From Sphingomonas sp. LY29 (lineage in GTDB: Bacteria; Pseudomonadota; Alphaproteobacteria; Sphingomonadales; Sphingomonadaceae), in NCBI RefSeq assembly GCF_035593985.1, contig NZ_CP141587.1, positions 248,001-312,000 of the forward strand: DNA of 64,000 nucleotides, written 5' to 3'. How positions within the stretch are numbered: position 1 is the first letter of the stretch; each line of letters opens with the position of its first letter. This document shows positions 1-64,000 of the stretch, one piece after another. The position numbers were made by a program, and so were the translations under genes. Under the pieces are notes generated by a model, which made no database searches, was not told where the DNA came from, and saw only the letters and a program-made list of their open reading frames with translations.

Positions 1-2
1 AC

Positions 3-740
3 TGGCATGAGATCGAGGCGCCTTCGATCCCGCCGCTCGATCCGGCGGGTCATAAGTTCGACCGCGGGCTGGTGCACTGCCTTGCCGGGACGATGCCCGG
101 CGCGATCGCGCTGTCTGCGACTGCCGCGGCGCGGGCAGGGGCGGGCTATGTCCGGGTCAGCACCTCGCGCGGGATCGACCATCTTCCCGCCGCGGTCGTT
201 CAGACCGATACTGCCGTCGTCAATGATCCGCGCGTGGGCTGCATCCTCGTCGGGCCGGGGCTTGGCAATGTCCCGCAGGTGTTGACCCTCGCGCTCACCG
301 CGCCGCGCCCGGTGGTGATCGACGCCGACGCGATAGGGCATGTCGGCGAGCCCAAGCGGCTGCACGGTCATGACGCCATCCTGACCCCGCACGAGGGCGA
401 ATTCGTCAAGCTGTTCGGCGATCTGCCCGGCAGCAAGGCCGACCGCGCCACCGCAGCAGCCGAGGCGAGCAAATCGGTGGTGATCTATAAGGGCGCGGAC
501 ACCTTGGTGGCTTCGCCCGATGGCCGGGTTGGATTCGCACCGCCGGCGCCGGCATGGCTGGCGACCGCCGGAACCGGCGACGTGCTGGCCGGCATCGTCG
601 CCGCGATGCGCGCGCGGGGATTGCCCAGCTTCGAAGCGGCTTGTGCCGCCGTCTGGATTCACGGACGCGCTGCAGAGGCGGCCGGGCCAGGAATGATCGC
701 GGACGATCTTGCCGCCGCAATCCCTTTGGCGGTGCCATGA
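3..740 (+). CDS. nnrD: ADP-dependent NAD(P)H-hydrate dehydratase, 5' truncated
   Basis: This is the C-terminal repair kinase domain that converts the S form of hydrated NAD(P)H back to NAD(P)H using ADP or ATP. The reading frame is open from the window edge, so the gene starts outside; in many bacteria an epimerase domain precedes this one. Visible family marks are HKFDRG near the edge, a glycine-rich AGAGYV stretch, the phosphate-binding GPGLG, NAAD-like VIDADAIG, LTPHEGEF and the catalytic-loop motif ATAGTGDVLAG near the C-terminus. About 245 residues are present. The stop overlaps the next gene's start as ATGA, so the two are probably co-transcribed. Only the truncation limits the call. 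Confidence 0.9.
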   Translation, partial: WHEIEAPSIPPLDPAGHKFDRGLVHCLAGTMPGAIALSATAAARAGAGYVRVSTSRGIDHLPAAVVQTDTAVVNDPRVGCILVGPGLGNVPQVLTLALTAPRPVVIDADAIGHVGEPKRLHGHDAILTPHEGEFVKLFGDLPGSKADRATAAAEASKSVVIYKGADTLVASPDGRVGFAPPAPAWLATAGTGDVLAGIVAAMRARGLPSFEAACAAVWIHGRAAEAAGPGMIADDLAAAIPLAVP

Positions 741-1909
741 GCGACCCGGTGATTCGCATCGCCGCGCGCGGTGACGGCGTGACGGCGGCGGGCAAGCATG
801 TCGCGTTCGGCGTTCCCGGGGACGTGGTGCTCGACGATGGCACGCTGCAGCAAGGGCCAGGGCATCAGGTGCCGCCATGCCGTCACTTCCCAATCTGCGG
901 CGGATGCCAGCTTCAACACCTGACCGACGCCGCCTACGCCGATTATTGCCGCAGCCGGGTGGTCGGGGCGCTTGCCCAGCATGGCATCGAAACCGAGGTG
1001 CGCGAGCCGCACCTGTCGCCGCCGCGGAGCCGCCGGCGCGCGACACTGCGGGCGCTGTCACTGGGGAAGGGGATCGCGATCGGATTCAACGAAGCGGGCA
1101 GCAATCGTGTCGTCGACCTGCGCGAATGCCATGTGCTTCGGCCCGAACTGTTCGCACTCGTCGAGCCTTTGCGTCGTCTGTTCAAAACGATCCTTCCGGC
1201 GAAGCGGTCGGGCGAGATCCAGATGTCGCTGACGCAGGACGGCGTCGACCTGTCGCTGAAGGGCGTGCAGATCGTCGGTCTTGCCGCAATCGAAGGGCTG
1301 ACCGAATTCGCCAAGACGCATGGCCTCGCCCGGCTGTCGGTGGACGAGGGATATGGCCCGGAGACGCGCTACGAGCCGAAGCCGACGTCGGTAAGCCTGT
1401 CGGGAACGCGCGTCGCGCTTCCGACCGGGGCATTCCTGCAGGCGACCGAGGACGGCGAGCGCGCACTGGTCGAGGCGGTGCTCGAGGCGACCGCGGGCGC
1501 GGCTCGGACCGCCGACCTGTTCGCAGGCCTTGGCACGTTCGCGCTGGCGATGCCGGGTGAGGTAATGGCAGCCGAGGCGGCACGCGATCCGATCCTCGCG
1601 CTCAAGGCCGCGGCGCCGCGGGTGAAGGCGGAGCATCGCGATCTGTATCGGCGCCCGTATGAGGCCGATGAACTCGCCGACTTCGACGCCGTCGTCCTCG
1701 ATCCGCCGAGGTCAGGCGCGTTCGAACAGATCGCGCGGCTTGCGGAATCGAGCGTGCCGCGCATCGCCTACGTCAGCTGCAATCCCGCCACGTTCGCGCG
1801 CGATGCCGAGAAGCTGGTCGAGGGCGGCTATCGCCTTGCGTGGGTTCGGCCGGTCGGCCAGTTCCGCTGGTCGACGCATGTGGAGTTGGCCGCAGCCTTC
1901 ACGCGCTAG
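737..1909 (+). CDS. Class I SAM-dependent RNA m5U methyltransferase (TrmA/RlmD family)
   Basis: This is a 390-residue enzyme predicted to methylate C5 of a uridine in rRNA or tRNA. An iron-sulfur ligand set lies near residues 48-60 (CRHFPICGGCQLQH). The Rossmann SAM motif is DLFAGLGTFAL, the motif IV region is VLDPPRSGA, and the catalytic cysteine sits in YVSCNPATFARD. The ATG at 737 is chosen because it overlaps the previous stop (ATGA) and because the longer upstream frame reads through the preceding gene. The N-terminal TRAM domain looks short. Which uridine is modified (RlmD-like or RlmC-like) cannot be told from the sequence. Confidence 0.9.
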   Translation: MSDPVIRIAARGDGVTAAGKHVAFGVPGDVVLDDGTLQQGPGHQVPPCRHFPICGGCQLQHLTDAAYADYCRSRVVGALAQHGIETEVREPHLSPPRSRRRATLRALSLGKGIAIGFNEAGSNRVVDLRECHVLRPELFALVEPLRRLFKTILPAKRSGEIQMSLTQDGVDLSLKGVQIVGLAAIEGLTEFAKTHGLARLSVDEGYGPETRYEPKPTSVSLSGTRVALPTGAFLQATEDGERALVEAVLEATAGAARTADLFAGLGTFALAMPGEVMAAEAARDPILALKAAAPRVKAEHRDLYRRPYEADELADFDAVVLDPPRSGAFEQIARLAESSVPRIAYVSCNPATFARDAEKLVEGGYRLAWVRPVGQFRWSTHVELAAAFTR

Positions 1910-2337
1910 CCGTGAAGCAGCCTGGCGCCGGCGTGGACGGTCAGGCCGACGAGGCATAATGTCGACAATGCGAAGATTGGAAAACGGATCGCGACGCGGT
2001 TGATCGTCGTCTGGACGATGCTGTGCAGCACCCGCAGTCCGACATAGCCCCACGCCAGCCACAGGTTGATGGCGATGGTGTCGCCCATCGCCACGAGCGT
2101 GAGGACGATCGCGTAGAACAGCGTCGGCTGCTCCATCAGGTGGGCGTAATTGTGGGCGGGCCAATTGGCCTCGTCGGGGAGCACGCCTTCGAGGTTCTGG
2201 CCGCGCCCGCCCTTGCTCGCCATGATGTTGATCCGCGCCTTGCGCACGGCCTTGCCACGAACCGCGGCGAGCCACACCAGCATTACCAGCGTCCACGCCA
2301 CCAGCGCGACGACCGGTCCGAGCAACGGATTAGCCAT
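1906..2337 (-). CDS. MAPEG family integral membrane protein
   Basis: The protein has 143 residues and about four hydrophobic segments: an N-terminal helix (PLLGPVVALVAWTLVMLVW), a polar loop with RGQNLEGVLP and NYxHLMEQP, then two or three further helices. The loop motif and length match the MAPEG superfamily, which includes membrane-associated eicosanoid and glutathione-metabolism proteins. Bacterial members of this subgroup have no established substrate. The start at 2337 lies just after a GGGGGAGGG stretch that also forms one arm of a terminator-like hairpin (see that entry). It converges on the methyltransferase with a 4 bp overlap of stop codons. Confidence 0.85.
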   Translation of the reverse strand: MANPLLGPVVALVAWTLVMLVWLAAVRGKAVRKARINIMASKGGRGQNLEGVLPDEANWPAHNYAHLMEQPTLFYAIVLTLVAMGDTIAINLWLAWGYVGLRVLHSIVQTTINRVAIRFPIFALSTLCLVGLTVHAGARLLHG

Positions 2338-2338
2338 G

Positions 2339-2370
2339 AAAACACCCTCCCCCAATGAAGGAGGAGGGTG
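2339..2370 (-). terminator. Rho-independent terminator-like hairpin after the DHS-like gene
   Basis: On the minus strand an 8-bp perfect stem (CACCCTCC pairing with GGAGGGTG, 12-base loop) is followed directly by TTTT. It lies 42 bases beyond the stop of the deoxyhypusine-synthase-like gene and 2 bases before the MAPEG start codon. The 3' arm also carries the only purine-rich ribosome-binding sequence for that gene, so the hairpin may both end transcription and mask translation. Confidence 0.7.
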
Positions 2371-2411
2371 CATCAATCGTTCGGTGCTGGCAATCGGCCA
2401 GCGGGAAGGGA

Positions 2412-3491
2412 TTAGTCGAACAGCTTGGCGAACGAGCGCTTGGCGCGGTTCTTCCACGCGCCGCGGTGCCATGCGTCGCTGGCGATCAGCGGCAGGACCG
2501 AGGTCGCCTCGGCATAGACCATCTGCTCGAGCGCGGTGCTGACCTTCCCCCAGCTCGCCGCTTCCTGAAGTGTCGATGAGGAGCAGGCGCCGTCACGGAC
2601 GTCGGCGACGGTGATCTGCACGGCATATTTGTGAACCTCGACATCCTCGTGGCCGAGGATTTCGGCGCAAACGACGGTGTCCTGCGCGAAGTTCTTCGGC
2701 ACGCCGCCGCCGATCATGAGCAGGCCGGTGGTGCCCGCCTTGATCTTGATGTCGGTCAGTTCGCGGAAGTCGGCGATGCTGTCCATCGTCATGTAATGGC
2801 CGCCGCGCTTCATTGCATCGACCTGATGCTTGACGAGGCCGAAGCCCGCCGAACTGTCGGTGAACGCCGGGCAGAAGATCGGCACGTCATGCTCGTAGGC
2901 GAGCTTGACGAGGCTGTTGTCCTTCTTGCCGTGCTCGACCAGCCACTTGCCCATTTCCTTGATGAAGGCGCGGCTCGAGTAGGGGCGCGGTTCGAGCGAG
3001 TCGGCGATCTTGCCGACCGTGAAGTCGCAATCCTGGAGTGCGATCTCGTCGATGTAAGTGTCGTAGATGCGGTCGATATAGAGCGAGCGCAGCGTGTCGT
3101 CGTCAGGGATTTCAAGCGCTTGATAATGCTTGTGGCCAAGCGCTTCGAAGAAATCCATGTCGACGATGGTCGCGCCGGTGGCGACGATCGCGTCGACCAT
3201 GTTGGATCGCACCAGCTCCGCGTAGAGATCCATGCAGCCGCCCGCAGAGGTCGAGCCGGCGATGACGAGGATGACCGAGCAGTTCGGGTCCGACAGCATT
3301 TGGTTGTAGAGGTCGGCAGCACGCGCGGTGTCGCGGCTGGTGAAGCTCATCTTGCCCATCGCCTCGACGATCGGGCGCGCGTCGAAGCTGGTAATGTCGA
3401 TGTGCTCGACCGTCGACGACAGCAATTCCGCCTTGCGGGTGTCGTTGATCTGGCTCTCGTCCTGGACCTTGTTGAGCGTTTCGGTGGTCAT
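2412..3491 (-). CDS. Deoxyhypusine synthase-like protein, probable homospermidine synthase
   Basis: This 359-residue protein belongs to the deoxyhypusine synthase family, NAD-dependent enzymes that transfer aminobutyl groups. It shows AGSTSAGG (residues 78-85) in the NAD-binding region and IGGGVPKN with the expected active-site lysine near residue 266. Bacteria do not hypusinate a translation factor, and family members in bacteria act on free polyamines; homospermidine or guanidino analogues are reported products. The neighbouring ornithine decarboxylase would supply putrescine, and sym-homospermidine is a known major polyamine of sphingomonads, so homospermidine synthesis is my inference. 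The ATG at 3491 is preferred over one at 3503 because GGAG lies 6 bases upstream of it. Confidence 0.85.
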   Translation of the reverse strand: MTTETLNKVQDESQINDTRKAELLSSTVEHIDITSFDARPIVEAMGKMSFTSRDTARAADLYNQMLSDPNCSVILVIAGSTSAGGCMDLYAELVRSNMVDAIVATGATIVDMDFFEALGHKHYQALEIPDDDTLRSLYIDRIYDTYIDEIALQDCDFTVGKIADSLEPRPYSSRAFIKEMGKWLVEHGKKDNSLVKLAYEHDVPIFCPAFTDSSAGFGLVKHQVDAMKRGGHYMTMDSIADFRELTDIKIKAGTTGLLMIGGGVPKNFAQDTVVCAEILGHEDVEVHKYAVQITVADVRDGACSSSTLQEAASWGKVSTALEQMVYAEATSVLPLIASDAWHRGAWKNRAKRSFAKLFD

Positions 3492-3583
3492 TCTTGGCTC
3501 CATAATGCGCAAGGGTCCCCCGGCCGGAGCCGGGGAACTGGTCAATGTGTTACGGGGCGCCGGGAAGGCCGGCGCGGATCAAG

Positions 3584-4801
3584 CTACAGTTGAACGACGT
3601 TCGAGCGCTGCTCGCGTTCCGTCTCGGCATAGAGGCTAGCCATCGGCTCGTCGGTGACGACGACCCGTTCCTCGACTCCGAAGCCGTTGAATCCGGTGCG
3701 CATCGCGCAACCGTAGGCGCCGAGCATCCCGACCTCGATATAGTCGCCGGCGCGAACGTCGGCGGGCAGCTCGAACGGGCCTGCCATGTGATCCAAGTCA
3801 TCGCAGGTCGGGCCGTAGAAGCTGAACGGCATGTCGCGCGTGTCGCTTTCGACGTCACGGATCAGACGAACGGGGTAACGCCAGCCGATATGCGCCGCAT
3901 CGAACAGCGCGCCATAAGCGCCGTCGTTGATGTACAGCTCGGCATCGCGGCGCTTCTCGACGCGGACAAGGACGCTGGCATATTCGGCGCACAGCGCACG
4001 GCCCGGCTCGCACCACAGTTCGGCCGAATAGCTGATCGGCAACGCTTCGTAGGCGTTCGAAATGACCTCGAAATAATTCTCGAGCGCAGGCGGCTCCATG
4101 CCGGGGTACCAGCTGGGGAATCCGCCGCCGACATCGACGATGTCGACCGTGACGGCCGCACCGACGATCGCGTCGCGGACCTTGCCCAGCGCTTCGGCGT
4201 AGGCGGCCGGGCTCATCGCCTGGCTGCCGACATGGAAGCAGATTCCGAGCGCGTCGGCAGCCTGGCGGGCCGCGAAGAGCAGGCGCGTCAGTTCCGACGG
4301 GTCCGCACCGAACTTCGAAGCAAGGCTAAGCTTACTATGCTCGGAGCTAACACGAATACGAACGAGAAGGCTGAGATCGCTGGCGCCGCGCGTGGCGCGC
4401 ATGATCTTGTCGAGCTCTTCCATCGTGTCGAGGCTGAACGTCTTCACGCCATGCGTGAAGTAAGCCTCGGCGATCGCTTCCTCAGCCTTGACCGGGTGCA
4501 TGAAGCACAGGGTTGCTTCCGGAAGCGTTTCCGCGACCAGGCGCACTTCGCCGAGCGAGGCGACATCGTAATGGGTAATGCCGGCATCCCACAGCACCCG
4601 CAGAAGATCGGGCGAGGGATTGGCTTTGACCGCATACAGCGACTTGCCCGCAAACTTTTCCACGAAGAAACGCGCCGCGCGACGGGCGGCGTGTGGACGA
4701 AGCAGCGTGACCGGCTGGACCGGGCGGCTCGTGGCGATGTCGGCAGCAGAGCTGACGAAAGGGGCTTTCGCTAGCCCCAGCGCGCGATGATGCTTGTGCA
4801 A
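3584..4801 (-). CDS. Ornithine/lysine decarboxylase, fold type III PLP enzyme
   Basis: This 405-residue enzyme decarboxylates ornithine, and possibly lysine, to putrescine or cadaverine. Family residues are visible: the PLP lysine in LYAVKAN (about K59), HVGSQ (about 190), the glycine-rich phosphate loop DVGGGFPSW, EPGRALC, and the C-terminal catalytic cysteine in GPTCDDLD (about C333). I place the start at a TTG (4799-4801) because GGAGG lies 9 bases upstream and the encoded N-terminus fits the family; no in-frame ATG is nearby, and a much longer frame to 5098 reads into intergenic DNA. It lies 92 bp upstream of the DHS-like gene on the same strand, consistent with a polyamine operon. Confidence 0.9.
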   Translation of the reverse strand: MHKHHRALGLAKAPFVSSAADIATSRPVQPVTLLRPHAARRAARFFVEKFAGKSLYAVKANPSPDLLRVLWDAGITHYDVASLGEVRLVAETLPEATLCFMHPVKAEEAIAEAYFTHGVKTFSLDTMEELDKIMRATRGASDLSLLVRIRVSSEHSKLSLASKFGADPSELTRLLFAARQAADALGICFHVGSQAMSPAAYAEALGKVRDAIVGAAVTVDIVDVGGGFPSWYPGMEPPALENYFEVISNAYEALPISYSAELWCEPGRALCAEYASVLVRVEKRRDAELYINDGAYGALFDAAHIGWRYPVRLIRDVESDTRDMPFSFYGPTCDDLDHMAGPFELPADVRAGDYIEVGMLGAYGCAMRTGFNGFGVEERVVVTDEPMASLYAETEREQRSNVVQL

Positions 4802-4990
4802 TTCAAGGGACCTCCAACGGGTAGTTCGAGAAAAGCTGCCTTGCGGTTGGAAGTCCCATGGGGCAGCGGAAGCGCGATATATGGTCGGTGGACCCCAGTG
4901 TAAAGAAGAATTGCCCCGATCGCTTCGGCACGCGATGCGGTCGATCCTCACCCAGCAACGGTTGGACGAAAACGAAGAAAGAAGAATGAC

Positions 4991-5938
4991 TTGGCAGCAT
5001 TGTCGAAGATCGATCGCAACGACGTTCTGGCGGCGTCGGCTCGCATTGTCGGGTCGATCGAAGAAACCCCGCTGATTGAGGCGAGGATTCGAGGTCACAA
5101 GCTGTGGCTCAAATGCGAGAATCGGCAGACCGGTGGGGCGTTCAAGCTTCGCGGAGCGACCAATCGCCTGCTCCTCCTGTCGGCGGAAGAGCGGTCACGC
5201 GGGGTCGTCGCCTTTTCGTCGGGCAATCATGCGCAGGGCGTGGCAATCGCCGCACGGCGGCTTGGGATCAACGCGATCATCGTCATGCCGTCCGATGCGC
5301 CAACGTTGAAGGTGGAAGGCACCAAGGCCCAGGGCGCGGAGGTCGTCTTTTACGACCGGCGGACCGAAAGTCGCGAAGCCATTGCGGCTGCACTCGCGGG
5401 AAAGTCGGGAGCAATCGTGGTGCCAAGCTTCGACGATCCGCACATCGTCGCCGGCCAGGGCACGGTGGGCGTCGAGCTTTCCGCGCAGTTGGGGCGGACG
5501 CCGCGTCGGATCGTCATACCGTGCGGCGGCGGCGGACTCGCGGCGGGGATCGCCGTGGCATGCCCGGACAGCGAGATCGTGATCGTCGAGCCCGATGGGT
5601 GGGACGATATGCGGCGCTCCATTGCCCTCGGGGAGATCGTCCCGGTCGAAGCCGGTGCGCCGGCAACCTTGTGCGACGCGCTGCAGACGCCGCGCGTGTC
5701 GCCTATTACCTTCGACATCCTCCAAGGGCGGAACGCTAAGGCCTTGGCCGTCAGCGAAGCGGACGTTGTCGCGGCAGTGAAATGGCTTTGGGACGAGCAC
5801 CGCCTGATCGCCGAGCCAGGCGGGTCGGTAGCGATCGCGGCGATCCTCAGCGGCAAGGTGGAGTTCGCGGAGGATACGGTGGCGATCGTGTCAGGCGGGA
5901 ATATCGATCCAGCGCTGCATGAAAAGCTGATCGCCTAG
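4991..5938 (+). CDS. Threonine dehydratase / serine racemase-like PLP enzyme
   Basis: This 315-residue fold type II PLP enzyme has the Schiff-base lysine in GGAFKLRGA (about K52), SSGNHAQG contacting the substrate carboxylate, the phosphate-binding tetraglycine CGGGGLAAG, and a C-terminal SGGNID. The ACT-like regulatory domain of biosynthetic IlvA is absent, so it is either a catabolic serine/threonine dehydratase or a serine racemase. The likely start is a TTG at 4991 preceded by a purine-rich GAAGAAAGAAGAA stretch. It is divergent from the decarboxylase across a 189 bp gap in which I see no other gene. The exact substrate is not decided by the sequence. Confidence 0.85.
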   Translation: MAALSKIDRNDVLAASARIVGSIEETPLIEARIRGHKLWLKCENRQTGGAFKLRGATNRLLLLSAEERSRGVVAFSSGNHAQGVAIAARRLGINAIIVMPSDAPTLKVEGTKAQGAEVVFYDRRTESREAIAAALAGKSGAIVVPSFDDPHIVAGQGTVGVELSAQLGRTPRRIVIPCGGGGLAAGIAVACPDSEIVIVEPDGWDDMRRSIALGEIVPVEAGAPATLCDALQTPRVSPITFDILQGRNAKALAVSEADVVAAVKWLWDEHRLIAEPGGSVAIAAILSGKVEFAEDTVAIVSGGNIDPALHEKLIA

Positions 5939-6201
5939 GCGGTCGCGACGCGATATTCACCTGGCTCTACACAGACCGGCGAATTTCGTTCGACGGCGCG
6001 GGTCAGCTCTTCGAGCTCGGCGGCGAGAATCTGCAATTCCGCGGCGAGGGCCTTGGGGTCGATGGCCGCAAGGTTGGCCGATGCGTCAAGCAGGGTGTCG
6101 AGCATCATCGCGATGCACGGCAGGATCGTTTCTTCGATCCGCTCGAATGCGTCGTCTAGGCGCGCTTGTTGATGCTGGACATCGGGCATGGCGCGAACCA
6201 T
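5935..6201 (-). CDS. Small helical hypothetical protein
   Basis: I do not recognise this 88-residue protein. It is rich in Ala, Leu and Glu, appears almost entirely helical, and has a heptad-like stretch with AAELQILAAELEEL suggesting a short coiled coil. It has no signal peptide and no strong membrane helix. The ATG at 6201 gives the full length; a second ATG at 6189 (MPDVQ) is possible. It converges on the serine-racemase-like gene with a 4 bp stop overlap and is divergent from the 55-residue membrane protein gene at 6234. Confidence 0.55.
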   Translation of the reverse strand: MVRAMPDVQHQQARLDDAFERIEETILPCIAMMLDTLLDASANLAAIDPKALAAELQILAAELEELTRAVERNSPVCVEPGEYRVATA

Positions 6202-6233
6202 GGCCGATGAGGGTTAAGGAGGAGTGAAAGTCG

Positions 6234-6401
6234 ATGAGCGGGATTGCAGCGGGCGCCCTGTCGCTCACGGTTATCGCTGCGGCGCTTTTGCTGATCTTCG
6301 GGTTTCGTCAGGCCATTCGCCCCGACACGCGCAAGCGCGGCATCCTGATGATCGTCTGCGGGCTGGTGTTCATCGGCAACGTGCTGATCCTGACCCTCTG
6401 A
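6234..6401 (+). CDS. 55-residue two-helix membrane protein
   Basis: This short gene encodes MSGIAAGALS..., with two hydrophobic stretches (about residues 5-23 and 36-55) separated by a basic loop RQAIRPDTRKR. That is a helical hairpin by the positive-inside pattern, with the loop cytoplasmic. An unusually good Shine-Dalgarno sequence (AAGGAGGAG at 6217-6225) lies 8 bases before the ATG, and this is the main support that it is expressed. I do not recognise the family. It is flanked by convergent and divergent genes and stands as its own unit. Confidence 0.65.
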   Translation: MSGIAAGALSLTVIAAALLLIFGFRQAIRPDTRKRGILMIVCGLVFIGNVLILTL

Positions 6402-6412
6402 CGAGGCCCCGA

Positions 6413-7069
6413 TCAGCGGATCGGGCAGCTCGGGTCGAGGCGATAATCGAGATATTTGTCGACGCTGCCCATCAGCAGATCGAGCTCGTTCGCGAAGAAA
6501 TGGTTCGCGCCGGGGATCGTGTCGTGCGCAATCGTGATGTGGCGCTGGGTCCGAAGCTTATCGACCAGCTTCTGGACCGCGATCGGGGTGACGACCTCAT
6601 CGGCCTCACCCTGGATGATGATTCCGCTGGCCGGGCAGGGGGCCAGGAAGCTGAAATCGTACATGTTCGCCGGCGGGGCGATCGAGATGAAACCTCGAAT
6701 TTCGGGGCGGCGCATCAGCAACTGCATGCCGATCCACGCGCCGAAGCTCACGCCGGCAACCCAGGTCTGTTCGGCTTCGGGGTGGATCTGCTGGACCCAG
6801 TCGAGCGCGCTGGCAGCGTCGGACAGCTCGCCAATGCCGTTATCGAATGTACCCTGGCTCTTGCCAACGCCGCGGAAATTGAAGCGGAGAACGGCAAAGC
6901 CGCGGCGAACGAAATCCTTGTAGAGCAGCTGGACGAGCTTGTTGTTCATCGTCCCGCCGGCCTGAGGATGGCTGTGCAGGATCATCGCGACGGGCGCGCG
7001 TGGGCGCGGTCCCGGGCTGAAACGTCCTTCGAGGCGACCTTCGGGTCCGGGGAAAATCACTTCGGGCAT
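6413..7069 (-). CDS. Alpha/beta hydrolase (dienelactone hydrolase-like)
   Basis: This 218-residue hydrolase has the expected triad: nucleophile serine in GVSFGAW (about 118), acid in IQGEADEVV, and histidine in PGANHFF. The oxyanion region is LHSHPQAGG and a conserved NFRGVGKSQG follows strand 4. Short proteins of this type are common in alphaproteobacteria and usually lack a known substrate. The start at 7069 gives MPEVIFPGPEGRLEG, typical of the family. It faces away from the cysteine desulfurase operon; the 111 bp between them must hold both promoters. Confidence 0.85.
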   Translation of the reverse strand: MPEVIFPGPEGRLEGRFSPGPRPRAPVAMILHSHPQAGGTMNNKLVQLLYKDFVRRGFAVLRFNFRGVGKSQGTFDNGIGELSDAASALDWVQQIHPEAEQTWVAGVSFGAWIGMQLLMRRPEIRGFISIAPPANMYDFSFLAPCPASGIIIQGEADEVVTPIAVQKLVDKLRTQRHITIAHDTIPGANHFFANELDLLMGSVDKYLDYRLDPSCPIR

Positions 7070-7180
7070 GGGCGCTCACTTGGGATCGATGAGTGAAAAA
7101 GTCCGATCGCGAATGGGTGCACCGCGACGGCGGGTCCTATATAGGGCCGGGTCAAGCTCTGGCAACGGCAGGTTCGCTTC

Positions 7181-8251
7181 GTGTCTCATGAACGTATTTT
7201 TCTGGATCATGCCGCGACGACGGCGGTGCTCCCGCAAGCGCGTGAGGCGATGGCGCGCGGGTTCGACCATTGGGCAAATCCAAGCTCACCGCATGCCGAG
7301 GGGCGGAAAGCCCGCGCGTTGCTGGAAGAGGCGCGAACGACGCTCGCCACCGAACTCGGCTGGCGCCATGACGTCATTGTCACCAGTGGCGCGAGCGAAG
7401 CTGTGGAGATGGTCGCAAGCCGTGCTGCGCTGACGCGCCGGGCGCACATGGTCAGCGAGCATGCCATCGTCCCGCATGCGATGGGCGGGGCGTCGACCGT
7501 CATACCCGTGGGTTCCGACGGCTTGATCGACGAAATTGCGCTGCAGGCAGTGCTTGATGAAGGGCCCGCCCTTATCGCCATCCAGGGCGTCAACAACGAG
7601 ACGGGCGTCCTGCAGCCGCTCGACCGGCTTGCGCCAATGATCCGCGAGGGGGGATCGCTGCTCCTCGCGGATTGCGCGCAAAGTGCCGGTAAGACTCCGC
7701 TTCCCGATGCCGACTTCATTGCGCTTTCGGCGCACAAGCTTGGCGGCCCGCCGGGCATCGGAGCACTGCTCGTGCGAGATTTGAGCATGCTGTCGCCTGT
7801 CGGTGGTCAGGAGAAGGGCTATCGGCGCGGGACGCAGGACGTTCCCGGCGCACTAGGATTTGCCGCGGCACTGTCCGCACGACCCTATGAGATGGCTAGA
7901 CTTACGGCACTTCGCAATCGACTAGACGACGGCGTCGAAGCGGCGGGCGGGGTCGTGATTGCTCGCAAAAGCCCGCGCTTGCCGACGATCGGATCGGTCG
8001 CGATGCCGGGCATGTCGAGCGCCGCCTTGTTGGTCCAGTTCGACATGGCGGGGATCGCGGTCTCGGCGGGAAGTGCCTGCTCGTCTGGCAAGATGCAGGC
8101 CAGTCACGTCCTGTCGGCGATGAATGTCACCGCCGACATCGCCTCCAGCTTCCTCCGAGTCAGCTTCGGTCCCGATACCAGCGAGGCCGAGGTCGATGCA
8201 TTTCTGGCTCAGTGGCGTCGCATTGCCGAGCGTCGCGCGCAGGCGGCGTGA
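7181..8251 (+). CDS. Cysteine desulfurase, first of a tandem pair
   Basis: This 356-residue fold type I PLP enzyme of the NifS/IscS class would move sulfur from cysteine to a persulfide for Fe-S cluster or thio-cofactor assembly. It shows LDHAATT at the N-terminus, VTSGASEAVEM, VNNETGVLQP, the PLP lysine in SAHKLGGPPG (about 190), and the persulfide cysteine in SAGSACSSGKMQASHVL near residue 310. The start is a GTG at 7181. Its stop overlaps the GTG start of a second desulfurase, so they are translationally coupled. It is somewhat shorter than IscS and may be specialised. Confidence 0.9.
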   Translation: MSHERIFLDHAATTAVLPQAREAMARGFDHWANPSSPHAEGRKARALLEEARTTLATELGWRHDVIVTSGASEAVEMVASRAALTRRAHMVSEHAIVPHAMGGASTVIPVGSDGLIDEIALQAVLDEGPALIAIQGVNNETGVLQPLDRLAPMIREGGSLLLADCAQSAGKTPLPDADFIALSAHKLGGPPGIGALLVRDLSMLSPVGGQEKGYRRGTQDVPGALGFAAALSARPYEMARLTALRNRLDDGVEAAGGVVIARKSPRLPTIGSVAMPGMSSAALLVQFDMAGIAVSAGSACSSGKMQASHVLSAMNVTADIASSFLRVSFGPDTSEAEVDAFLAQWRRIAERRAQAA

Positions 8252-9357
8252 TCTATCTCGATTATCAGGCAACGACGCCGGTCGCGCCCGAGGTTGCGGC
8301 GGCAATGCGCCCGTGGATCGAGGAAAAATTCGCCAATCCACACAGTCCGTCGACGTGGGGGCGGGAGGCGGCAGCAGCGATTGAAGTGGCGCGCGACAAG
8401 ATTCTGTCGGCGGCCGCGCTCGACGAGGGCCGCTTCGCCTTCACCAGCGGCGCGACCGAGGCGCTGAACTGGGCAATCGCCGGCACGCTCGAGCGGTCGG
8501 AGCGGCGAAAGATCGTGACGATCGCCACCGAGCATGCCGCCGTCCTCGACTGCGCGGACTGGTTCGAGAGCAAGGGCTATCAGGTGGTTCGGCTGCCCGT
8601 CGGTGCGGACGGCCTCGTCGATCTCGATGAGGCCCGCCACGCCATCGACGGTCGTACCGCGCTGGTCGCGGCGATGCTGGTGAACAACGAGATCGGCGTG
8701 ATGCAGCCCGTGGCCGAGCTTGCCGAACTGGCACACGCCGTGGGCGCGACGATGCTGTGCGACGCAGTGCAGGGCTTCGGGCGGATGGACCTTCCTGTCG
8801 GACCCGACCTGATCGCCGTGTCGGCGCATAAGGTGCACGGTCCCAAGGGGGTCGGCGGCCTGTGGATGCGCAAGGGATTCGAGCCTCGACCGCTGCTTCA
8901 TGGCGGCGGACAGGAAATGGGCCTTCGGTCGGGCACCTTGTCGCCGGGATTGTGCGTCGGCTTCGGCGAGGCAGCCGGCATCGCGGTCGACCGGCGTGAC
9001 CGGGACGCCTCCCATGTCGAAAAGCTATGGGTCGCTGCGGCCAACGCGCTGGGGCCCGACTGGCAGATCAATGGCAGCGTCGAACCCCGCTATCATGGCA
9101 ATCTCAATATCCGGAGGGAGGGGTTGGATGCCGCTCGACTAATGAGCGATCTTCGCAACCTCGCATTCTCCTTGGGAAGCGCGTGCGCCTCGGGATCGGG
9201 CCGTCCCAGTCATGTGCTTCGGGCGCTCGGCCTGAGCGATCGCGAGGCGCGAAGCTCCATTCGACTGGGCTTCGGACGATACACGGGCGAGGGGGAGTTG
9301 ACCTCCGCCTGTCGGTCGATCGAAGAAGCCGCGCGAAGCCAGCGGGTGTACGGATGA
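8248..9357 (+). CDS. Cysteine desulfurase, second of a tandem pair
   Basis: This 369-residue enzyme has IYLDYQATTP at the N-terminus, FTSGATEALNW, VNNEIGVMQP, the PLP lysine in SAHKVHGPKG, and the persulfide cysteine in LGSACASGSGRPSHVL. It is closer than the first copy to the canonical IscS/NifS pattern. The GTG at 8248 overlaps the previous stop (GTGA), and the next gene's ATG overlaps its own stop (ATGA), giving a tightly coupled three-gene unit with a ferredoxin. The two desulfurases are clearly divergent paralogues, not a recent duplication. Confidence 0.9.
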   Translation: MIYLDYQATTPVAPEVAAAMRPWIEEKFANPHSPSTWGREAAAAIEVARDKILSAAALDEGRFAFTSGATEALNWAIAGTLERSERRKIVTIATEHAAVLDCADWFESKGYQVVRLPVGADGLVDLDEARHAIDGRTALVAAMLVNNEIGVMQPVAELAELAHAVGATMLCDAVQGFGRMDLPVGPDLIAVSAHKVHGPKGVGGLWMRKGFEPRPLLHGGGQEMGLRSGTLSPGLCVGFGEAAGIAVDRRDRDASHVEKLWVAAANALGPDWQINGSVEPRYHGNLNIRREGLDAARLMSDLRNLAFSLGSACASGSGRPSHVLRALGLSDREARSSIRLGFGRYTGEGELTSACRSIEEAARSQRVYG

Positions 9358-9689
9358 CGGTACAGGTGCACTTTCTCCGCCCGGACGGATCGGAAGATCG
9401 GCAGGTTGAGGCGGAAGCAGGAAGTAATCTGCTCGATCTCGCGCAGGCGAATGGCCAGCCGCTCGAGGGATCATGTGAAGGGGCGATGGCCTGTTCGACC
9501 TGCCATGTCATTGTTGCGGCCGAAGATTTCGCTCGGTTGCCGCCAGCAAGCGAGGAGGAAGACGACCTCCTCGATCTCGCCGCGCACGTCACCCGCACTT
9601 CGCGTTTGGCGTGCCAGATCATGCTGTCGGACGACTTGGGTACGCTCACGGTCCGCATCCCTGGCGCGGCACACAACCTCGACCGCTAG
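9354..9689 (+). CDS. [2Fe-2S] ferredoxin, adrenodoxin type
   Basis: This 111-residue electron carrier has the vertebrate/ISC-type ligand pattern: C-x5-C-x2-C in CEGAMACSTC followed by a fourth cysteine in LACQIML about 36 residues on. Acidic stretches (SEEEDDLLD) are typical of the partner-binding face. ISC-type ferredoxins supply electrons for cluster assembly, and this one overlaps the upstream cysteine desulfurase by ATGA, which supports that role. It is the last protein gene before the SRP RNA gene. Confidence 0.9.
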   Translation: MTVQVHFLRPDGSEDRQVEAEAGSNLLDLAQANGQPLEGSCEGAMACSTCHVIVAAEDFARLPPASEEEDDLLDLAAHVTRTSRLACQIMLSDDLGTLTVRIPGAAHNLDR

Positions 9690-9727
9690 GCCACTTGCGA
9701 TTTCGCGGTGGCGCGGCCATATGCGCG

Positions 9728-9820
9728 CTCGGAAGTCGGCGGACGGCGTTGTCGCCAACCTGGTCAGGTCCGGAAGGAAGCAGCCACAACGATTTCGCGC
9801 CGGGTCGTCGGCTTCCACCT
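9728..9820 (+). ncRNA. ffs: Signal recognition particle RNA (4.5S type)
   Basis: The universally conserved SRP domain IV core CAGGTCCGGAAGGAAGCAGC is present at 9765-9784. Flanking segments fold back on each other: GGAAGTCGGCGG (from 9731) pairs with the GTCGTCGGCTTCC segment ending near 9816, CGGCG (9744-9748) pairs with CGCCG (9798-9802), and GTTGT pairs with ACAAC (9786-9790). A T-rich CCACCTTTT follows as a possible terminator. Ends are approximate. Its position upstream of dnaX is a common alphaproteobacterial arrangement. Confidence 0.93.
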
Positions 9821-9871
9821 TTTGCAAGTCCGCCTTGATCACGATGAGCCGCGCCGCGTAAGCTCGACGCG

Positions 9872-10312
9872 ATGTGGCGTTGGATCGGGATCGTGAGCCT
9901 ACTGCTCTTCACGTTGTCGCTATTGTTGCCGGCAGCTTGGCTTGTACCAACTGAGCCCAACCCGCGCTTCCCACCATTTTCACGCTCCGGTCTTTGGTTT
10001 CTGACTGCCGGGTGGTTCGGACATTTTTCGTGGTGGGCAAACGTCACGATCCTCGTTTCGAGTTTCGCGCTCATCTTCGGTAGGCGGCGGCTGGCTTGGA
10101 TAGGCATCCTGAGCTTGCCATTGGCACTGGCGAGTCACTCTTACGCTGGTGCTTCCTTCGCTCTCGATCACGGCAAGTGGCGCATTGATCATTTTCAAAT
10201 CGGATATTGGGTGTGGGTGGCCACGGCCGCCTTGCCGACTGTCGCCCTCCTGATCAGTGCGGCGAGCCGCCGCCGCGACGCGCGACTGGCGCCGGTTGAG
10301 GCGGAACAGTAG
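9872..10312 (+). CDS. Hypothetical four-helix membrane protein
   Basis: I do not recognise this 146-residue protein. It has four predicted membrane segments: residues 5-25, about 45-68, 75-95 and 110-132. It ends in a charged tail RRRDARLAPVEAEQ, probably cytoplasmic. It has no conserved catalytic motif that I can see. Its codon use is a little less GC-rich at third positions than its neighbours. It lies between the SRP RNA and dnaX on the same strand, 10 bases before the dnaX start, so it may be read with dnaX. Confidence 0.6.
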   Translation: MWRWIGIVSLLLFTLSLLLPAAWLVPTEPNPRFPPFSRSGLWFLTAGWFGHFSWWANVTILVSSFALIFGRRRLAWIGILSLPLALASHSYAGASFALDHGKWRIDHFQIGYWVWVATAALPTVALLISAASRRRDARLAPVEAEQ

Positions 10313-10322
10313 ACCTCGGCAC

Positions 10323-11954
10323 ATGAATGACGACGAATCGCCAGGCCTTGGGCTCGAACTTCCCGAAGTGAGCCAGAAACCCGCCGAGGCATCGCCGTAT
10401 CGAGTGCTTGCGCGGAAGTACCGGCCGCAGACTTTTGCCGAACTGATCGGGCAGGATGCGATGGTGACCACGCTCGCCAACGCGATTGAGCGAGGGCGCA
10501 TTGCCCATGCGTTCCTGCTGACCGGGGTTCGCGGGGTCGGCAAGACCTCGACCGCGCGGCTGGTCGCCAAGGCGCTTAACTGCATCGGGCCGGACGGGCA
10601 GGGGGGGCCGACGATCAATCCGTGCGGCGTGTGCGAACCGTGCCGGGCGATCGCTGAGGGCCGCCATATCGACGTCATCGAAATGGACGCCGCGAGCCAT
10701 ACCGGCGTCGACGACGTTCGTGAGATCATCGAGGCGGTGCGCTACGCCGCGGTGTCGGCGCGCTACAAAATCTACATCATCGACGAAGTTCATATGCTGT
10801 CGAAGAACGCCTTCAATGCGTTGCTGAAAACGCTTGAGGAGCCGCCGGCGCACGTGAAGTTCCTGTTCGCCACCACCGAAGTAAACAAGGTGCCCGTGAC
10901 CGTCCTGTCGCGGTGCCAGCGGTTTGATTTACGACGCATCCCCGCCGACAGCCTGGCGCAGCATTTCGCTCGCGTGGCGGAAGCGGAGTCGGTCGAGGTC
11001 GAGCCCGAGGCCCTTCAAGCCATCGCCCGCGCCGCCGAAGGCTCTGCGCGCGACGGCCTGTCCATCCTCGACCAGGCGATCGCGCATGGGGAAGGCAAGG
11101 TCACGGCCGCGCAGGTCCGCGACATGCTCGGCGCCGCCGATCGCGGCCGGATCCGGCGACTGCTCGACACGTTGCTCAGCGGCGACGCGGCGGCGACGCT
11201 GGGGCAGCTGGACGAAGCGCATGCGCTGGGGATCGAACCGGCATCGCTACTTCGTGGCCTGATGGAATCGCTTCACGCGGTCACGCGGTCCAAGGCGGGC
11301 GGGAGTGCCGACCTGCTGGCCTCGGTCGAGGAGAGAGAGGCAGCGGCGGACGTCGCGGCGCGCCTGTCTTGGGGTCATATTCACCGGCTGTGGCAATTGC
11401 TGTTGAAGGGGCTTCAGGACGTCGGCGTCGCGCCCGACCCCCAGGAAGCGGCGACGATGGCATTGCTACGCCTGATCCACGCCCTCGATATGCCCGATCC
11501 CTCCGCGCTGGCTGCGATGCTTTCGGGGGGCGGGGCGGTGACGGCCACAACGACCGCATCGGCCGGCGCTCCGCCCGCTAAGGCTGATCCTGCACCCGCC
11601 GATTTCGCCGCCTTCATCGCCGCGATCGAAGCAGGCGGTGGCAAGCTGCTCGCGCTGCAACTGCACGACATGGTCGGACTGGTGAGCTACGCGCCCGGTG
11701 AAGTCGTTCTGAAGCCGCTTCGCCCGCTCGGCGCCGAGTTCCCGCGCCTGCTTGCGACGGCGGCGAAGGAAGCGACGGGAATGCCGTGGGAAGTGCGGCT
11801 TGCGGACGATGGTGGTGCACCGTCGCTGCAGCAGCAGGAGATCATGGCGGAGGAACAGGCGCGGGCCGCCGTCATGCAGGATCCGAACGTGCGGGCACTG
11901 CTCGACGCATTCCCCGACGCGACGCTCGAATCGATTGACCAGAAGGAAGCCTGA
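10323..11954 (+). CDS. dnaX: DNA polymerase III subunits gamma/tau
   Basis: This 543-residue clamp-loader subunit has YRPQTFAELIGQ near the N-terminus, Walker A GVRGVGKTSTAR, a four-cysteine zinc module (NC...CGVCEPC), Walker B/DExx IIDEVHML, the sensor 1 region LFATTEVNKVP and the arginine-finger SRCQRFD motif. An Ala/Pro-rich linker leads to a C-terminal domain like tau. I use the ATG at 10323 because the encoded N-terminus fits the family. It is followed 1 base later by ybaB, as in most bacteria; recR, the usual third gene, is not here. Confidence 0.95.
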   Translation: MNDDESPGLGLELPEVSQKPAEASPYRVLARKYRPQTFAELIGQDAMVTTLANAIERGRIAHAFLLTGVRGVGKTSTARLVAKALNCIGPDGQGGPTINPCGVCEPCRAIAEGRHIDVIEMDAASHTGVDDVREIIEAVRYAAVSARYKIYIIDEVHMLSKNAFNALLKTLEEPPAHVKFLFATTEVNKVPVTVLSRCQRFDLRRIPADSLAQHFARVAEAESVEVEPEALQAIARAAEGSARDGLSILDQAIAHGEGKVTAAQVRDMLGAADRGRIRRLLDTLLSGDAAATLGQLDEAHALGIEPASLLRGLMESLHAVTRSKAGGSADLLASVEEREAAADVAARLSWGHIHRLWQLLLKGLQDVGVAPDPQEAATMALLRLIHALDMPDPSALAAMLSGGGAVTATTTASAGAPPAKADPAPADFAAFIAAIEAGGGKLLALQLHDMVGLVSYAPGEVVLKPLRPLGAEFPRLLATAAKEATGMPWEVRLADDGGAPSLQQQEIMAEEQARAAVMQDPNVRALLDAFPDATLESIDQKEA

Positions 11955-11955
11955 C

Positions 11956-12279
11956 ATGCCAAGCCTCGATGAAATCATGAAGATGGCGCAAGCCGCGCAG
12001 GAGCAGCTGCAAAGCGCCCAGGACAATCTTGAAAAGGTCGAGGTCGAAGGCGTTGCCGGCGGCGGGCTGGTAAAGGTGCGCGCCACGGCGAAGGGCCGCA
12101 TTCTTGGGCTCGACATCGACGACAGCCTGATCGATCCCAAGGAAAAGGGAATGCTGGAGGATCTGATCGCGGCCGCCATCAACGACGCGCGTGGCAAGGC
12201 CGACGCGGCGGCAGGCGAGCAGATGAAGGCGATGACCGCGGGAATGCCGCTGCCGCCGGGCTTCAAACTGCCGTTCTAG
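11956..12279 (+). CDS. YbaB/EbfC nucleoid-associated protein
   Basis: This 107-residue protein forms the dimeric tweezer-like DNA-binding fold of the YbaB/EbfC family. The pattern is typical: an N-terminal helix MPSLDEIMKMAQAAQEQLQ, a central GVAGGGLVKVRATAKGRI strand pair, DDSLIDPKEKGMLEDLI, and a C-terminal NDARGKADA helix ending GMPLPPGFKLPF. It starts 1 base after the dnaX stop, so the two form an operon. In other bacteria the family contributes to nucleoid organisation and recombination. Confidence 0.93.
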   Translation: MPSLDEIMKMAQAAQEQLQSAQDNLEKVEVEGVAGGGLVKVRATAKGRILGLDIDDSLIDPKEKGMLEDLIAAAINDARGKADAAAGEQMKAMTAGMPLPPGFKLPF

Positions 12280-12361
12280 GCGTCACGAAACCGCTTGAAT
12301 CCCCCATCGCTTGAGGCGAAGCTGTCCCTGCTCGGGACGGATCGTTGGCGGGGGAAGTGGC

Positions 12362-13993
12362 GTGATCAAATTGGGTGCGATGCAGGATTGGCCGCTCCGC
12401 GTGATGCGACTGGTCGATCATGCCGAGCGTGAACATGGCGACGGTGAAATTGTCTCCGCCTGGGCCGATGGTTCGGTCACGCGCACCAATTGGCGAAGCA
12501 TCGCGCATGATGCGCGCCGCATGGCGCAGGCGCTCGAGGCGGTCGGCCTGCACCGGGGCGACCGCGTCGCGACGCTGGCGATGAACCACGATCGGCACCT
12601 GACGGCCTGGTATGGGGCGATCGGGATGGGCGGGGTGCTTCACACGATCAATCCGCGCCTGTTCGACGACCAGCTCGACTACATCGCCAACCATGCCGAG
12701 GACCGTGTTCTCCTCTACGATCACATGTTCGCGCCGCTCGTCGAGAAGATGAAGCCGCGTTGGACGACAATCGACACCTACATCTGTTTCGATCCTCCGG
12801 CGGATTGGCAGGGGGACCAGGCTTTCACCGACTGGATCGCGCCGCACGACGGCGACTATCGATGGGTCGAGGGCGACGAGCGCGAGCCGTGCGGACTTTG
12901 CTACACGAGCGGCACGACCGGCAATCCGAAGGGTGTCCTCTACGAACATCGCTCGACGATGCTCCACGCGCTGGCCGAGGTCGCACCCGACTGCTTCGAT
13001 CTCAGCACAAACTCGACCGCCCTGCCGATCGTGCCGATGTTTCATGCCAATGCCTGGGGCCTGCCGTGGGCGGCGCCGCTGACGGGGTGCGAGCTGGTGC
13101 TTTCGGCGGACTATCGCCCGGACAAGATGGTCAAATTGTTTCGCGAGGAGGGCGTCACCCATTCGGCGGGCGTGCCGACGATCTGGATGACGATGATCGC
13201 GCATATCGAGGCGACCGGCGACGACCTTGGCCCGCTCAAGACTGTGACGATCGGGGGCTCGGCAGCACCGCGTGCGATGATCGACTGGTTCCGCAAGCGC
13301 GGCATCCACGTCGGCCATGCTTGGGGGATGACCGAAACCTCGCCGATCGGGACGCTCGCGGGGGCGCCGCGCAACTGGGACCAGATGACCGACGAGGAAC
13401 AGCTTGGCTGGACCGCGCGACAGGGCAGGGTGCCGTTCGGGATCGAACTGAAGATCGTCGACGACGAGGGTCAGGAGTTGCCACGCGATGGTGTCACTTC
13501 GGGCAATCTGCTCGTCCGCGGCGCCTGGGTGATCGAGCGCTATTTCAAGTTCGACGAATCCGCGACCGATGCCGACGGCTGGTTCGACACGGGGGACGTC
13601 GCCGCGATCCATCCCGATGGAGCGATGCAGATTACCGATCGGTCGAAGGACGTCATCAAGTCGGGCGGTGAGTGGATCAGTTCGATCGAGCTCGAGAATG
13701 CCGCGGTCGGCTGTCCGGGTGTGGCCGAAGCCGCCGCGATCGGCATCCCGCACCCCAAGTGGGACGAGCGCCCGCTGCTGGTCGTGGTGCGGTCCCCGGG
13801 CGCCGAAGTGTGCGAGGTCAAGATCCGCGAGCATCTGGAGGGGCAGGTCGCCCGCTGGTGGCTGCCCGATGCGGTCGAGTTCGTCGACGAACTTCCCCAC
13901 ACCGCAACCGGCAAGCTCAGCAAGCGGCTGCTTCGTGAGCGGTTTCGGGAGTACCGGTTTGCCAATGCGGAGGCGATGACCGGCCGCGACTAG
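12362..13993 (+). CDS. Long-chain/medium-chain fatty acyl-CoA synthetase (AMP-forming)
   Basis: This 543-residue ANL-family enzyme activates a fatty acid to acyl-AMP and then acyl-CoA. It shows the P-loop [11 protein letters not shown] (about residues 180-190), [10 protein letters not shown] at the A5 region, [11 protein letters not shown] at A7 and [17 protein letters not shown] at the hinge; the A10 lysine lies in [12 protein letters not shown] near the C-terminus. A GTG at 12362 follows GGGGAAGTGGC. The family pattern ([22 protein letters not shown]) fits the medium/long-chain group used in beta-oxidation. It is a single gene between ybaB and ettA; the chain-length preference is unknown. 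Confidence 0.9.
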
Positions 13994-14076
13994 GCGTCGC
14001 GAGCCACTGGAATTCGAGCGCCGCATCCCCTAAGTGCGCACCTAATTCCCACCGATTCCAAAGGATCCGCGACCCC

Positions 14077-15750
<1,674 letters not shown>

Positions 15751-15757
15751 CGAGAAA

Positions 15758-15790
15758 GGGGAGCGACCCGCGTCGCTCCCCGCCTTTTTC
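15758..15790 (+). terminator. Rho-independent terminator of ettA
   Basis: A perfect 10-bp stem (GGGGAGCGAC / GTCGCTCCCC) with a 4-base loop is followed by GCCTTTTTC. It starts 8 bases after the ettA stop and separates it from the convergent DoxX gene. Confidence 0.92.
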
Positions 15791-15805
15791 CTTCAAGCGT
15801 TCGAC

Positions 15806-16243
15806 TTATCGCCGGACGTCGACCGGACCTTCCTCGTAAACGGTCACGCGGCGGCGGCCGATCGAACCGTCCACACTCCATGGACCCGCACCGGCCGCTG
15901 CGAGGTACAGAAAAACGAAGCAATAAAGGATGGCGAGTTCGCCGCCGTTCTGGATCGGGAAGGTCGATTGCGGCGCGTGCGCCATCCAATAGGCGACCGC
16001 CATCAGGCCGGACAGCAGGAACGCCACTGGCCGCGTGAACAGTCCGATGATGATCAGCACGCCGCCAACCAACTCCATCACGCCGGCAATCCACGGCAAG
16101 GATCCCGCCGCGGGCATCATGTTGGTCTGGGGGAAGCCGAGCAGCTTCGCCGTGCCGTGTTGCAGGAACAGCAACCCGGTGACGATCCTGAGCAGGGCAT
16201 GGGTGGGGCCGACGAACCGGCCAGTGTCGACGACCCCCGCCAT
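15806..16243 (-). CDS. DoxX family membrane protein
   Basis: This 145-residue protein has four hydrophobic segments and the DoxX pattern: an N-terminal RIVTGLLFLQHGTAKL, GVMELVGGVLIIIGLFTRPVA and a fourth helix ending in a charged tail. Family members are quinone-associated or redox-linked membrane proteins, but the role of this subgroup is not settled. Its start codon shares one base with the stop of the upstream pyridoxamine-oxidase-like gene (TAATG), so the two are translationally coupled and may act together in stress defence. Confidence 0.88.
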   Translation of the reverse strand: MAGVVDTGRFVGPTHALLRIVTGLLFLQHGTAKLLGFPQTNMMPAAGSLPWIAGVMELVGGVLIIIGLFTRPVAFLLSGLMAVAYWMAHAPQSTFPIQNGGELAILYCFVFLYLAAAGAGPWSVDGSIGRRRVTVYEEGPVDVRR

Positions 16244-16770
16244 TACAGCTGCACCGTCGCCTGATGGTCTTTCTGGTGCTCCTTGCCCGGATCGATGTCG
16301 AACAGAGCCTTGAGCGCCGCGGCCTTCAGCGTCGATCCAGTGTCGGCTTCCCAGACGTCGGCCTTTTCGGTGTCGAAGCGCAAGAGAAGCAGGTCGGGAT
16401 CGTCCTTGCCGTCCTTGTACCAGCTGGCGATGAACGGGTTCCAGAGACGCTCGATGACGTCGCGGTCGTTCGATGCGACCAGGCTGCCATGAATGTGCGC
16501 GAAGACCTTGTGATCCTTCGACGCGTAGGTCGCGACGGCACGCGACGAGTCCGCGATATCCTGTCCGACGCCATCGGTGCGCGAGGCAAAGAAGTAGATC
16601 GGGCCGCCATCTTCCTTGTCGCGGTCCTGCCGGTCGACCTGCGCGGTCATCGGGCGGGTGCGATCATCTTCCACGCCTTTGAGGCCGAGCATGATGAAGG
16701 GGCTGTCGTCGAGCGCGGTCCAGAATTTCTTGCGCAGCTTGATCTCGGGGCTGTCGTCGTTGCCGAACAT
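16243..16770 (-). CDS. Pyridoxamine 5'-phosphate oxidase-like general stress protein
   Basis: This 175-residue protein has a split-barrel flavin-binding fold of the general stress protein 26 type: LRKKFWTALDDSPFIMLGL, YFFASRTDGVGQDI, VFAHIHGSLVASNDRDVIERLW and the WYKDGKDDPDLLLLRF segment are characteristic. It probably binds FMN or F420-like cofactor and is not the PLP-making PdxH. The ATG at 16770 is preferred because AGGAG lies 8 bases upstream; an in-frame TTG at 16776 is too close to that site. It is first in a two-gene unit with doxX. Confidence 0.85.
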   Translation of the reverse strand: MFGNDDSPEIKLRKKFWTALDDSPFIMLGLKGVEDDRTRPMTAQVDRQDRDKEDGGPIYFFASRTDGVGQDIADSSRAVATYASKDHKVFAHIHGSLVASNDRDVIERLWNPFIASWYKDGKDDPDLLLLRFDTEKADVWEADTGSTLKAAALKALFDIDPGKEHQKDHQATVQL

Positions 16771-16827
16771 CGTCAAATCTCCTGATGGTTCGGGGCGACA
16801 ACGACAGGAGAGGGGAGGCGTTCCCGG

Positions 16828-17553
16828 TCAGCGCAGGCGCTTGACCATCATCCGTCCGTCGGGGCCGAGCCTAGTCCCGAAATTCGGCACCGCCTTGATC
16901 AGGTCGCTCAGCCGCGTGAAGCCGTAGTTCCGCACCGCGAAGCTGGAGACCGCCTTCGCGCGCTGTCCCATTTCGCTGAGCGAGGCGTAGCCTTCCTCGT
17001 CGCGTTTCGATGCCTTGAACGCGGCGCCGAGAACTTGCAGCAATTCCGCGTCTATCGCCCGCTGGCCTTCCGCGGCGGGCGGCGCCTCGAGCGCATCGCC
17101 CTTTTCGTTCGCCAGGGCCGCGACGTCGTAGAAGCGCGAGCAGGCTTGCTGGAAACTGATCGGGGTCTTGGCGGTGCCGAAGCCGTAAACCGGGAGCCCA
17201 TCCTGCTTGATCCGCATCGCCAGCGGGAGGAAGTCGCTGTCGCTCGACATGATCCCGAAGCCATCGACGCGCCCGCCGAACAATAAGTCCATCGCTTCGA
17301 TCACCATCCGCATGTCGGTGGCGCTCTTGCCCTTGACCACATCGAACTGCTGGACGGGCAGAATCGAGTGCATGCCGGTCAGGTCGCCCCATCCCTTGAG
17401 GCTGGATTTCGCCCAATTGCCGTAGGCGCGGCGAATGTTGATCGTGCCGAGCTCGCCGAGGACCAGCAGGACCTCGTCCAAGTGGTCCGGCGACGCATTA
17501 TCGGCATCGATCAGCAAGGCAATGTTGAGCTCGGGTTCGTTCGTCGTCGTCAT
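16828..17553 (-). CDS. NYN (PIN-like) domain protein with C-terminal OST-HTH/LOTUS-like region
   Basis: This 241-residue protein starts with a NYN domain, a PIN-fold ribonuclease relative. Candidate metal-binding acidic residues are in LLIDADNAS, KSATDMRMVIEAMDLL and IMSSDSDFLPLA, the last being the hallmark of LabA/YacP-like members. The C-terminal part (about residues 160-241; ELLQVLGAAFKAS, SSFAVRNYGFTRLSDLIKAV) matches the OST-HTH/LOTUS RNA-binding pattern. An RNA-processing role follows from the families and is untested here. The ATG at 17553 has GGAG 5 bases upstream. It is divergent from the glycine-zipper lipoprotein. Confidence 0.85.
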   Translation of the reverse strand: MTTTNEPELNIALLIDADNASPDHLDEVLLVLGELGTINIRRAYGNWAKSSLKGWGDLTGMHSILPVQQFDVVKGKSATDMRMVIEAMDLLFGGRVDGFGIMSSDSDFLPLAMRIKQDGLPVYGFGTAKTPISFQQACSRFYDVAALANEKGDALEAPPAAEGQRAIDAELLQVLGAAFKASKRDEEGYASLSEMGQRAKAVSSFAVRNYGFTRLSDLIKAVPNFGTRLGPDGRMMVKRLR

Positions 17554-17668
17554 GATCGCTCCGTCATCATGCTTCGTGTCGCAGCCGCAACGGAACGAAA
17601 TCGCGGTCCGCACGTCATACCATTCTTACCTTGGCGCATCTGTACCCGAGTATCGGAGGAACGAAACC

Positions 17669-17998
17669 ATGAAACGCATCATTCTTGCATCGACCCTTGC
17701 CGTCAGTCTGTCGGCCTGCGCGACCAATCCCTACGGATACAACGACCCCTATTACGGCAACCGCGCCGACGGTTCGCGCGTTGCGACCGGTGCCGCTCTT
17801 GGCGGTGCAGCCGGTGCCGTCGTCGGTGCGATCGTTCCTGGCGTTAACCCCGTCACCGGCGCGATCGCTGGTGCGGTTCTGGGCGGTGTTGCCGGCGCGG
17901 TCATCAAGGGTCGCCAATATTATCGCGATACCCGTGGTTACTGCTACTACACCGACCAGTACGGCAACCCGATCTACGATTATAATACCCGCTGCTAA
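17669..17998 (+). CDS. Glycine-zipper outer-membrane lipoprotein (17 kDa antigen-like)
   Basis: This 109-residue protein has a lipoprotein signal peptide with lipobox SLSAC (lipidated Cys about 17), then a Tyr/Asn-rich segment YGYNDPYYGN. A glycine-zipper hairpin follows (GAALGGAAGAVVGAIVPG and GAIAGAVLGGVAGAVI), and a Tyr-rich C-terminus (YCYYTDQYGNPIYDYNT). It fits the glycine-zipper 2TM family, related to the rickettsial 17 kDa surface antigen and SlyB-like envelope proteins. GGAGGAACGAAACC precedes the start. It is probably an envelope structural component; no enzyme function is suggested. Confidence 0.88.
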   Translation: MKRIILASTLAVSLSACATNPYGYNDPYYGNRADGSRVATGAALGGAAGAVVGAIVPGVNPVTGAIAGAVLGGVAGAVIKGRQYYRDTRGYCYYTDQYGNPIYDYNTRC

Positions 17999-18016
17999 TC
18001 GCTTAGCGGACGAACC

Positions 18017-18652
18017 TTAGACGGGGCGGAAGCTTCCTTCCGCCTCGTCGAGGGTTTCGAGTTTGCCGTTCTCGATCGAGAAGCGGCAGCCGTGAAGGGC
18101 GAGCTTCCCCTCGATCTCGCGACGAGCGACGAACGGGAACGTGCGGAGGTTGCGCAGCGAAATGCGCACCGCGGCGCGCTCCATTTCCGCCAGCGCATCC
18201 GGCGTCACCGCGCCATGCTTCGACAATATTTCATCCCGAGCGTCATCGAGTTGGCTCACCCAGTCGGCGATGAAGCGACCTTCGCCGGGCTTGGCATCGG
18301 CAAACTGGCCGGTGAGCGACGCCGCACAGCCGCCGCACAGACCGTGGCCCATCACCACGATTTCCTCGACCTCGAGCTGAGTAACCGCAAATTCCAGCGC
18401 TGCGGAGACGCCGTGGCGGCCGGGCGTCGTTTCGTAGGGCGGGGCCAAGGCGGCAACGTTGCGAACCACGAACATTTCGCCCGGCTTGGCGTCAAAGATC
18501 GTGGCCGGTTCGACGCGACTGTCGGAGCAAGCGATCACCATGACGCGGGGACTCTGTCCCGTTGCGAGTTCGGCCCAGCGTTGGCGCTCGACCGGCCATT
18601 CGGATGTGCGGAAACGGCGATAGCCGTCGATCATGTCGGAAAATCTCGTCAT
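18017..18652 (-). CDS. Beta-class carbonic anhydrase
   Basis: This 211-residue zinc enzyme interconverts CO2 and bicarbonate. The zinc and active-site motifs are CSDSR (about residues 42-46) and HGLCGGC (about 101-107), with the usual [14 protein letters not shown] between them. I start it at 18652 ([14 protein letters not shown]), which matches the family; the longer frame upstream would run into the divergent lipA promoter region. It is a single gene, with a 68 bp gap to lipA on the other strand. Confidence 0.93.
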
Positions 18653-18720
18653 GGCTGCGCTCGCTACCGGCTTTCCCCAAGGGGTGGCAAGCGCGACCAT
18701 CAATCGCTATCTGGCAGCCC

Positions 18721-19650
18721 ATGAACGCACCGCTTCCCATTCCGCCCAAGCAGCGCAAGCCCGACTGGATCCGCGTCAAGGCGCCGGTCAGCGAGGGTTA
18801 TGCCGAAACCCGCCGGCTGATGCGATCGCTCGGCCTCGCCACGGTTTGCGAGGAGGCGGCGTGTCCGAACATTGGCGAATGCTGGACCAAGAAGCACGCC
18901 ACGGTGATGATCCTTGGCGATACCTGCACCCGCGCTTGCGCCTTCTGCAACGTGAAGACGGGAATGCCGCGCAAGGTCGACGCGATGGAGCCCCAACATA
19001 CCGCCGATGCGGCAGCGGCGCTCGGGCTGAGCCATATCGTCGTGACGTCGGTCGACCGCGATGACCTTCCCGACGGCGGGGCGAGCCAGTTCGTGAAGGT
19101 GATCGAGGCGCTTCGCCGCACGACGCCGTCGACCACGATCGAAATCCTGACCCCCGACTTCCGCAACAAGCATGAAGCGGCGGTCGAGGCGATCGTCGCT
19201 GCGCGTCCCGACGTCTACAATCACAACCTCGAAACCGTGCCGAGGCTCTATCCGACCATTCGCCCGGGTGCGCGCTATTATGCGTCGCTGCGCCTGCTGG
19301 AGACGGTCAAGAAGCTTGATCCGTCGATCTTCACCAAGTCGGGGGTCATGGTCGGGTTGGGCGAGCAGCGGCTCGAGGTTCACCAGGTGATGGACGACAT
19401 GCGATCGGCCGGAATCGATTTCCTGACCATGGGCCAATATCTGCAGCCGACGCCGCGCCACGCGACGGTAGAGGAATTCGTTACGCCCGCGCAATTCGAC
19501 GCGTACGCAGCGATCGCCCGCGCCAAGGGCTTCCTGGTGGTAGCTGCCTCGCCGTTGACGCGATCCAGCTACCACGCCGGCGACGATTTCGAACGGATGC
19601 GCGCGGCGCGGCAGGCGCAACTGGCGCGGGCAGGGGGCGTTATTGCCTGA
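18721..19650 (+). CDS. lipA: Lipoyl synthase
   Basis: This 309-residue radical SAM enzyme inserts sulfur at C6 and C8 of octanoyl groups on lipoyl domains. It carries both cluster motifs: the auxiliary [12 protein letters not shown] and the radical [11 protein letters not shown]. The C-terminal RSSYHAG supplies the serine ligand. Other marks are [18 protein letters not shown] [10 protein letters not shown] and [12 protein letters not shown]. The ATG at 18721 fits the family start. The stop overlaps the next ATG (TGATG), and the lipA-ratA pair is common in alphaproteobacteria. Confidence 0.96.
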
Positions 19651-20111
19651 TGCCGAGGCATTCCGAGACGAAGTATCTTCCCTACTCACCAGACCAATTG
19701 TTCGACCTGGTCGCCGATGTCGGTCGCTATGATGAGTTCCTGCCGTGGGTGACCGCGGTGAGGATCCGTTCATCGACCGAGCAGGAGTTGGTGGCGGACC
19801 TGATCGTCGGCTTCAACGCGTTCAAGGAGCGCTTTACCAGCCGTGTGACCAAGCAGCGTCCCGACCGGATCGTCGTCGACTATGTCGAAGGTCCGCTCAA
19901 ATATCTGACTAACGAGTGGAAGTTCGAGCCCGCTCCGGAAGGGGGAACCAACCTCCACTTCACCGTCGATTTCGCGTTCCGCTCACGCCTTTTCGAAACC
20001 CTGGCCGGCGCGATGTTCGATCGCGCGCTTCGCCGAATGACCGGCGCCTTTGAGCAGCGCGCAGCGGCGCTTTACGGAAGCAGCAGCTCAAGTGCGCAGA
20101 GCGTCGCCTGA
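19650..20111 (+). CDS. RatA/COQ10-like START-domain protein, coenzyme Q binding
   Basis: This 153-residue protein of the polyketide cyclase/START fold has the family opening (SETKYLPYSPDQLFDLVADV..YDEFLPW), VGFNAFKERFTSRV, and a C-terminal FETLAGAMFDRALRRMTGAFEQRA helix. Relatives bind ubiquinone and support respiration (Coq10), while E. coli RatA was described as a ribosome-associating toxin; the former is more likely here. The Ser-rich C-terminal tail is encoded by DNA that also encodes, on the opposite strand, the last residues of the CinA protein (40 bp overlap). Confidence 0.9.
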   Translation: MPRHSETKYLPYSPDQLFDLVADVGRYDEFLPWVTAVRIRSSTEQELVADLIVGFNAFKERFTSRVTKQRPDRIVVDYVEGPLKYLTNEWKFEPAPEGGTNLHFTVDFAFRSRLFETLAGAMFDRALRRMTGAFEQRAAALYGSSSSSAQSVA

Positions 20112-20572
20112 CGCCGGATATCTGAACGACCACCGCTGGCATCGAACAATTTCTGGTCGGCCATGGTGTCGTCGGGACCGTCCGATCGCGCCGCGCGGGC
20201 AAAAACGACCGTTCCGACAGGCTTGCGATCCGAGCCGCCATCCGGGCCGGCAATACCGGTGATCGAGACGGCGACGTCGGCACCCGACGCGTCGACCGCT
20301 CCACGAGCCATCGCCCAGGCGGTGGCGACGCTAACAGCGCCGAAGGTCTCGATAACGTCGCGCCCTACCTTGAGCATCCCCTGCTTCGCTTCATTCGAAT
20401 AGGTCACATATCCGGCGACGAAGACTGCGGATGATCCGGCAATCTCGGTGAGGGCCGCGCTGACGAGTCCGCCTGTGCAGCTTTCCGCTACTGCGATCGT
20501 CCGGCCGGCGGCGCGATTGGAGTCGATGACCTTGCGCGCAAGATCGACGACGTCGTCAGGAAGCAGGCTCAT
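20072..20572 (-). CDS. pncC: CinA-family nicotinamide-nucleotide amidohydrolase
   Basis: This 166-residue single-domain enzyme matches the CinA C-terminal family, which hydrolyses NMN to nicotinate mononucleotide and ammonia. Conserved marks are VAESCTGGLVSAALTEIAGSS with the nucleophile serine, GYVTYSNEAKQGML, and ITGIAGPDGGSDRKPVGTVVFA. No MoCF domain is fused. The start overlaps the ispDF stop (ATGA). Its 3' end overlaps that of the convergent coq10-like gene. Confidence 0.9.
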   Translation of the reverse strand: MSLLPDDVVDLARKVIDSNRAAGRTIAVAESCTGGLVSAALTEIAGSSAVFVAGYVTYSNEAKQGMLKVGRDVIETFGAVSVATAWAMARGAVDASGADVAVSITGIAGPDGGSDRKPVGTVVFARAARSDGPDDTMADQKLFDASGGRSDIRRQATLCALELLLP

Positions 20573-21726
20573 GCGACTGCCGGCATGCGGATCGTCGCGA
20601 CCGCCTGCGCGGCGATTCCTTCGCCCCGGCCAGTGAAGCCAAGGCGCTCGGTCGTCGTCGCCTTGATGCTGACGGCGTTCCGCGAAATCATCAGGATGTC
20701 CGCGACACGATCGCGAATGGCGTCGCGGTGAGGCCCGACCTTTGGTGCTTCGCAGATGACGGTGCAGTCAACGTGGTCGATGATCCCGTCTTCGTCGCGG
20801 ATCAGCGAGGCTGCGTGCGCAAGGAAGCGGTCGCTGCTCGCGCCTTTCCACTGCGGGTCCGACGGCGGGAAATGCTGTCCGATGTCGCCTTTGGCGGCCG
20901 CGCCCAGCAAGGCGTCGGTGATCGCATGCAGGACGACGTCCGCATCGCTATGCCCTGCCAATCCACGCTCGAACGGGATGGTGATACCGCCCATGACCAG
21001 CGGTCCGTCGCCCGCAAAAGCGTGGACGTCGAACCCCATTCCGGTTCGCACGATCATTTGCGCCGCTTGCCCGGTTTCGGCGCGGTCCCAATCGGACGAG
21101 GTGGTCAGCTTGTCGAGCATCGGGTCTCCTTCGACCGCTATCACCTTGAGCCCGGCTGCGATCAATAGCGAGGATTCGTCGGTCGCGCCGCGACCATGGC
21201 CTTCGTCGATGGCATAAAGCAGATCTTCGACGTGGGCCGCCTGCGGGGTCTGAACGCGCATCAATTTTCGCCGGTCGACGATGCGCTCCAAGATGTTTTC
21301 GCCAGATGCCAGCGTGTCCGCCACGCACAGGACCGGGACCGCGCCATCGCCGCGAGCGAGGGCATCGATCAGGCGGTCGACGACGACCGGTGGGCAGAAG
21401 GGACGGGCGGCGTCGTGGACCAGCACAATACCGCTGCCGATCGCACGAAGTCCCGCCTCGACGCTTTCGGCGCGTGAGGCGCCGCCGACGATGAAATCGC
21501 CGATGTCCCGCTCGGCGATAGCGCGCCGGGCAACTTCTTCCTGTCCCTTGGCAATGACGACGCGAACAGCGTCGATCAGGGGGTGTCGGCTAAGCGCATC
21601 GATGGCGTGCGCAAGCACCGACCGGCCGGCAAGCGTCCGAAATTGCTTGGGAAGGTCGCCGCCCATCCGTTCGCCCGATCCGGCGGCGACGATGAGCGCG
21701 GTCACGCGGTCGGGTGTGCTGGCCAT
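20569..21726 (-). CDS. ispDF: Bifunctional IspD/IspF of the MEP isoprenoid pathway
   Basis: This 385-residue fusion performs two non-consecutive MEP steps: cytidylyl transfer to methylerythritol phosphate (IspD, residues 1 to about 225; [40 protein letters not shown]) and cyclisation to MEcDP (IspF, from about 227; [27 protein letters not shown] with metal-binding DxH and H). Such fusions are typical of alphaproteobacteria. The dxr gene at 48977-50140 supplies the preceding pathway step. It overlaps pncC by 4 bp and is divergent from dusB. Confidence 0.96.
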
Positions 21727-21776
21727 GGCCTGCGCCTTGCCCGCAGCAGGCCCTTTCTGTAAAGGCGCGCCTTCCC

Positions 21777-22775
21777 ATGAGCATGATGAAACCTATCTAC
21801 GTCGGCCCGCTGACTATTGACGCGCCGGTGATCCTGGCGCCGATGACCGGCGTCACCGACCTGCCGTTCCGCAAGATCGTAAAGCGCTATGGCGCCGGCC
21901 TGACGGTCAGCGAGATGATCGCCAGCCAGGCGATGATCCGCGAGACTCGCCAGAGCCTGCAGAAAGCGGCGTGGGACCCTAGCGAGGAGCCAGTCTCTCT
22001 CCAGCTGGCGGGCTGCGGCCCGGTCGAAATGGCCGAAGCCGCGCGCCTTAACGAGCAACGCGGCGCCGCGATCATCGACATCAACATGGGCTGCCCGGTC
22101 AAAAAGGTCGTCAACGGCGATGCCGGATCGGCGCTGATGCGCGACCTGAAGCTTGCCGGATCGATCATCGACGCGACCGTCAAAGCAGTAAAAGTGCCGG
22201 TCACGCTGAAGATGCGGATGGGCTGGTGCCACGACAGCCTCAACGCGCCCGAACTCGCCCGCATCGCGGAGGATCTCGGGATTCGGATGATCACCGTTCA
22301 TGGTCGTACGCGCAACCAGATGTACAAGGGATCGGCCGACTGGCGGTTCGTTCGTAACGTCAAGCAGGCGACCAGTCTTCCGGTCATCGTCAACGGCGAT
22401 ATCTGCAGCGTCGAGGACGCGACGAGCGCGCTGGAGCAGTCCGAAGCGGATGGCGTGATGATCGGGCGCGGGGCCTATGGTCGTCCGTGGTTGCTCGGTC
22501 AGGTGATGAGCGCGTTGGGGGGTGGGGGCGAGCGCCGCGATCCCTCGCTCGACGAACAATTGGCAATCATCCTCGAACAATATGAGATGATGCAGTCGCT
22601 GTATGGCGTGCAGACCGGCGTCAATCTCGCGAGGAAGCACATCGGTTGGTACACGAAGGGCCTGACGGGATCGGCGGAATTCCGCAATAACGTCAATCGG
22701 CAGGACGATCCCAAAGTCGTCACGGCGATGCTTCGCGAATTTTATGCGCCGTGGTGCGCAAAAAGCGCGGCCTGA
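21777..22775 (+). CDS. dusB: tRNA-dihydrouridine synthase, DusB type
   Basis: This 332-residue FMN enzyme reduces uridine to dihydrouridine in the tRNA D-loop. It shows the family start [30 protein letters not shown] with the catalytic cysteine, [18 protein letters not shown], and the phosphate-binding NGDI...[11 protein letters not shown]. In alphaproteobacteria this gene (historically nifR3) leads the ntr operon, and here it is followed by ntrY-ntrX. The ATG at 21777 is used; another Met lies two codons on. Confidence 0.95.
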
Positions 22776-22827
22776 CCCTCCTTAACTGTGTTCTTTATGC
22801 AACGCGGTCATGCTAGGGAGTGTCCGG

Positions 22828-25083
22828 ATGGATGCTCGCGTGGCCGATTCAGATTTTGTGACGACCGAAAAGGGTTGGCTTTCGCGCGAGCGCGATAGCG
22901 GCCGCATCTATCAATGGGCGATGATCGGCAGCGCCGTCGTGCTCGCGCTGATGCTGGCGCTCAGCGTCAACCTGCTCACTCGTGAAGCGGCGCCGGGCTC
23001 CCTGCTGTCACCGCCGCAGATTGCGCTTCTTCTCATCGCCAATCTCATTCCGGCGATTGCGCTGATGGTGCTTTGGTCGCGCAAATTGGCGCGCGATCGA
23101 GCTATGAGCCGCGCGATCGGGACGGGAAAGTTACACACGCGCCTCGTCGCGCTGTTCTCCGTCATCGCGGCGGTCCCGACGGTCATCGTCGCCATTTTCG
23201 CCTCGCTATTGTTCCAGGCCGGACTGGAATTCTGGTTTTCGGACCGAGCGCGGGGGATGCTGGAAAACACCGCGGCGCTTGCGCAATCGAGTTATGATCG
23301 GGAAGTGAATAAGGTGGGCGGCGAGGCGGTGATCATGGTCACCGACTTTTACGACAACCTCGGCGCGAAGCCGATGGAAAGCCCGCGCTTCGACGAATAT
23401 CTCGCTTATCAGACCTACGTGCGCAGCCTGAACGAGGCGGCGGTCGTGGCAATCGCGCCGAACGGTGCGGTGCGGGTGCTCCGGGGCGTGAATTATTATG
23501 ATGGCCTGATTGACCAATCGCGGCTGGCCCAAGCTTTGGCGCAATTGAAGGGGACGACCCAGGCGGCCGAAGTGGTGACGCAGGGTCGCATCGCGGTCCT
23601 CACGCCTCTGGTCAACGATCCCGGCACCTATCTTTTTGTCGCGCGCGAAGTCGACGACGATTTCCGCGAGCAGATCGAGCGCGCCAATGGTGTGCTGACC
23701 GATTATCGCGCATTGCTCGAGCGGAGCCGCGCGAACCAACTCCGCTTTAATGCCGCCCTGCTTGCCGGTGCGCTGATCATCGTCGCGCTTGCGATCTTCA
23801 CTGCGTTGAAGCTGGCCGACCGTCTGCTTCGCCCGGTTGAAGAACTGGTCGACGCCGCCGGCCGCATCGAGGAGGGCGACCTTTCCGCCCGAGTGCCCGA
23901 AATGAAGTCGACCGACGAAATTTCGACGCTTGGACTGGCGTTTAACCGGATGACGGGGCGGCTGCAGGCCCAGACCGGCGCCCTGATGGCGGCCAACGAG
24001 CAGTTGGACACCCGCCGCGCCTTCATCGAGGCGGTGCTTTCGAGCGTGACCGCTGGCGTCATCGCCGTCGACGGCGATGCCAAGGTGCAGTTGACCAATC
24101 GGTCGGCGGAGACGCTTCTTCGGCACGGCGAAGAGGGGATCGAAGGCCGCGACCTGGCCGACGTTTCACCCGAACTGAAGGAATTCGTCGATGGCGAAAC
24201 GAGAGAGGCAAATGTCCTTCTCCGCTCCGCCGAGGGCCAGCACACGCTGGCGGTGAAGAGAATGCGCTATGCCGACGGGTCGGTCCTGACGTTCGACGAC
24301 ATCACCGAACAATTGAGCGATCAGCGCCGTGCGGCATGGTCGGATATCGCCCGCCGCATCGCGCATGAGATCAAGAATCCGCTGACACCGATTCAACTCG
24401 CCGCGGAGCGCCTGCAGCGCCGCTACGGCAAGGACATCCAGACCGACGCCGAGACGTTTTCGCGGCTCACCGAGACGATCATCCGCCAGGTCGGAGACCT
24501 GCGCCGCATGGTCGACGAATTCTCCAATTTCGCGCGGATGCCCAAGCCGGTGTTTCGCGAAGAGAACGTGCACGAGATCGCGCGCGCCGCGTTGTTCCTA
24601 CATGAGGTGGCGCATCCGGGGATCGAATTTCATCTCGATCCGCCGCGCGCCGACATGCGCCTCGTCTGCGATCGACGCCAATTGGGTCAGGCGCTGACCA
24701 ACATCGTCAAGAATGCGGTGGAAGCCATTGAAGCCCGGCGCAACCGGGGCGAGAGTCATCCTGAGGGTGACCGCGTCGACCTCTACCTGAAGCAGGATGA
24801 CGACAGCCTGGTGATCGAACTGAACGACACCGGTGTTGGCTTGCCCGAAGAGCGCGAACGGCTGACCGAGCCCTACATGACGACCCGCATTCGCGGCACC
24901 GGCCTTGGGCTGGCGATCGTGAAGAAGATCGTCGAGGAGCATCTCGGCGAAATTGCGTTCCTCGATCGCGCTCGCGGGGGAACGCGCGTGCGCATCGCTT
25001 TCGACGCGGCTCGGCTTGCCGAACTCGACAGTGGCACGGCGGGTACGGCGGAAGACAATATTGACGAGAAGGAAATCGGCTGA
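22828..25083 (+). CDS. ntrY: Nitrogen-regulation sensor histidine kinase NtrY
   Basis: This is a 751-residue membrane kinase. It has three or four N-terminal membrane segments (within residues 25-120), a periplasmic region, a further helix near 310-330, a HAMP domain (LADRLLRPVEELVDAAGRIEEGDLSARV), a PAS domain, a HisKA box with the phospho-accepting His in RRIAHEIKNPLTPIQLAAERL, and a HATPase with NIVKNAVEAIE, NDTGVGLPEE and GTGLGLAIVKKI. The ATG at 22828 is preferred because GGGAG lies 7 bases upstream; an ATG at 22810 would add six residues. It overlaps ntrX by TGATG. Confidence 0.94.
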   Translation: MDARVADSDFVTTEKGWLSRERDSGRIYQWAMIGSAVVLALMLALSVNLLTREAAPGSLLSPPQIALLLIANLIPAIALMVLWSRKLARDRAMSRAIGTGKLHTRLVALFSVIAAVPTVIVAIFASLLFQAGLEFWFSDRARGMLENTAALAQSSYDREVNKVGGEAVIMVTDFYDNLGAKPMESPRFDEYLAYQTYVRSLNEAAVVAIAPNGAVRVLRGVNYYDGLIDQSRLAQALAQLKGTTQAAEVVTQGRIAVLTPLVNDPGTYLFVAREVDDDFREQIERANGVLTDYRALLERSRANQLRFNAALLAGALIIVALAIFTALKLADRLLRPVEELVDAAGRIEEGDLSARVPEMKSTDEISTLGLAFNRMTGRLQAQTGALMAANEQLDTRRAFIEAVLSSVTAGVIAVDGDAKVQLTNRSAETLLRHGEEGIEGRDLADVSPELKEFVDGETREANVLLRSAEGQHTLAVKRMRYADGSVLTFDDITEQLSDQRRAAWSDIARRIAHEIKNPLTPIQLAAERLQRRYGKDIQTDAETFSRLTETIIRQVGDLRRMVDEFSNFARMPKPVFREENVHEIARAALFLHEVAHPGIEFHLDPPRADMRLVCDRRQLGQALTNIVKNAVEAIEARRNRGESHPEGDRVDLYLKQDDDSLVIELNDTGVGLPEERERLTEPYMTTRIRGTGLGLAIVKKIVEEHLGEIAFLDRARGGTRVRIAFDAARLAELDSGTAGTAEDNIDEKEIG

Positions 25084-26462
25084 TGGCCCTCGAAGTTCTT
25101 GTGGTGGATGACGAAGCCGACATTCGGGAACTGGTGTCGGGCGTGCTCGAGGACGAGGGCTATGCCGTTCGGACGGCGGGCGACAGCACGTCCGCGCTCG
25201 ACGCGATCGAGGAAAGGCGTCCAAGCCTCGTCCTGCTCGACGTCTGGCTTCAGGGGTCGAAGATGGACGGCCTGCAATTGCTCGAGGAAGTGAAGCGCCG
25301 CGACGCGTCGCTGCCGGTGATCATGATTTCGGGCCACGGCAATCTCGACACTGCGGTCGCAGCCATCCGCGAGGGCGCGGTCGATTTTATCGAGAAGCCG
25401 TTCCAGGCCGACAAGCTGCTCCACCTCGTCGCCCGCGCGACCGAGACCGATCGCCTGCGCCGCGAGAATGCGACTCTTCGGCAGCAGGTCGGGCCCGACG
25501 ATCAGCTCGACGGGACATCAATCGCGATTAACTCGGTGCGCGCCACCCTGAAACGGGTTGCCCCGACCGGCAGCCGCGTGATGATCACGGGTCCTGCGGG
25601 TGTTGGCAAGGAAATTGCGGCGCGGATGATCCATAACTGGAGCCCGCGCGCCAACGCGCCCTTCATCGTGCTGTCCGCCGCGATGATGAGCCCGGAGCGG
25701 GTCGAAGAAGAGCTGTTCGGAAGCGAATTGGACGGGACGTCGCGTCCCGGACTTCTGGAACAAGCGCACGGTGGAACGCTGTTCCTCGACGAGATCGCGG
25801 ACATGCCGCTGACGACGCAGGGAAAGATCCTGCGCGTCCTGACCGACCAGAGCTACAATCGGGTAGGGGGACAGCGCCCGGTGAAGGTCGACGTCCGCGT
25901 CCTTTCGGCCACGTCGCGCAACCTGTCGGACGAGATCGCCGTGGGCCGCTTTCGCGAGGACCTCTATTACCGGCTCAACGTCGTTCCCGTGAAGATCCCG
26001 CCGCTTCGCGACCGACGTGAAGACATTCCCGAACTCGTCGGCCATTTCCTGGCACGCTACGCCGTCGAGCGGCGTATTCGCACCCCCATGCTGTCGAAGG
26101 ACGCGATGGCGGCGCTACAGGCGCACGACTGGCCGGGCAATGTCCGCCAGCTTCGCAACATTATCGAGCGGACGATGATCTTGGCGCCGAGCGATCGCGT
26201 CGACTGCATCGAAGTCGATCTCCTGCCCACCGAGATCGTGGAAAGCCAAGGGACGGCGAGCCTCGGCAGTTCGTCGATGGCGATCATGGGGTCACCGCTG
26301 CGAGAGGCACGCGAGAGTTTCGAACGCGAATATCTCAAAATTCAAATTCGCCGCTTCTCGGGCAACATCTCGCGTACAGCCTCGTTCATCGGCATGGAGC
26401 GGTCCGCGCTCCACCGGAAGCTGAAGGCGCTGGGGCTGGGTGACAAGCGCGATGAGGAATGA
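25083..26462 (+). CDS. ntrX: Nitrogen-regulation response regulator NtrX
   Basis: This 459-residue regulator has a receiver domain ([11 protein letters not shown]; phospho-acceptor in VLLDVWLQG), an AAA+ domain (Walker A GPAGVGKE, Walker [13 protein letters not shown]), and a C-terminal Fis-type HTH ([26 protein letters not shown]). The GAFTGA loop needed to contact sigma-54 is missing: ELFGSELDG runs directly into [11 protein letters not shown]. That loss is a known feature of NtrX in several alphaproteobacteria and suggests it regulates without sigma-54 remodelling. It is the partner of ntrY and is followed by hfq. Confidence 0.94.
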
Positions 26463-26470
26463 CCCGAATA

Positions 26471-26959
26471 ATGGCTGACAAGTCTCCCAATTTGCAGGAT
26501 CAATTCCTCAACAGCATCCGTCGATCGAAGACGCCGGTGACGGTCTTTCTCGTGAAAGGCGTCAAGCTTCAGGGCGTCGTCACCTGGTACGATGCCTTCT
26601 CCTTGCTTCTTCGCCGTGACGGAAACGCCCAATTGGTCTTCAAGCACGGCATCAGCACGATCATGCCACTTCAAACGCCGTCGGATCTGTCGTCAGACCT
26701 CCTGCCCGCGCAAGGTGGAAAGCGTCCGGCTCTCCAGGAGCTGTTCCTGGCCGCCGCGGCGCGTGAGCACGACGCCATGACCATCTATCTCGTGAACGGC
26801 GTAATGCTGCAGGGCGCGATCGCCGGCTTCGACCAATTCTCGCTTCTGCTCGAGCGCGGTGGTCAGGTGCAACTCGTCTACAAGCACGCGATCTCCACGA
26901 TGCAGCCGGGTCAACCGCTCGACCTGGGCAGTGCCGAACCAGCAGAAGACGACCGCTGA
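26471..26959 (+). CDS. hfq: Hfq with two fused Sm domains
   Basis: This 162-residue protein is about twice the length of a normal Hfq core. The first Sm domain covers residues 8-66 ([25 protein letters not shown], Sm2-like FKHGIST); the second covers 88-146 ([33 protein letters not shown]). A 20-residue linker joins them. Hfq chaperones small RNA-mRNA pairing and normally forms a hexamer of single domains; this form would presumably form a ring from three chains. The ATG at 26471 fits the family start [10 protein letters not shown]; one at 26459 overlapping the ntrX stop is less likely. The dusB-ntrYX-hfq-hflX order confirms identity. Confidence 0.95.
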
Positions 26960-27009
26960 GCGTTTTCAATCGCCAGGAAGATAATGGGCTCGCGCGCGGC
27001 GAACGTGCG

Positions 27010-28254
27010 ATGCTCGTCCTGCCCGATCGTGTCGGGGAAGGGGGGCTTCGATCGATCGAGGCCCGTCTCGACGAAGCCCGCGGACTGGCGGAGGCGATCG
27101 GGATCGAGGTCGTCGGTCGCAAGGCTTTCCGGCTGCGGCAAGTCCGCCCGGCGAGCCTGTTTGGAAAGGGACAGGCGGACGAAATTGCCGAACTTGCCCG
27201 CGATGCGGACGCGACCCTCCTGATCGTCGATGCCAGCCTGTCGCCCGTGCAACAGAAAACGTTGGAAGACCTGACCAAGTGCAAGGTCATCGATCGCACC
27301 GGTCTCATCCTCGAGATCTTCGGTGAGCGTGCCGCGACCGCCGAGGGGCGGCTGCAGGTCGAGCTGGCCCATCTAGACTATCAGGCGGGCCGCCTCGTTC
27401 GCAGCTGGACCCACCTTGAGCGCCAGCGCGGCGGTTTCGGCTTCCTTGGAGGCCCAGGCGAAACTCAGATCGAAGCCGATCGACGTCAGATCCGCGATCG
27501 GATGGCGAAGATCCGCAAGGAGCTGGAGCAGGTCACGCGCACCCGGGGGCTGCACCGCGGACGCCGCCAGAAAGCGCCGTGGCCGGTCATCGCGCTGGTC
27601 GGCTATACCAATGCGGGAAAGTCGACCCTTTTCAATCGGATGACCCAAGCGTCGGTGATGGCGGAAGACCTTCTCTTCGCCACGCTCGACCCGACCATGC
27701 GGCAAGTCCGCTTGCCGGGCTTCGACAAGGCCATTCTGTCCGACACAGTCGGGTTCGTGTCGAACCTGCCGACGGAACTCGTCGCGGCCTTCCGCGCGAC
27801 GCTTGAAGAAGTCGCGTCGGCCGACTTGATCCTTCACGTCCGCGATATCTCGCATCCCGACAGTGACGCGCAGGCGGCAGACGTCACGTCGGTCCTTGCC
27901 TCCCTGGGGCTCGACGAGGACGATTCCCCTCCGCGGATGGAAGTCTGGAACAAGATCGACCTGATGCCGGCGGGAGACGTCGAAGCCATGTTCGGGACGG
28001 CGGGCCGCCGCGAGGACGTCATCGCGGTGTCCGCCGTGACTGGCGCCGGTGTCGAAGAGCTACGCGAAGCGGTCGCCGCTAAGTTGAGCGACGGATCGAT
28101 CGAGCATGACATCGACCTCGATGCAGGCGACGGCCCGCGAATTGCCTGGCTTCACGCGCGAGGAGAGGTCGTCAGCCAGCACGGCGACGATGAGAAAATC
28201 CATGTGAAAGTGAAACTTAGCCCCGAGAATTGGTCACGTTTCCAACGCCTGTGA
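27010..28254 (+). CDS. hflX: Ribosome-associated GTPase HflX
   Basis: This 414-residue GTPase splits or rescues ribosomes under stress. It has the HflX N-terminal domain (VGEGGLRSIEARLDEARGLA, FGKGQADEIAELA, VIDRTGLILEIF, GPGETQIEADRR), G1 GYTNAGKSTLF, G3 DTVGFVSNLP, G4 NKID and a C-terminal domain. The first ATG is at 27010, but the frame is open upstream and encodes VFNRQEDNGLARGERA, which looks like the family N-terminus. The true start may therefore be a CTG at 26956 overlapping the hfq stop. Its 3' end overlaps convergent mazG by 21 bp. Confidence 0.93.
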   Translation: MLVLPDRVGEGGLRSIEARLDEARGLAEAIGIEVVGRKAFRLRQVRPASLFGKGQADEIAELARDADATLLIVDASLSPVQQKTLEDLTKCKVIDRTGLILEIFGERAATAEGRLQVELAHLDYQAGRLVRSWTHLERQRGGFGFLGGPGETQIEADRRQIRDRMAKIRKELEQVTRTRGLHRGRRQKAPWPVIALVGYTNAGKSTLFNRMTQASVMAEDLLFATLDPTMRQVRLPGFDKAILSDTVGFVSNLPTELVAAFRATLEEVASADLILHVRDISHPDSDAQAADVTSVLASLGLDEDDSPPRMEVWNKIDLMPAGDVEAMFGTAGRREDVIAVSAVTGAGVEELREAVAAKLSDGSIEHDIDLDAGDGPRIAWLHARGEVVSQHGDDEKIHVKVKLSPENWSRFQRL

Positions 28255-28974
28255 CCGCTTCGCCTCGGTCCACAACGCTTCCATTTCGTCGAGTGTCATT
28301 TGGGAAAAACCGGGCGCGGTCTCAATCGCACGAAAGCGCTTCTCGAACTTCCGGTTGGCCTGCCGTAACGCTTCTTCGGGATCGACCTTCAGATGCCGTG
28401 CGAGGTTGACGACCGCAAACAACAGGTCGCCGATTTCCTCCGCTTGCTCGCTCTCGGGAGCCTGCGCGACCTCTTCCAATTCCTCGAATATCTTCGATCG
28501 TGGGCCGTCCAAGTCAGGCCAGTCAAAACCGGTCCGCGCCGCACGTTTCTGCAATTTATGGGCTCGTTCGAGCGCGGGCAGGGCGATGGCGACGCCCGCA
28601 AGCGCGCTGGCGTCTGCATTGCCGATCCGCTCTTCGGCCTTGATCGCTTCCCAACCGGGACTTTGATCGAGTCCGCCGAACAGATGCGGGTGCCGACGCT
28701 CCAATTTGTCGCAAAGGCCGTCGAGGACGTTCTGAAGATCGAAGTGTCCGGCTTCTTCCGCCATTTGCGAATGGAAAACGACCTGAAGTTGCAGATCGCC
28801 GAGCTCGTCCGCGAGTGACGTCATGTCGTTCCGGTGGATTGCGTCGGCAACCTCGTACGCTTCTTCGATCGTATAGGGAGCGATCGTGCTGAAGGTTTGG
28901 ACACGATCCCATTCGCAACCACGTTCGGGATCGCGAAGGCGCTTCATGATGGCAACGAGACGATCCAAGCTCAT
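28234..28974 (-). CDS. mazG: Nucleoside triphosphate pyrophosphohydrolase MazG
   Basis: This 246-residue house-cleaning enzyme hydrolyses NTPs and dNTPs to monophosphates. It has two MazG-type helical domains: the first with LRDPERGCEWDRVQTF, EEAYEVADAI and ELGDLQLQVVFHSQMAEE, giving the EExxE...ExxD metal pattern; the second with KIFEELEEVAQA and EEIGDLLFAVVNLARHL. The start at 28974 gives MSLDRLVAIMKRLRDP, typical of the family. Upstream is an unusually AT-rich 30 bp, listed separately. Confidence 0.94.
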   Translation of the reverse strand: MSLDRLVAIMKRLRDPERGCEWDRVQTFSTIAPYTIEEAYEVADAIHRNDMTSLADELGDLQLQVVFHSQMAEEAGHFDLQNVLDGLCDKLERRHPHLFGGLDQSPGWEAIKAEERIGNADASALAGVAIALPALERAHKLQKRAARTGFDWPDLDGPRSKIFEELEEVAQAPESEQAEEIGDLLFAVVNLARHLKVDPEEALRQANRKFEKRFRAIETAPGFSQMTLDEMEALWTEAKRSQALET

Positions 28975-28984
28975 GCAAACCTCG

Positions 28985-29015
28985 GTATGATAATATGTAT
29001 TATGTAAAGTGTGAG
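28985..29015 (-). promoter_or_regulatory. AT-rich palindrome upstream of mazG
   Basis: In otherwise GC-rich DNA, 28990-29003 reads ATAATA-TG-TATTAT, a 6-bp inverted repeat, with further A/T on both sides. It sits 16 bp before the mazG start codon, where a -10 region or an operator would be. No specific regulator is recognised. Confidence 0.35.
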
Positions 29016-29017
29016 AG

Positions 29018-29602
29018 TTATCCGCGCAGGATCAGCCAGCGCCCTTCGACGCCCCAACTATCTAGCGACGAAAGGAAATTCATCCCGAGCACGTTCAGAT
29101 CGCTGTTCGTGGCAACGTGAAGGCCGACGTTCCGCCGTTCGATATCGCCGATCGCAAATTCCTGAGCCCGAGCGCTTCCAACACGGATCAAGCCGTTGCC
29201 CGTGCGGACGTTCTGCCGAAGGTCGATCACCGATAACCCTGCCGCCGCCGCTGTGTCGCGGCCGATCGTCGTCATCGTCGCGCCGCTATCCACCAGGAAC
29301 CGCACCGAAATGCCGTCGACCGCCGCGTCGACCCAAAAGTGCCCGTCGACCGACATTGGCACTCGCAATTCCTGTCCAGCAACGATCGGTGCGCCGGTGG
29401 CCTCGGACTTGAGTCGCTGCGCCACCATTCCAAGATCGTCGCGGTACGTGAACAGGACGAAGCCGGCTGCGAAAACGGTCAGCCATCCGACCGTCAGTGT
29501 CATCAGCCTGAACGGCCGCTCGCGACGCGAAATTAGCATTCCCGCGAGCAGCATGATCGCCATGAGAATATACAGGCTGCCGAGTTGGAGGTCGTTCGTC
29601 AC
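29018..29602 (-). CDS. Membrane-anchored retropepsin-like aspartic protease, second copy
   Basis: This 194-residue protein has two N-terminal membrane helices (LYILMAIMLLAGMLI and LTVGWLTVFAAGFVLF). A soluble domain follows, with the aspartic motif VDSGATMTTI and a C-terminal VLGMNFLSSLD of the clan AA (TIGR02281-like) family. One catalytic Asp per chain implies a dimer, as in retropepsins. The GTG at 29602 overlaps the stop of the upstream paralogue (GTGA), which sets the start. The family is common in alphaproteobacteria, but substrates are unknown. Confidence 0.85.
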   Translation of the reverse strand: MTNDLQLGSLYILMAIMLLAGMLISRRERPFRLMTLTVGWLTVFAAGFVLFTYRDDLGMVAQRLKSEATGAPIVAGQELRVPMSVDGHFWVDAAVDGISVRFLVDSGATMTTIGRDTAAAAGLSVIDLRQNVRTGNGLIRVGSARAQEFAIGDIERRNVGLHVATNSDLNVLGMNFLSSLDSWGVEGRWLILRG

Positions 29603-30183
29603 GGCTGCAGCACCAGATAGTTTCGCTCGACCCGCCAACTGTCGAGGGACGAAAGGAAATTCATTCCCAGCACATTCGCGCCGTCGCGATCGTTGATGTG
29701 GATCGTCAAGTTCGGGCGCGCGATCGGGCCCAGCTGGAAAAGTTCTGCCTGCGCAACGCGCATCTGAACCTCGCCGTTCGCCGTTTCAACGGTGGACACC
29801 CGCATTCCGGGCACCACCTGCGCCGCTTGCGCCGCATCCTGCGTGATCGTGGTGATCGAAGCACCGCTGTCGACCAGGAACCGCTCGTCATGGCCGTTGA
29901 CGCTGGCCTGCACCCAGAAGTGGCCATCGTCGGCAATCGGGATCCTGATTTCCTGTCCCTTCACAATCGGATTGCCCGTCGCCTCTGCACGAAGACGAGC
30001 CCCCAGAGAGGAAAACTCCCCGCGAAAGGCAAATACGATGAAGACGATCCCGAAGATTGCGGCCCATGCAGCGGCCATCTTGGCCACTTTGCCAAAAGGA
30101 AGTCGCATGCTGATCAGCGAGCCCGCAACGAGCATCAGGCACAGCACCAAGTACAGCGTGTTCATTCCCTGATCGCCGCTCAT
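29599..30183 (-). CDS. Membrane-anchored retropepsin-like aspartic protease, first copy
   Basis: This 194-residue paralogue of the next gene has the same layout: helices about residues 8-25 and 33-50, the segment RAEATGNPIVKGQEIRIPI, the catalytic VDSGASITTI (Asp about 108), and the C-terminal NVLGMNFLSSLDSW. The shared PIVxGQE and LGMNFLSSLDSW stretches show a tandem duplication that has since diverged. It overlaps the MBL-fold gene by 4 bp (ATGA), so it belongs to the long minus-strand operon. Confidence 0.85.
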   Translation of the reverse strand: MSGDQGMNTLYLVLCLMLVAGSLISMRLPFGKVAKMAAAWAAIFGIVFIVFAFRGEFSSLGARLRAEATGNPIVKGQEIRIPIADDGHFWVQASVNGHDERFLVDSGASITTITQDAAQAAQVVPGMRVSTVETANGEVQMRVAQAELFQLGPIARPNLTIHINDRDGANVLGMNFLSSLDSWRVERNYLVLQP

Positions 30184-30947
30184 GCGAATCCAATCTCCAG
30201 TCCATCGTGCGCGGGCGCGGCCCAGGCCGGAAGCTCTTCAGCCAATTTCGCATAGTCCATGCTGTTGTCGAGATGGCTGAGGTACAGCTGACCGACCTTC
30301 AACTGCGCAGCCCAATCCAGCACGGCCTCCAGATGGGCATGGGTAGGATGCGGTCGGCGCCGGAGACAATCGGCGATCAGGACGTCAACGCCTTGGTACA
30401 TGGCCAACATGTCGTCAGTCATGTCGTGGAAATCAATTGCATAGCCGAGGGATTTGCCATCCTCATCGAACCGCAGACCAAGCGACTGGATCGAACCGTG
30501 GGGCTGGTCGACAAAGCGGATCGCGGCATTGCCCCACTCCATCCCCTCCCCGATGTCGTGAGTGGTGAGGACTGCAGGATAGAGCGCTGTGCCTTTGGTC
30601 ATATAGCCGAACCGCCGCTGAAGGGCGGCCAGCACTTTGGCCCGAGCGAAGAGCGGAACCTGGTCCCGGTTCATTTGCGCGATCTGGCGAAGGTCGTCGA
30701 TGCCGTGACAGTGATCGGCATGGTCATGCGTGATGACGACGCCGTCGATACGGTCGACGGTGTTGGCGAGCAATTGGCAACGCATGTCGGGGCCGCAGTC
30801 GATGAGCAGCTTCTTGCCGGCACTTTCGAACAGAATCGACGATCGCGTGCGCGCATTGCGGGCATCGTCGGGGTCGCAGGCACCCCAATCATTTCCGATC
30901 CTGGGCACCCCCGACGACGTGCCGCAGCCCAGGACTGTGACCTTCAC
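30180..30947 (-). CDS. MBL-fold metallohydrolase (PhnP-like)
   Basis: This 255-residue beta-lactamase-fold protein has the metal motif HDHADHCHGIDDL (about residues 75-87), an N-terminal VTVLGCGTSSGVPRIG typical of PhnP-like and related phosphodiesterases, and a late SHLDNSMDY with a final metal-binding His. The Cys-containing NDWGACDPDDARNARTR segment is also typical. Its substrate is unknown; PhnP cleaves cyclic phosphoribosyl phosphate, but no phosphonate genes are near. It overlaps tatD and the first protease, each by 4 bp. Confidence 0.87.
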   Translation of the reverse strand: MKVTVLGCGTSSGVPRIGNDWGACDPDDARNARTRSSILFESAGKKLLIDCGPDMRCQLLANTVDRIDGVVITHDHADHCHGIDDLRQIAQMNRDQVPLFARAKVLAALQRRFGYMTKGTALYPAVLTTHDIGEGMEWGNAAIRFVDQPHGSIQSLGLRFDEDGKSLGYAIDFHDMTDDMLAMYQGVDVLIADCLRRRPHPTHAHLEAVLDWAAQLKVGQLYLSHLDNSMDYAKLAEELPAWAAPAHDGLEIGFA

Positions 30948-31720
30948 GTGACCGCTTTTCCGAACAATCGGAAGAAGTTGGCGGTGGTGTTCGCGGCGAT
31001 TTCTTCGACTGGTTCATCGCGAAGGTCGGCAAGAAAAGCGGCAGTGTCGGCCACGAACGCCGGCTCGCACGGTCGCCCGCGATGCGGAACGGGTGCCAGA
31101 AACGGGGAGTCGGTTTCGACCAGCAGCCGGTCCTTCGGGATGGTGCGGGCGACGTCCTGCAAGTCCTTGGCATTCTTGAACGTGACGATCCCGGAGATCG
31201 AGACGTAAAAGCCCAAGTCGAGCCCTGCCTTGGCGAGTGCCGCGCTTCCGGTGAAGCAGTGCAGGACACCCTTCACCCCGCCGGCCGCGACCGCCGACGT
31301 CAATATGTCGACCGTGTCACCCTCCGCATCGCGGGTGTGGATGACCAACGGCAGCCCAGTCTGGCGTGAAGCGTCGATGTGCGCGGCGAAGCGGTCGCGC
31401 TGCGCCGCCCGGTCCGACTTGTCGTAATGATAGTCGAGACCGCATTCGCCAATCGCGATTACGCGAGGATGCGCGGACGCCTCGATTAATGCCGCTGCGC
31501 CAAGGTCCGGATGAGCGTCGGCCTCATGAGGATGGACGCCAATGCTCGCCCAGACGTCATCGTGCTTGTCGGCGGCTGCGACGATCTCTGCCCATTCGCG
31601 CTGCCGCGTGGAGATATTCAGAAATCCCGCGACCCCGCGATCGCGTGCGGTCTGCAATACCTCGTCTTGGCGCTCGACCAGCCCATCATAATTGAGATGG
31701 CAGTGGCTATCGATCAGCAT
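30944..31720 (-). CDS. TatD-family metal-dependent hydrolase
   Basis: This 258-residue TIM-barrel hydrolase shows all metal ligands of the TatD family: DSHCHLN at the N-terminus, GECGLDYHY, VIHTRD, HCFTG and ETDSPFLAP. Family members are 3'-5' exonucleases or D-aminoacyl-tRNA deacylase-like; the exact role is uncertain. The ATG at 31720 overlaps the metG stop (TGATG); this fixes the start, although the frame stays open much further upstream inside metG. metG-tatD adjacency is widely conserved. Confidence 0.93.
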   Translation of the reverse strand: MLIDSHCHLNYDGLVERQDEVLQTARDRGVAGFLNISTRQREWAEIVAAADKHDDVWASIGVHPHEADAHPDLGAAALIEASAHPRVIAIGECGLDYHYDKSDRAAQRDRFAAHIDASRQTGLPLVIHTRDAEGDTVDILTSAVAAGGVKGVLHCFTGSAALAKAGLDLGFYVSISGIVTFKNAKDLQDVARTIPKDRLLVETDSPFLAPVPHRGRPCEPAFVADTAAFLADLRDEPVEEIAANTTANFFRLFGKAVT

Positions 31721-33225
31721 CAGGTCGCGCTTTCGTCCTCGCCGAGTTCGAGCCGCGGGAAGATCGGAGTAGGCGCGGCGATCGGGACGCCCCCCTGCCC
31801 GGCATCGATGTTCGCGATCAAACGAGCTGCTGCGCCGGGGATGACGGGAATGACCGCTTCGGCCAGTCGGCGAACTGCCGCTACCAACGTGCCAAGCACC
31901 TCGGCCATGCGATCGGGATCGGTTTTCCGAAGTGCCCACGGGGCTTGCGCGTCGACATAGGCGTTGCAGGCAAACACCGCCGCCATCCACGCTTCGAGCC
32001 CGATCGAGAAGGCGAAGCGCTCGAACTCCGTCGAGAGCGTCGCGCAACCTTCGTTTACCTGAGCGAGGAGACGAACATCATCATCATGCTTGCCCGATGC
32101 CGGAACGACGCCGCCCAAGTTCTTGAAAACCATCGACAGACTGCGCTGCGCAAGATTGCCAAAGCTGTTGGCTAGCTCGCTGTTGACGCGATTGACGATC
32201 GCCTCATGGCTGTAGCTTCCGTCCTGCCCGAACGTCACTTCACGGAGCAGGAAATAGCGCAGCGCGTCGACGCCGTAGCGGTCGGCCATCTCGATGGGGT
32301 CGACGACATTGCCGACGCTCTTCGACATCTTCTCGCCGCGCGAAAGTAGGAAGCCGTGTCCATAGATTTGGCGCGGGAGTTCGATCGCTGCCGACATCAG
32401 GAACGCCGGCCAATAGACGGCGTGGAATCGGACCACGTCCTTACCGATCAGGTGGCAGTCGGCCGGCCAGTATCGATCGACCATTTCTCCGCCATCGGGA
32501 TAGCCCAGACCGGTCAGATAGTTGGTGAGCGCGTCGAGCCAAACGTACATGACGTGGCGCTCACTGTTCGGCACCTTGATGCCCCAGTCGAAGCTGGTTC
32601 GCGAAATGCTGAGGTCGTTGAGCCCGCCTTCGACGAAGCGAAGCACTTCGTTGCGGCGGCTGTCAGGCTGGATGAAGTTTGGATTCTGGATGTAATGCTC
32701 AAGTAGCCGATCCTGATACGCCGATAGCCGGAAGAACCAGCTTTCCTCAGCGGTCCATTCGACCGGCGTCTGTTGTGGCGACAGGCGCACACCCCCCTCA
32801 CCTTCGGTCAGCTCGCTCTCGTCGTAGAAGGCCTCGTCGCGGACCGAATACCAGCCCTCGTAGCGATCGAGGTAAAGGTCGCCATTGGCTTCCATCGCCT
32901 GCCACAGGGCCTGGCTGGCGCGGTGGTGGGCCGGCTCAGTCGTGCGGATGAAACGATCGTAATCTACCTCAAGACGGTCGCACATTTCCTTGAAAAGGGC
33001 AGACATTTCGTCAGCGTAGACCGACGGTTCGAGCCCCTTTGCCTTCGCGGCCTGAGCCATCTTGAGGCCATGCTCGTCGGTCCCGGTCTGGAAACGAACA
33101 TCGAAGCCTTTCGACTTCTTGAAGCGCGCGATCGCGTCGGCGGCGATCGCTTCGTAAGCATGTCCGATATGCGGCGCGCCGTTCGGATAGCTGATAGCGG
33201 TGGTGATGTAATAAGGCTCGGCCAT
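31720..33225 (-). CDS. metG: Methionyl-tRNA synthetase
   Basis: This 501-residue class I synthetase charges tRNA-Met. It has the HIGH motif as PHIGHAYEA (about residues 17-25), the signature KMSKS in GEKMSKSVGN (about 300), and the anticodon-binding helical domain at the C-terminus. The CP domain lacks the four zinc cysteines of the E. coli type, and there is no C-terminal EMAP-like dimerisation domain; both fit the short form seen in alphaproteobacteria. It sits 24 bp after holB in the same operon. Confidence 0.96.
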   Translation of the reverse strand: MAEPYYITTAISYPNGAPHIGHAYEAIAADAIARFKKSKGFDVRFQTGTDEHGLKMAQAAKAKGLEPSVYADEMSALFKEMCDRLEVDYDRFIRTTEPAHHRASQALWQAMEANGDLYLDRYEGWYSVRDEAFYDESELTEGEGGVRLSPQQTPVEWTAEESWFFRLSAYQDRLLEHYIQNPNFIQPDSRRNEVLRFVEGGLNDLSISRTSFDWGIKVPNSERHVMYVWLDALTNYLTGLGYPDGGEMVDRYWPADCHLIGKDVVRFHAVYWPAFLMSAAIELPRQIYGHGFLLSRGEKMSKSVGNVVDPIEMADRYGVDALRYFLLREVTFGQDGSYSHEAIVNRVNSELANSFGNLAQRSLSMVFKNLGGVVPASGKHDDDVRLLAQVNEGCATLSTEFERFAFSIGLEAWMAAVFACNAYVDAQAPWALRKTDPDRMAEVLGTLVAAVRRLAEAVIPVIPGAAARLIANIDAGQGGVPIAAPTPIFPRLELGEDESAT

Positions 33226-33249
33226 GTCGTTGGCCCTAGCCGCGCCGCC

Positions 33250-34227
33250 CTAACGCTTCAAGGCGACCGACGCGAGGATTCCGCCAAGCTGGAAAACGGT
33301 CGCGCCCGGATCGAGCGACAGGCGCGGCGCCAGGGCGGTCGTCTCGCGCGCCCGCGCATATGCCGTCAGCGCTCTCCCCCGCTGCTCACCGGACGCCGTG
33401 ATCGCCTCACGGGCAATCAGAGCAGGCACAAGCGCGAGAAACGCCGAGTAGCGATCTGCCGCGGCCTTAGTGGACAACGACGAGGCGAGCTTCGAGCGCC
33501 GGATGTTGTCGGCATCTCCATCACGCATAATCCGACGGGCATCTTCTTCGAGCGGCGCGAGATCGAGCTTGGCCATCGACATTGCGCGCCCGGGTGATCC
33601 TTGAGCCAGGCCGATCAGTCGCTCGATATCGGCCGACGACAAACCATTGGCCGGGTCCGACAGCACCGACTTCATGGAGTCATTATCCAACCGCGCAAAG
33701 TCGAGGCGACGGCACCGCGATCGGATGGTCGGAAGCAAACGCCCCGGCGCGTGGCTGACCAGGAAGAACAAGGTCGATGGCGGCGGCTCCTCGAGCATCT
33801 TCAGCAGTGCGTTGGCCGCCGAGGCCTCCAGATGGTCCGCAGAATCGATGACGATGGCGCGCCAAGAACTGAGCGAAGGAGTGACACTCAGCAAGTCGCC
33901 GAGTGAACGGACCTGATCGACGCTGATGTTACGGGCGAGACCACCCGTCGGTTTCTCCAGCCGCCGAAGCCAGCGAAAGTCGGGGTGGCTTCCCGCGCTA
34001 AGAAGCCGCGCCACCGGATGATCGGTCGGCGTGCCGAGATCGGGTTCGTCGCTGACCGGACCGGCCGCGTCGGCCAGAACGCGTGTCGACGCCATTCGCG
34101 CGAACATCGCTTTTCCGACGCCGCTTGGACCAGCGAGCAGCCAAGCATGATGGAGACGTCGCCCGGCCCATGCTGTCGAGAATTGCTCGACCGCCCGGCT
34201 CTGGCCAAAAAGCCTTTCCATGCTCAC
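33250..34227 (-). CDS. holB: DNA polymerase III delta' subunit
   Basis: This 325-residue clamp-loader subunit has Walker A-like LLAGPSGVGKAMFAR, the HPDFRWL segment, the ISVDQVRSL stretch, and IDSADHLEASAANALLKMLEEPP with the SRC motif IRSRCRRLDF. The zinc-binding cysteines of E. coli delta' are absent between the P-loop and HPD. The GTG at 34227 overlaps the tmk stop (GTGA); an ATG two codons later is the alternative. The order tmk-holB-metG-tatD is conserved in many bacteria. Confidence 0.92.
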   Translation of the reverse strand: MSMERLFGQSRAVEQFSTAWAGRRLHHAWLLAGPSGVGKAMFARMASTRVLADAAGPVSDEPDLGTPTDHPVARLLSAGSHPDFRWLRRLEKPTGGLARNISVDQVRSLGDLLSVTPSLSSWRAIVIDSADHLEASAANALLKMLEEPPPSTLFFLVSHAPGRLLPTIRSRCRRLDFARLDNDSMKSVLSDPANGLSSADIERLIGLAQGSPGRAMSMAKLDLAPLEEDARRIMRDGDADNIRRSKLASSLSTKAAADRYSAFLALVPALIAREAITASGEQRGRALTAYARARETTALAPRLSLDPGATVFQLGGILASVALKR

Positions 34228-34853
34228 GGCAGCAAGTCGCCCAATGCATATAAAAGTCGCGCGGTGACTGTTGGGGCGCTGCCGTCGGCATCGACCAGTC
34301 GTACCCTTTCGGGCTCGACGTCGGCCATTCGGCGAAAACCCGCCTCGACCGCGGCGTGATAGGAAGGCGGCCGAGACCCGATCCGATCGCCGGCATTCCC
34401 GTCGCGAACACGAGCGCGGGTGGCGCCTTCGCTTTCTTCCAGGATCAGCACCAGCGTTCGATCGGGGACGAAATCGAGGCTTCCAAATCGATGCAAATCG
34501 CGGACCGCCTCGATGCCCAGTCCCCCGGCCTCACCTTGATAGGCCAGGCTGGAATCCAGAAAGCGATCGCTCAGCACCCATTCGCCACGAGCAAGCGCTG
34601 GACTAATGGTCTTTTGGATATGATCGGCGCGGGCTGCCGCGAACAGGAGCGCTTCGGCGCGGGGCGACCAGCGCCCTTCATCGCCCGAGAGGAGCAACTG
34701 CCGGATCGCCTCGGCTCCCGGGCTTCCACCGGGCTCGCGAGTGACGAGCACGGTTAGCCCACGCCCCTCTAGCGCGGCGGCGAGCGCCGACACTTGGGTC
34801 GACTTGCCGACCCCTTCTCCGCCTTCAAGGCTGATGAACCGCCCGGGAGTCAT
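34224..34853 (-). CDS. tmk: Thymidylate kinase
   Basis: This 209-residue kinase phosphorylates dTMP to dTDP. It has the P-loop LEGGEGVGKSTQ, the LVTREPGGSPGAEAIR segment, the DRFLDSSLAYQG motif and LID-region arginines in SEGATRARVRDG. The start at 34853 lies 6 bases after the DD-carboxypeptidase stop and is well supported by the family N-terminus MTPGRFISLEGGEG. Confidence 0.96.
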   Translation of the reverse strand: MTPGRFISLEGGEGVGKSTQVSALAAALEGRGLTVLVTREPGGSPGAEAIRQLLLSGDEGRWSPRAEALLFAAARADHIQKTISPALARGEWVLSDRFLDSSLAYQGEAGGLGIEAVRDLHRFGSLDFVPDRTLVLILEESEGATRARVRDGNAGDRIGSRPPSYHAAVEAGFRRMADVEPERVRLVDADGSAPTVTARLLYALGDLLP

Positions 34854-34859
34854 CCCGGT

Positions 34860-36035
34860 TCAGGCCATGCCGACCATTTGCTTGAACGCAAGCCAGGCGC
34901 GCCCGAAGAAACCGGCCTCCGTCACTGCCTCGCCCGCGATCAGCGGCATGACCTGTTCACCGGTGTCCGGGCTCGTCACGATCAGGTCGGCGATATGCTG
35001 GCCCTTGGCGATCGGCGCCTTGATCGGCCCCTGATAGCGCAGCTTCATCGAGGTCTGGCCCGCAAGCCCGGCCGGAACCGTTACCGCCAGATTGCGCGGC
35101 GCCACGAGCGACACGTCGGCCGCGCTGCCGAGTTGAACCTTTGCGCGGCCCACCGTCGCGTTCGCGGCGAACAACGGCTTGGCCTGCCACGCATTAAAGC
35201 CCCACTCCATCAGTCGCGTGGACTCGACGATTCGCTGATTGAAGCTGTCGAGACCTGCGACGACCATGACCAGTCGGCGGCCGTTCTGCTCCGCCGACCC
35301 GGTGAAGCCGTAACCGGCTTCCTCGGTATGGCCTGTCTTCAGGCCATCCGCGCCAGCGACCTTGCCGAGCAACGGATTGCGGTTCGACTGAGTGATCGCC
35401 TGTCCCGACCCCAAGGTCTTCCCCCAGGTAAAATTCCGCTGGCCGTAGAATTGCTTGTAGAGCTTGGGATGCCGCTCGACCGACGCGCGCGCCAGCGTCG
35501 CAAGGTCGCGGGCGGTCACGACCGTCCGCCCCTCGTCCGGCCAGCCGTTGCTGTTGCCGAACCGGCTATTGGTCAGCCCCAATTCCTTGGCGAGCGCATT
35601 CATCTGGTTGGCGAACGCTTCCTCGGTGCCGGCGAGGCACTCCGCCAGAACCACCGACGCGTCATTGCCCGAGAGCGTGACGATGCCGTGCAGGAGGTTT
35701 TCGACGCTGACCTGCTCGTTCGGTGACAGGAACATGGTCGAGCCTGCCTGCGGGCCATGCCATTTCTGCCAGGTCTCGGGACGAACCGTGCACATCTTCG
35801 ACAGGGGCAACTCCCCCTTGTCGATCAATTCGAACGCGACCTCGGTCGTCATCATCTTGGCCATCGAGGCCGGCGGCATCGGGCGATCGGCATCCTTCGC
35901 CAGCAGGACCGCACCCGACGACAGGTCGACCAGATAGGCCACTGGCGCAGGCGTCGTGAAGGGCGGCGCTGCCGCAGGGGCCGCGGACGCAAGCATGAGG
36001 GAGGCGATCGTGATCGGGAAAGCGGCGCGAATCAT
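34860..36035 (-). CDS. dacC: D-alanyl-D-alanine carboxypeptidase (PBP5/6 type)
   Basis: This 391-residue periplasmic enzyme trims the terminal D-Ala from peptidoglycan stem peptides. It has a signal peptide (MIRAAFPITIASLMLASAAPAAA), the catalytic SxxK in PPASMAKMMTT (Ser about 57), the SGN motif in LSGNDASV and the KTG motif in LKTGHTEEAGY. A PBP5 C-terminal beta domain follows, ending in an amphipathic AWLAFKQMVGMA anchor. It is the first gene of the operon running through tmk, holB and metG, and lies 45 bp after the lytic transglycosylase gene. The symbol choice between dacA and dacC is by convention only. Confidence 0.93.
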   Translation of the reverse strand: MIRAAFPITIASLMLASAAPAAAPPFTTPAPVAYLVDLSSGAVLLAKDADRPMPPASMAKMMTTEVAFELIDKGELPLSKMCTVRPETWQKWHGPQAGSTMFLSPNEQVSVENLLHGIVTLSGNDASVVLAECLAGTEEAFANQMNALAKELGLTNSRFGNSNGWPDEGRTVVTARDLATLARASVERHPKLYKQFYGQRNFTWGKTLGSGQAITQSNRNPLLGKVAGADGLKTGHTEEAGYGFTGSAEQNGRRLVMVVAGLDSFNQRIVESTRLMEWGFNAWQAKPLFAANATVGRAKVQLGSAADVSLVAPRNLAVTVPAGLAGQTSMKLRYQGPIKAPIAKGQHIADLIVTSPDTGEQVMPLIAGEAVTEAGFFGRAWLAFKQMVGMA

Positions 36036-36080
36036 CGGAAAGGTCGGCTCCGGTCTGCAGGAGGAAATGAGGCGCTACGT

Positions 36081-37178
36081 CTAGCGACTGGCGATGGCAT
36101 CCGCTAGCAGACCGACCGAAAGCGCATAAAAGTTCGAGCAATTATAATCGAGGATCGCCCGATAGTTGGTCGACAGCAGATATGCGGTGTTCGACGGGCC
36201 GTCCGGTTCGATCAGTGTCGCCATCTCATTCTCCGGCAGACCGCGCCCGGTCGGCGCTACGCCTAGCTCGCGCCATTCCCGCATCGTCTTCCACTGGCTG
36301 TGACGCGCATAGACTCGCTCGCATCGCGGAGCGGTCAGTCGCGATACGATCGCGCGGCGATTGAGCGTCGAGGGCACCCGAACCGGCACGCCCCAGTGGA
36401 TGTTCGGCTTCCAGCCGGCATCGCGCAGGTATGATGCGATCGAAGCCAGGCCATCGGCCTCGCTGCTCCAGATGTTCGCGACCCCGTCCCCGTCTCCGTC
36501 GACGGCCAGTCGTAGGACGGCCGACGGCATGAACTGGGGATAGCCGGTCGCCCCGGCCCAGCTCCCCTTAAGGCGCGACCGAGGGGTGCCGCGATCCAGC
36601 AGCCGCAGGGCGGCAATGAATTCGTCTTCGAAAAACTCCCGCCGACGGCCCTCATAGGCCAGCGTCGATAGCGCATCGAGCAGATCGAAATTGCCGGTCA
36701 CCGAACCGTAGCTGGTTTCGTGACCGTAGATCGCCATCAGGACCTGCGGTTCCACTCCGAAACGACGCTCGATCGCGGCCAGCCGCGTCCAGTTGGTGGA
36801 ATAGCGTGCCTGGCCCCGGTTAATCAGCGACGAGGTGACGTGTTGGCGACGATAGGGCGCGAATGGCGGGATCGCGTTGGGATTGTTGACCTGCCCCGGC
36901 TGCGCTCGGTCGAGACGGATCGCGGTCTGGTTGAGCTTGAGATAGGGAATCGTCGCCGCGATCGTGGCGGGACGGATTCCTTCGGCCCTCGCACGGGCAG
37001 CGAGGACCTGCTGGTAAGCTACGAAGCTGGACGCGCCCCCCGATGGTCCTGGACGAGCAGGCTGGACTGCGAGCCGGACGACCGACGTTGGAAGCGGCGC
37101 AAGCGGATCGAGCGGCTGCGCATTGGCCGTGCCGCCGGCCGTCATGATCGTCGCCGCCAAGATCAACTTCATACGCAT
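36081..37178 (-). CDS. Lytic murein transglycosylase, MltB family
   Basis: This 365-residue periplasmic enzyme cleaves peptidoglycan glycan strands with formation of 1,6-anhydro ends. It has a signal peptide (MRMKLILAATIMTAGGTANA), and the SLT_2 domain with the catalytic Glu in AIYGHETSYGSVTG, followed by DALSTLAYEGRRREFF and KGSWAGATGYPQFMPS. The C-terminal part includes NYRAILDYNCSNFYALSVGLLADAI. The ATG at 37178 has GGAG 6 bases upstream. With the next gene, a DD-carboxypeptidase, it forms a cell-wall remodelling pair. Confidence 0.92.
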   Translation of the reverse strand: MRMKLILAATIMTAGGTANAQPLDPLAPLPTSVVRLAVQPARPGPSGGASSFVAYQQVLAARARAEGIRPATIAATIPYLKLNQTAIRLDRAQPGQVNNPNAIPPFAPYRRQHVTSSLINRGQARYSTNWTRLAAIERRFGVEPQVLMAIYGHETSYGSVTGNFDLLDALSTLAYEGRRREFFEDEFIAALRLLDRGTPRSRLKGSWAGATGYPQFMPSAVLRLAVDGDGDGVANIWSSEADGLASIASYLRDAGWKPNIHWGVPVRVPSTLNRRAIVSRLTAPRCERVYARHSQWKTMREWRELGVAPTGRGLPENEMATLIEPDGPSNTAYLLSTNYRAILDYNCSNFYALSVGLLADAIASR

Positions 37179-37288
37179 CGAATTCTCCAACCCTCGCTCA
37201 ACGCTAGACGCGAACGGCGAGCACGCCCACCGCATTCGTCCTGCGACTTGCACAGCCCATCGTCGTCGCTTAGTCCCGCCAACCTGAA

Positions 37289-37378
<90 letters not shown>

Positions 37379-37465
37379 CGTCCCGGACCTTCACCTTCGT
37401 CTGGCGCCTTCCCGCCGAGAAGGCTAAGGCGCCCTCAAATTCACACCACTTTCGCGGAGACTGAC

Positions 37466-38656
37466 GTGGGCGAGCCGAAAATCCTGCCGTTTGATTGGGC
37501 CGATCCCTTCGACCTCGACCATCAGCTGACCGACGAAGAGCGTCTGGTCCGCGACACGGCCGAATCTTACGCGCAGGACAGCCTTCAGCCGCGGGTGACC
37601 GAGGCCTATCTCGACGAAAACTTCGACCGCGAGATCCTTCGTGAGATGGGGTCGCTCGGTCTCCTAGGCGCGACGATTCCTGAGGAATTTGGCGGCGCAG
37701 GGCTTGGCTATGTCAGCTACGGCCTGATCGGACGCGCGGTCGAGCGGGTGGACTCGGGCTACCGCTCCGCCATGTCGGTCCAGTCAAGCCTCGTGATGCA
37801 CCCGATCAACGCCTACGGATCGGACGAGCAGCGCCGCAAATATCTCCCCGGCCTGGCTTCGGGCGAATTGGTCGGCTGCTTCGGCCTGACCGAGCCTGAT
37901 GCCGGCAGCGATCCCGGCGGAATGCGCACGCGCGCTACCAAGACCGCCAACGCGTATAAGCTGTCCGGGTCCAAAATGTGGATCACCAATTCGCCGATCG
38001 CCGACGTCTTCGTCGTGTGGGCGAAGTCCGAAGCCCATGGCGGCGCGATCCGCGGTTTCGTACTCGAAAAAGGCATGAAAGGCCTGACGGCGCCCAAGAT
38101 CGGCATGAAGCTCTCGCTTCGCGCCTCGATCACCGGCGAGATCGTCATGGACGAGGTCGAGGTCGGCGAGGAGGCGCTGCTTCCCAATGTCGAAGGGCTG
38201 AAGGGTCCGTTCGGCTGCCTCAACCGGGCGCGCTACGGGATCGGCTGGGGCGCGATGGGCGCCGCCGAGGCCTGCTATCACGCCGCGCGCCAGTATACAC
38301 TCGATCGCAAGCAGTTCGGTCGGCCCCTCGCCGCCAACCAGCTGGTTCAGCTTAAGCTTGCAAACATGGTCACCGAGATTACGCTCGGCCTTCAGGCGGC
38401 CTTGCGCGTCGGTCGGCGGATGGAAGAAGGCGTCCTTGTCCCCGAGACAATCAGCCTGATCAAGCGCAACAATGTCGGCAAGGCCCTCGATATCGCCCGC
38501 ACCGCCCGCGACATGCACGGCGGCAACGGCATCAGCGCCGAATTCCAGGTCATGCGCCACGCCGCCAATCTGGAAACGGTCAACACCTACGAAGGCACCC
38601 ACGACGTCCATGCGCTGATCATGGGGCGTGCGATTACCGGGATTTCCGCCTTCTAG
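37466..38656 (+). CDS. gcdH: Glutaryl-CoA dehydrogenase
   Basis: This 396-residue flavoenzyme of the acyl-CoA dehydrogenase family oxidises and decarboxylates glutaryl-CoA to crotonyl-CoA in lysine and tryptophan breakdown. Its sequence closely follows the human GCDH pattern: [64 protein letters not shown], and the catalytic glutamate in [13 protein letters not shown] use a GTG at 37466 with GGAG 6 bases upstream; the frame upstream of it runs through the tRNA and is not coding. Confidence 0.95.
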
Positions 38657-38662
38657 GCTTCG

Positions 38663-39196
38663 TCAGGACCAAGCTGGCCGGCGAAGCACCAGCGTCGGTT
38701 CGCCATGATATGGCGTTTGGTGCAGCGCCTCGAAGCCTAGGCGCTCGGCGAGCTTGATCGAGGGCGTGTTCGCCGGCGCGATGATCGCCCAAACGGGCGT
38801 CGGCGGAAGCGTGCGTTCGGCCCAGTCGAGAACCGCACGGCAGGCTTCGCCGGCAAGCCCCTGCCCATGGACCTCGGCATCGAAGATCCATCCCATCTCA
38901 GGTTCGTCGCCAAATTCGGGATCGAGACCGCGCCACGCGGTGAACAGTCCGGCATTACCGATCAGGCGGAAGTCGCTCTTGCGCTCGACCGCCCAGGTTC
39001 CGAAACCGTTGAGCGTCCAGCCGCCGACGGCCGCCAGAATGCGGCGCCAGCACTCCTCGACCGACATGGGAATCGGGCCGAAGTGACGGTGGACGTCAGG
39101 ATGCTGAAGTAATTGGTGATACGGGCGGAAATCTTCTTTCCGCCACGTTCGCAGGATGAGCCGCTCGGTCTCGACAATCGGGACCGAGCGGGACAC
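38663..39196 (-). CDS. GNAT family N-acetyltransferase (RimJ/RimL-like)
   Basis: This 177-residue acetyltransferase opens with ETERLILRTWRKEDF, as in RimJ/RimL-type proteins. It has the acetyl-CoA loop in the VHGQGLAGEAC region, and VWAIIAPANTPSIKLAERLGFE near the C-terminus. The natural acceptor (ribosomal protein N-terminus, antibiotic or small molecule) cannot be inferred. It converges on gcdH with a 6-base gap and is followed upstream by rpmE on the same strand. Confidence 0.88.
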   Translation of the reverse strand: MSRSVPIVETERLILRTWRKEDFRPYHQLLQHPDVHRHFGPIPMSVEECWRRILAAVGGWTLNGFGTWAVERKSDFRLIGNAGLFTAWRGLDPEFGDEPEMGWIFDAEVHGQGLAGEACRAVLDWAERTLPPTPVWAIIAPANTPSIKLAERLGFEALHQTPYHGEPTLVLRRPAWS

Positions 39197-39200
39197 CGCC

Positions 39201-39431
39201 TTACTTTTTGCCGAGCGTCAGACCGCCGAAGCGCTTGTTGAAGCGCGCAACCTGCCCGCCGCTGTCGAGCATCTGGCCACGGCCACCGGTCCAGGCCGGA
39301 TGCGCGGTGGGATCGATCTCGAGCTGCAGCGTGTCGCCTTCCTTGCCCCACGTCGAGCGGGTCTGGTAGGTCGTGCCGTCGGTCATCTGGACGGTGATGA
39401 AGTGATAGTCGGGGTGCGTCCCGGATTTCAT
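39201..39431 (-). CDS. rpmE: 50S ribosomal protein L31, zinc-free form
   Basis: This 76-residue ribosomal protein begins [19 protein letters not shown] and contains HPAWTGG and the C-terminal RFNKRFGGL typical of L31. None of the four zinc-binding cysteines of the E. coli C+ form is present, so it is a C- protein of the kind found in alphaproteobacteria. A GGGAA purine run lies before the ATG at 39431. It is an isolated gene upstream of the GNAT gene. Confidence 0.94.
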
Positions 39432-39548
39432 GGCATATTCCCTTGGATGTGGCTGGTTCCGACCAGCCTGAAGAGCGAGCCGCGCCCCTAGCCGAAGCCC
39501 ATCGCCTTGACAAGTATCGCTGCCCGGCCCACCCGCCGCGGCAGGATC

Positions 39549-39665
39549 AGGGTCCGGCGTCGTAATGGCGCTGGCGAAGGGGGAAGCCGGCGAATATCCG
39601 GCACTGTGCCCGCAACTGTGACCCGTCGCCGATCGGCGATGGCAAGTCAGATACCCGCCTTGAAC
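39549..39665 (+). promoter_or_regulatory. Cobalamin (AdoCbl) riboswitch
   Basis: The core consensus is readable: GGGAAGCCGG..GAATATCCGGCACTG at about 39580-39606, CCCGCAACTGTGA at 39609-39621, and the closing AAGTCAGATACCCGCC near 39643-39658. It lies in the 346 bp between rpmE and btuB, the longest non-coding stretch in the window, and points toward a B12 receptor and ABC importer. Ends are approximate. Vitamin B12 binding should lower expression. Confidence 0.92.
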
Positions 39666-39690
39666 CGTCGTCCGTTTCCCGGCCGGGACC

Positions 39691-39735
39691 AGCCGTGGAG
39701 CGTGGGCGGTCGCGCGTGCCGACGGCATGCGCCCT
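39691..39735 (+). promoter_or_regulatory. Candidate riboswitch expression-platform hairpin
   Basis: Downstream of the riboswitch core, GCGTGCC (39714-39720) can pair with GGCATGC (39724-39730) around a 3-base loop, flanked by GGGCG and CGCCC that extend the fold. No T-run follows, so control of translation is more likely than termination. The btuB start at 39778 is about 45 bases downstream. Confidence 0.4.
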
Positions 39736-39777
39736 TCCCTCCGTGACGACATCGTCATGGAAGAAGGAAGACCAAGC

Positions 39778-41619
39778 ATGCCCGATTACCCCGCCATTGA
39801 ACCGCCCGCCATCGTCGTCACGGCTTCGCGCAGCGATGAGCGCATCGACCAAAGCCCCGCCAGCGTGACGCTGATCGAAGCTGCGAAAATCGAACGCCTC
39901 GGTTCCCCACAAGTGACCGATTTCCTCCGCCTCGTCCCATCGGCGGCGGTGTCGGTCAGCGGCCCGACGGGTTCGCTCAGCCAGGTTCGCATCCGCGGCG
40001 CCGAGGCCAACCATACCTTGCTCTTCGTCGAAGGCATCCGTGCCAATGACCCGGCCGCGGGCAACGAGCCGCGGTTCGAACTGCTCAACGCCGATATTGC
40101 CAGCCGGATCGAGGTCGTGCGCGGACCGCAGTCGGCCCTGTGGGGATCGGAAGCGATCGGCGGCGTGATCGCGGTGGATGGATCCGCCCCCGGCGACGCC
40201 CGAACCCGCGCGTCGATCGAGGCCGGCAGCTTCGACACTCGTCGAGGCGCCGTGCGGACCAGTTTCGGCAACGCCGACAGCGGGGCTTCGATCGGGATCG
40301 CGGGCCAACGCAGCGACGGCATCGACAGCTTCGGTGACGGCCGGGGCGAGCGCGATGGCTACCATGATGTTGCGCTCCGCGGTGCGGCGACGCATCACCT
40401 GTCGCCCGTCGTCAGCGTCGGCCTCTCCGGCTTCGCCACTTGGGGACGAAGCGAATTCGATGGCTACGACCCAATCACCTTCGCTCGCGCCGACACGCTC
40501 GACGAAAGCCGCAATCGGCTGGCCGCCGCTCGAGTGTTCGCCGACCTAGGCGATCGCCGGGATGCTTACCTGCGCGTCTCAGCCAGCGCCCTCGCTTCCT
40601 CCAATCGCAATCTCGTTGACGACTCCGCGGTCAATCGCACCAGCGCAACGCGCAAGGTCGCCACACTGGAAGCAGGCAAGACAGTCGGCAAACACTCGTT
40701 TGTCGCCGCGCTTGAAGCGGAAGGCGAACGCTTCCGCTCCCGCGATCAGGTCTATGGCGGCGCCACCGACCAAGACCGTTCGCGGCACCATAACTCGCTG
40801 ACGATCGAATGGCGGGGTCGCGATCTTGGCCCGCTTTCGGCAGGTGTGGCGGTTCGCCATGACATCTTTTCCCGCTTCAAGGATGCGACCAGCGTTCGCG
40901 GGTCGGTCCTGGCCCAACTCGGCTCGGGATTTGCGCTTTCAGCAAGCTATGGAGAAGGCATTGCGCAGCCGACCTTCTTCGACCTTTACGGATTTTTCCC
41001 CGGTAGCTTCGTCGGCAACGATGCAATCAAGCCCGAACAGAGCCGTGGTGGCGAAATTGCCCTTCGCTACGCCAATGGCCCCCTCTCCGCCTCCGCCACT
41101 TACTATCGCCAGCGCCTGAGCGACGAGATCGTCGACGTGTTCGATCCGGCCACCTTCCTGTCGAGCGTCGCCAACGCGGACGGCAAGAGCAAGCGGCAAG
41201 GCGTCGAACTCCAGGCGGATTATCGCCCTGCCACTTCGTTCGGACTATTAGCCACCTACGCGTGGCTCGACGCCAGCGAGCCTACAGGTCCTGCCGGCGT
41301 CCAAGTGAAGGAACAGCGTCGCGCCAAGCACAGCGGAAGCGTGTCCGCCGACGGTGAGGTCGGTCGTCTTCGATATGGAGCGGCGGTCGCCTATACCGGA
41401 TCGCGCCGGGATACCGATTTCGACCTGTTCCCGGCGCAACGCGTGCGGCTCGGCTCCTACTGGCTCGCCAACGCCCGCATCGGATATCGGGTAACACCAA
41501 GCTTCGAAGCGCATGTTCGCATCGCCAACGCGTTCGACTCCAAATATCGCGATGTCGTTGGTTACCGAGTCGAGGGAAGAAGCATTCATGCCGGTCTCAG
41601 CGTCGCTCTCGATCGCTAG
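39778..41619 (+). CDS. btuB: TonB-dependent vitamin B12 receptor (BtuB-like)
   Basis: This 613-residue outer-membrane receptor has a TonB-box-like IVVTASR, a plug domain ([41 protein letters not shown], shown here in parts: [20 protein letters not shown]) and a 22-strand type barrel ending in an aromatic-poor [16 protein letters not shown]. It is the first gene after a cobalamin riboswitch and is followed by btuFCD, which fixes the substrate. The ATG at 39778 follows AAGGAAG 7 bases upstream. No signal peptide is encoded here or in the longer frame from 39727, which is unexpected for an outer-membrane protein. Confidence 0.9.
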
Positions 41620-42343
41620 CGCTGCGGTTCGGGCGGCGTCGCTCGACCTGTGCAGCGACGAGTATCTGCTGCTGCTAGCGCGGCCGGGTGAGATCGCGAG
41701 TGTAAGCCGCCTCTCGCACGACCGCGCGGACTCGCCTCTCTGGCGCCGTGCGCAATCGGTACTAGCAAACCGTGGCCGCGTGGAAGACCTGATTTCGCGC
41801 CGCCCCTCGCTCGTCATCACGATGGGCGGGGGCGCGGGGCGGTCGAGCTTGGCAATCGCCTCGCGGATGGGGTGGCGAACGCTTGCGTTGCCCTACCCCG
41901 CCACCATCGCTGACGTCGAACGGAACATGGTCCGGGTTGCGACGGCCTTGGGCGAACCGATCCGTGCGGATGCTTGGCGACGAAAACTGAATGCTCTCCG
42001 CCGGGCGCAGCGCCCGGAGACCCGAGATGCCATTTATCTCGGTGGCGGAGGGACCAGCCAGGGTGCAGCTTCGATCGGCGGGCAGTGGATGCTGCTTGCG
42101 GGCCTCAAGCAACGCGACCTCCCCGGGGGCCGCGCCACGCTGGAGTTTCTCGCCACCCGCCCGCCGGAGGTCATTCTTCGATCAACCTACCGCCATGCGC
42201 AACCATCGCTCGGCCAGCGCTGGCTCGATCATCCGCTCGCTCAACGCCCGAATGCGACCGTGATTAAGACCGACGGTCGCCCTTGGACGTGCGCCGGACC
42301 GCTGATGCTGCCCGAGATCGAGCGACTGCGAGGCGCAAGATGA
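41588..42343 (+). CDS. btuF: Periplasmic cobalamin-binding protein (BtuF-like)
   Basis: This 251-residue protein of the cobalamin/iron-siderophore binding family has VRAASLDLCSDEYLLLLARP, SVSRLSHD, PSLVITMGGGAGR and LALPYPATIADVERN in the family order, with two lobes joined by a helix. The start at 41588 overlaps the btuB 3' end by 32 bp and follows GAGGGAAGAAG. Only about 10 residues precede the mature-like part, so the signal peptide is short and weakly hydrophobic; a longer start inside btuB (about 41513 or 41552) is possible. It overlaps btuC by ATGA. Confidence 0.87.
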   Translation: MPVSASLSIASAAVRAASLDLCSDEYLLLLARPGEIASVSRLSHDRADSPLWRRAQSVLANRGRVEDLISRRPSLVITMGGGAGRSSLAIASRMGWRTLALPYPATIADVERNMVRVATALGEPIRADAWRRKLNALRRAQRPETRDAIYLGGGGTSQGAASIGGQWMLLAGLKQRDLPGGRATLEFLATRPPEVILRSTYRHAQPSLGQRWLDHPLAQRPNATVIKTDGRPWTCAGPLMLPEIERLRGAR

Positions 42344-43296
42344 AGGTGGTCATTGCCGTCGTGCTGATCGCCCTTGGTCTGGCGCACTTGCTCCTCCCCT
42401 TTTCCATCATTGAGGAAGCGGCGAGCGTCGACGCCGGCTTGGCAAAGCTGGTCCTCCTCGAGCTCCGCCTCCCGCGCACCTTGCTAGTCCTTGGATATGG
42501 CGCAGTCCTTGGGATCGCGGGCGCGGCGCTGCAGGCGGTGTTCGCCAATCCGCTTGCTTCACCGGATATCAGCGGGGCATCGAGCGGTGCCGCACTCGGA
42601 GCGGTGCTCGGAGGATATTGGATCGGCGTTTCGCAACCCCTGATACTGGCGGCTTGCGGCGCCGCTGGGGCGATGGTGGCGCTGGGCATGTTGATTGCAC
42701 TTACCGGCCGCCGCGCCGATAGCGCGACGTTGCTGCTGGCCGGCCTTGCCATGTCCCTCGCCGCCGGCGCCGCAACGAGCCTTGCGCTTGCGCTCGCGCC
42801 ATCGCCGTTTGCTTTCTATGATGCGTTCGACTGGCTCATGGGCAACTTCGCGGATCGAAGTCTCGCGCAGGCGGCCGCCGCCCTCATTCCTGCGACCATC
42901 GCCTCCATTCTACTCGTTCGCCGCTCAGGAGCGCTCGACCGGCTGGCGTTAGGGGAAGATGTGGCCGCATCGCTTGGGGTTCGGCCTCGCGCCCTGACGG
43001 GGGAAATTATCGCGCTGAGCTCGATTGCGGTCGGCGCCTGCGTGTCGGTCGCGGGCGCGATCGGGTTCGTTGGTCTTGTCGCTCCAATCCTCGCTCGCCG
43101 ACTGTCCAAGGGCCATCCCGGGCGAGCCCTCATCCCCGCCGCGCTGATTGGCGCGATCCTCCTCGCGCTCTCTGACCTGCTCGTCCGTTCCATCCCGCTC
43201 GACCGACCCATTCCGATCGGAGTTGTCACGGCGCTGTTCGGAACGCCGATCTTCCTCTGGCTTGTCGTCCACATGCGCCGCCGGGTGACGGCATGA
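42340..43296 (+). CDS. btuC: Cobalamin ABC transporter permease (BtuC/FecCD family)
   Basis: This 318-residue membrane protein has about ten hydrophobic segments and the FecCD family marks: LRLPRTLLVLGYGAVLGIAGAALQ near the N-terminus, NPLASPDISGASSGAALGAVLGG, GEDVAASLGV in the cytoplasmic coupling region and GAIGFVGLVAPILAR near the C-terminus. It overlaps btuF and btuD by 4 bp each (ATGA), so the importer is one transcriptional and translational unit. Confidence 0.93.
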   Translation: MKVVIAVVLIALGLAHLLLPFSIIEEAASVDAGLAKLVLLELRLPRTLLVLGYGAVLGIAGAALQAVFANPLASPDISGASSGAALGAVLGGYWIGVSQPLILAACGAAGAMVALGMLIALTGRRADSATLLLAGLAMSLAAGAATSLALALAPSPFAFYDAFDWLMGNFADRSLAQAAAALIPATIASILLVRRSGALDRLALGEDVAASLGVRPRALTGEIIALSSIAVGACVSVAGAIGFVGLVAPILARRLSKGHPGRALIPAALIGAILLALSDLLVRSIPLDRPIPIGVVTALFGTPIFLWLVVHMRRRVTA

Positions 43297-44015
43297 CGTC
43301 ATTGATCGCATCACAAGTGGGGATTGAAGGCCGACTGTCCGCGACAGACCTGCTCGCTCAGTCGGGCGAAATGATTGCGCTGGTCGGTCCTAATGGTGGT
43401 GGGAAGACCAGCCTCCTGCGCGGGCTCGCCAGGGTCGAGGATGCCGTCGGAACGGTCGAGATCGATGGCGAAGATGTCGATCAGACGAGCGTTCGACGAC
43501 GTCAGCAGCTGCTGTCCTACCTCTCCGCGTCGCGCGACCTGACGTGGCCAATCTCGACGCGCGACGTGATCGCGCTTGGCCAGCCAACCCCCGACCCGGG
43601 GCGGGTGGACGTCATGCTCGAGCAGTTCGAGCTTCTGCCGATGGCAAAGCGCGGTGCCGACACCCTCTCCACGGGTGAGCGCGCGCGCGTTTTATTGGCT
43701 AGGGCGCTCGCCGCGCAATCCTCGGTTCTGCTGCTCGACGAGCCGCTTTCCAATCTGGATCCCTATTGGGTTTTGCGGACGCTAGAGATCATCGCCGACG
43801 CGGCCGCGAACAAACAGACCCTGCTCGTCGCAATCCACGATCTGTCCCATCTCGATCGTTTCGACCGCGCCCTTCTCGTTGCAGATGGCAAGGTCCAGAT
43901 GGACGAAACGCCCGCCGACCTGTTGGCCAGCGAGCGTTTCGAAGAAGCCTTCCGAGTCCAGCAGACGGGCGGACGCTTTGGGATCAGGCCGGAGGATCAG
44001 CGATCATTGCGGTGA
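43293..44015 (+). CDS. btuD: Cobalamin ABC transporter ATPase (BtuD)
   Basis: This 240-residue ATPase has Walker [10 protein letters not shown], signature [15 protein letters not shown], Walker [13 protein letters not shown] and the switch histidine in LVAIHDLSH. The Q-loop region is [10 protein letters not shown]. It is the last gene of the B12 uptake operon. Its 3' end overlaps the convergent fabZ gene by 32 bp. Confidence 0.93.
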
Positions 44016-44460
44016 AATTGGCTTCGGCGGCCAACTTGCCGTCGACCGATGCCCTGCCGGAAAATTTGCAGACGCTTGCACGCTTCTGCACGAATTCGAC
44101 CTCGAGCGTGAGCAGGCAGCCTGGCTCCACCGGGGTGCGGAACTTCGCCCCTTCGATCGCCATGAAGTAGACAAGCTTTCCGCTGTTCGCGAGGCCGAGG
44201 CTTTCCACCGCGAGAACCCCAGCAGCCTGTGCCAGCGCCTCGACGATCAGGACGCCCGGCATGATCGGGCGACCCGGGAAATGTCCCTGGAAGAAGCCCT
44301 CGTTCATGCTGACGGCCTTGATGGCGCGGATGGACCGGTCGGGGATGATCTCCTCGACCCGGTCGACCAGCAACATCGGGTAACGATGCGGCAGCGCCGC
44401 CATCACCTGCCTGATATCAAGCGGGCCGATCGCGGCGGCGGCCGTCACCTCTTCGCTCAT
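43984..44460 (-). CDS. fabZ: 3-hydroxyacyl-ACP dehydratase FabZ
   Basis: This 158-residue hot-dog enzyme dehydrates 3-hydroxyacyl-ACP in fatty acid synthesis. It has [13 protein letters not shown], the catalytic His in [13 protein letters not shown], the Glu in [10 protein letters not shown], and [11 protein letters not shown]. The start overlaps the skp stop (ATGA). In most Gram-negative bacteria lpxD stands between skp and fabZ and lpxA follows; here both are absent, and the gene instead ends against the convergent btuD. Confidence 0.95.
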
Positions 44461-45038
44461 CGGCCCTGCGGGGCTTGCTGCTGCTGCGGGAGCGGCGTGA
44501 CGCTGACCGAAGGGAGCTGCTGATTGAGCGCGGCGAGAACGCCATCGGTGATGTCGATTGCCGCGGCACTGTAAAGCGCACTGCCCTTATCGATTGCGAT
44601 ATTCGCGCCACGCTGGGCCGCAACGGTGTTGACGATCGCAACCAGACGCGTGCCGATCTGCGAGTTCACGTTCGCCTGGATCGACTGCAGGTTGCGCTGA
44701 CCGTTGGTCAGTTCGGTCTGCGCCGCACGCTGCTTAGTTTCGAACGCGGTGATGCGCGCCTGAAGGGCTGCGTCCGGCTGACGACCGTTGAGCGCGTTCA
44801 CCGCGGTCTGGATCGGGGCGCCTTCGGTCTGCAACTGCGTCTGCAGCGCCTGCGCACGGGTGCGAAGCGTGTTTTCCTGGGTGGTCAGCTGCGCGCCGGC
44901 TGCGCGGCACGCGGTGCAGTCGCGCGCAATGCGGGTGGTGTCGACGACGGCAACACGCGCTGCAGGAACAGTCTGCGCCAGTACCGGGGTCGCGATCACG
45001 GATGCCACGACCAGCGCGGCGGAAAGTCGAATGCTCAT
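44457..45038 (-). CDS. skp: OmpH/Skp-family periplasmic chaperone
   Basis: This 193-residue protein has a signal peptide ([22 protein letters not shown]), then [23 protein letters not shown], and a long helical pair (about residues 55-130) with [25 protein letters not shown] Gln/Pro-rich tail ends it. Skp holds unfolded outer-membrane proteins for BamA, whose stop overlaps this start (TGATG). It is longer than E. coli Skp because of the C-terminal extension; the CTAC pair of cysteines is unusual. Confidence 0.9.
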
Positions 45039-47764
45039 CAGAATTGAGTCCCTACGTTGAATGAAAAGAGCTTGGTGTCGTCGCCTTCCTGCTTCAGCAG
45101 CGCCTTGGCGATGTCGATCCGCAGCGGACCGAACGGCGACGTCCAGTTGACGCCAATGCCGACCGAAAGGCGAGGCTTGGCGGAATTGCCGACGAACTGC
45201 TCGGCAAAGCCCGGGGTGCGGATGTATCCGTTTGCGCCTTCGGTCGGACCGCACGAGGTCTGTGCACCGCCCGGCGTAAGCTGGAACGGCGTTCCCGTCG
45301 TATTCGCGGTCACTGGGGTGCAGGTCGCGATCACGTTGGTCAGGACGGGCGGCGTCAGCTTCCAGAGCGAGCCGACGTCGACAAATGCCGACGGACGGAT
45401 ACCAAGGTTGCGAAGACCAGCACTCGTCGGGAACTCGAGCTCAAGGCGACCCATGTAATAGGCGCGGCCCCCAAGCGAATCGCTCACGACATCGTCGCTC
45501 GCCTCGGTCAGATTGCCAACTTCGTCGTACGGGATGCGCTGGATGCGCGGACCGATGCCGCGGATGTCGAAGCCACGAAGCTGGGCACCGTAGAAACGGT
45601 CATTCAAGCGGATCGCATCGCGTCCCTCGCCGGGCGATTTCTGCAGCGGGTGGATGTAACCGGCCTCGGCATGCGCCGAGAGGATGAAGCCGGCCGGGAG
45701 ACCGAAATACTTCGTGCCGTCGATGCGGCTGCGCAGATATTTCACGTCGCCGCCAAGCCCGGCGAAATCCTGACTGAGGATCACGCGCTGGCCGCGGGTC
45801 GCGCGGATGCTGTTCGTGTTGTCGTATGCGACCGTGTAGCCGATCGACGACGTCATCCGCTTTCCGATTTCGTCGCAAAGATAACGGCCCGCGAGCAGCG
45901 GATTACACTCCAGCCCGAGCGGACCGGCCCCGTCGGGGTCGGTGTAGAAGGTATTCTTGTCGAGCGTGATGTTGTCCTGCTGCAGCGAGTAGCGCGTGCC
46001 GAACGTCACATATTCGGTCACCGGGAAGCCAAGCCGAAGCGCGCCACCGGTCTGCTTCTGGCCATAGGTGCGGTTGCGTTCCTCACCGATGAAGTTGAAG
46101 CTGTTGTAATCGCGACGGAAGACTTCGCCACCCAGCAGGATGTTGCGGTCGAAAAGGTAAGGCTCGGTGAAGCCGAGCGTCACCGATTTCGAATAGCGTG
46201 AGAAGTTCACACCGGCCTGGAGCTGCTGCCCCTTGCCCATGAAGTTGCTCTGCGCGATCGAGGCCGCAATGACGAACCGCTCGAGGCTGGAGTAGCCGGC
46301 CGACAATTGCAGCTGGCCGGTCGACTTTTCCTCGACGTCCAGGTTCAGGACGACGCGGTCAGGTGAAGACCCTTCCGCCTGCTTGATTTCGAGATTCTCC
46401 TGGAAGAAACCGAGGTTCTGAATGCGATCCTGGCTGCGCTTCAGCTTGAACGCGTTGAAGGCGTCGCCCTCGTTCAGGCGGAACTCGCGGCGAATGACCT
46501 TGTCGCGAGTGACCGTGTTGCCCTGGATGTTGATGCGCTCGATGTAGGTGCGCTGGGCTTCCCCGACTTCGAAGGTCACGTTCATCACGCGATTCTCGGC
46601 GTCGCGCTGGAAGTTCGGAGAAATGTCGGCGAACGCATAACCCTGCGCCCCGGCAAATTCGTTGAGCGCGGTGACGGTGTCTTCCACGGCCTTGGCATTG
46701 AACCAGGCCCCAGTCTTCATCGGCAGCAACGCTTTGATCTGCTCGGCGGTGAAGTCGCGGATCTGGCTTTCGGCCTCGACCGTGCCGAACTTGTAGCGCG
46801 GTCCTTCCTCGACGACGTAGGTGATGATGAAGTCGCGGCGGTCGGGCGTCAGCTCCGCCAGGGCCGAGACGACGCGGAAATCGGCGTAGCCCTGCGTCAG
46901 GTAAAAGGCGCGAAGCTTCTGCTGGTCGGCCGCGAGGCGGTCGGGATCGTAGCTGTCGTTCGACTTGATGAAGCCGAGCAGGCCACCAGCTTCACGCGTG
47001 AACATCTCCTTGCGGAGGCGTCCGTCGTCATATTGCTCGTTGCCGATGATGTTGATCGCGCGGACCTTGGACTTGTCACCCTCGGTGATCTCGAACACGA
47101 GATCGACGCGGTTCTGGTCGAGCTGGACGATCTTCGGTTCAACCGAGGCGGCGAAGCGGCCCTGCCGGCGATAGAGTTCAATGATCCGTTCGACGTCCGC
47201 ACGGACCTTCGACCGGGTGAAAATCTGGCGCGGGGCAAGCTTGATTTCGGGCGTGATCTTGTCCGCCTTGATGCGCTTGTTGCCCTCGAGCACGATGCGG
47301 TTGATGACCGGGTTCTCGCGCACCGTGATGACGAGGTTGCCGGTCTCGCCGCCGGCGATGACGACGTCGGCGAACAACTCGGTCGCGTAGAGGTCCTTCA
47401 GCGCCTGGTCGAGCGACTCCGCGCTATATTCGAGGCCCGGTGACAGGTTGGCGTAGGCACGGATCGTCTCGGGCTCGAGGCGCTCGGCCCCGCGCACCTG
47501 GATCGACCGGATCGTGCCCGCCTGCGCGCCTTGCGTGACCGCTACGGTCGCAGGCGGCGTTGGCGCAGCGGCCGGAGCCGTCTGCGTTGCCACCGGAGCG
47601 GGCGCGGGTGCCAGCGTGTCGGCAGGCGCAGGCTGCTCGGTCGCCTCGGGGGGCGGCGGGACGGCATCTTGCGCAAGGCTGGGAGCGGACCAGCCGCCCA
47701 GAACGGTTCCGGCGAGCAGGAGCCCACCAAAGCGCTTGGAGAAGTTATTGCTGCTGGAAATCAC
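45038..47764 (-). CDS. bamA: Outer membrane protein assembly factor BamA
   Basis: This 908-residue outer-membrane insertase has a signal peptide (LLLAGTVLGGWSAPSLAQ) and a Pro/Ala-rich linker of about 60 residues. Five POTRA repeats follow, starting IRSIQVRGAERLEPETI and including ERINIQGNTVTRDKVIRREF. A 16-strand barrel ends in the FNVGTQF C-terminal beta-signal. Barrel marks include GGEVFRRDYNSF and LRGFDIRGIGPR. The GTG at 47764 is used; a longer frame to 47854 reaches into rseP. The linker before POTRA 1 is longer than in E. coli. Confidence 0.94.
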   Translation of the reverse strand: MISSSNNFSKRFGGLLLAGTVLGGWSAPSLAQDAVPPPPEATEQPAPADTLAPAPAPVATQTAPAAAPTPPATVAVTQGAQAGTIRSIQVRGAERLEPETIRAYANLSPGLEYSAESLDQALKDLYATELFADVVIAGGETGNLVITVRENPVINRIVLEGNKRIKADKITPEIKLAPRQIFTRSKVRADVERIIELYRRQGRFAASVEPKIVQLDQNRVDLVFEITEGDKSKVRAINIIGNEQYDDGRLRKEMFTREAGGLLGFIKSNDSYDPDRLAADQQKLRAFYLTQGYADFRVVSALAELTPDRRDFIITYVVEEGPRYKFGTVEAESQIRDFTAEQIKALLPMKTGAWFNAKAVEDTVTALNEFAGAQGYAFADISPNFQRDAENRVMNVTFEVGEAQRTYIERINIQGNTVTRDKVIRREFRLNEGDAFNAFKLKRSQDRIQNLGFFQENLEIKQAEGSSPDRVVLNLDVEEKSTGQLQLSAGYSSLERFVIAASIAQSNFMGKGQQLQAGVNFSRYSKSVTLGFTEPYLFDRNILLGGEVFRRDYNSFNFIGEERNRTYGQKQTGGALRLGFPVTEYVTFGTRYSLQQDNITLDKNTFYTDPDGAGPLGLECNPLLAGRYLCDEIGKRMTSSIGYTVAYDNTNSIRATRGQRVILSQDFAGLGGDVKYLRSRIDGTKYFGLPAGFILSAHAEAGYIHPLQKSPGEGRDAIRLNDRFYGAQLRGFDIRGIGPRIQRIPYDEVGNLTEASDDVVSDSLGGRAYYMGRLELEFPTSAGLRNLGIRPSAFVDVGSLWKLTPPVLTNVIATCTPVTANTTGTPFQLTPGGAQTSCGPTEGANGYIRTPGFAEQFVGNSAKPRLSVGIGVNWTSPFGPLRIDIAKALLKQEGDDTKLFSFNVGTQF

Positions 47765-47846
47765 GCGTCCCCGCCCTAAGTTGCTGGATGACGAACGGAA
47801 ATTTTTCCGCTGCCCCCAAGATGAAATAGCCCCTGCCCCAACCGAC

Positions 47847-48977
47847 TTAACCAATCAAGCGCCCAAGCCCTTCGAACAGCCCGAACGAAGCCAGGTCGTT
47901 GGCGGTGGTGAACACGATTAGCGCCAACAAAAATGCCAACCCACCACGAAATGCCCAATCCTGCGCCCTCGCGCTCAACGGTCGCCGGCGAACCGCCTCC
48001 GCCGCATAGAAGACGAGGTGACCGCCATCCAGCATCGGAACTGGCAACAGGTTGATGAATCCCAGATTAATTGAGAACAGTGCGACCAGCTGAATGAACT
48101 CGAACGCGCCGAGCGACAGCTGCTGTCCGGCGATCTGAGCCATTTTCAGCGGACCGCCGAGATCCTTGGTCGACCGCCGACCGGTAATGATCTGTGCCAA
48201 GCCATCGACCATCGATCGGGTGAGCGCTACCGTATAGCCAGCAGCGGCGGGGATCGCGGCCACGGGAGAAACCCGCTCGAACTCGCGTTTCGGACGCGCC
48301 ACCCCCAGCTGGCCGAGCCGGAATTTCTGTCCGAATTCGTCGGTCATTTCGAACGCGCCGATCGTCGCCGGGATCTCACGCACCGACCCCTGACGTTCGA
48401 CCGCGATGACAACGCGCTCGTCCGGGCGGATCGACACGATCCGCTGGATATCCTCGAAGCGGTCAGTCGACTGGCCCGCAATGCTCATCAGTCGGTCACC
48501 GACCTGCAGCCCTGCGGAAACGGCCGCGCTCCCCGGCTGGAGGGCGGCGACCACCGGCGGCGTGCTCGGGCGTCCAAGGACCGCAAAAAAGGCTGCGAAG
48601 ATCGCGATCGCCAGCAGGAAATTGGCGACGGGTCCGGCCAGCACGACGAGAAACCGCTGCCACCATGGCTTGTTGTGAAAAGCCTTGGCGCGCTGCTCGG
48701 GTGCAAGATCGGCATCGGCGCCTGCCTGGCTCGCCGCATTCATGTCGCCCACGAATTTGACGTATCCACCAAGCGGCAGCCAGCCAATCTTCCAACGGGT
48801 GCCGCGCTTGTCGGTCCAGCCGGCGACCTCGCGCCCGAAGCCGATCGAAAATGTGTCGGCACCGATCCCGAACCATCGGGCGACAAGATAATGGCCCATC
48901 TCGTGAATGAAGACGAGCGGTCCGATCGCGCACAGGAAAGCGATGGCGATGAACCATAGCGGCGGCTGGGCAAACAT
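47847..48977 (-). CDS. rseP: Site-2 protease RseP
   Basis: This 376-residue intramembrane zinc protease has the HEMGH motif at residues 25-29 in the first membrane helix, and GGYVKFVGD after it. One PDZ domain is evident (VVAALQPGSAAVSAGLQVGDRL), and the second zinc ligand region NLLPVPMLDGGHLVFY lies in a late helix. It cleaves anti-sigma factors and signal peptide remnants in the inner membrane. The start shares a base with the dxr stop (TGATG). Confidence 0.95.
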   Translation of the reverse strand: MFAQPPLWFIAIAFLCAIGPLVFIHEMGHYLVARWFGIGADTFSIGFGREVAGWTDKRGTRWKIGWLPLGGYVKFVGDMNAASQAGADADLAPEQRAKAFHNKPWWQRFLVVLAGPVANFLLAIAIFAAFFAVLGRPSTPPVVAALQPGSAAVSAGLQVGDRLMSIAGQSTDRFEDIQRIVSIRPDERVVIAVERQGSVREIPATIGAFEMTDEFGQKFRLGQLGVARPKREFERVSPVAAIPAAAGYTVALTRSMVDGLAQIITGRRSTKDLGGPLKMAQIAGQQLSLGAFEFIQLVALFSINLGFINLLPVPMLDGGHLVFYAAEAVRRRPLSARAQDWAFRGGLAFLLALIVFTTANDLASFGLFEGLGRLIG

Positions 48978-50140
48978 CAGGCGGCTAGCTCACGCATCAT
49001 TCCGGCGCACTGGTCGCGAGTCCGGCGATCGATGTCGATGACATCAGCGATGGAGCGAGGCGCGGTGGCGCTGGTTCGCTCCAAAGCCTGCTCGACCAAC
49101 TTCGCAATATCGAGGAATCCCAGTCGCCTGTCGAGGAAAGCGGCGACCGCTTCCTCGTTGGCGGCGTTCAGGACGATCGGCGCCGCACCGCCCTGTTCGA
49201 GCGCATGACGCGCCAGCCTCAACGCCGGAAAACGCTCCGGATCGGGCGTTTCGAAGCTCAACGACCCGATCGTCGGCAGGTCGAGCCTGTCCACCGGCGT
49301 GTGCATGCGATCAGGATAAGCCAGCGTGTGCGCGATGGGAATGCGCATGTCGGGGCTGCCCATCTGCGCCAGCACGGTTCCGTCGACATATTCGACCATC
49401 GAATGGATCACCGACTGCGGATGAACCAAGATGTCGATGCGCTCGGACGGCAGGTCGAATAGGTGGGATGCCTCGATCAGCTCGAGGCCCTTGTTCATCA
49501 TCGTTGCCGAATCGACGCTGATCTTGGCGCCCATCGACCAGTTAGGATGCGCGACGGCCTGCTCGGGCGTCACCGTTTCCATTGCAGCACGCTCGCGTTC
49601 GCGGAACGGGCCGCCGCTCGCGGTCAGGATAATCTTTGCAACATCTTGCGAACGGCTGCCGACAAGGCATTGAAAGATTGCATTATGTTCGCTGTCGACC
49701 GGAAGAATGACGGCGCCGCTCGCGGTCGCCGCTTCGGTCATTAGCGCCCCTGCGGTGACCAAGGCTTCCTTATTGGCCAAGGCCACGGTCCGCCCCCGTT
49801 CGACGGCAGCCATGACGGGTTCGAGGCCGGCACATCCCACGATTGCTGCCATGACCCAGTCGGCGGTCTCCGCCGCCGCCTCGATCAGCGCATCCCGGCC
49901 CGAAGCGGCGCGACATCCGCTGCCGGCCAGGCGCTCGCTCAATTCCGCTTCAAGCGCCGCATCATCGATGACCGCCAGCTTCGCATTGGTCCGTCGCGCC
50001 GCGTTGGCAAGCGCCTCGACGTTCTTGGCCGCGGTCAGCGCAACGACTTCGAAACGATCGGGTTCACGCTCGACAAGATCCAGGGTCGATGTTCCCACCG
50101 ACCCGGTCGCACCGAGAACGGTGACGGTCTTGCGGGTCAC
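48977..50140 (-). CDS. dxr: 1-deoxy-D-xylulose 5-phosphate reductoisomerase
   Basis: This 387-residue NADPH enzyme makes methylerythritol phosphate, the first committed MEP pathway step. It has the nucleotide-binding VTVLGATGSVGTSTLDLV, ALANKEALVTAGAL, PVDSEHNAIFQCL with metal-binding residues, LTASGGPFR, WSMGAKISVDSATMMNKGLE and HPQSVIHSMVEYVDG. It overlaps cdsA by 4 bp (ATGA). The bifunctional ispDF at 20.6-21.7 kb provides later steps. Confidence 0.96.
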   Translation of the reverse strand: MTRKTVTVLGATGSVGTSTLDLVEREPDRFEVVALTAAKNVEALANAARRTNAKLAVIDDAALEAELSERLAGSGCRAASGRDALIEAAAETADWVMAAIVGCAGLEPVMAAVERGRTVALANKEALVTAGALMTEAATASGAVILPVDSEHNAIFQCLVGSRSQDVAKIILTASGGPFRERERAAMETVTPEQAVAHPNWSMGAKISVDSATMMNKGLELIEASHLFDLPSERIDILVHPQSVIHSMVEYVDGTVLAQMGSPDMRIPIAHTLAYPDRMHTPVDRLDLPTIGSLSFETPDPERFPALRLARHALEQGGAAPIVLNAANEEAVAAFLDRRLGFLDIAKLVEQALERTSATAPRSIADVIDIDRRTRDQCAGMMRELAA

Positions 50141-50787
50141 AGCACGCCTGCCAGCATCAGGCCAGCCGTCAGCGCTGCCACCGGGACGAGCCCATCGATG
50201 CGGTCGAGGAGGCCGCCATGCCCCGGCAGCCAGCGTCCACTGTCCTTAACCCCTGCTCTGCGCTTAAGACCGCTTTCGAAAAGGTCTCCGACCTGTGCGA
50301 TCACCGCGAAAGGTGCCGCCAGCCAGAGCAGGAGGCTCGGCAGGTTCGCGGCAGTGACCCAGGCCCAGCTCAGTAAGGCTGCGCTGATGACCCCTCCGAC
50401 TAGTCCGGCAATGGTCTTGTTGGGACTGATTGCGGGCGCAAGCTTCGGACCGCCGATCGCGCGGCCGGCGAAAAAGGCCCCGATGTCGGTCGACCAGACC
50501 ACGATGAACACCCAGATCAGAAGGTCCGGCCCCAGTCCGATGCCCTCGAATTCGGCTCGCTCGCGAATCCATAACACCGATACGGCCGGGATCAGGCAAT
50601 AGAAGAAGCCCGCGAGCTTCCACCCGAAGCCCCACTGCCGAACAATGCGCGTCCATTCGACGTACATCACCGTCGCGGCCAGCGCGATCATCAGCGCAAA
50701 ACCGGTCCCCCCGATCGCCGAGAGCGCGAGTGCCACCACGATCAGGATCGCCCCGACGATCGAGCGCTTGGCTAGCTCGGTGATCAT
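50137..50787 (-). CDS. cdsA: Phosphatidate cytidylyltransferase
   Basis: This 216-residue membrane enzyme makes CDP-diacylglycerol. It has about six membrane segments and the C-terminal CDS signature region (SGRWLPGHGGLLDRIDGLVPVA), with VWSTDIGAFFAGRAIGGPKLAPAISPNKTIAG before it. It is shorter than the 270-290 residues common in other bacteria because the N-terminus has fewer helices. The ATG at 50787 overlaps the uppS stop (ATGA). Confidence 0.94.
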   Translation of the reverse strand: MITELAKRSIVGAILIVVALALSAIGGTGFALMIALAATVMYVEWTRIVRQWGFGWKLAGFFYCLIPAVSVLWIRERAEFEGIGLGPDLLIWVFIVVWSTDIGAFFAGRAIGGPKLAPAISPNKTIAGLVGGVISAALLSWAWVTAANLPSLLLWLAAPFAVIAQVGDLFESGLKRRAGVKDSGRWLPGHGGLLDRIDGLVPVAALTAGLMLAGVL

Positions 50788-51536
50788 CGCCCGCCGAACC
50801 GCCGCTGCCGCGCAGCGAAATCGCTGAGCGCGCCGAGGAAGCAAGCCTTGTCGAAGTCGGGCCACAGCGTGTCGACGAAGAGCAATTCGGCGTAAGCCGC
50901 CTGCCATAGAAGGAAATTCGACAGCCGCTTTTCACCCGACGTCCGGATCAAAAGGTCGAGCGGAGGCCATTCGCTGGTCATCAACTCGGCATCCATCGCC
51001 GCTTCGTCGATTGCGTCGGCCGCAAGCTCGCCTTTGGAAACGCGGTCCGCGAGCCGACGCGCCGCGCCGACGATTTCCGATCGCGATCCGTAATTAAGCG
51101 CGATCACCAACGTCAGCCGGCAATTGTTCGCGGTTTGCTCGACGGCTCGCTCGAGCCGATCGACGAGATCGTTGCCGAACGGACGATGGTCGCCGATCAG
51201 GCACAGGCGCACGCCTTCACGATCGAGCTCGGCCAATTCGCGGTCGAGATAAAAGCGCAACAAGCCCTTGAGGTCGCTGACTTCTTCTTCAGATCGACGC
51301 CAGTTCTCGGAGGAGAACGCGTACAGCGTCAGCACCTCCACCCCGGCTTCCACCGCCGCCCGAAGCGTCTTTCGAACGGCTTCGGCGCCGGCGCGGTGGC
51401 CGGCGACACGCGGCAAGCCCTTGCGAGCCGCCCATCGACCGTTGCCGTCCATGATTATCGCGACGTGCCGGGGAACGGCGGGCGCCCCGCCGCCCAAGGC
51501 TTCAGGCCCCGAGGTTACGGCGGGAGTCACGCTCAC
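50784..51536 (-). CDS. uppS: Isoprenyl (undecaprenyl) diphosphate synthase
   Basis: This 250-residue cis-prenyltransferase makes the lipid carrier for cell-wall and polysaccharide synthesis. It has the catalytic [41 protein letters not shown], and the C-terminal [20 protein letters not shown] 15-20-residue Pro/Ala-rich N-terminal extension precedes the catalytic motif. The start overlaps the frr stop by 4 bp. Confidence 0.96.
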
Positions 51537-52090
51537 TTGCCGAGGATTTCCTGTTCCTTGGCGTGCGCGGCGGCATCGATGTCCTTGATCGTGTCGTCGG
51601 TCATCTTCTGGACTTCGGTCTCCAGGCGCTTGCGCTCATCCTCGCTGATTTCGCCTTTCTTTTCATCGACTTTCAGGGCGTCATTGCCATCGCGACGAAC
51701 GTTGCGAACTGCGATGCGCGCCTTTTCCGCATATTGACCCGACAGCTTCGCAAGCTCCTTGCGGCGCTCCTCGGTCAGATCGGGGATGGGCAGGCGAATC
51801 ACTTGGCCGTCGACGATCGGGTTGATGCCAAGGCCGGCATTGCGGATCGCCTTTTCGACGGGCGTCACATTCGAGCGGTCCCACACCTGCACCGAAAGCA
51901 TGCGCGGCTCGGGCACCGACACTGTCGCGACCTGATTGAGCGGCATGTTCGCGCCGTAAACCTCGACCTGGATTGGATCGAGCAATGCGGTCGACGCGCG
52001 ACCGGTGCGAAGACCGACCAGGTCGCTCTTGAGGCTTTCGGTCGCGCCGGCCATGCGGCGCTGGATGTCGGTCTTGTCGTAGGCGGGCAT
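51533..52090 (-). CDS. frr: Ribosome recycling factor
   Basis: This 185-residue factor splits post-termination ribosomes with EF-G. The family pattern is complete: [78 protein letters not shown], and the C-terminal three-helix bundle with RRDGNDALK. It begins 3 bases after the pyrH stop, as in the standard operon. Confidence 0.97.
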
Positions 52091-52093
52091 CTC

Positions 52094-52816
52094 TTACTCC
52101 TCGTTTTGCACGATCGTCGCGGTTCCGCGTCCGGCCAGCACCTCGGCAAGGTTGCCGGGCTGGCGCAGGTTGAACACGACGATGGGGATATTATTGTCTC
52201 GGCACAGCGCCACCGCGGAGGCGTCCATCACCTTCAAATCATCGGCCAGCACCCGGTCGAAGCCGATGCGGTCGTAACGCTTGGCGGTGCTGACCTTCTT
52301 CGGATCGGCGTCGTAGATGCCGTCGACGCTCGTGCCCTTGAACAGTGCGCCGCACTTCATCTCGGCGGCGCGAAGCGCGGCACCGGTGTCGGTCGTGAAA
52401 TAGGGGCTGCCGACGCCTGCCGCGAAAATCACGACGCGGCCTTTTGCGAGGTGACGCTCGGCGCGGCGACGGATCACCGGCTCGCACACCTGGTCCATCT
52501 TGATCGCCGACTGGACGCGGGTCTCGACGCCCATCTGCTCCAGCGCGTTCTGGACGGCGAGCGCATTCATGACGGTCGCCAGCATGCCCATGTAATCGGC
52601 CTGGGCGCGGTCCATGCCCTTGGCGGCGCCGGCCATGCCGCGGAAGATGTTGCCGCCGCCGATGACCAGGCAGATCTCGAAGCCCTGCTCCTTGGCGCCT
52701 TTGATTTCGGCGGCCATGCCCGCGACGGTGTCGGTGTCGATCCCGAACTGGCCGGGACCCATCAAGGCCTCGCCCGACAGCTTCAGCAGGATACGGTTGA
52801 AGCGGGGGCGGGTCAT
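52094..52816 (-). CDS. pyrH: UMP kinase
   Basis: This 240-residue hexameric bacterial-type kinase phosphorylates UMP. It shows [57 protein letters not shown] and the late [11 protein letters not shown]. The ATG at 52816 fits the family start; the longer frame upstream crosses the tsf-pyrH gap. That gap holds an imperfect hairpin listed separately. Confidence 0.97.
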
Positions 52817-52847
52817 GAAGGCTCCTGGCTGAACCCCGATGCGACAA

Positions 52848-52881
52848 CGGGGCAGGAGCGCTTTAAGACGCCCCTGCCCCG
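52848..52881 (-). repeat. Inverted repeat in the tsf-pyrH gap
   Basis: CGGGGCAGG (52848-52856) pairs with CCTGCCCCG (52873-52881); an inner GCG/CGC extends the stem past one mismatch. No T-run follows on either strand, so it is not a clear terminator. It could reduce read-through from tsf into pyrH or protect a 3' end. Confidence 0.5.
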
Positions 52882-52916
52882 CTGCCAACCATGCATTATT
52901 CGATCGATCGATCGCT

Positions 52917-53861
52917 TCAGGCGACCGGCTCGCTCTTCTTGACGCCAGCGGCGGCGGCGACTTCGGCCGCGAAGTCGCTCGACTCGCGCTCGATGCCTTC
53001 GCCAAGCTGGAAGCGCTCGAACGCCTTAAGCGTGATCGGCGATCCAGCATCCTTGCCGGCCTGCGCGACGACGTCGGCGACCGGGGTCTTGCCGTCGATC
53101 ACGAACAGCTGGCTCGTCAGGGCATTTTCCTTCGCGAATTTGGCCATCGTGCCGTCGACCATCTTCTCGACGATGTTGGCAGGCTTGCCGCTTTCATTGG
53201 CCTTCTCAACTGCTATCGCACGCTCGCGCGCCAGCAGGTCGGCGTCGAGGCCGTCAGCGTTGAGCGCCAGCGGATTGGCCGCTGCGATGTGCATCGCCAA
53301 CTGCTTGCCCAGCGCGACGAGCGTATCGGTCGGCGCAGCGCTCTCCAGCGCGACGAGCACGCCGATCTTGCCGAGGTTCGGGACGACCGCATTGTGGACG
53401 TAGCTGACAACGGCGCCTTCGGCGACCTCGAGCACGGCAGAACGACGCAGAGACTGGTTCTCGCCGATCGTCGCGATGTTGTTGGTCAGCGCTTCCTCGA
53501 CCGTGCCACCCGACGGGTAGGCTGCGCCCTTAAGCGCTTCGATGTCGCCGCCGGTGCCGAGCGCCAGCGTCGCGACGTCACGGACGAAGCCCTGGAACTG
53601 CTCATTCTTCGCGACGAAGTCGGTTTCGGAGTTCACTTCGACCACCGCGCCACGGCGACCGTCGACGGTGACGCCGACCAAGCCTTCGGCGGCCGTGCGG
53701 CCAGCCTTCTTGGCAGCGGCAGCGAGGCCCTTGGCGCGCAGCCAGTCGACCGACGCTTCCATCTCGCCATTGTTTTCGGCGAGCGCCTTCTTGCAGTCCA
53801 TCATCCCGGCGCCAGTGCGCTCACGAAGTTCCTTTACCGAAGCGGCAGTGATCTCGGCCAT
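52917..53861 (-). CDS. tsf: Elongation factor Ts
   Basis: This 314-residue nucleotide exchange factor for EF-Tu has the N-terminal UBA-like [22 protein letters not shown], the core [34 protein letters not shown], the [11 protein letters not shown] segment, and a C-terminal coiled region. It is about 30 residues longer than E. coli EF-Ts. It lies between rpsB and pyrH with hairpin-bearing gaps on both sides. Confidence 0.97.
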
Positions 53862-53881
53862 GTGAATTTCCTTTTCTCTTC

Positions 53882-53898
53882 CCCCGCTCGACGCGGGG
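53882..53898 (-). repeat. Short hairpin upstream of tsf
   Basis: CCCCGC and GCGGGG (6-bp stem, 5-base loop) lie 20 bases before the tsf start, just ahead of the GAAGAGAAAAGGAAA ribosome-binding region on the minus strand. It may influence tsf translation or mark an RNA processing site. Confidence 0.4.
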
Positions 53899-53902
53899 AA
53901 AA

Positions 53903-53941
53903 TGTTGAAAGGGAGGGCACCGTCATGTGACGGCCCCTCCC
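53903..53941 (-). terminator. Attenuator/terminator-like hairpin between rpsB and tsf
   Basis: On the minus strand GGGAGGG and CCCTCCC form the outer 7-bp arms, and CCGTCA/TGACGG extend the stem inside; TTTCAACATTTT follows. A second, weaker CCCTCC/GGAGGG hairpin lies at 53950-53967. Partial termination here would set the ratio of S2 to EF-Ts, as is known for rpsB-tsf operons elsewhere. Confidence 0.6.
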
Positions 53942-53977
53942 CTCGAACCCCTCCCGCAAGCAGGAGGGAAAGATGAG

Positions 53978-54733
53978 TTAAGCCTCGAGCGCGGCTTCGA
54001 CCGGAGGCTCGGCCATCGCGCCAATGTCTTCGCCGCGGGCCTGGGCGTTGCCCGACTTGCCCTGACTCGCCGCGCTTGCAACCGCTTCCGAATAGAGGCG
54101 GATCGCACGGCTGGCGTCGTCGTTGCCCGGAACCGGGAAGGCGATGCCCTGCGGATTCGAGTTCGAATCCAGGATCGCGATGACAGGAATGCCAAGGACG
54201 TTGGCTTCCTTGATCGCCAGCTCTTCCTTGTTGGTGTCGATTACGAACATCACGTCGGGCAGGCCGCCCATGTCGCGAATGCCGCCGAGGCTGAGCTCGA
54301 GCTTGTCGCGCTCGCGCGTCAGCTGAAGGACTTCCTTCTTGGTCAGGCCGGCCGTGTCGCCCGTCAGCTGCTCTTCAAGGCTCTTAAAGCGCTTGATCGA
54401 GTTGGAAATCGTCTTCCAGTTGGTCAGCATGCCGCCGAGCCAGCGATGGTTGACGAAGTGCTGGCCCGATTGGCGAGCAGCTTCCGCCACCGCGTCCTGC
54501 GCCTGGCGCTTGGTGCCGACGAACAGGACCTTGCCGCCACGGGCGACGGTCTGCTGAACGAAGTCGAGCGCGCGGGCGAAAAGCGGAACGCTCTGCGAAA
54601 GATCGATAATGTGAACGCCGTTGCGATCGCCGAAGATGTACGGCTTCATCCGCGGGTTCCAGCGGTGGGTCTGGTGGCCAAAATGGGCGCCAGCTTCGAG
54701 CAATTGCTGCATCGTGACGACGGGAGTCGCCAT
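53978..54733 (-). CDS. rpsB: 30S ribosomal protein S2
   Basis: This 251-residue ribosomal protein has [20 protein letters not shown], the [16 protein letters not shown] segment, [27 protein letters not shown] and [20 protein letters not shown] low-complexity Ala/Glu tail ends it. It is the promoter-proximal gene of the rpsB-tsf-pyrH-frr-uppS-cdsA-dxr-rseP-bamA-skp-fabZ cluster. Confidence 0.97.
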
Positions 54734-54884
54734 AGGATAGTCTCCTTCCGGTTAAGCCTCGGCGGGTCCGCGTAACCGATCGCAAGATCGGCACCGGTAT
54801 GTTGAACCCGCCTGTGGGATGGCCGGGCCTCTAACCGAGCCGTCCCGCAATTTCAAGCTCTTCACTCGCACCCGCATCGCAAAA

Positions 54885-54899
54885 GAACATAGTGGGAAC
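54885..54899 (+). promoter_or_regulatory. LexA-type box 1 (GAAC-N7-GAAC)
   Basis: GAAC, seven bases, GAAC is the direct-repeat operator known for LexA of alphaproteobacteria. This copy lies upstream of a TTGACG -35-like hexamer (54908-54913). Confidence 0.7.
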
Positions 54900-54907
54900 G
54901 AATTCGC

Positions 54908-54936
54908 TTGACGCGGCTGGAACGATACGAGAACAT
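54908..54936 (+). promoter_or_regulatory. Candidate promoter of the 73-residue membrane protein gene
   Basis: TTGACG at 54908-54913 and a weak GAACAT at 54931-54936 are 17 bases apart. LexA-type box 2 covers the spacer end and the -10 position. The -10 is a poor match, so the assignment rests mainly on the -35 and the operator arrangement. Confidence 0.45.
54920..54934 (+). promoter_or_regulatory. LexA-type box 2 (GAAC-N7-GAAC)
   Basis: A second exact GAAC-N7-GAAC. It would overlap RNA polymerase contacts if the promoter at 54908 is used, a typical repressor position. Confidence 0.75.
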
Positions 54937-54978
54937 CGTTCAGAACGAAGCGATTGCAATTCGATACGGAACGAAATC

Positions 54979-54993
54979 GTTCCCGGACTGTTC
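54979..54993 (+). promoter_or_regulatory. LexA-type box 3 (GTTC-N7-GTTC)
   Basis: The complementary form GTTC-N7-GTTC, 26 bases before the start codon of the small membrane protein. Its first GTTC is also half of a 7-bp palindrome GGAACGA-AA-TCGTTCC (54968-54983). Confidence 0.7.
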
Positions 54994-55018
54994 AGCGCAA
55001 AACGAAGGAAACGGACTC

Positions 55019-55240
55019 ATGCTCGCCATTGTCGCCACCCTCGCTCTCCTCACCTTCGCCGCCGGCGTCCTGTTCGAACTTGTTCGCCACGACTGCGGCA
55101 AGATCCTCGCAGCGCTCCAGGGACGTTCGTGGCTGGCGGAACGGCCGATGTCGGCACGCCCGGTGACGGTGCGCTACAGCCCGCGCTACCCGGCTACTCG
55201 GCCGATGCGGGCGCAGGCTGAGTGGCGCGCCGCCGCTTGA
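55019..55240 (+). CDS. Small single-pass membrane protein under probable LexA control
   Basis: This 73-residue protein begins with a hydrophobic helix (MLAIVATLALLTFAAGVLFEL, residues 1-21 in two parts: MLAIVATLALL and TFAAGVLFEL), then a basic C-terminal tail with RHDCGKILAALQGR and [17 protein letters not shown] do not recognise the family. The ATG at 55019 has AAGGAAACGG upstream; a TTG at 54908 in frame is rejected because it falls in the probable promoter. Three LexA-type boxes upstream suggest SOS induction. Small LexA-controlled membrane proteins in other bacteria block cell division (for example SidA in Caulobacter), so that is a hypothesis here. Its 3' end overlaps pssA by 47 bp. Confidence 0.65.
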   Translation: MLAIVATLALLTFAAGVLFELVRHDCGKILAALQGRSWLAERPMSARPVTVRYSPRYPATRPMRAQAEWRAAA

Positions 55241-55970
55241 CCCGACCGTAGCTGGCGATGCTCACCGGCAGCATTGCCAGATAGAGCGCCGAAACGGCTA
55301 GCAATGTCACCCAGGGAACGGTGATCAGCGCAGCACCAAACAGCGCGACCCCCGCAAGTGCAAACAACCGCCATCCCCTGCGGATTCGGATCGAACTCCA
55401 CGTAAAGGTCGGGACGCTCGAAATCATCAAGGCGGCGATGAACAGCGTCCACACCATCATCAGGCGCCAGTCCTGGAACATCTCGTTCCCGGTAATCAGC
55501 CACAGATACATCGGCGTAAAGGCGAGGCCCGCCCCGACCGGCGCGGGGACGCCGGTATTGTAGCCCGCCGACTTGTGCGGCTGATCGTCGGCATCGATGC
55601 GCGCGTTGAAACGCGCTAGGCGCAAGGCGCAGCACACTGCCAAAGCCAAGGCTGCGACCCACCCGAATTTTGGGGCATCGCGTAACGACCACAGGAAAAT
55701 GACCAGCGCCGGCGCGGTCCCGAACGCGATATTGTCGCACAGGCTGTCAAGTTCGGCGCCGAACTTGCTCTGAGCCTTCAATAAACGCGCGATGCGGCCG
55801 TCCATACCGTCGAGAACGCCGGCGAAGACGATCGCCCCCAGCGCCTTGTCCCATTCGCCGCCAATGGCGAAGCGTACACCCGTCAGGCCGAAACAGAGGA
55901 CCAAGGCGGTGACCGCATTCGGCGCAAGCGCCCGCAAGGGAATTCCACGAACTGCACGTACTTCGCTCAC
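55194..55970 (-). CDS. pssA: CDP-diacylglycerol-serine O-phosphatidyltransferase
   Basis: This 258-residue membrane enzyme makes phosphatidylserine from CDP-DAG and serine. It has the CDP-alcohol phosphotransferase signature [24 protein letters not shown] (about residues 54-80) and about seven membrane segments, with a basic tail. It overlaps psd by ATGA, giving a two-step phosphatidylethanolamine operon; cdsA at 50.1 kb makes the substrate. Confidence 0.94.
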
Positions 55971-56698
55971 TGGCTGCGCCCCACGCGTTGCGGGTCGACC
56001 CCGATTTCACCCAACACCGTCTCTCCGGCGATCGAACGCTGGCCGAGCATGACCTGCGCGCCGGTGCCGGCGGGCAGATAGACATCGACGCGGCTGCCGA
56101 AGCGGATCAAGCCGACCCGCTCGCCCGCCTCGACCCGATCGCCTTCTTTTACGAATGAGATGATCCGGCGCGCGATCAAGCCCGCGATCTGCGTAAATCC
56201 GACCGCCACGCCATCCTCGCGCTCGACCAAAAAATGTTGCCGTTCGTTGTCTTCGCTGGCCTTGTCGAGATCGGCGTTGAGGAACTTGCCTGGCACGTAG
56301 GCGATGCGACGCACCGTCCCCGCGATCGGCGTCCGATTGATGTGCACGTCGAACACGCTCATGAAAATTGACACGCGCGTGAACTCGCCGCTCAAACCGC
56401 CATCGCCCGCCAACTCGGGGGGTGTGGGCACCCGCGAAATCGTCGTCACCAGGCCATCCGCGGGCGCCACGATCAGCTTGGGATCGACCGGGGTCGTCCG
56501 GATCGGATCGCGGAAGAACGCCGCAACCCACATCGACACCATCACCATCACCCATCCGAAAACATTGGGCAGCAAGGCAAAAGCGACCAGCGTGATGAAC
56601 GCGGCGATGACGGTGAACTTGCGGCCTTCGGGATGGACCGAGGGAAAGCGCCACTTGACCGTGGTCAGATGGCTATCGGGCTTTTCGATCGATGACAT
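55967..56698 (-). CDS. psd: Phosphatidylserine decarboxylase proenzyme
   Basis: This 243-residue pyruvoyl enzyme converts phosphatidylserine to phosphatidylethanolamine. It has two N-terminal hydrophobic segments, [28 protein letters not shown], and the self-cleavage site in [12 protein letters not shown], where the Gly-Ser bond splits to form the pyruvoyl group. It is the short alphaproteobacterial form. It is first of the psd-pssA pair and is divergent from icd. Confidence 0.94.
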
Positions 56699-56810
56699 GG
56701 CCGTTCCTTACGGGTGCGGGCGACGTCCCGCAATCCACGCGGTTGCCTTGAACCCGCGCCATGCTTAAGGCCCGCTCCAACCCAAAATCACGAAACAGGA
56801 TCGTATTTCG

Positions 56811-58034
56811 ATGGCGAAGATCAAGGTAAAGAACCCGATTGTCGAGCTCGACGGCGACGAGATGACGCGCATCATCTGGGAATGGATCCGCGAGCGGCTG
56901 ATCCTGCCATATCTCGATGTCGAGCTTCTCTACTTCGATCTCGGCGTCGAAAAGCGTGATGAAACCGCCGACCAGATCACGATCGACGCCGCCAACGCGA
57001 TCAAGCAGCATGGCGTGGGCGTCAAATGCGCCACCATCACCCCCGACGAAGCCCGCGTCGAGGAATTCGGCCTGACCAAGATGTGGAAGTCGCCAAACGG
57101 CACGATCCGCAACATCCTGGGCGGCGTCGTCTTCCGCGAACCGATCGTCATGTCGAACGTCCCGCGTCTCGTTCCCGGCTGGACTGACCCGATCGTCGTC
57201 GGCCGTCACGCCTTCGGTGACCAGTATAAGGCGACTGACTTCAAGGTGCCGGGCAAGGGCAAGCTCACCCTCAAGTGGGTCGGCGAGAACGGTGAAGAGA
57301 TCGAACATGAAGTGTTCGACTTCCCCTCGGCGGGCGTCGCTATGGGCATGTACAACCTCGACGAGTCAATCCGCGACTTCGCGCGCGCCAGCCTTAACTT
57401 CGGTCTCGACCGCGGCTGGCCGGTATACCTGTCGACCAAGAATACTATCCTCAAGGCCTATGACGGCCGCTTCAAAGATATCTTCCAGGAAGTTTTCGAG
57501 AGCGAATTCAAGGCGCAGTTCGACGCGGCTGGTATCGTTTACGAACATCGCCTCATTGACGATCTGGTCGCGTCGGCGCTCAAATGGAGCGGCAAGTTCG
57601 TATGGGCCTGCAAGAATTACGATGGCGACGTTCAGTCGGACATGGTTGCGCAGGGCTTCGGCTCGCTCGGCCTGATGACATCCATCCTGATGACCCCCGA
57701 CGGCAAGACCGTGGAGGCCGAGGCGGCGCACGGCACCGTCACCCGTCACTATCGCATGCATCAGCAGGGCAAGGCGACCTCGACCAACCCGATCGCGTCG
57801 ATCTTCGCCTGGACCGGCGGCCTCAAGTATCGCGGCAAGTTCGACGACACGCCCGAAGTCGTGACCTTCGCCGAGACGCTCGAGCGCGTCTGCATCGAGA
57901 CGGTCGAGAGCGGCAAGATGACCAAGGATCTCGCGATCCTCGTCGGCCCCGACCAGGCATGGATGACGACCGAGCAATTCTTCGAAGCGATCCGCGAGAA
58001 CCTCGAAGCCGCGATGGCGCGCGAAGCCGCTTAA
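56811..58034 (+). CDS. icd: NADP-dependent isocitrate dehydrogenase
   Basis: This 407-residue TCA enzyme is of the eukaryotic-like homodimeric class. It starts [19 protein letters not shown] and has the substrate-binding SPNGTIRN and PRLVPGW segments, GDQYKATD, the [16 protein letters not shown] segment, [19 protein letters not shown] with metal-binding aspartates, and [10 protein letters not shown] for cofactor binding. It converges with a FAD monooxygenase gene, with 4 bp overlap of stop codons. Confidence 0.96.
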
Positions 58035-59257
58035 GACAAATCGGGATAGGCATTCGGCGAGCGCACCCGCCCTCGCCGAATGCCCAGTCCGATCAATCGT
58101 CCGGGAACCCGGCGAAGAAGCGGGAAGCGGTCGAGCAATTGAACCAGCGCCGGCGCCTTGAATGGCGCACCTCCCAGCACTCTTCCGATGATCCGATCCT
58201 GAGCGGCGCGCTGCCCCGCCTGAATGATGCGCGTGGGCAGTAGCCGGCGGGCCTGGACGCGATCGAGCAGCGCGTCGACGTTGCCCTCGTCGCGTAGCGG
58301 TCGAGCAAGGATATTTGCCGCCGCAACAGCATCCTGAATGGCAAGGTTGATCCCAACTCCACCGATGGGGCTCATCGCATGGGCCGCGTCTCCGATCGCC
58401 AGCAGGCCGGGTCGCGACCAGCGCGTCAGCCGGTCGAGCGAAACGCTGAGCAACTTCACTTCATCATGGCTGGCGAGCGCCGCCGACAGATCGAGATCCG
58501 GGAACGCTCGCTGCACCTGTTCGCGCACCCAGTCGACTCCGCGCGCGCGGACCTCGGCTTCCGTGCCCTTGGGGATCAGGAAAGCCGCCTGCCAATAATC
58601 GTCGCGATCGATCAGCACGACCATGCGGCCGGGCTGCACCGAACCGCGCAGCGCATCATATCCGTCGTCTGCCGCCTTCGGCAGCCGGAACCACAACACG
58701 TCCATCGGCGCCCCGAGCGTCTCGACAGGAAGCAGGCCCAGCGAGCGAACGAGCGAGGATCGCCCGTCCGCGGCTACGACCAGCTTCGCCGCCTTCTCCT
58801 CCCGCCCAGACGCGTAGCGAATGCCGACCACTCGCCCCTCTTCCTCGACAAAGCCGGTGACCGGTTCATCCATCGCTATCTCGAAGCCGGGATAGATTTG
58901 CGCACGATGTCTCAGAAAATCCAAAAAATCCCACTGCGGCATCATCGCGATGAAGGGCGCGGGCGTGGCGAGGTGAGACAGGTCCCCAATCTTCCATTCG
59001 CGATCGTCGATCCGGAGCTGCGCGCTCGTCAGCCGGCTATGAGGCCGCGAGAGAAAGTCTTCGAGGAGGCCCAGCTCGTCGAGGATTTCCATCGTCGAAG
59101 GGTGAACCGTGTCGCCGCGGAAATCGCGGAAGAAGTCGGCATGCTTTTCGACGACCTTCGCGGGCACGCCAGACCGGGCGAGCAGAAGCCCGATCATCAT
59201 CCCCGCTGGACCGCCGCCGACGATCAGGACGTCGGCATCGGCTCCGCTCGACGCCAT
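58031..59257 (-). CDS. FAD-dependent monooxygenase (PHBH/UbiH-like fold)
   Basis: This 408-residue flavoprotein has the dinucleotide motif [21 protein letters not shown] at the N-terminus (GxGxxG with E in VVEKHA), the FAD-contacting [11 protein letters not shown] in the middle and the second FAD motif [20 protein letters not shown] near residue 290. The family hydroxylates aromatic rings or ubiquinone precursors; HTVHPST-like [11 protein letters not shown] is often seen in broad-specificity members. The substrate is not clear. It stands alone, 4 bases after the DUF2945 gene on the same strand. Confidence 0.88.
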
Positions 59258-59261
59258 GGCG

Positions 59262-59471
59262 TCATGCTTTCTTCAGTGCGTCAGGCTTGTGCGCCGCCTG
59301 CTTGCCGCTCTTTCCGCTTTCGACCAGATACTCGGGATTGTCCTTCGATGCGGCGACCTTGTGACCCTTGATCGTCGTCGGCTTGGTGAGTTTCTTGACG
59401 ACCTTCCCGGTCGAGTGGCCCCCGCTCGAATCCCATTCGACCTTGTCGCCGCTCTTCAAATCCTTCGTCAT
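59262..59471 (-). CDS. DUF2945 (hypervirulence-associated Tudor-like) protein
   Basis: This 69-residue protein has SGDKVEWDSSGGHSTGKVVKKL and HKVAASKDNPEYLVES GKSGKQAAHKPDAL as the two halves of the small SH3/Tudor-like domain of DUF2945. It is basic and soluble. The function is unknown; such proteins often sit alone or near stress genes. It starts at 59471 after GGAAGGAGACGGAT. Confidence 0.85.
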   Translation of the reverse strand: MTKDLKSGDKVEWDSSGGHSTGKVVKKLTKPTTIKGHKVAASKDNPEYLVESGKSGKQAAHKPDALKKA

Positions 59472-59518
59472 ATCCGTCTCCTTCCGGCAGATAACGCCGG
59501 AACAAGCCCCTGGATGCG

Positions 59519-61120
59519 TTAAGCGATCGCGAGCGCCAGGCTGCTCATTCTCCGCGCAATCTCCTCTTCCCCCATGATCGTCCGATCGGCGCCGCGAGCG
59601 ATGAGATAGGCGACCTCCGCGTCGCTGTGCGCCCGAGCGACGATCGTCAGCTTGGCATTGGCTTTGCGGGCCTGCTCGACGATCTGGCCGGCCTCGAACG
59701 TCTCGGGAATGGCGACGATCAGCATTCGCGCCGCCGACAGGTTGGCCTCGTCGAGCGTCGCCGGGTGCGCGGCATTGCCCCGCACCACGATCAGATTGTC
59801 GCTTTCCTCAGGCAAGGCAACGTCGCTTTCGGACTCAATCAGCGTGACCTTCTGCCCGGCATCGCTCAACTCGCTCGCGATCCGGCTTCCGACACGGCCG
59901 TGTCCGACTAGGATGACCGCGGCGTCGCGGGCCTTCTTCTTGGCCGATGGCGGCGCATTCTTGTCCGGTCGCCCGGCCAAAGCGAACATGAGCGAATTCA
60001 AAAGGATGGAGATGATCGCTCCGGCGAGAATGAGGTCGCGCGCCATCGGTTCGATTAGGCCCAATTCCCCGCCCAGCGTCGCCAGGATAAAGGAAAATTC
60101 GCCGATCTGGGCAAGGCTGGCCGCAATCGTCATCGCCACCTTGTGATCGCGCCCGAATGCCCGAACGATGGCGTATGCGGCGATCGACTTGCCGACGACG
60201 ATGATCAGCACGGTCGCGATCAGGGGAAGTGGCGCTTCGACCAAGACGGCCGGGTTGAACAGCATCCCGACCGACACGAAGAACAACACCGCGAAGGCAT
60301 CGCGTAACGGGAGCGTCTCTTCACCCGCCCGCTGGCTGAACGGCGATTCCGCAAGGATCATGCCTGCGAAAAATGCTCCCAAGGCGAAGCTCACGCCGAA
60401 CAGCAGCGCCGCGCCGAGGGCAACACCCAAGGCGATCGCCAGAACGGCTAGGCGGAACAGCTCGCGAGAGCCGGTGTGTGCCACCATGTGAAGCAGCCAC
60501 GGGATCGCCCGGCGCCCCACGATCAGCATCGCCGCAACAAAGGCGGCTACCTTGGCAAGGGTAATGGCGATCTCGGTCGCCATCTCGGCGGGTGTCGCGC
60601 TCGCCGCGAGCACCGGCAACAGCACGAGCGCCAAGACCATGGCCACGTCCTCGACGATCAACCAACCGATCGCGATCCGGCCGCGGTCGGTGTCGAGCAG
60701 GCGCCGTTCCTGCATCGCGCGCAACAGGACCACGGTTGACGCGACCGACAGCGCCAAGCCGAAGGTCAGCCCCGCGCCGTGGCTCCAACCAAGCGCCAGC
60801 GCGAGCCCCCACCCGAGCAGCGTGGCCACGCCGATCTGGACCAGCGCTCCGGGGATGGCGATCTTGCGAACCGACAATAGGTCGCGAAGCGAGAAATGCA
60901 GCCCGACGCCGAACATCAACAGGATGACGCCAAGCTCGGCCAAGTCGGTGGCGATGCCCTGATCGGCGACGTATCCGGGGGTAAACGGGCCGACCAACAC
61001 ACCCGCGAGCAGATAGCCGACGATCGGCGGAAGCTTGAAGCGATGCGCCAACGCGCCGAGCAGGAAAGCGACGACAAGCCCTGCGACCATGGTCCCGATT
61101 AATGGCGTAAGGTGCGGCAC
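59519..61120 (-). CDS. CPA2 cation:proton antiporter with C-terminal TrkA-N domain (YbaL-like)
   Basis: This 533-residue antiporter has 12-13 membrane segments. It shows FKLPPIVGYLLAGVLVGPFTPG, FGVGLHFSLRDLL, ALSVASTVVLLRAM, and GWLIVEDVAMVLALVLLP, all typical of KefB/YbaL-type CPA2 proteins. The C-terminal TrkA-N domain begins with VILVGHGRVGSRIASEL and would bind a nucleotide. The GTG at 61120 has AGGAGG 4-5 bases upstream. It is divergent from a second CPA2 antiporter across 82 bp. It probably exports K+ or Na+ in exchange for H+. Confidence 0.9.
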   Translation of the reverse strand: MPHLTPLIGTMVAGLVVAFLLGALAHRFKLPPIVGYLLAGVLVGPFTPGYVADQGIATDLAELGVILLMFGVGLHFSLRDLLSVRKIAIPGALVQIGVATLLGWGLALALGWSHGAGLTFGLALSVASTVVLLRAMQERRLLDTDRGRIAIGWLIVEDVAMVLALVLLPVLAASATPAEMATEIAITLAKVAAFVAAMLIVGRRAIPWLLHMVAHTGSRELFRLAVLAIALGVALGAALLFGVSFALGAFFAGMILAESPFSQRAGEETLPLRDAFAVLFFVSVGMLFNPAVLVEAPLPLIATVLIIVVGKSIAAYAIVRAFGRDHKVAMTIAASLAQIGEFSFILATLGGELGLIEPMARDLILAGAIISILLNSLMFALAGRPDKNAPPSAKKKARDAAVILVGHGRVGSRIASELSDAGQKVTLIESESDVALPEESDNLIVVRGNAAHPATLDEANLSAARMLIVAIPETFEAGQIVEQARKANAKLTIVARAHSDAEVAYLIARGADRTIMGEEEIARRMSSLALAIA

Positions 61121-61202
61121 TTTTCCTCCTGTTTGTAACGATCCGTACAAAGCTAACGCGAACCCACTGGCTTTCGTTCATCAAAGCCGCGATGGAAAGG
61201 AC

Positions 61203-62966
61203 ATGGCGACCGAAACGATCGTAACCCCCGCGTTGGCCGATGCCCTCGTCATCCTTGCGGCGGCAGGGATCGTCATCCCGACCTTCGCGCGATTCCGGAT
61301 CAATCCGGTCATCGGCTTCATCCTCGTCGGCATCGTTGCTGGACCTTTCGGCCTCGGTTCGCTCGCCGCCCAATATCCGTGGCTGGAGTCGGTCAGTATT
61401 GCCGACGCGGCGACCATCGAACCCTTTGCTGAACTCGGCATCGTCCTGCTGCTTTTTTCGATCGGGCTGGAACTGAGCTTTCGACGCCTTCTGGCGATGC
61501 GTCGCCAAGTATTCGGCATCGGCGCGGCCGAGATGGTCGTGACCGCCGCGCTCATCGGCGGTTTCCTGACGCTGATCGATTGGCCGACGCAGAGCGCGGT
61601 GTGGCTGGCGCTGGCGTTGGCCATGTCATCGACCGCGCTCGTTCTCCCCATCTCGGGGACCCAGAGCCCGGTCGGACGCGCCGCGCTGGCGATGCTCCTG
61701 TTCGAGGATCTTGCCCTTGTCCCCATGCTGTTCCTGATTGGGGCAGCCGGCGGCGCCGCGAGCCAGAGCCTCGGACGGGTCGCGATCGAAGGCACGCTGG
61801 TCATCGCCGCGATCCTGCTGGTCGGCCGCTTCGTCCTCCCAGCCCTGTTCGCGCAAGCAGCGCGATCGAAGAAGCCCGAACTGTTCCTCGCCATCTCGCT
61901 GCTGGTGGTGATCCTCGCGGCAACCCTGACCGCCGCAGTCGGCCTGTCGCCGATCCTGGGCGCGCTGGTCGCGGGCCTTGTCATCGCCGAGACCGAATAT
62001 CGCAGCGAGGTCGAAGTGGTGACTGAGCCATTCAAGGGCCTCGCGCTTGGCGTCTTTCTCATCACGGTCGGCATGCGGATCGATGTCGGCGCCCTGCTCG
62101 ACGAATGGCCGATGCTGCTTGGTGCGCTCGCCGCGGTCATTTTGGTCAAGGCGATCGTCACCGGGGCCTTGCTCCGAATGGTCGGCGCAACTCGCGGCGT
62201 CGCCGCAGAGACCGGCCTGCTCATGGCAAGTCCGTCAGAGACTACCCTGATCGTCCTTGGCGCGGCAGGGGTCGCGGGTATTCTCGGCGCTGAAACGGTC
62301 GCCTTCTGGTCGGCGGCGACCGCGATCGGGCTCACCATCACGCCGCTGCTTGCAAGCCTCGGCCGGTTGGCCGCCCGCCGCGTCGACCGCGAAGGCGCCG
62401 ACACCGGACACGACAGCAGCGCCGCAGGCCGGACGGTCATCTTCGGTTTCGGGCGCGTCGGCCGAATGGTCGCCGACATGCTGTCCGAACATGATCGTGC
62501 CTACCTCGCCGTCGACAGCGACATCGACGGCTTTCGCCAGGCGCGAAAGGCCGGTTACTCGGTGCTTTATGGCGACGTCTCGCGCCGCGAGCTGATCGAG
62601 AAACTTGAGCTTGGCGAAGCGTCCGCGGTCGTCCTAACCATGGACGACCCCGTACTCACCGCGCGCATTGCGCGCCGCCTTCGCACCGAGCATCCCGATC
62701 TGCCCATCATCGCCCGCGCCCGCGACACCGCGCACGCAGCCGCTCTCTACAAGGCCGGCGTTACCGACGCCGTGCCCGAAGCGGTCGAGGCGTCGTTGCA
62801 GCTATCCGAAGCCGTCCTCGTCGACATTGGCGTCGCGATGGGTCCTGTGATCGCCAGCATCCACGAAAAACGCAGCGAATTGCGAAGCGAGATCATGGAA
62901 GCCGGCAATCTGGAATCCGAACCGACGCTCGGCCGTCGCCGCCTTCGCGATTCGAAGCCAGCCTAG
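61203..62966 (+). CDS. CPA2 cation:proton antiporter with TrkA-N domain (KefB/KefC-like)
   Basis: This 587-residue antiporter has about 12 helices, with FRINPVIGFILVGIVAGPFGLG, LFSIGLELSFRRLL, ALAMSSTALVLPI and MLLFEDLALVPMLFL. The C-terminal TrkA-N domain starts TVIFGFGRVGRMVADML and contains VLYGDVSRRELIEKL, as in Kef proteins. The Kef glutathione-contact residues cannot be confirmed by eye. GAAAGGAC precedes the ATG at 61203. It overlaps the convergent GFA gene by 4 bp. The two antiporters are clearly paralogous but distant. Confidence 0.9.
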   Translation: MATETIVTPALADALVILAAAGIVIPTFARFRINPVIGFILVGIVAGPFGLGSLAAQYPWLESVSIADAATIEPFAELGIVLLLFSIGLELSFRRLLAMRRQVFGIGAAEMVVTAALIGGFLTLIDWPTQSAVWLALALAMSSTALVLPISGTQSPVGRAALAMLLFEDLALVPMLFLIGAAGGAASQSLGRVAIEGTLVIAAILLVGRFVLPALFAQAARSKKPELFLAISLLVVILAATLTAAVGLSPILGALVAGLVIAETEYRSEVEVVTEPFKGLALGVFLITVGMRIDVGALLDEWPMLLGALAAVILVKAIVTGALLRMVGATRGVAAETGLLMASPSETTLIVLGAAGVAGILGAETVAFWSAATAIGLTITPLLASLGRLAARRVDREGADTGHDSSAAGRTVIFGFGRVGRMVADMLSEHDRAYLAVDSDIDGFRQARKAGYSVLYGDVSRRELIEKLELGEASAVVLTMDDPVLTARIARRLRTEHPDLPIIARARDTAHAAALYKAGVTDAVPEAVEASLQLSEAVLVDIGVAMGPVIASIHEKRSELRSEIMEAGNLESEPTLGRRRLRDSKPA

Positions 62967-63400
62967 TCGGGGATAAAGCGCAACACGCCGACACGACCGT
63001 CGCCATGGCCAGATCGATCGCTTGGATGATGGACGCCGTCCATGACATCGACCTCGGCGAAGTCGAATGGTGAGAGCCCCTCCAGGCAGGCGACGTTGAC
63101 GCCATATTCGTTGGGATTGGATCGCCGGCGATGATGACTGTAGATGCCGCACTCACCGCAAAAATGATGCTCGGCGACCCCGGTGTTGAACAGATAGGTC
63201 CGCAGCATTTCGGCGCCAGCGGTCAGGTTGAACCCGTCAAGCGTCGCGGTCACCGCCACCGCGCCGCGCATCCGGCAAAAGCTGCAGTTGCATCGCCGGG
63301 CGGAGGCTAGCCCTTCCGGCAATGTCACGCGAAACTGGACCGCACCGCAATGACAGGTGCCCGCCAAGGTGACGGGCTCTGCCGTGCGGATGTCTTTCAC
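62963..63400 (-). CDS. GFA/CENP-V family zinc protein
   Basis: This 145-residue protein has the four zinc-binding blocks of the family: CHCGAVQF, CNCSFC, and FCGECGIYSHH. It was named after glutathione-dependent formaldehyde-activating enzyme, but most members have no proven activity. The Arg/Asn-rich HHRRRSNPNEYGVNVACLEG is family-typical. The start overlaps the alaS stop (ATGA), so it is co-transcribed with alaS; the other end touches the antiporter gene. Confidence 0.88.
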   Translation of the reverse strand: MKDIRTAEPVTLAGTCHCGAVQFRVTLPEGLASARRCNCSFCRMRGAVAVTATLDGFNLTAGAEMLRTYLFNTGVAEHHFCGECGIYSHHRRRSNPNEYGVNVACLEGLSPFDFAEVDVMDGVHHPSDRSGHGDGRVGVLRFIPD

Positions 63401-64000
63401 GCCTGAAGCGCTTCCTTGACCGCGGCGATTGCATCGGCGGCTCGCGCGCCGTCGGGGCCGCCACCCTGCGCCATATCCGGACGACCGCCACCACCTTGGC
63501 CGCCAAGCGCCGCGACCGCCGCCTTGACCAAGGCAACCGCCGAAACTTCAGAGACCAATTGATCGGTGACGCCGACGACGACGCTGGCCCGGCCGTCGTT
63601 GACCGCGACCAGCGCTGCCACGCCCTGGCCGAGCCGCTGCTTCATCGCATCGACTTCTCCGCGAAGATTTTTCGGATCGAGGCCTTCGACAATCTGGCCG
63701 AGGAAAGCGTACCCACCGACTTGCTCCGGGCCCGCGGCTTCGCCGCTGCTTCCGCCGCCCATCGCGAGGGCCTTCTTGGCTTCGGCCAACTGACGCTCCA
63801 GCCTGCGCCGCTCCTCGACCAACGCCTGCACGCGCGCCGGAACCTCCTCAGGGGAGGATTTCAACGCTGCAGCCGCCTCGCGCAGGCGCTCATCACGCCC
63901 GTTGAGCCATTGCCGCGCCCCCTCGCCCGTCAGTGCTTCGATGCGGCGGATTCCCGACGACACGGCGGTCTCGGACACGATTTTGAACAAGGCGATATCG
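63397..64000 (-). CDS. alaS: Alanyl-tRNA synthetase, C-terminal part (5' end outside window)
   Basis: The frame is open to the window edge and encodes about 201 C-terminal residues. LFKIVSETAVSSGIRRIEALTG is the end of the editing domain; a coiled-coil (AAAALKSSPEEVPARVQALVEERRRLERQLAEAKKAL) and the DHHA1-type C-Ala domain follow, with GGQGGGGRPDMAQGGG near the end. Only the 3' part can be seen; catalytic and most editing residues are outside. Confidence 0.94.
   Translation of the reverse strand, partial: DIALFKIVSETAVSSGIRRIEALTGEGARQWLNGRDERLREAAAALKSSPEEVPARVQALVEERRRLERQLAEAKKALAMGGGSSGEAAGPEQVGGYAFLGQIVEGLDPKNLRGEVDAMKQRLGQGVAALVAVNDGRASVVVGVTDQLVSEVSAVALVKAAVAALGGQGGGGRPDMAQGGGPDGARAADAIAAVKEALQA

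Follow-up and report, generated by a model that had tools for sequence, protein, structure and literature searches.

A putative LexA-controlled small membrane protein gene beside rpsB in Sphingomonas and its relatives

SidA of Caulobacter crescentus is a small inner-membrane protein of 29 residues that is under LexA control and acts on FtsW (PMC4211646; PMC12700426). The same bacterium has DidA, a small membrane division inhibitor that is induced by DNA damage through DriD in an SOS-independent manner (PMC4211646). In Bacillus subtilis, the SOS-induced YneA has a single membrane span that binds FtsW, and models of low confidence put SosA and SidA at FtsW too (PMC13396833). SosA of Staphylococcus has 77 residues and one N-terminal span with a conserved stretch just after it; its C-terminus is extracellular, its extreme end is a degradation signal, the protein is a CtpA substrate, and relatives encode it at the same chromosomal position with low sequence identity (PMC6851548). 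In Sphingopyxis granuli, induction of SOS genes under anoxia was described, and neither rpsB nor filament occurs in the main text of that report (PMC6472365). No sphingomonad SOS division inhibitor appeared in the titles and abstracts of the open-access literature on sphingomonad LexA or SOS, and the open-access papers searched included none on the arrest of division in sphingomonads after DNA damage.

Like SidA, the product of the gene described here is a small membrane protein encoded behind putative LexA operators in an alphaproteobacterium. Unlike SidA, which was compared by description as a 29-residue protein binding FtsW, it has about 74 residues, a long basic tail and often an EcfG-type promoter. 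With SosA, also compared by its published description, it shares the size, the single N-terminal span, the conserved stretch after the span, an extreme C-terminus that is important for turnover in SosA and probably so here, and a fixed place at low identity; in contrast to SosA, its C-terminus is predicted from charge to be cytoplasmic and it belongs to a different phylum. It resembles YneA as a single-span protein under SOS-type control, but no LysM domain was found here. It is a small membrane protein as DidA is, whereas LexA-type operators stand at the small gene, unlike the SOS-independent DidA.

The small gene and its locus

The window, a stretch of 64,000 nucleotides, comes from Sphingomonas sp. 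LY29, whose genome consists of one contig of 2,463,131 bases. The features of the locus are as follows (positions are those of the window):

53978..54733, - strand, rpsB (ribosomal protein S2), divergent neighbour of the small gene (translation, conserved synteny)
54885..54899, + strand, LexA box 1, GAAC-N7-GAAC (motif search)
54908..54913, + strand, -35 element TTGACG of promoter P1 (read from the sequence)
54920..54934, + strand, LexA box 2, the core box, GAAC-N7-GAAC, between the P1 -35 and -10
54931..54936, + strand, weak -10-like GAACAT of P1, sharing the second half of box 2, 17 nt after TTGACG
54968..54992, + strand, promoter P2, of the sigma-EcfG-type form GGAAC-N17-GTT (homologous promoters, nepR promoters)
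54979..54993, - strand, LexA box 3, reading GTTC-N7-GTTC on the + strand (motif search)
54990-54992, + strand, -10 GTT of P2, within the second half of box 3
55004..55009, + strand, Shine-Dalgarno-like GAAGGA (read from the sequence)
55019..55240, + strand, small membrane protein gene, 73 codons plus stop (list of open reading frames, homologues)
55194..55970, - strand, convergent pssA-like gene for a CDP-alcohol phosphatidyltransferase (translation, synteny)

The convergent gene, which we take to be pssA-like from its translation, overlaps the 3' end of the small gene. The only RNA gene found in the window was one tRNA-Ser, and a listed RNA element at the locus was rejected since no Rfam element, antisense RNA included, was matched in 54000-56000.

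The frame of the small gene was found to be kept in homologues. Four species pairs were compared by codon position, two further pairs of unequal length being left out. Three of the four had 12-32 changes at position 3 compared to 0-4 at position 2, and the fourth had 17, 12 and 30 changes at positions 1, 2 and 3, respectively. Because homologues keep the frame and changes concentrate at codon position 3, the stretch 55019-55240 is, by these comparisons, a real, unannotated gene.

LexA-type operators upstream of the small gene

The three boxes of the preliminary description, GAAC-N7-GAAC at 54885 and 54920 and GTTC-N7-GTTC at 54979, were all exact and lay inside 109 bp. A single box means little, because the motif is without overall enrichment in this genome: 60 exact boxes were found compared to 66 in a reversed-letter control, and the majority of the other sites among the 60 were inside genes or distant from gene starts. 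The window contained 4 exact boxes compared to about 2 expected, 3 of the 4 upstream of the small gene. When the 60 sites of the genome were placed at random, three boxes starting within 94 bp occurred in 4 of 20,000 placements, and chance clustering was rejected on this result.

Homologues of the protein were found in 22 of 61 genomes by single-sequence search and in 64 of 71 genus genomes by profile search. In a second set the profile matched 17 of 196 genomes; the three used came from other genera of the family, and the weakest match (G118, from another family) was left out. After removal of G026, G035 and G086, which had less than 220 nt upstream, the 67 homologues gave a set of 64 promoters. 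The box was present in forward orientation in all 64, and the next commonest half-site spacing from N0 to N25 was found in 16. The reversed-letter control gave 1 of 64 and shuffles gave 0.47 on average, and no box was found in 121 control stretches downstream of the start. One exact box was found in 40 promoters, two in 11 and three in 13, and a second box approximately 35 bp upstream of the core box recurred in relatives. Multivalent repression, as proposed earlier, is plausible in this genome, but three boxes are the arrangement of only 13 of the 64 promoters.

With a broader profile, matches were obtained in 102 of 397 family genomes and in 32 of 96 genera. Ten of the 102 were of the genus and two were already included; 60 of the other 90 were examined, mostly best first. 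A box within 220 nt was found in 56 of these 60 homologues, the exceptions being G474, G450, G191 and G461 (the last with only 20 nt upstream). Among the 58 with the full 220 nt, 55 had a box, compared to 2 in the reversed-letter control. Conservation of the boxes upstream of orthologues, on which the preliminary description had staked its reading, was accordingly found both in the genus-centred set and outside the genus. The only box was reversed in five outside-genus homologues (G387, G498, G543, G514 and G129). At the five loci L242, L244, L247, L267 and L282 this sole reversed box lay at -76 to -78 and rpsB was absent from the stretch examined; these homologues could represent a branch of their own within the family.

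The same box was found at the regulator gene itself and at repair genes. In this genome, lexA lies at C1:61748-62383 with a box directly upstream of its start, and boxes also precede uvrA, dinB and imuA. Further boxed gene starts belonged to a putative DNA modification/repair radical SAM gene, rmuC, a PA0069-type radical SAM gene and yaaA. A box was counted as just upstream when its centre lay 2-48 nt from the first start codon. The matches of lexA, dinB and the two radical SAM genes were above NCBI cut-offs, and those of uvrA (a fragment here), imuA, rmuC and yaaA were below them. Across the genus, the search for lexA succeeded in 68 of 71 genomes; 30 loci were fetched, the start was recognised by motif in 26, and all 26 readable lexA promoters contained the box. 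The motif reported for LexA in Caulobacter is GTTCN7GTTC (PMC12700426). The earlier claim of a LexA-controlled small single-span membrane protein gained strong support from the operator conservation, the lexA promoter and the boxed repair genes, and the small gene is almost certainly under LexA control as far as these motif data can tell.

Three further observations concern LexA in these genomes. In 8 of the 26 readable lexA promoters (L183, L187, L193, L194, L196, L199, L203 and L204), three GTTC half-sites follow one another at 11-bp steps, forming two overlapping boxes. An 89-residue acidic open reading frame with no NCBIfam match (L036, G000:C1:338442) starts right at a GAAC-N7-GAAC and is a possible LexA target. 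One more LexA-like match (L054, G000:C1:2229130-2229486) was weaker and fell under the cut-off; it is probably another S24-type peptidase gene.

The preliminary description had also placed box 2 over a probable promoter. TTGACG-N17-GAACAT does span box 2, but its -10 is weak, and scanning 54700-55300 for the sigma-70 consensus gave no site. When the full P1 pattern was searched genome-wide with 2 mismatches allowed, 32 matches were found compared to 26 in the control, and only this promoter was exact. In 61 of 67 homologous promoters, TTGAC precedes the core box by 6-7 nt, which puts the operator at the expected binding site of RNA polymerase, where it would overlie P1.

The predicted membrane protein

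The 73-residue protein has a hydrophobic N-terminus; the motif KILAALQG follows the span, the tail is basic and the C-terminus reads RAAA. A total of 127 homologues was collected, from which three shorter than 55 residues were dropped (G083, G086 and G090, the G086 match having an internal stop). In the remaining 124 the median length was 74 residues, and hydrophobicity gave one span, with the most hydrophobic segment starting near residue 3. A K-x-x-A-A-L-x-G motif follows the span on the tail side within the genus. The net charge before the span was 0 in 118 of 124 proteins, and the median charge of the tail was +6. Because of this difference, the positive-inside rule makes an N-out/C-in topology most likely.

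The C-terminal Ala-Ala was the most constant part of the protein, a feature that the preliminary description had not noted, nor had it noted the overlap of box 3 with the probable promoter P2. It was found in 115 of the 124 homologues, VA in 6 and RAAA in 76, compared to AA at the end of 4 of 55 long open reading frames of the window; some bias is expected in this count, as the profile includes the C-terminus and the filters for open reading frames favour a terminal alanine. This conservation suggests a degradation tag.

Among the 8000 candidates scored in a protein search, the named relatives were annotated as hypothetical protein (Sphingomicrobium nitratireducens, S. astaxanthinifaciens and Parasphingopyxis lamellibrachiae), and a scan of named genomes gave one relative, Sphingomonas cremea G124. 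No Pfam or PHROG family was matched in 36 members, and the sole listed match to a known protein family was rejected as noise, with an E value of 0.15 and 11 bits compared to a cut-off of 100. The LysM domain by which the YneA/ChiZ family is recognised gave no Pfam match in the protein or in the 36 members. The SulA domain gave none in the 36 members, and the protein has a membrane span, which sets it apart from the SulA family of cytosolic FtsZ inhibitors. Family searches found no homology to SidA, YneA, SosA or SulA. The single N-terminal span, the basic tail and the lack of a recognised family noted in the preliminary description were all confirmed.

By analogy with the described inhibitors, the chances that the small protein is a division brake appear about equal either way, and its earlier designation as the sphingomonad equivalent of SidA or YneA is the best functional guess. 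The protein might instead do another job under LexA control, such as anchoring DNA or a repair enzyme to the membrane by its Arg-rich tail or, after damage, modulating a protease or an enzyme of the envelope. The strongly basic tail and the conserved K-x-x-A-A-L-x-G on its side of the span would suit such a role. Pfam and PHROG searches, however, found no domain or partner, and a small, fast-evolving, single-span plan under LexA is the plan of the known division inhibitors, so this reading is unlikely, although it is the strongest of the alternatives to a division brake. The product is best read as a fast-evolving, probably short-lived, single-pass SOS membrane effector that most likely acts like SidA or SosA.

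The probable promoter P2 and the place beside rpsB

The form GGAAC-N17-GTT was found in 44 of the 64 homologous promoters and the N18 form in 5, compared to 3 or fewer for any other spacing from N8 to N27 and 0.15 on average in shuffles. Restricted to -70 to -25, N17 was found in 42 of 67 and N18 in 4. Neither form was present in 15 of the 64 promoters (about a third of the promoters are without P2), and outside the genus the N17 form was found in 15 of 58. The spacer contains a TC 14-15 nt after the first G, kept at 90 and 88% of 42 sites. The gene nepR, which encodes the anti-sigma factor of EcfG, was identified in 67 of the 71 genomes of the genus, and GGAAC-N17-GTT was present in all 31 nepR upstream stretches examined.

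For the general stress sigma factor EcfG, the promoter motif was reported as GGAAC-N17-20-GTT in Sphingomonas melonis Fr1 (PMC6599016) and as GGAAC-N16-CGTT in Sphingopyxis granuli TFA (PMC7083833). P2 fits the former, and it fits the latter except for the base before GTT. LexA and SOS do not occur in the main texts of these two papers on the EcfG regulon (PMC6599016; PMC7083833). By its motif, P2 is likely to be under EcfG control in this genus. Another site could instead have kept GGAAC-N17-GTT conserved, in which case LexA control would still stand; the conserved TC of the spacer is not a rule in nepR promoters, P2 is missing from part of the genus, and the related pattern GGAAC-N12-22-CGTTT shows no genome-wide excess (36 matches compared to 41 in the control). 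In contrast, the sharp spacing of 17 is the same as in all 31 nepR promoters and the published sphingomonad motifs fit, which leaves about one chance in five for a P2 that is not an EcfG promoter.

The GTT of P2 forms part of box 3 here and likewise in G024, G036, G068 and G072, and in G011, G017, G020, G021, G028, G031 and G070 P2 is closely followed by a forward box. With boxes on or just past P2 in two layouts, LexA can probably block P2 too. Strong operators would suit a harmful protein, and TisB is a LexA-controlled, membrane-active peptide that lowers the membrane potential. A product of this kind, small, hydrophobic and LexA-controlled like TisB as generally described, would slow growth after damage with no specific block of the divisome. 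This reading leaves the 50-residue basic tail and the invariant C-terminus unexplained, and Rfam found no antisense RNA in 54000-56000 (an unlisted one is possible); we consider it improbable and prefer that of a division brake.

The reach of the arrangement was examined by locating rpsB in 108 sampled genomes of the order. The stretch divergent from rpsB was then taken from two groups, 30 of the 47 family genomes that the profile had not matched and 30 of the 48 that belong to other families. Beside rpsB, a box lay within 450 nt in 24 of 30 and 0 of 30 genomes, respectively, which indicates that the arrangement is common in the family and that the protein diverges far faster than the operator and the place. 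In 22 of the 30 family genomes the box accompanies a small open reading frame with a hydrophobic N-terminus and ending in AA or VA, a count biased by a filter that demanded a terminal alanine; when the first ten genomes were inspected with no such filter, 6 of 7 boxed reading frames ended in AA. At least one of these reading frames, that in G105, plainly resembles profile members, so that the profile misses some true relatives. By place and layout, the boxed reading frames adjacent to rpsB are probably homologous. No exact box was found beside rpsB in 6 of the 30 family genomes. At L319 (G141) and L329 (G135) a reading frame built in the same way, with EAA or RAAA at its end, stands beside rpsB without an exact box, and the operator may have been lost or have drifted there.

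In seven genus genomes, the same seven that carry a forward box just downstream of P2, no rpsB was found within 1.5 kb upstream, and yet each has three boxes. This speaks for the small gene as the target of the operators; boxes serving rpsB were rejected on this ground. That the boxes control rpsB or another regulator, with the small gene a bystander, has the shared divergent region in its favour but is hardly credible given these seven genomes, the forward box with TTGAC facing the small gene in all 64 promoters, and the same box at lexA and the classic repair genes.

The proposed action of the small gene as a division brake can be set out as follows. Sequence establishes the gene, the conserved operators that it shares with lexA, the conserved P2 motif and the conserved C-terminus; binding by LexA and EcfG, topology, proteolysis and inhibition of division are inferred. 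By occupying the core box, which lies between -35 and -10, LexA would keep P1 off, and in this genome two further boxes would add to its grip, one of them on P2. After DNA damage, RecA-driven cleavage of LexA would open P1, and in this genus EcfG probably starts transcription at P2. The protein would insert as a single span, most likely N-out/C-in, and would probably restrain septal wall synthesis via the FtsW/FtsI/FtsN complex, as reported for SidA. ClpXP and proteases of the Tsp/CtpA type have preferences for particular C-termini, and the C-terminal Ala-Ala might be read by ClpXP if it is cytoplasmic or by a Tsp/CtpA-type protease if it is periplasmic. Proteolysis of the small protein would then let division resume after repair. 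Taken whole, this explanation, a LexA-controlled small membrane effector that restrains division and is then degraded, stands at about an even chance, and the interpretation in the preliminary description is partly supported.

These findings make the small gene a good candidate for the damage-induced division brake of the sphingomonads, and they define a locus, with its operator and its protein, that is open to tests in laboratory strains. More tentatively, and somewhat short of an even chance, the protein could be a family-wide, unannotated checkpoint protein whose evolution is so rapid that its only fixed elements are the place beside rpsB, the LexA operator, the span and an Ala-Ala degron, and which one genus has wired to both SOS and EcfG, through LexA operators placed on the stress promoter in two layouts, so that damage licenses the response to stress. 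The arrangement suggests that damage and general stress meet at one gene. It also shows that the operator and the order of genes can lead to an SOS effector whose protein sequence has diverged too far to be matched.
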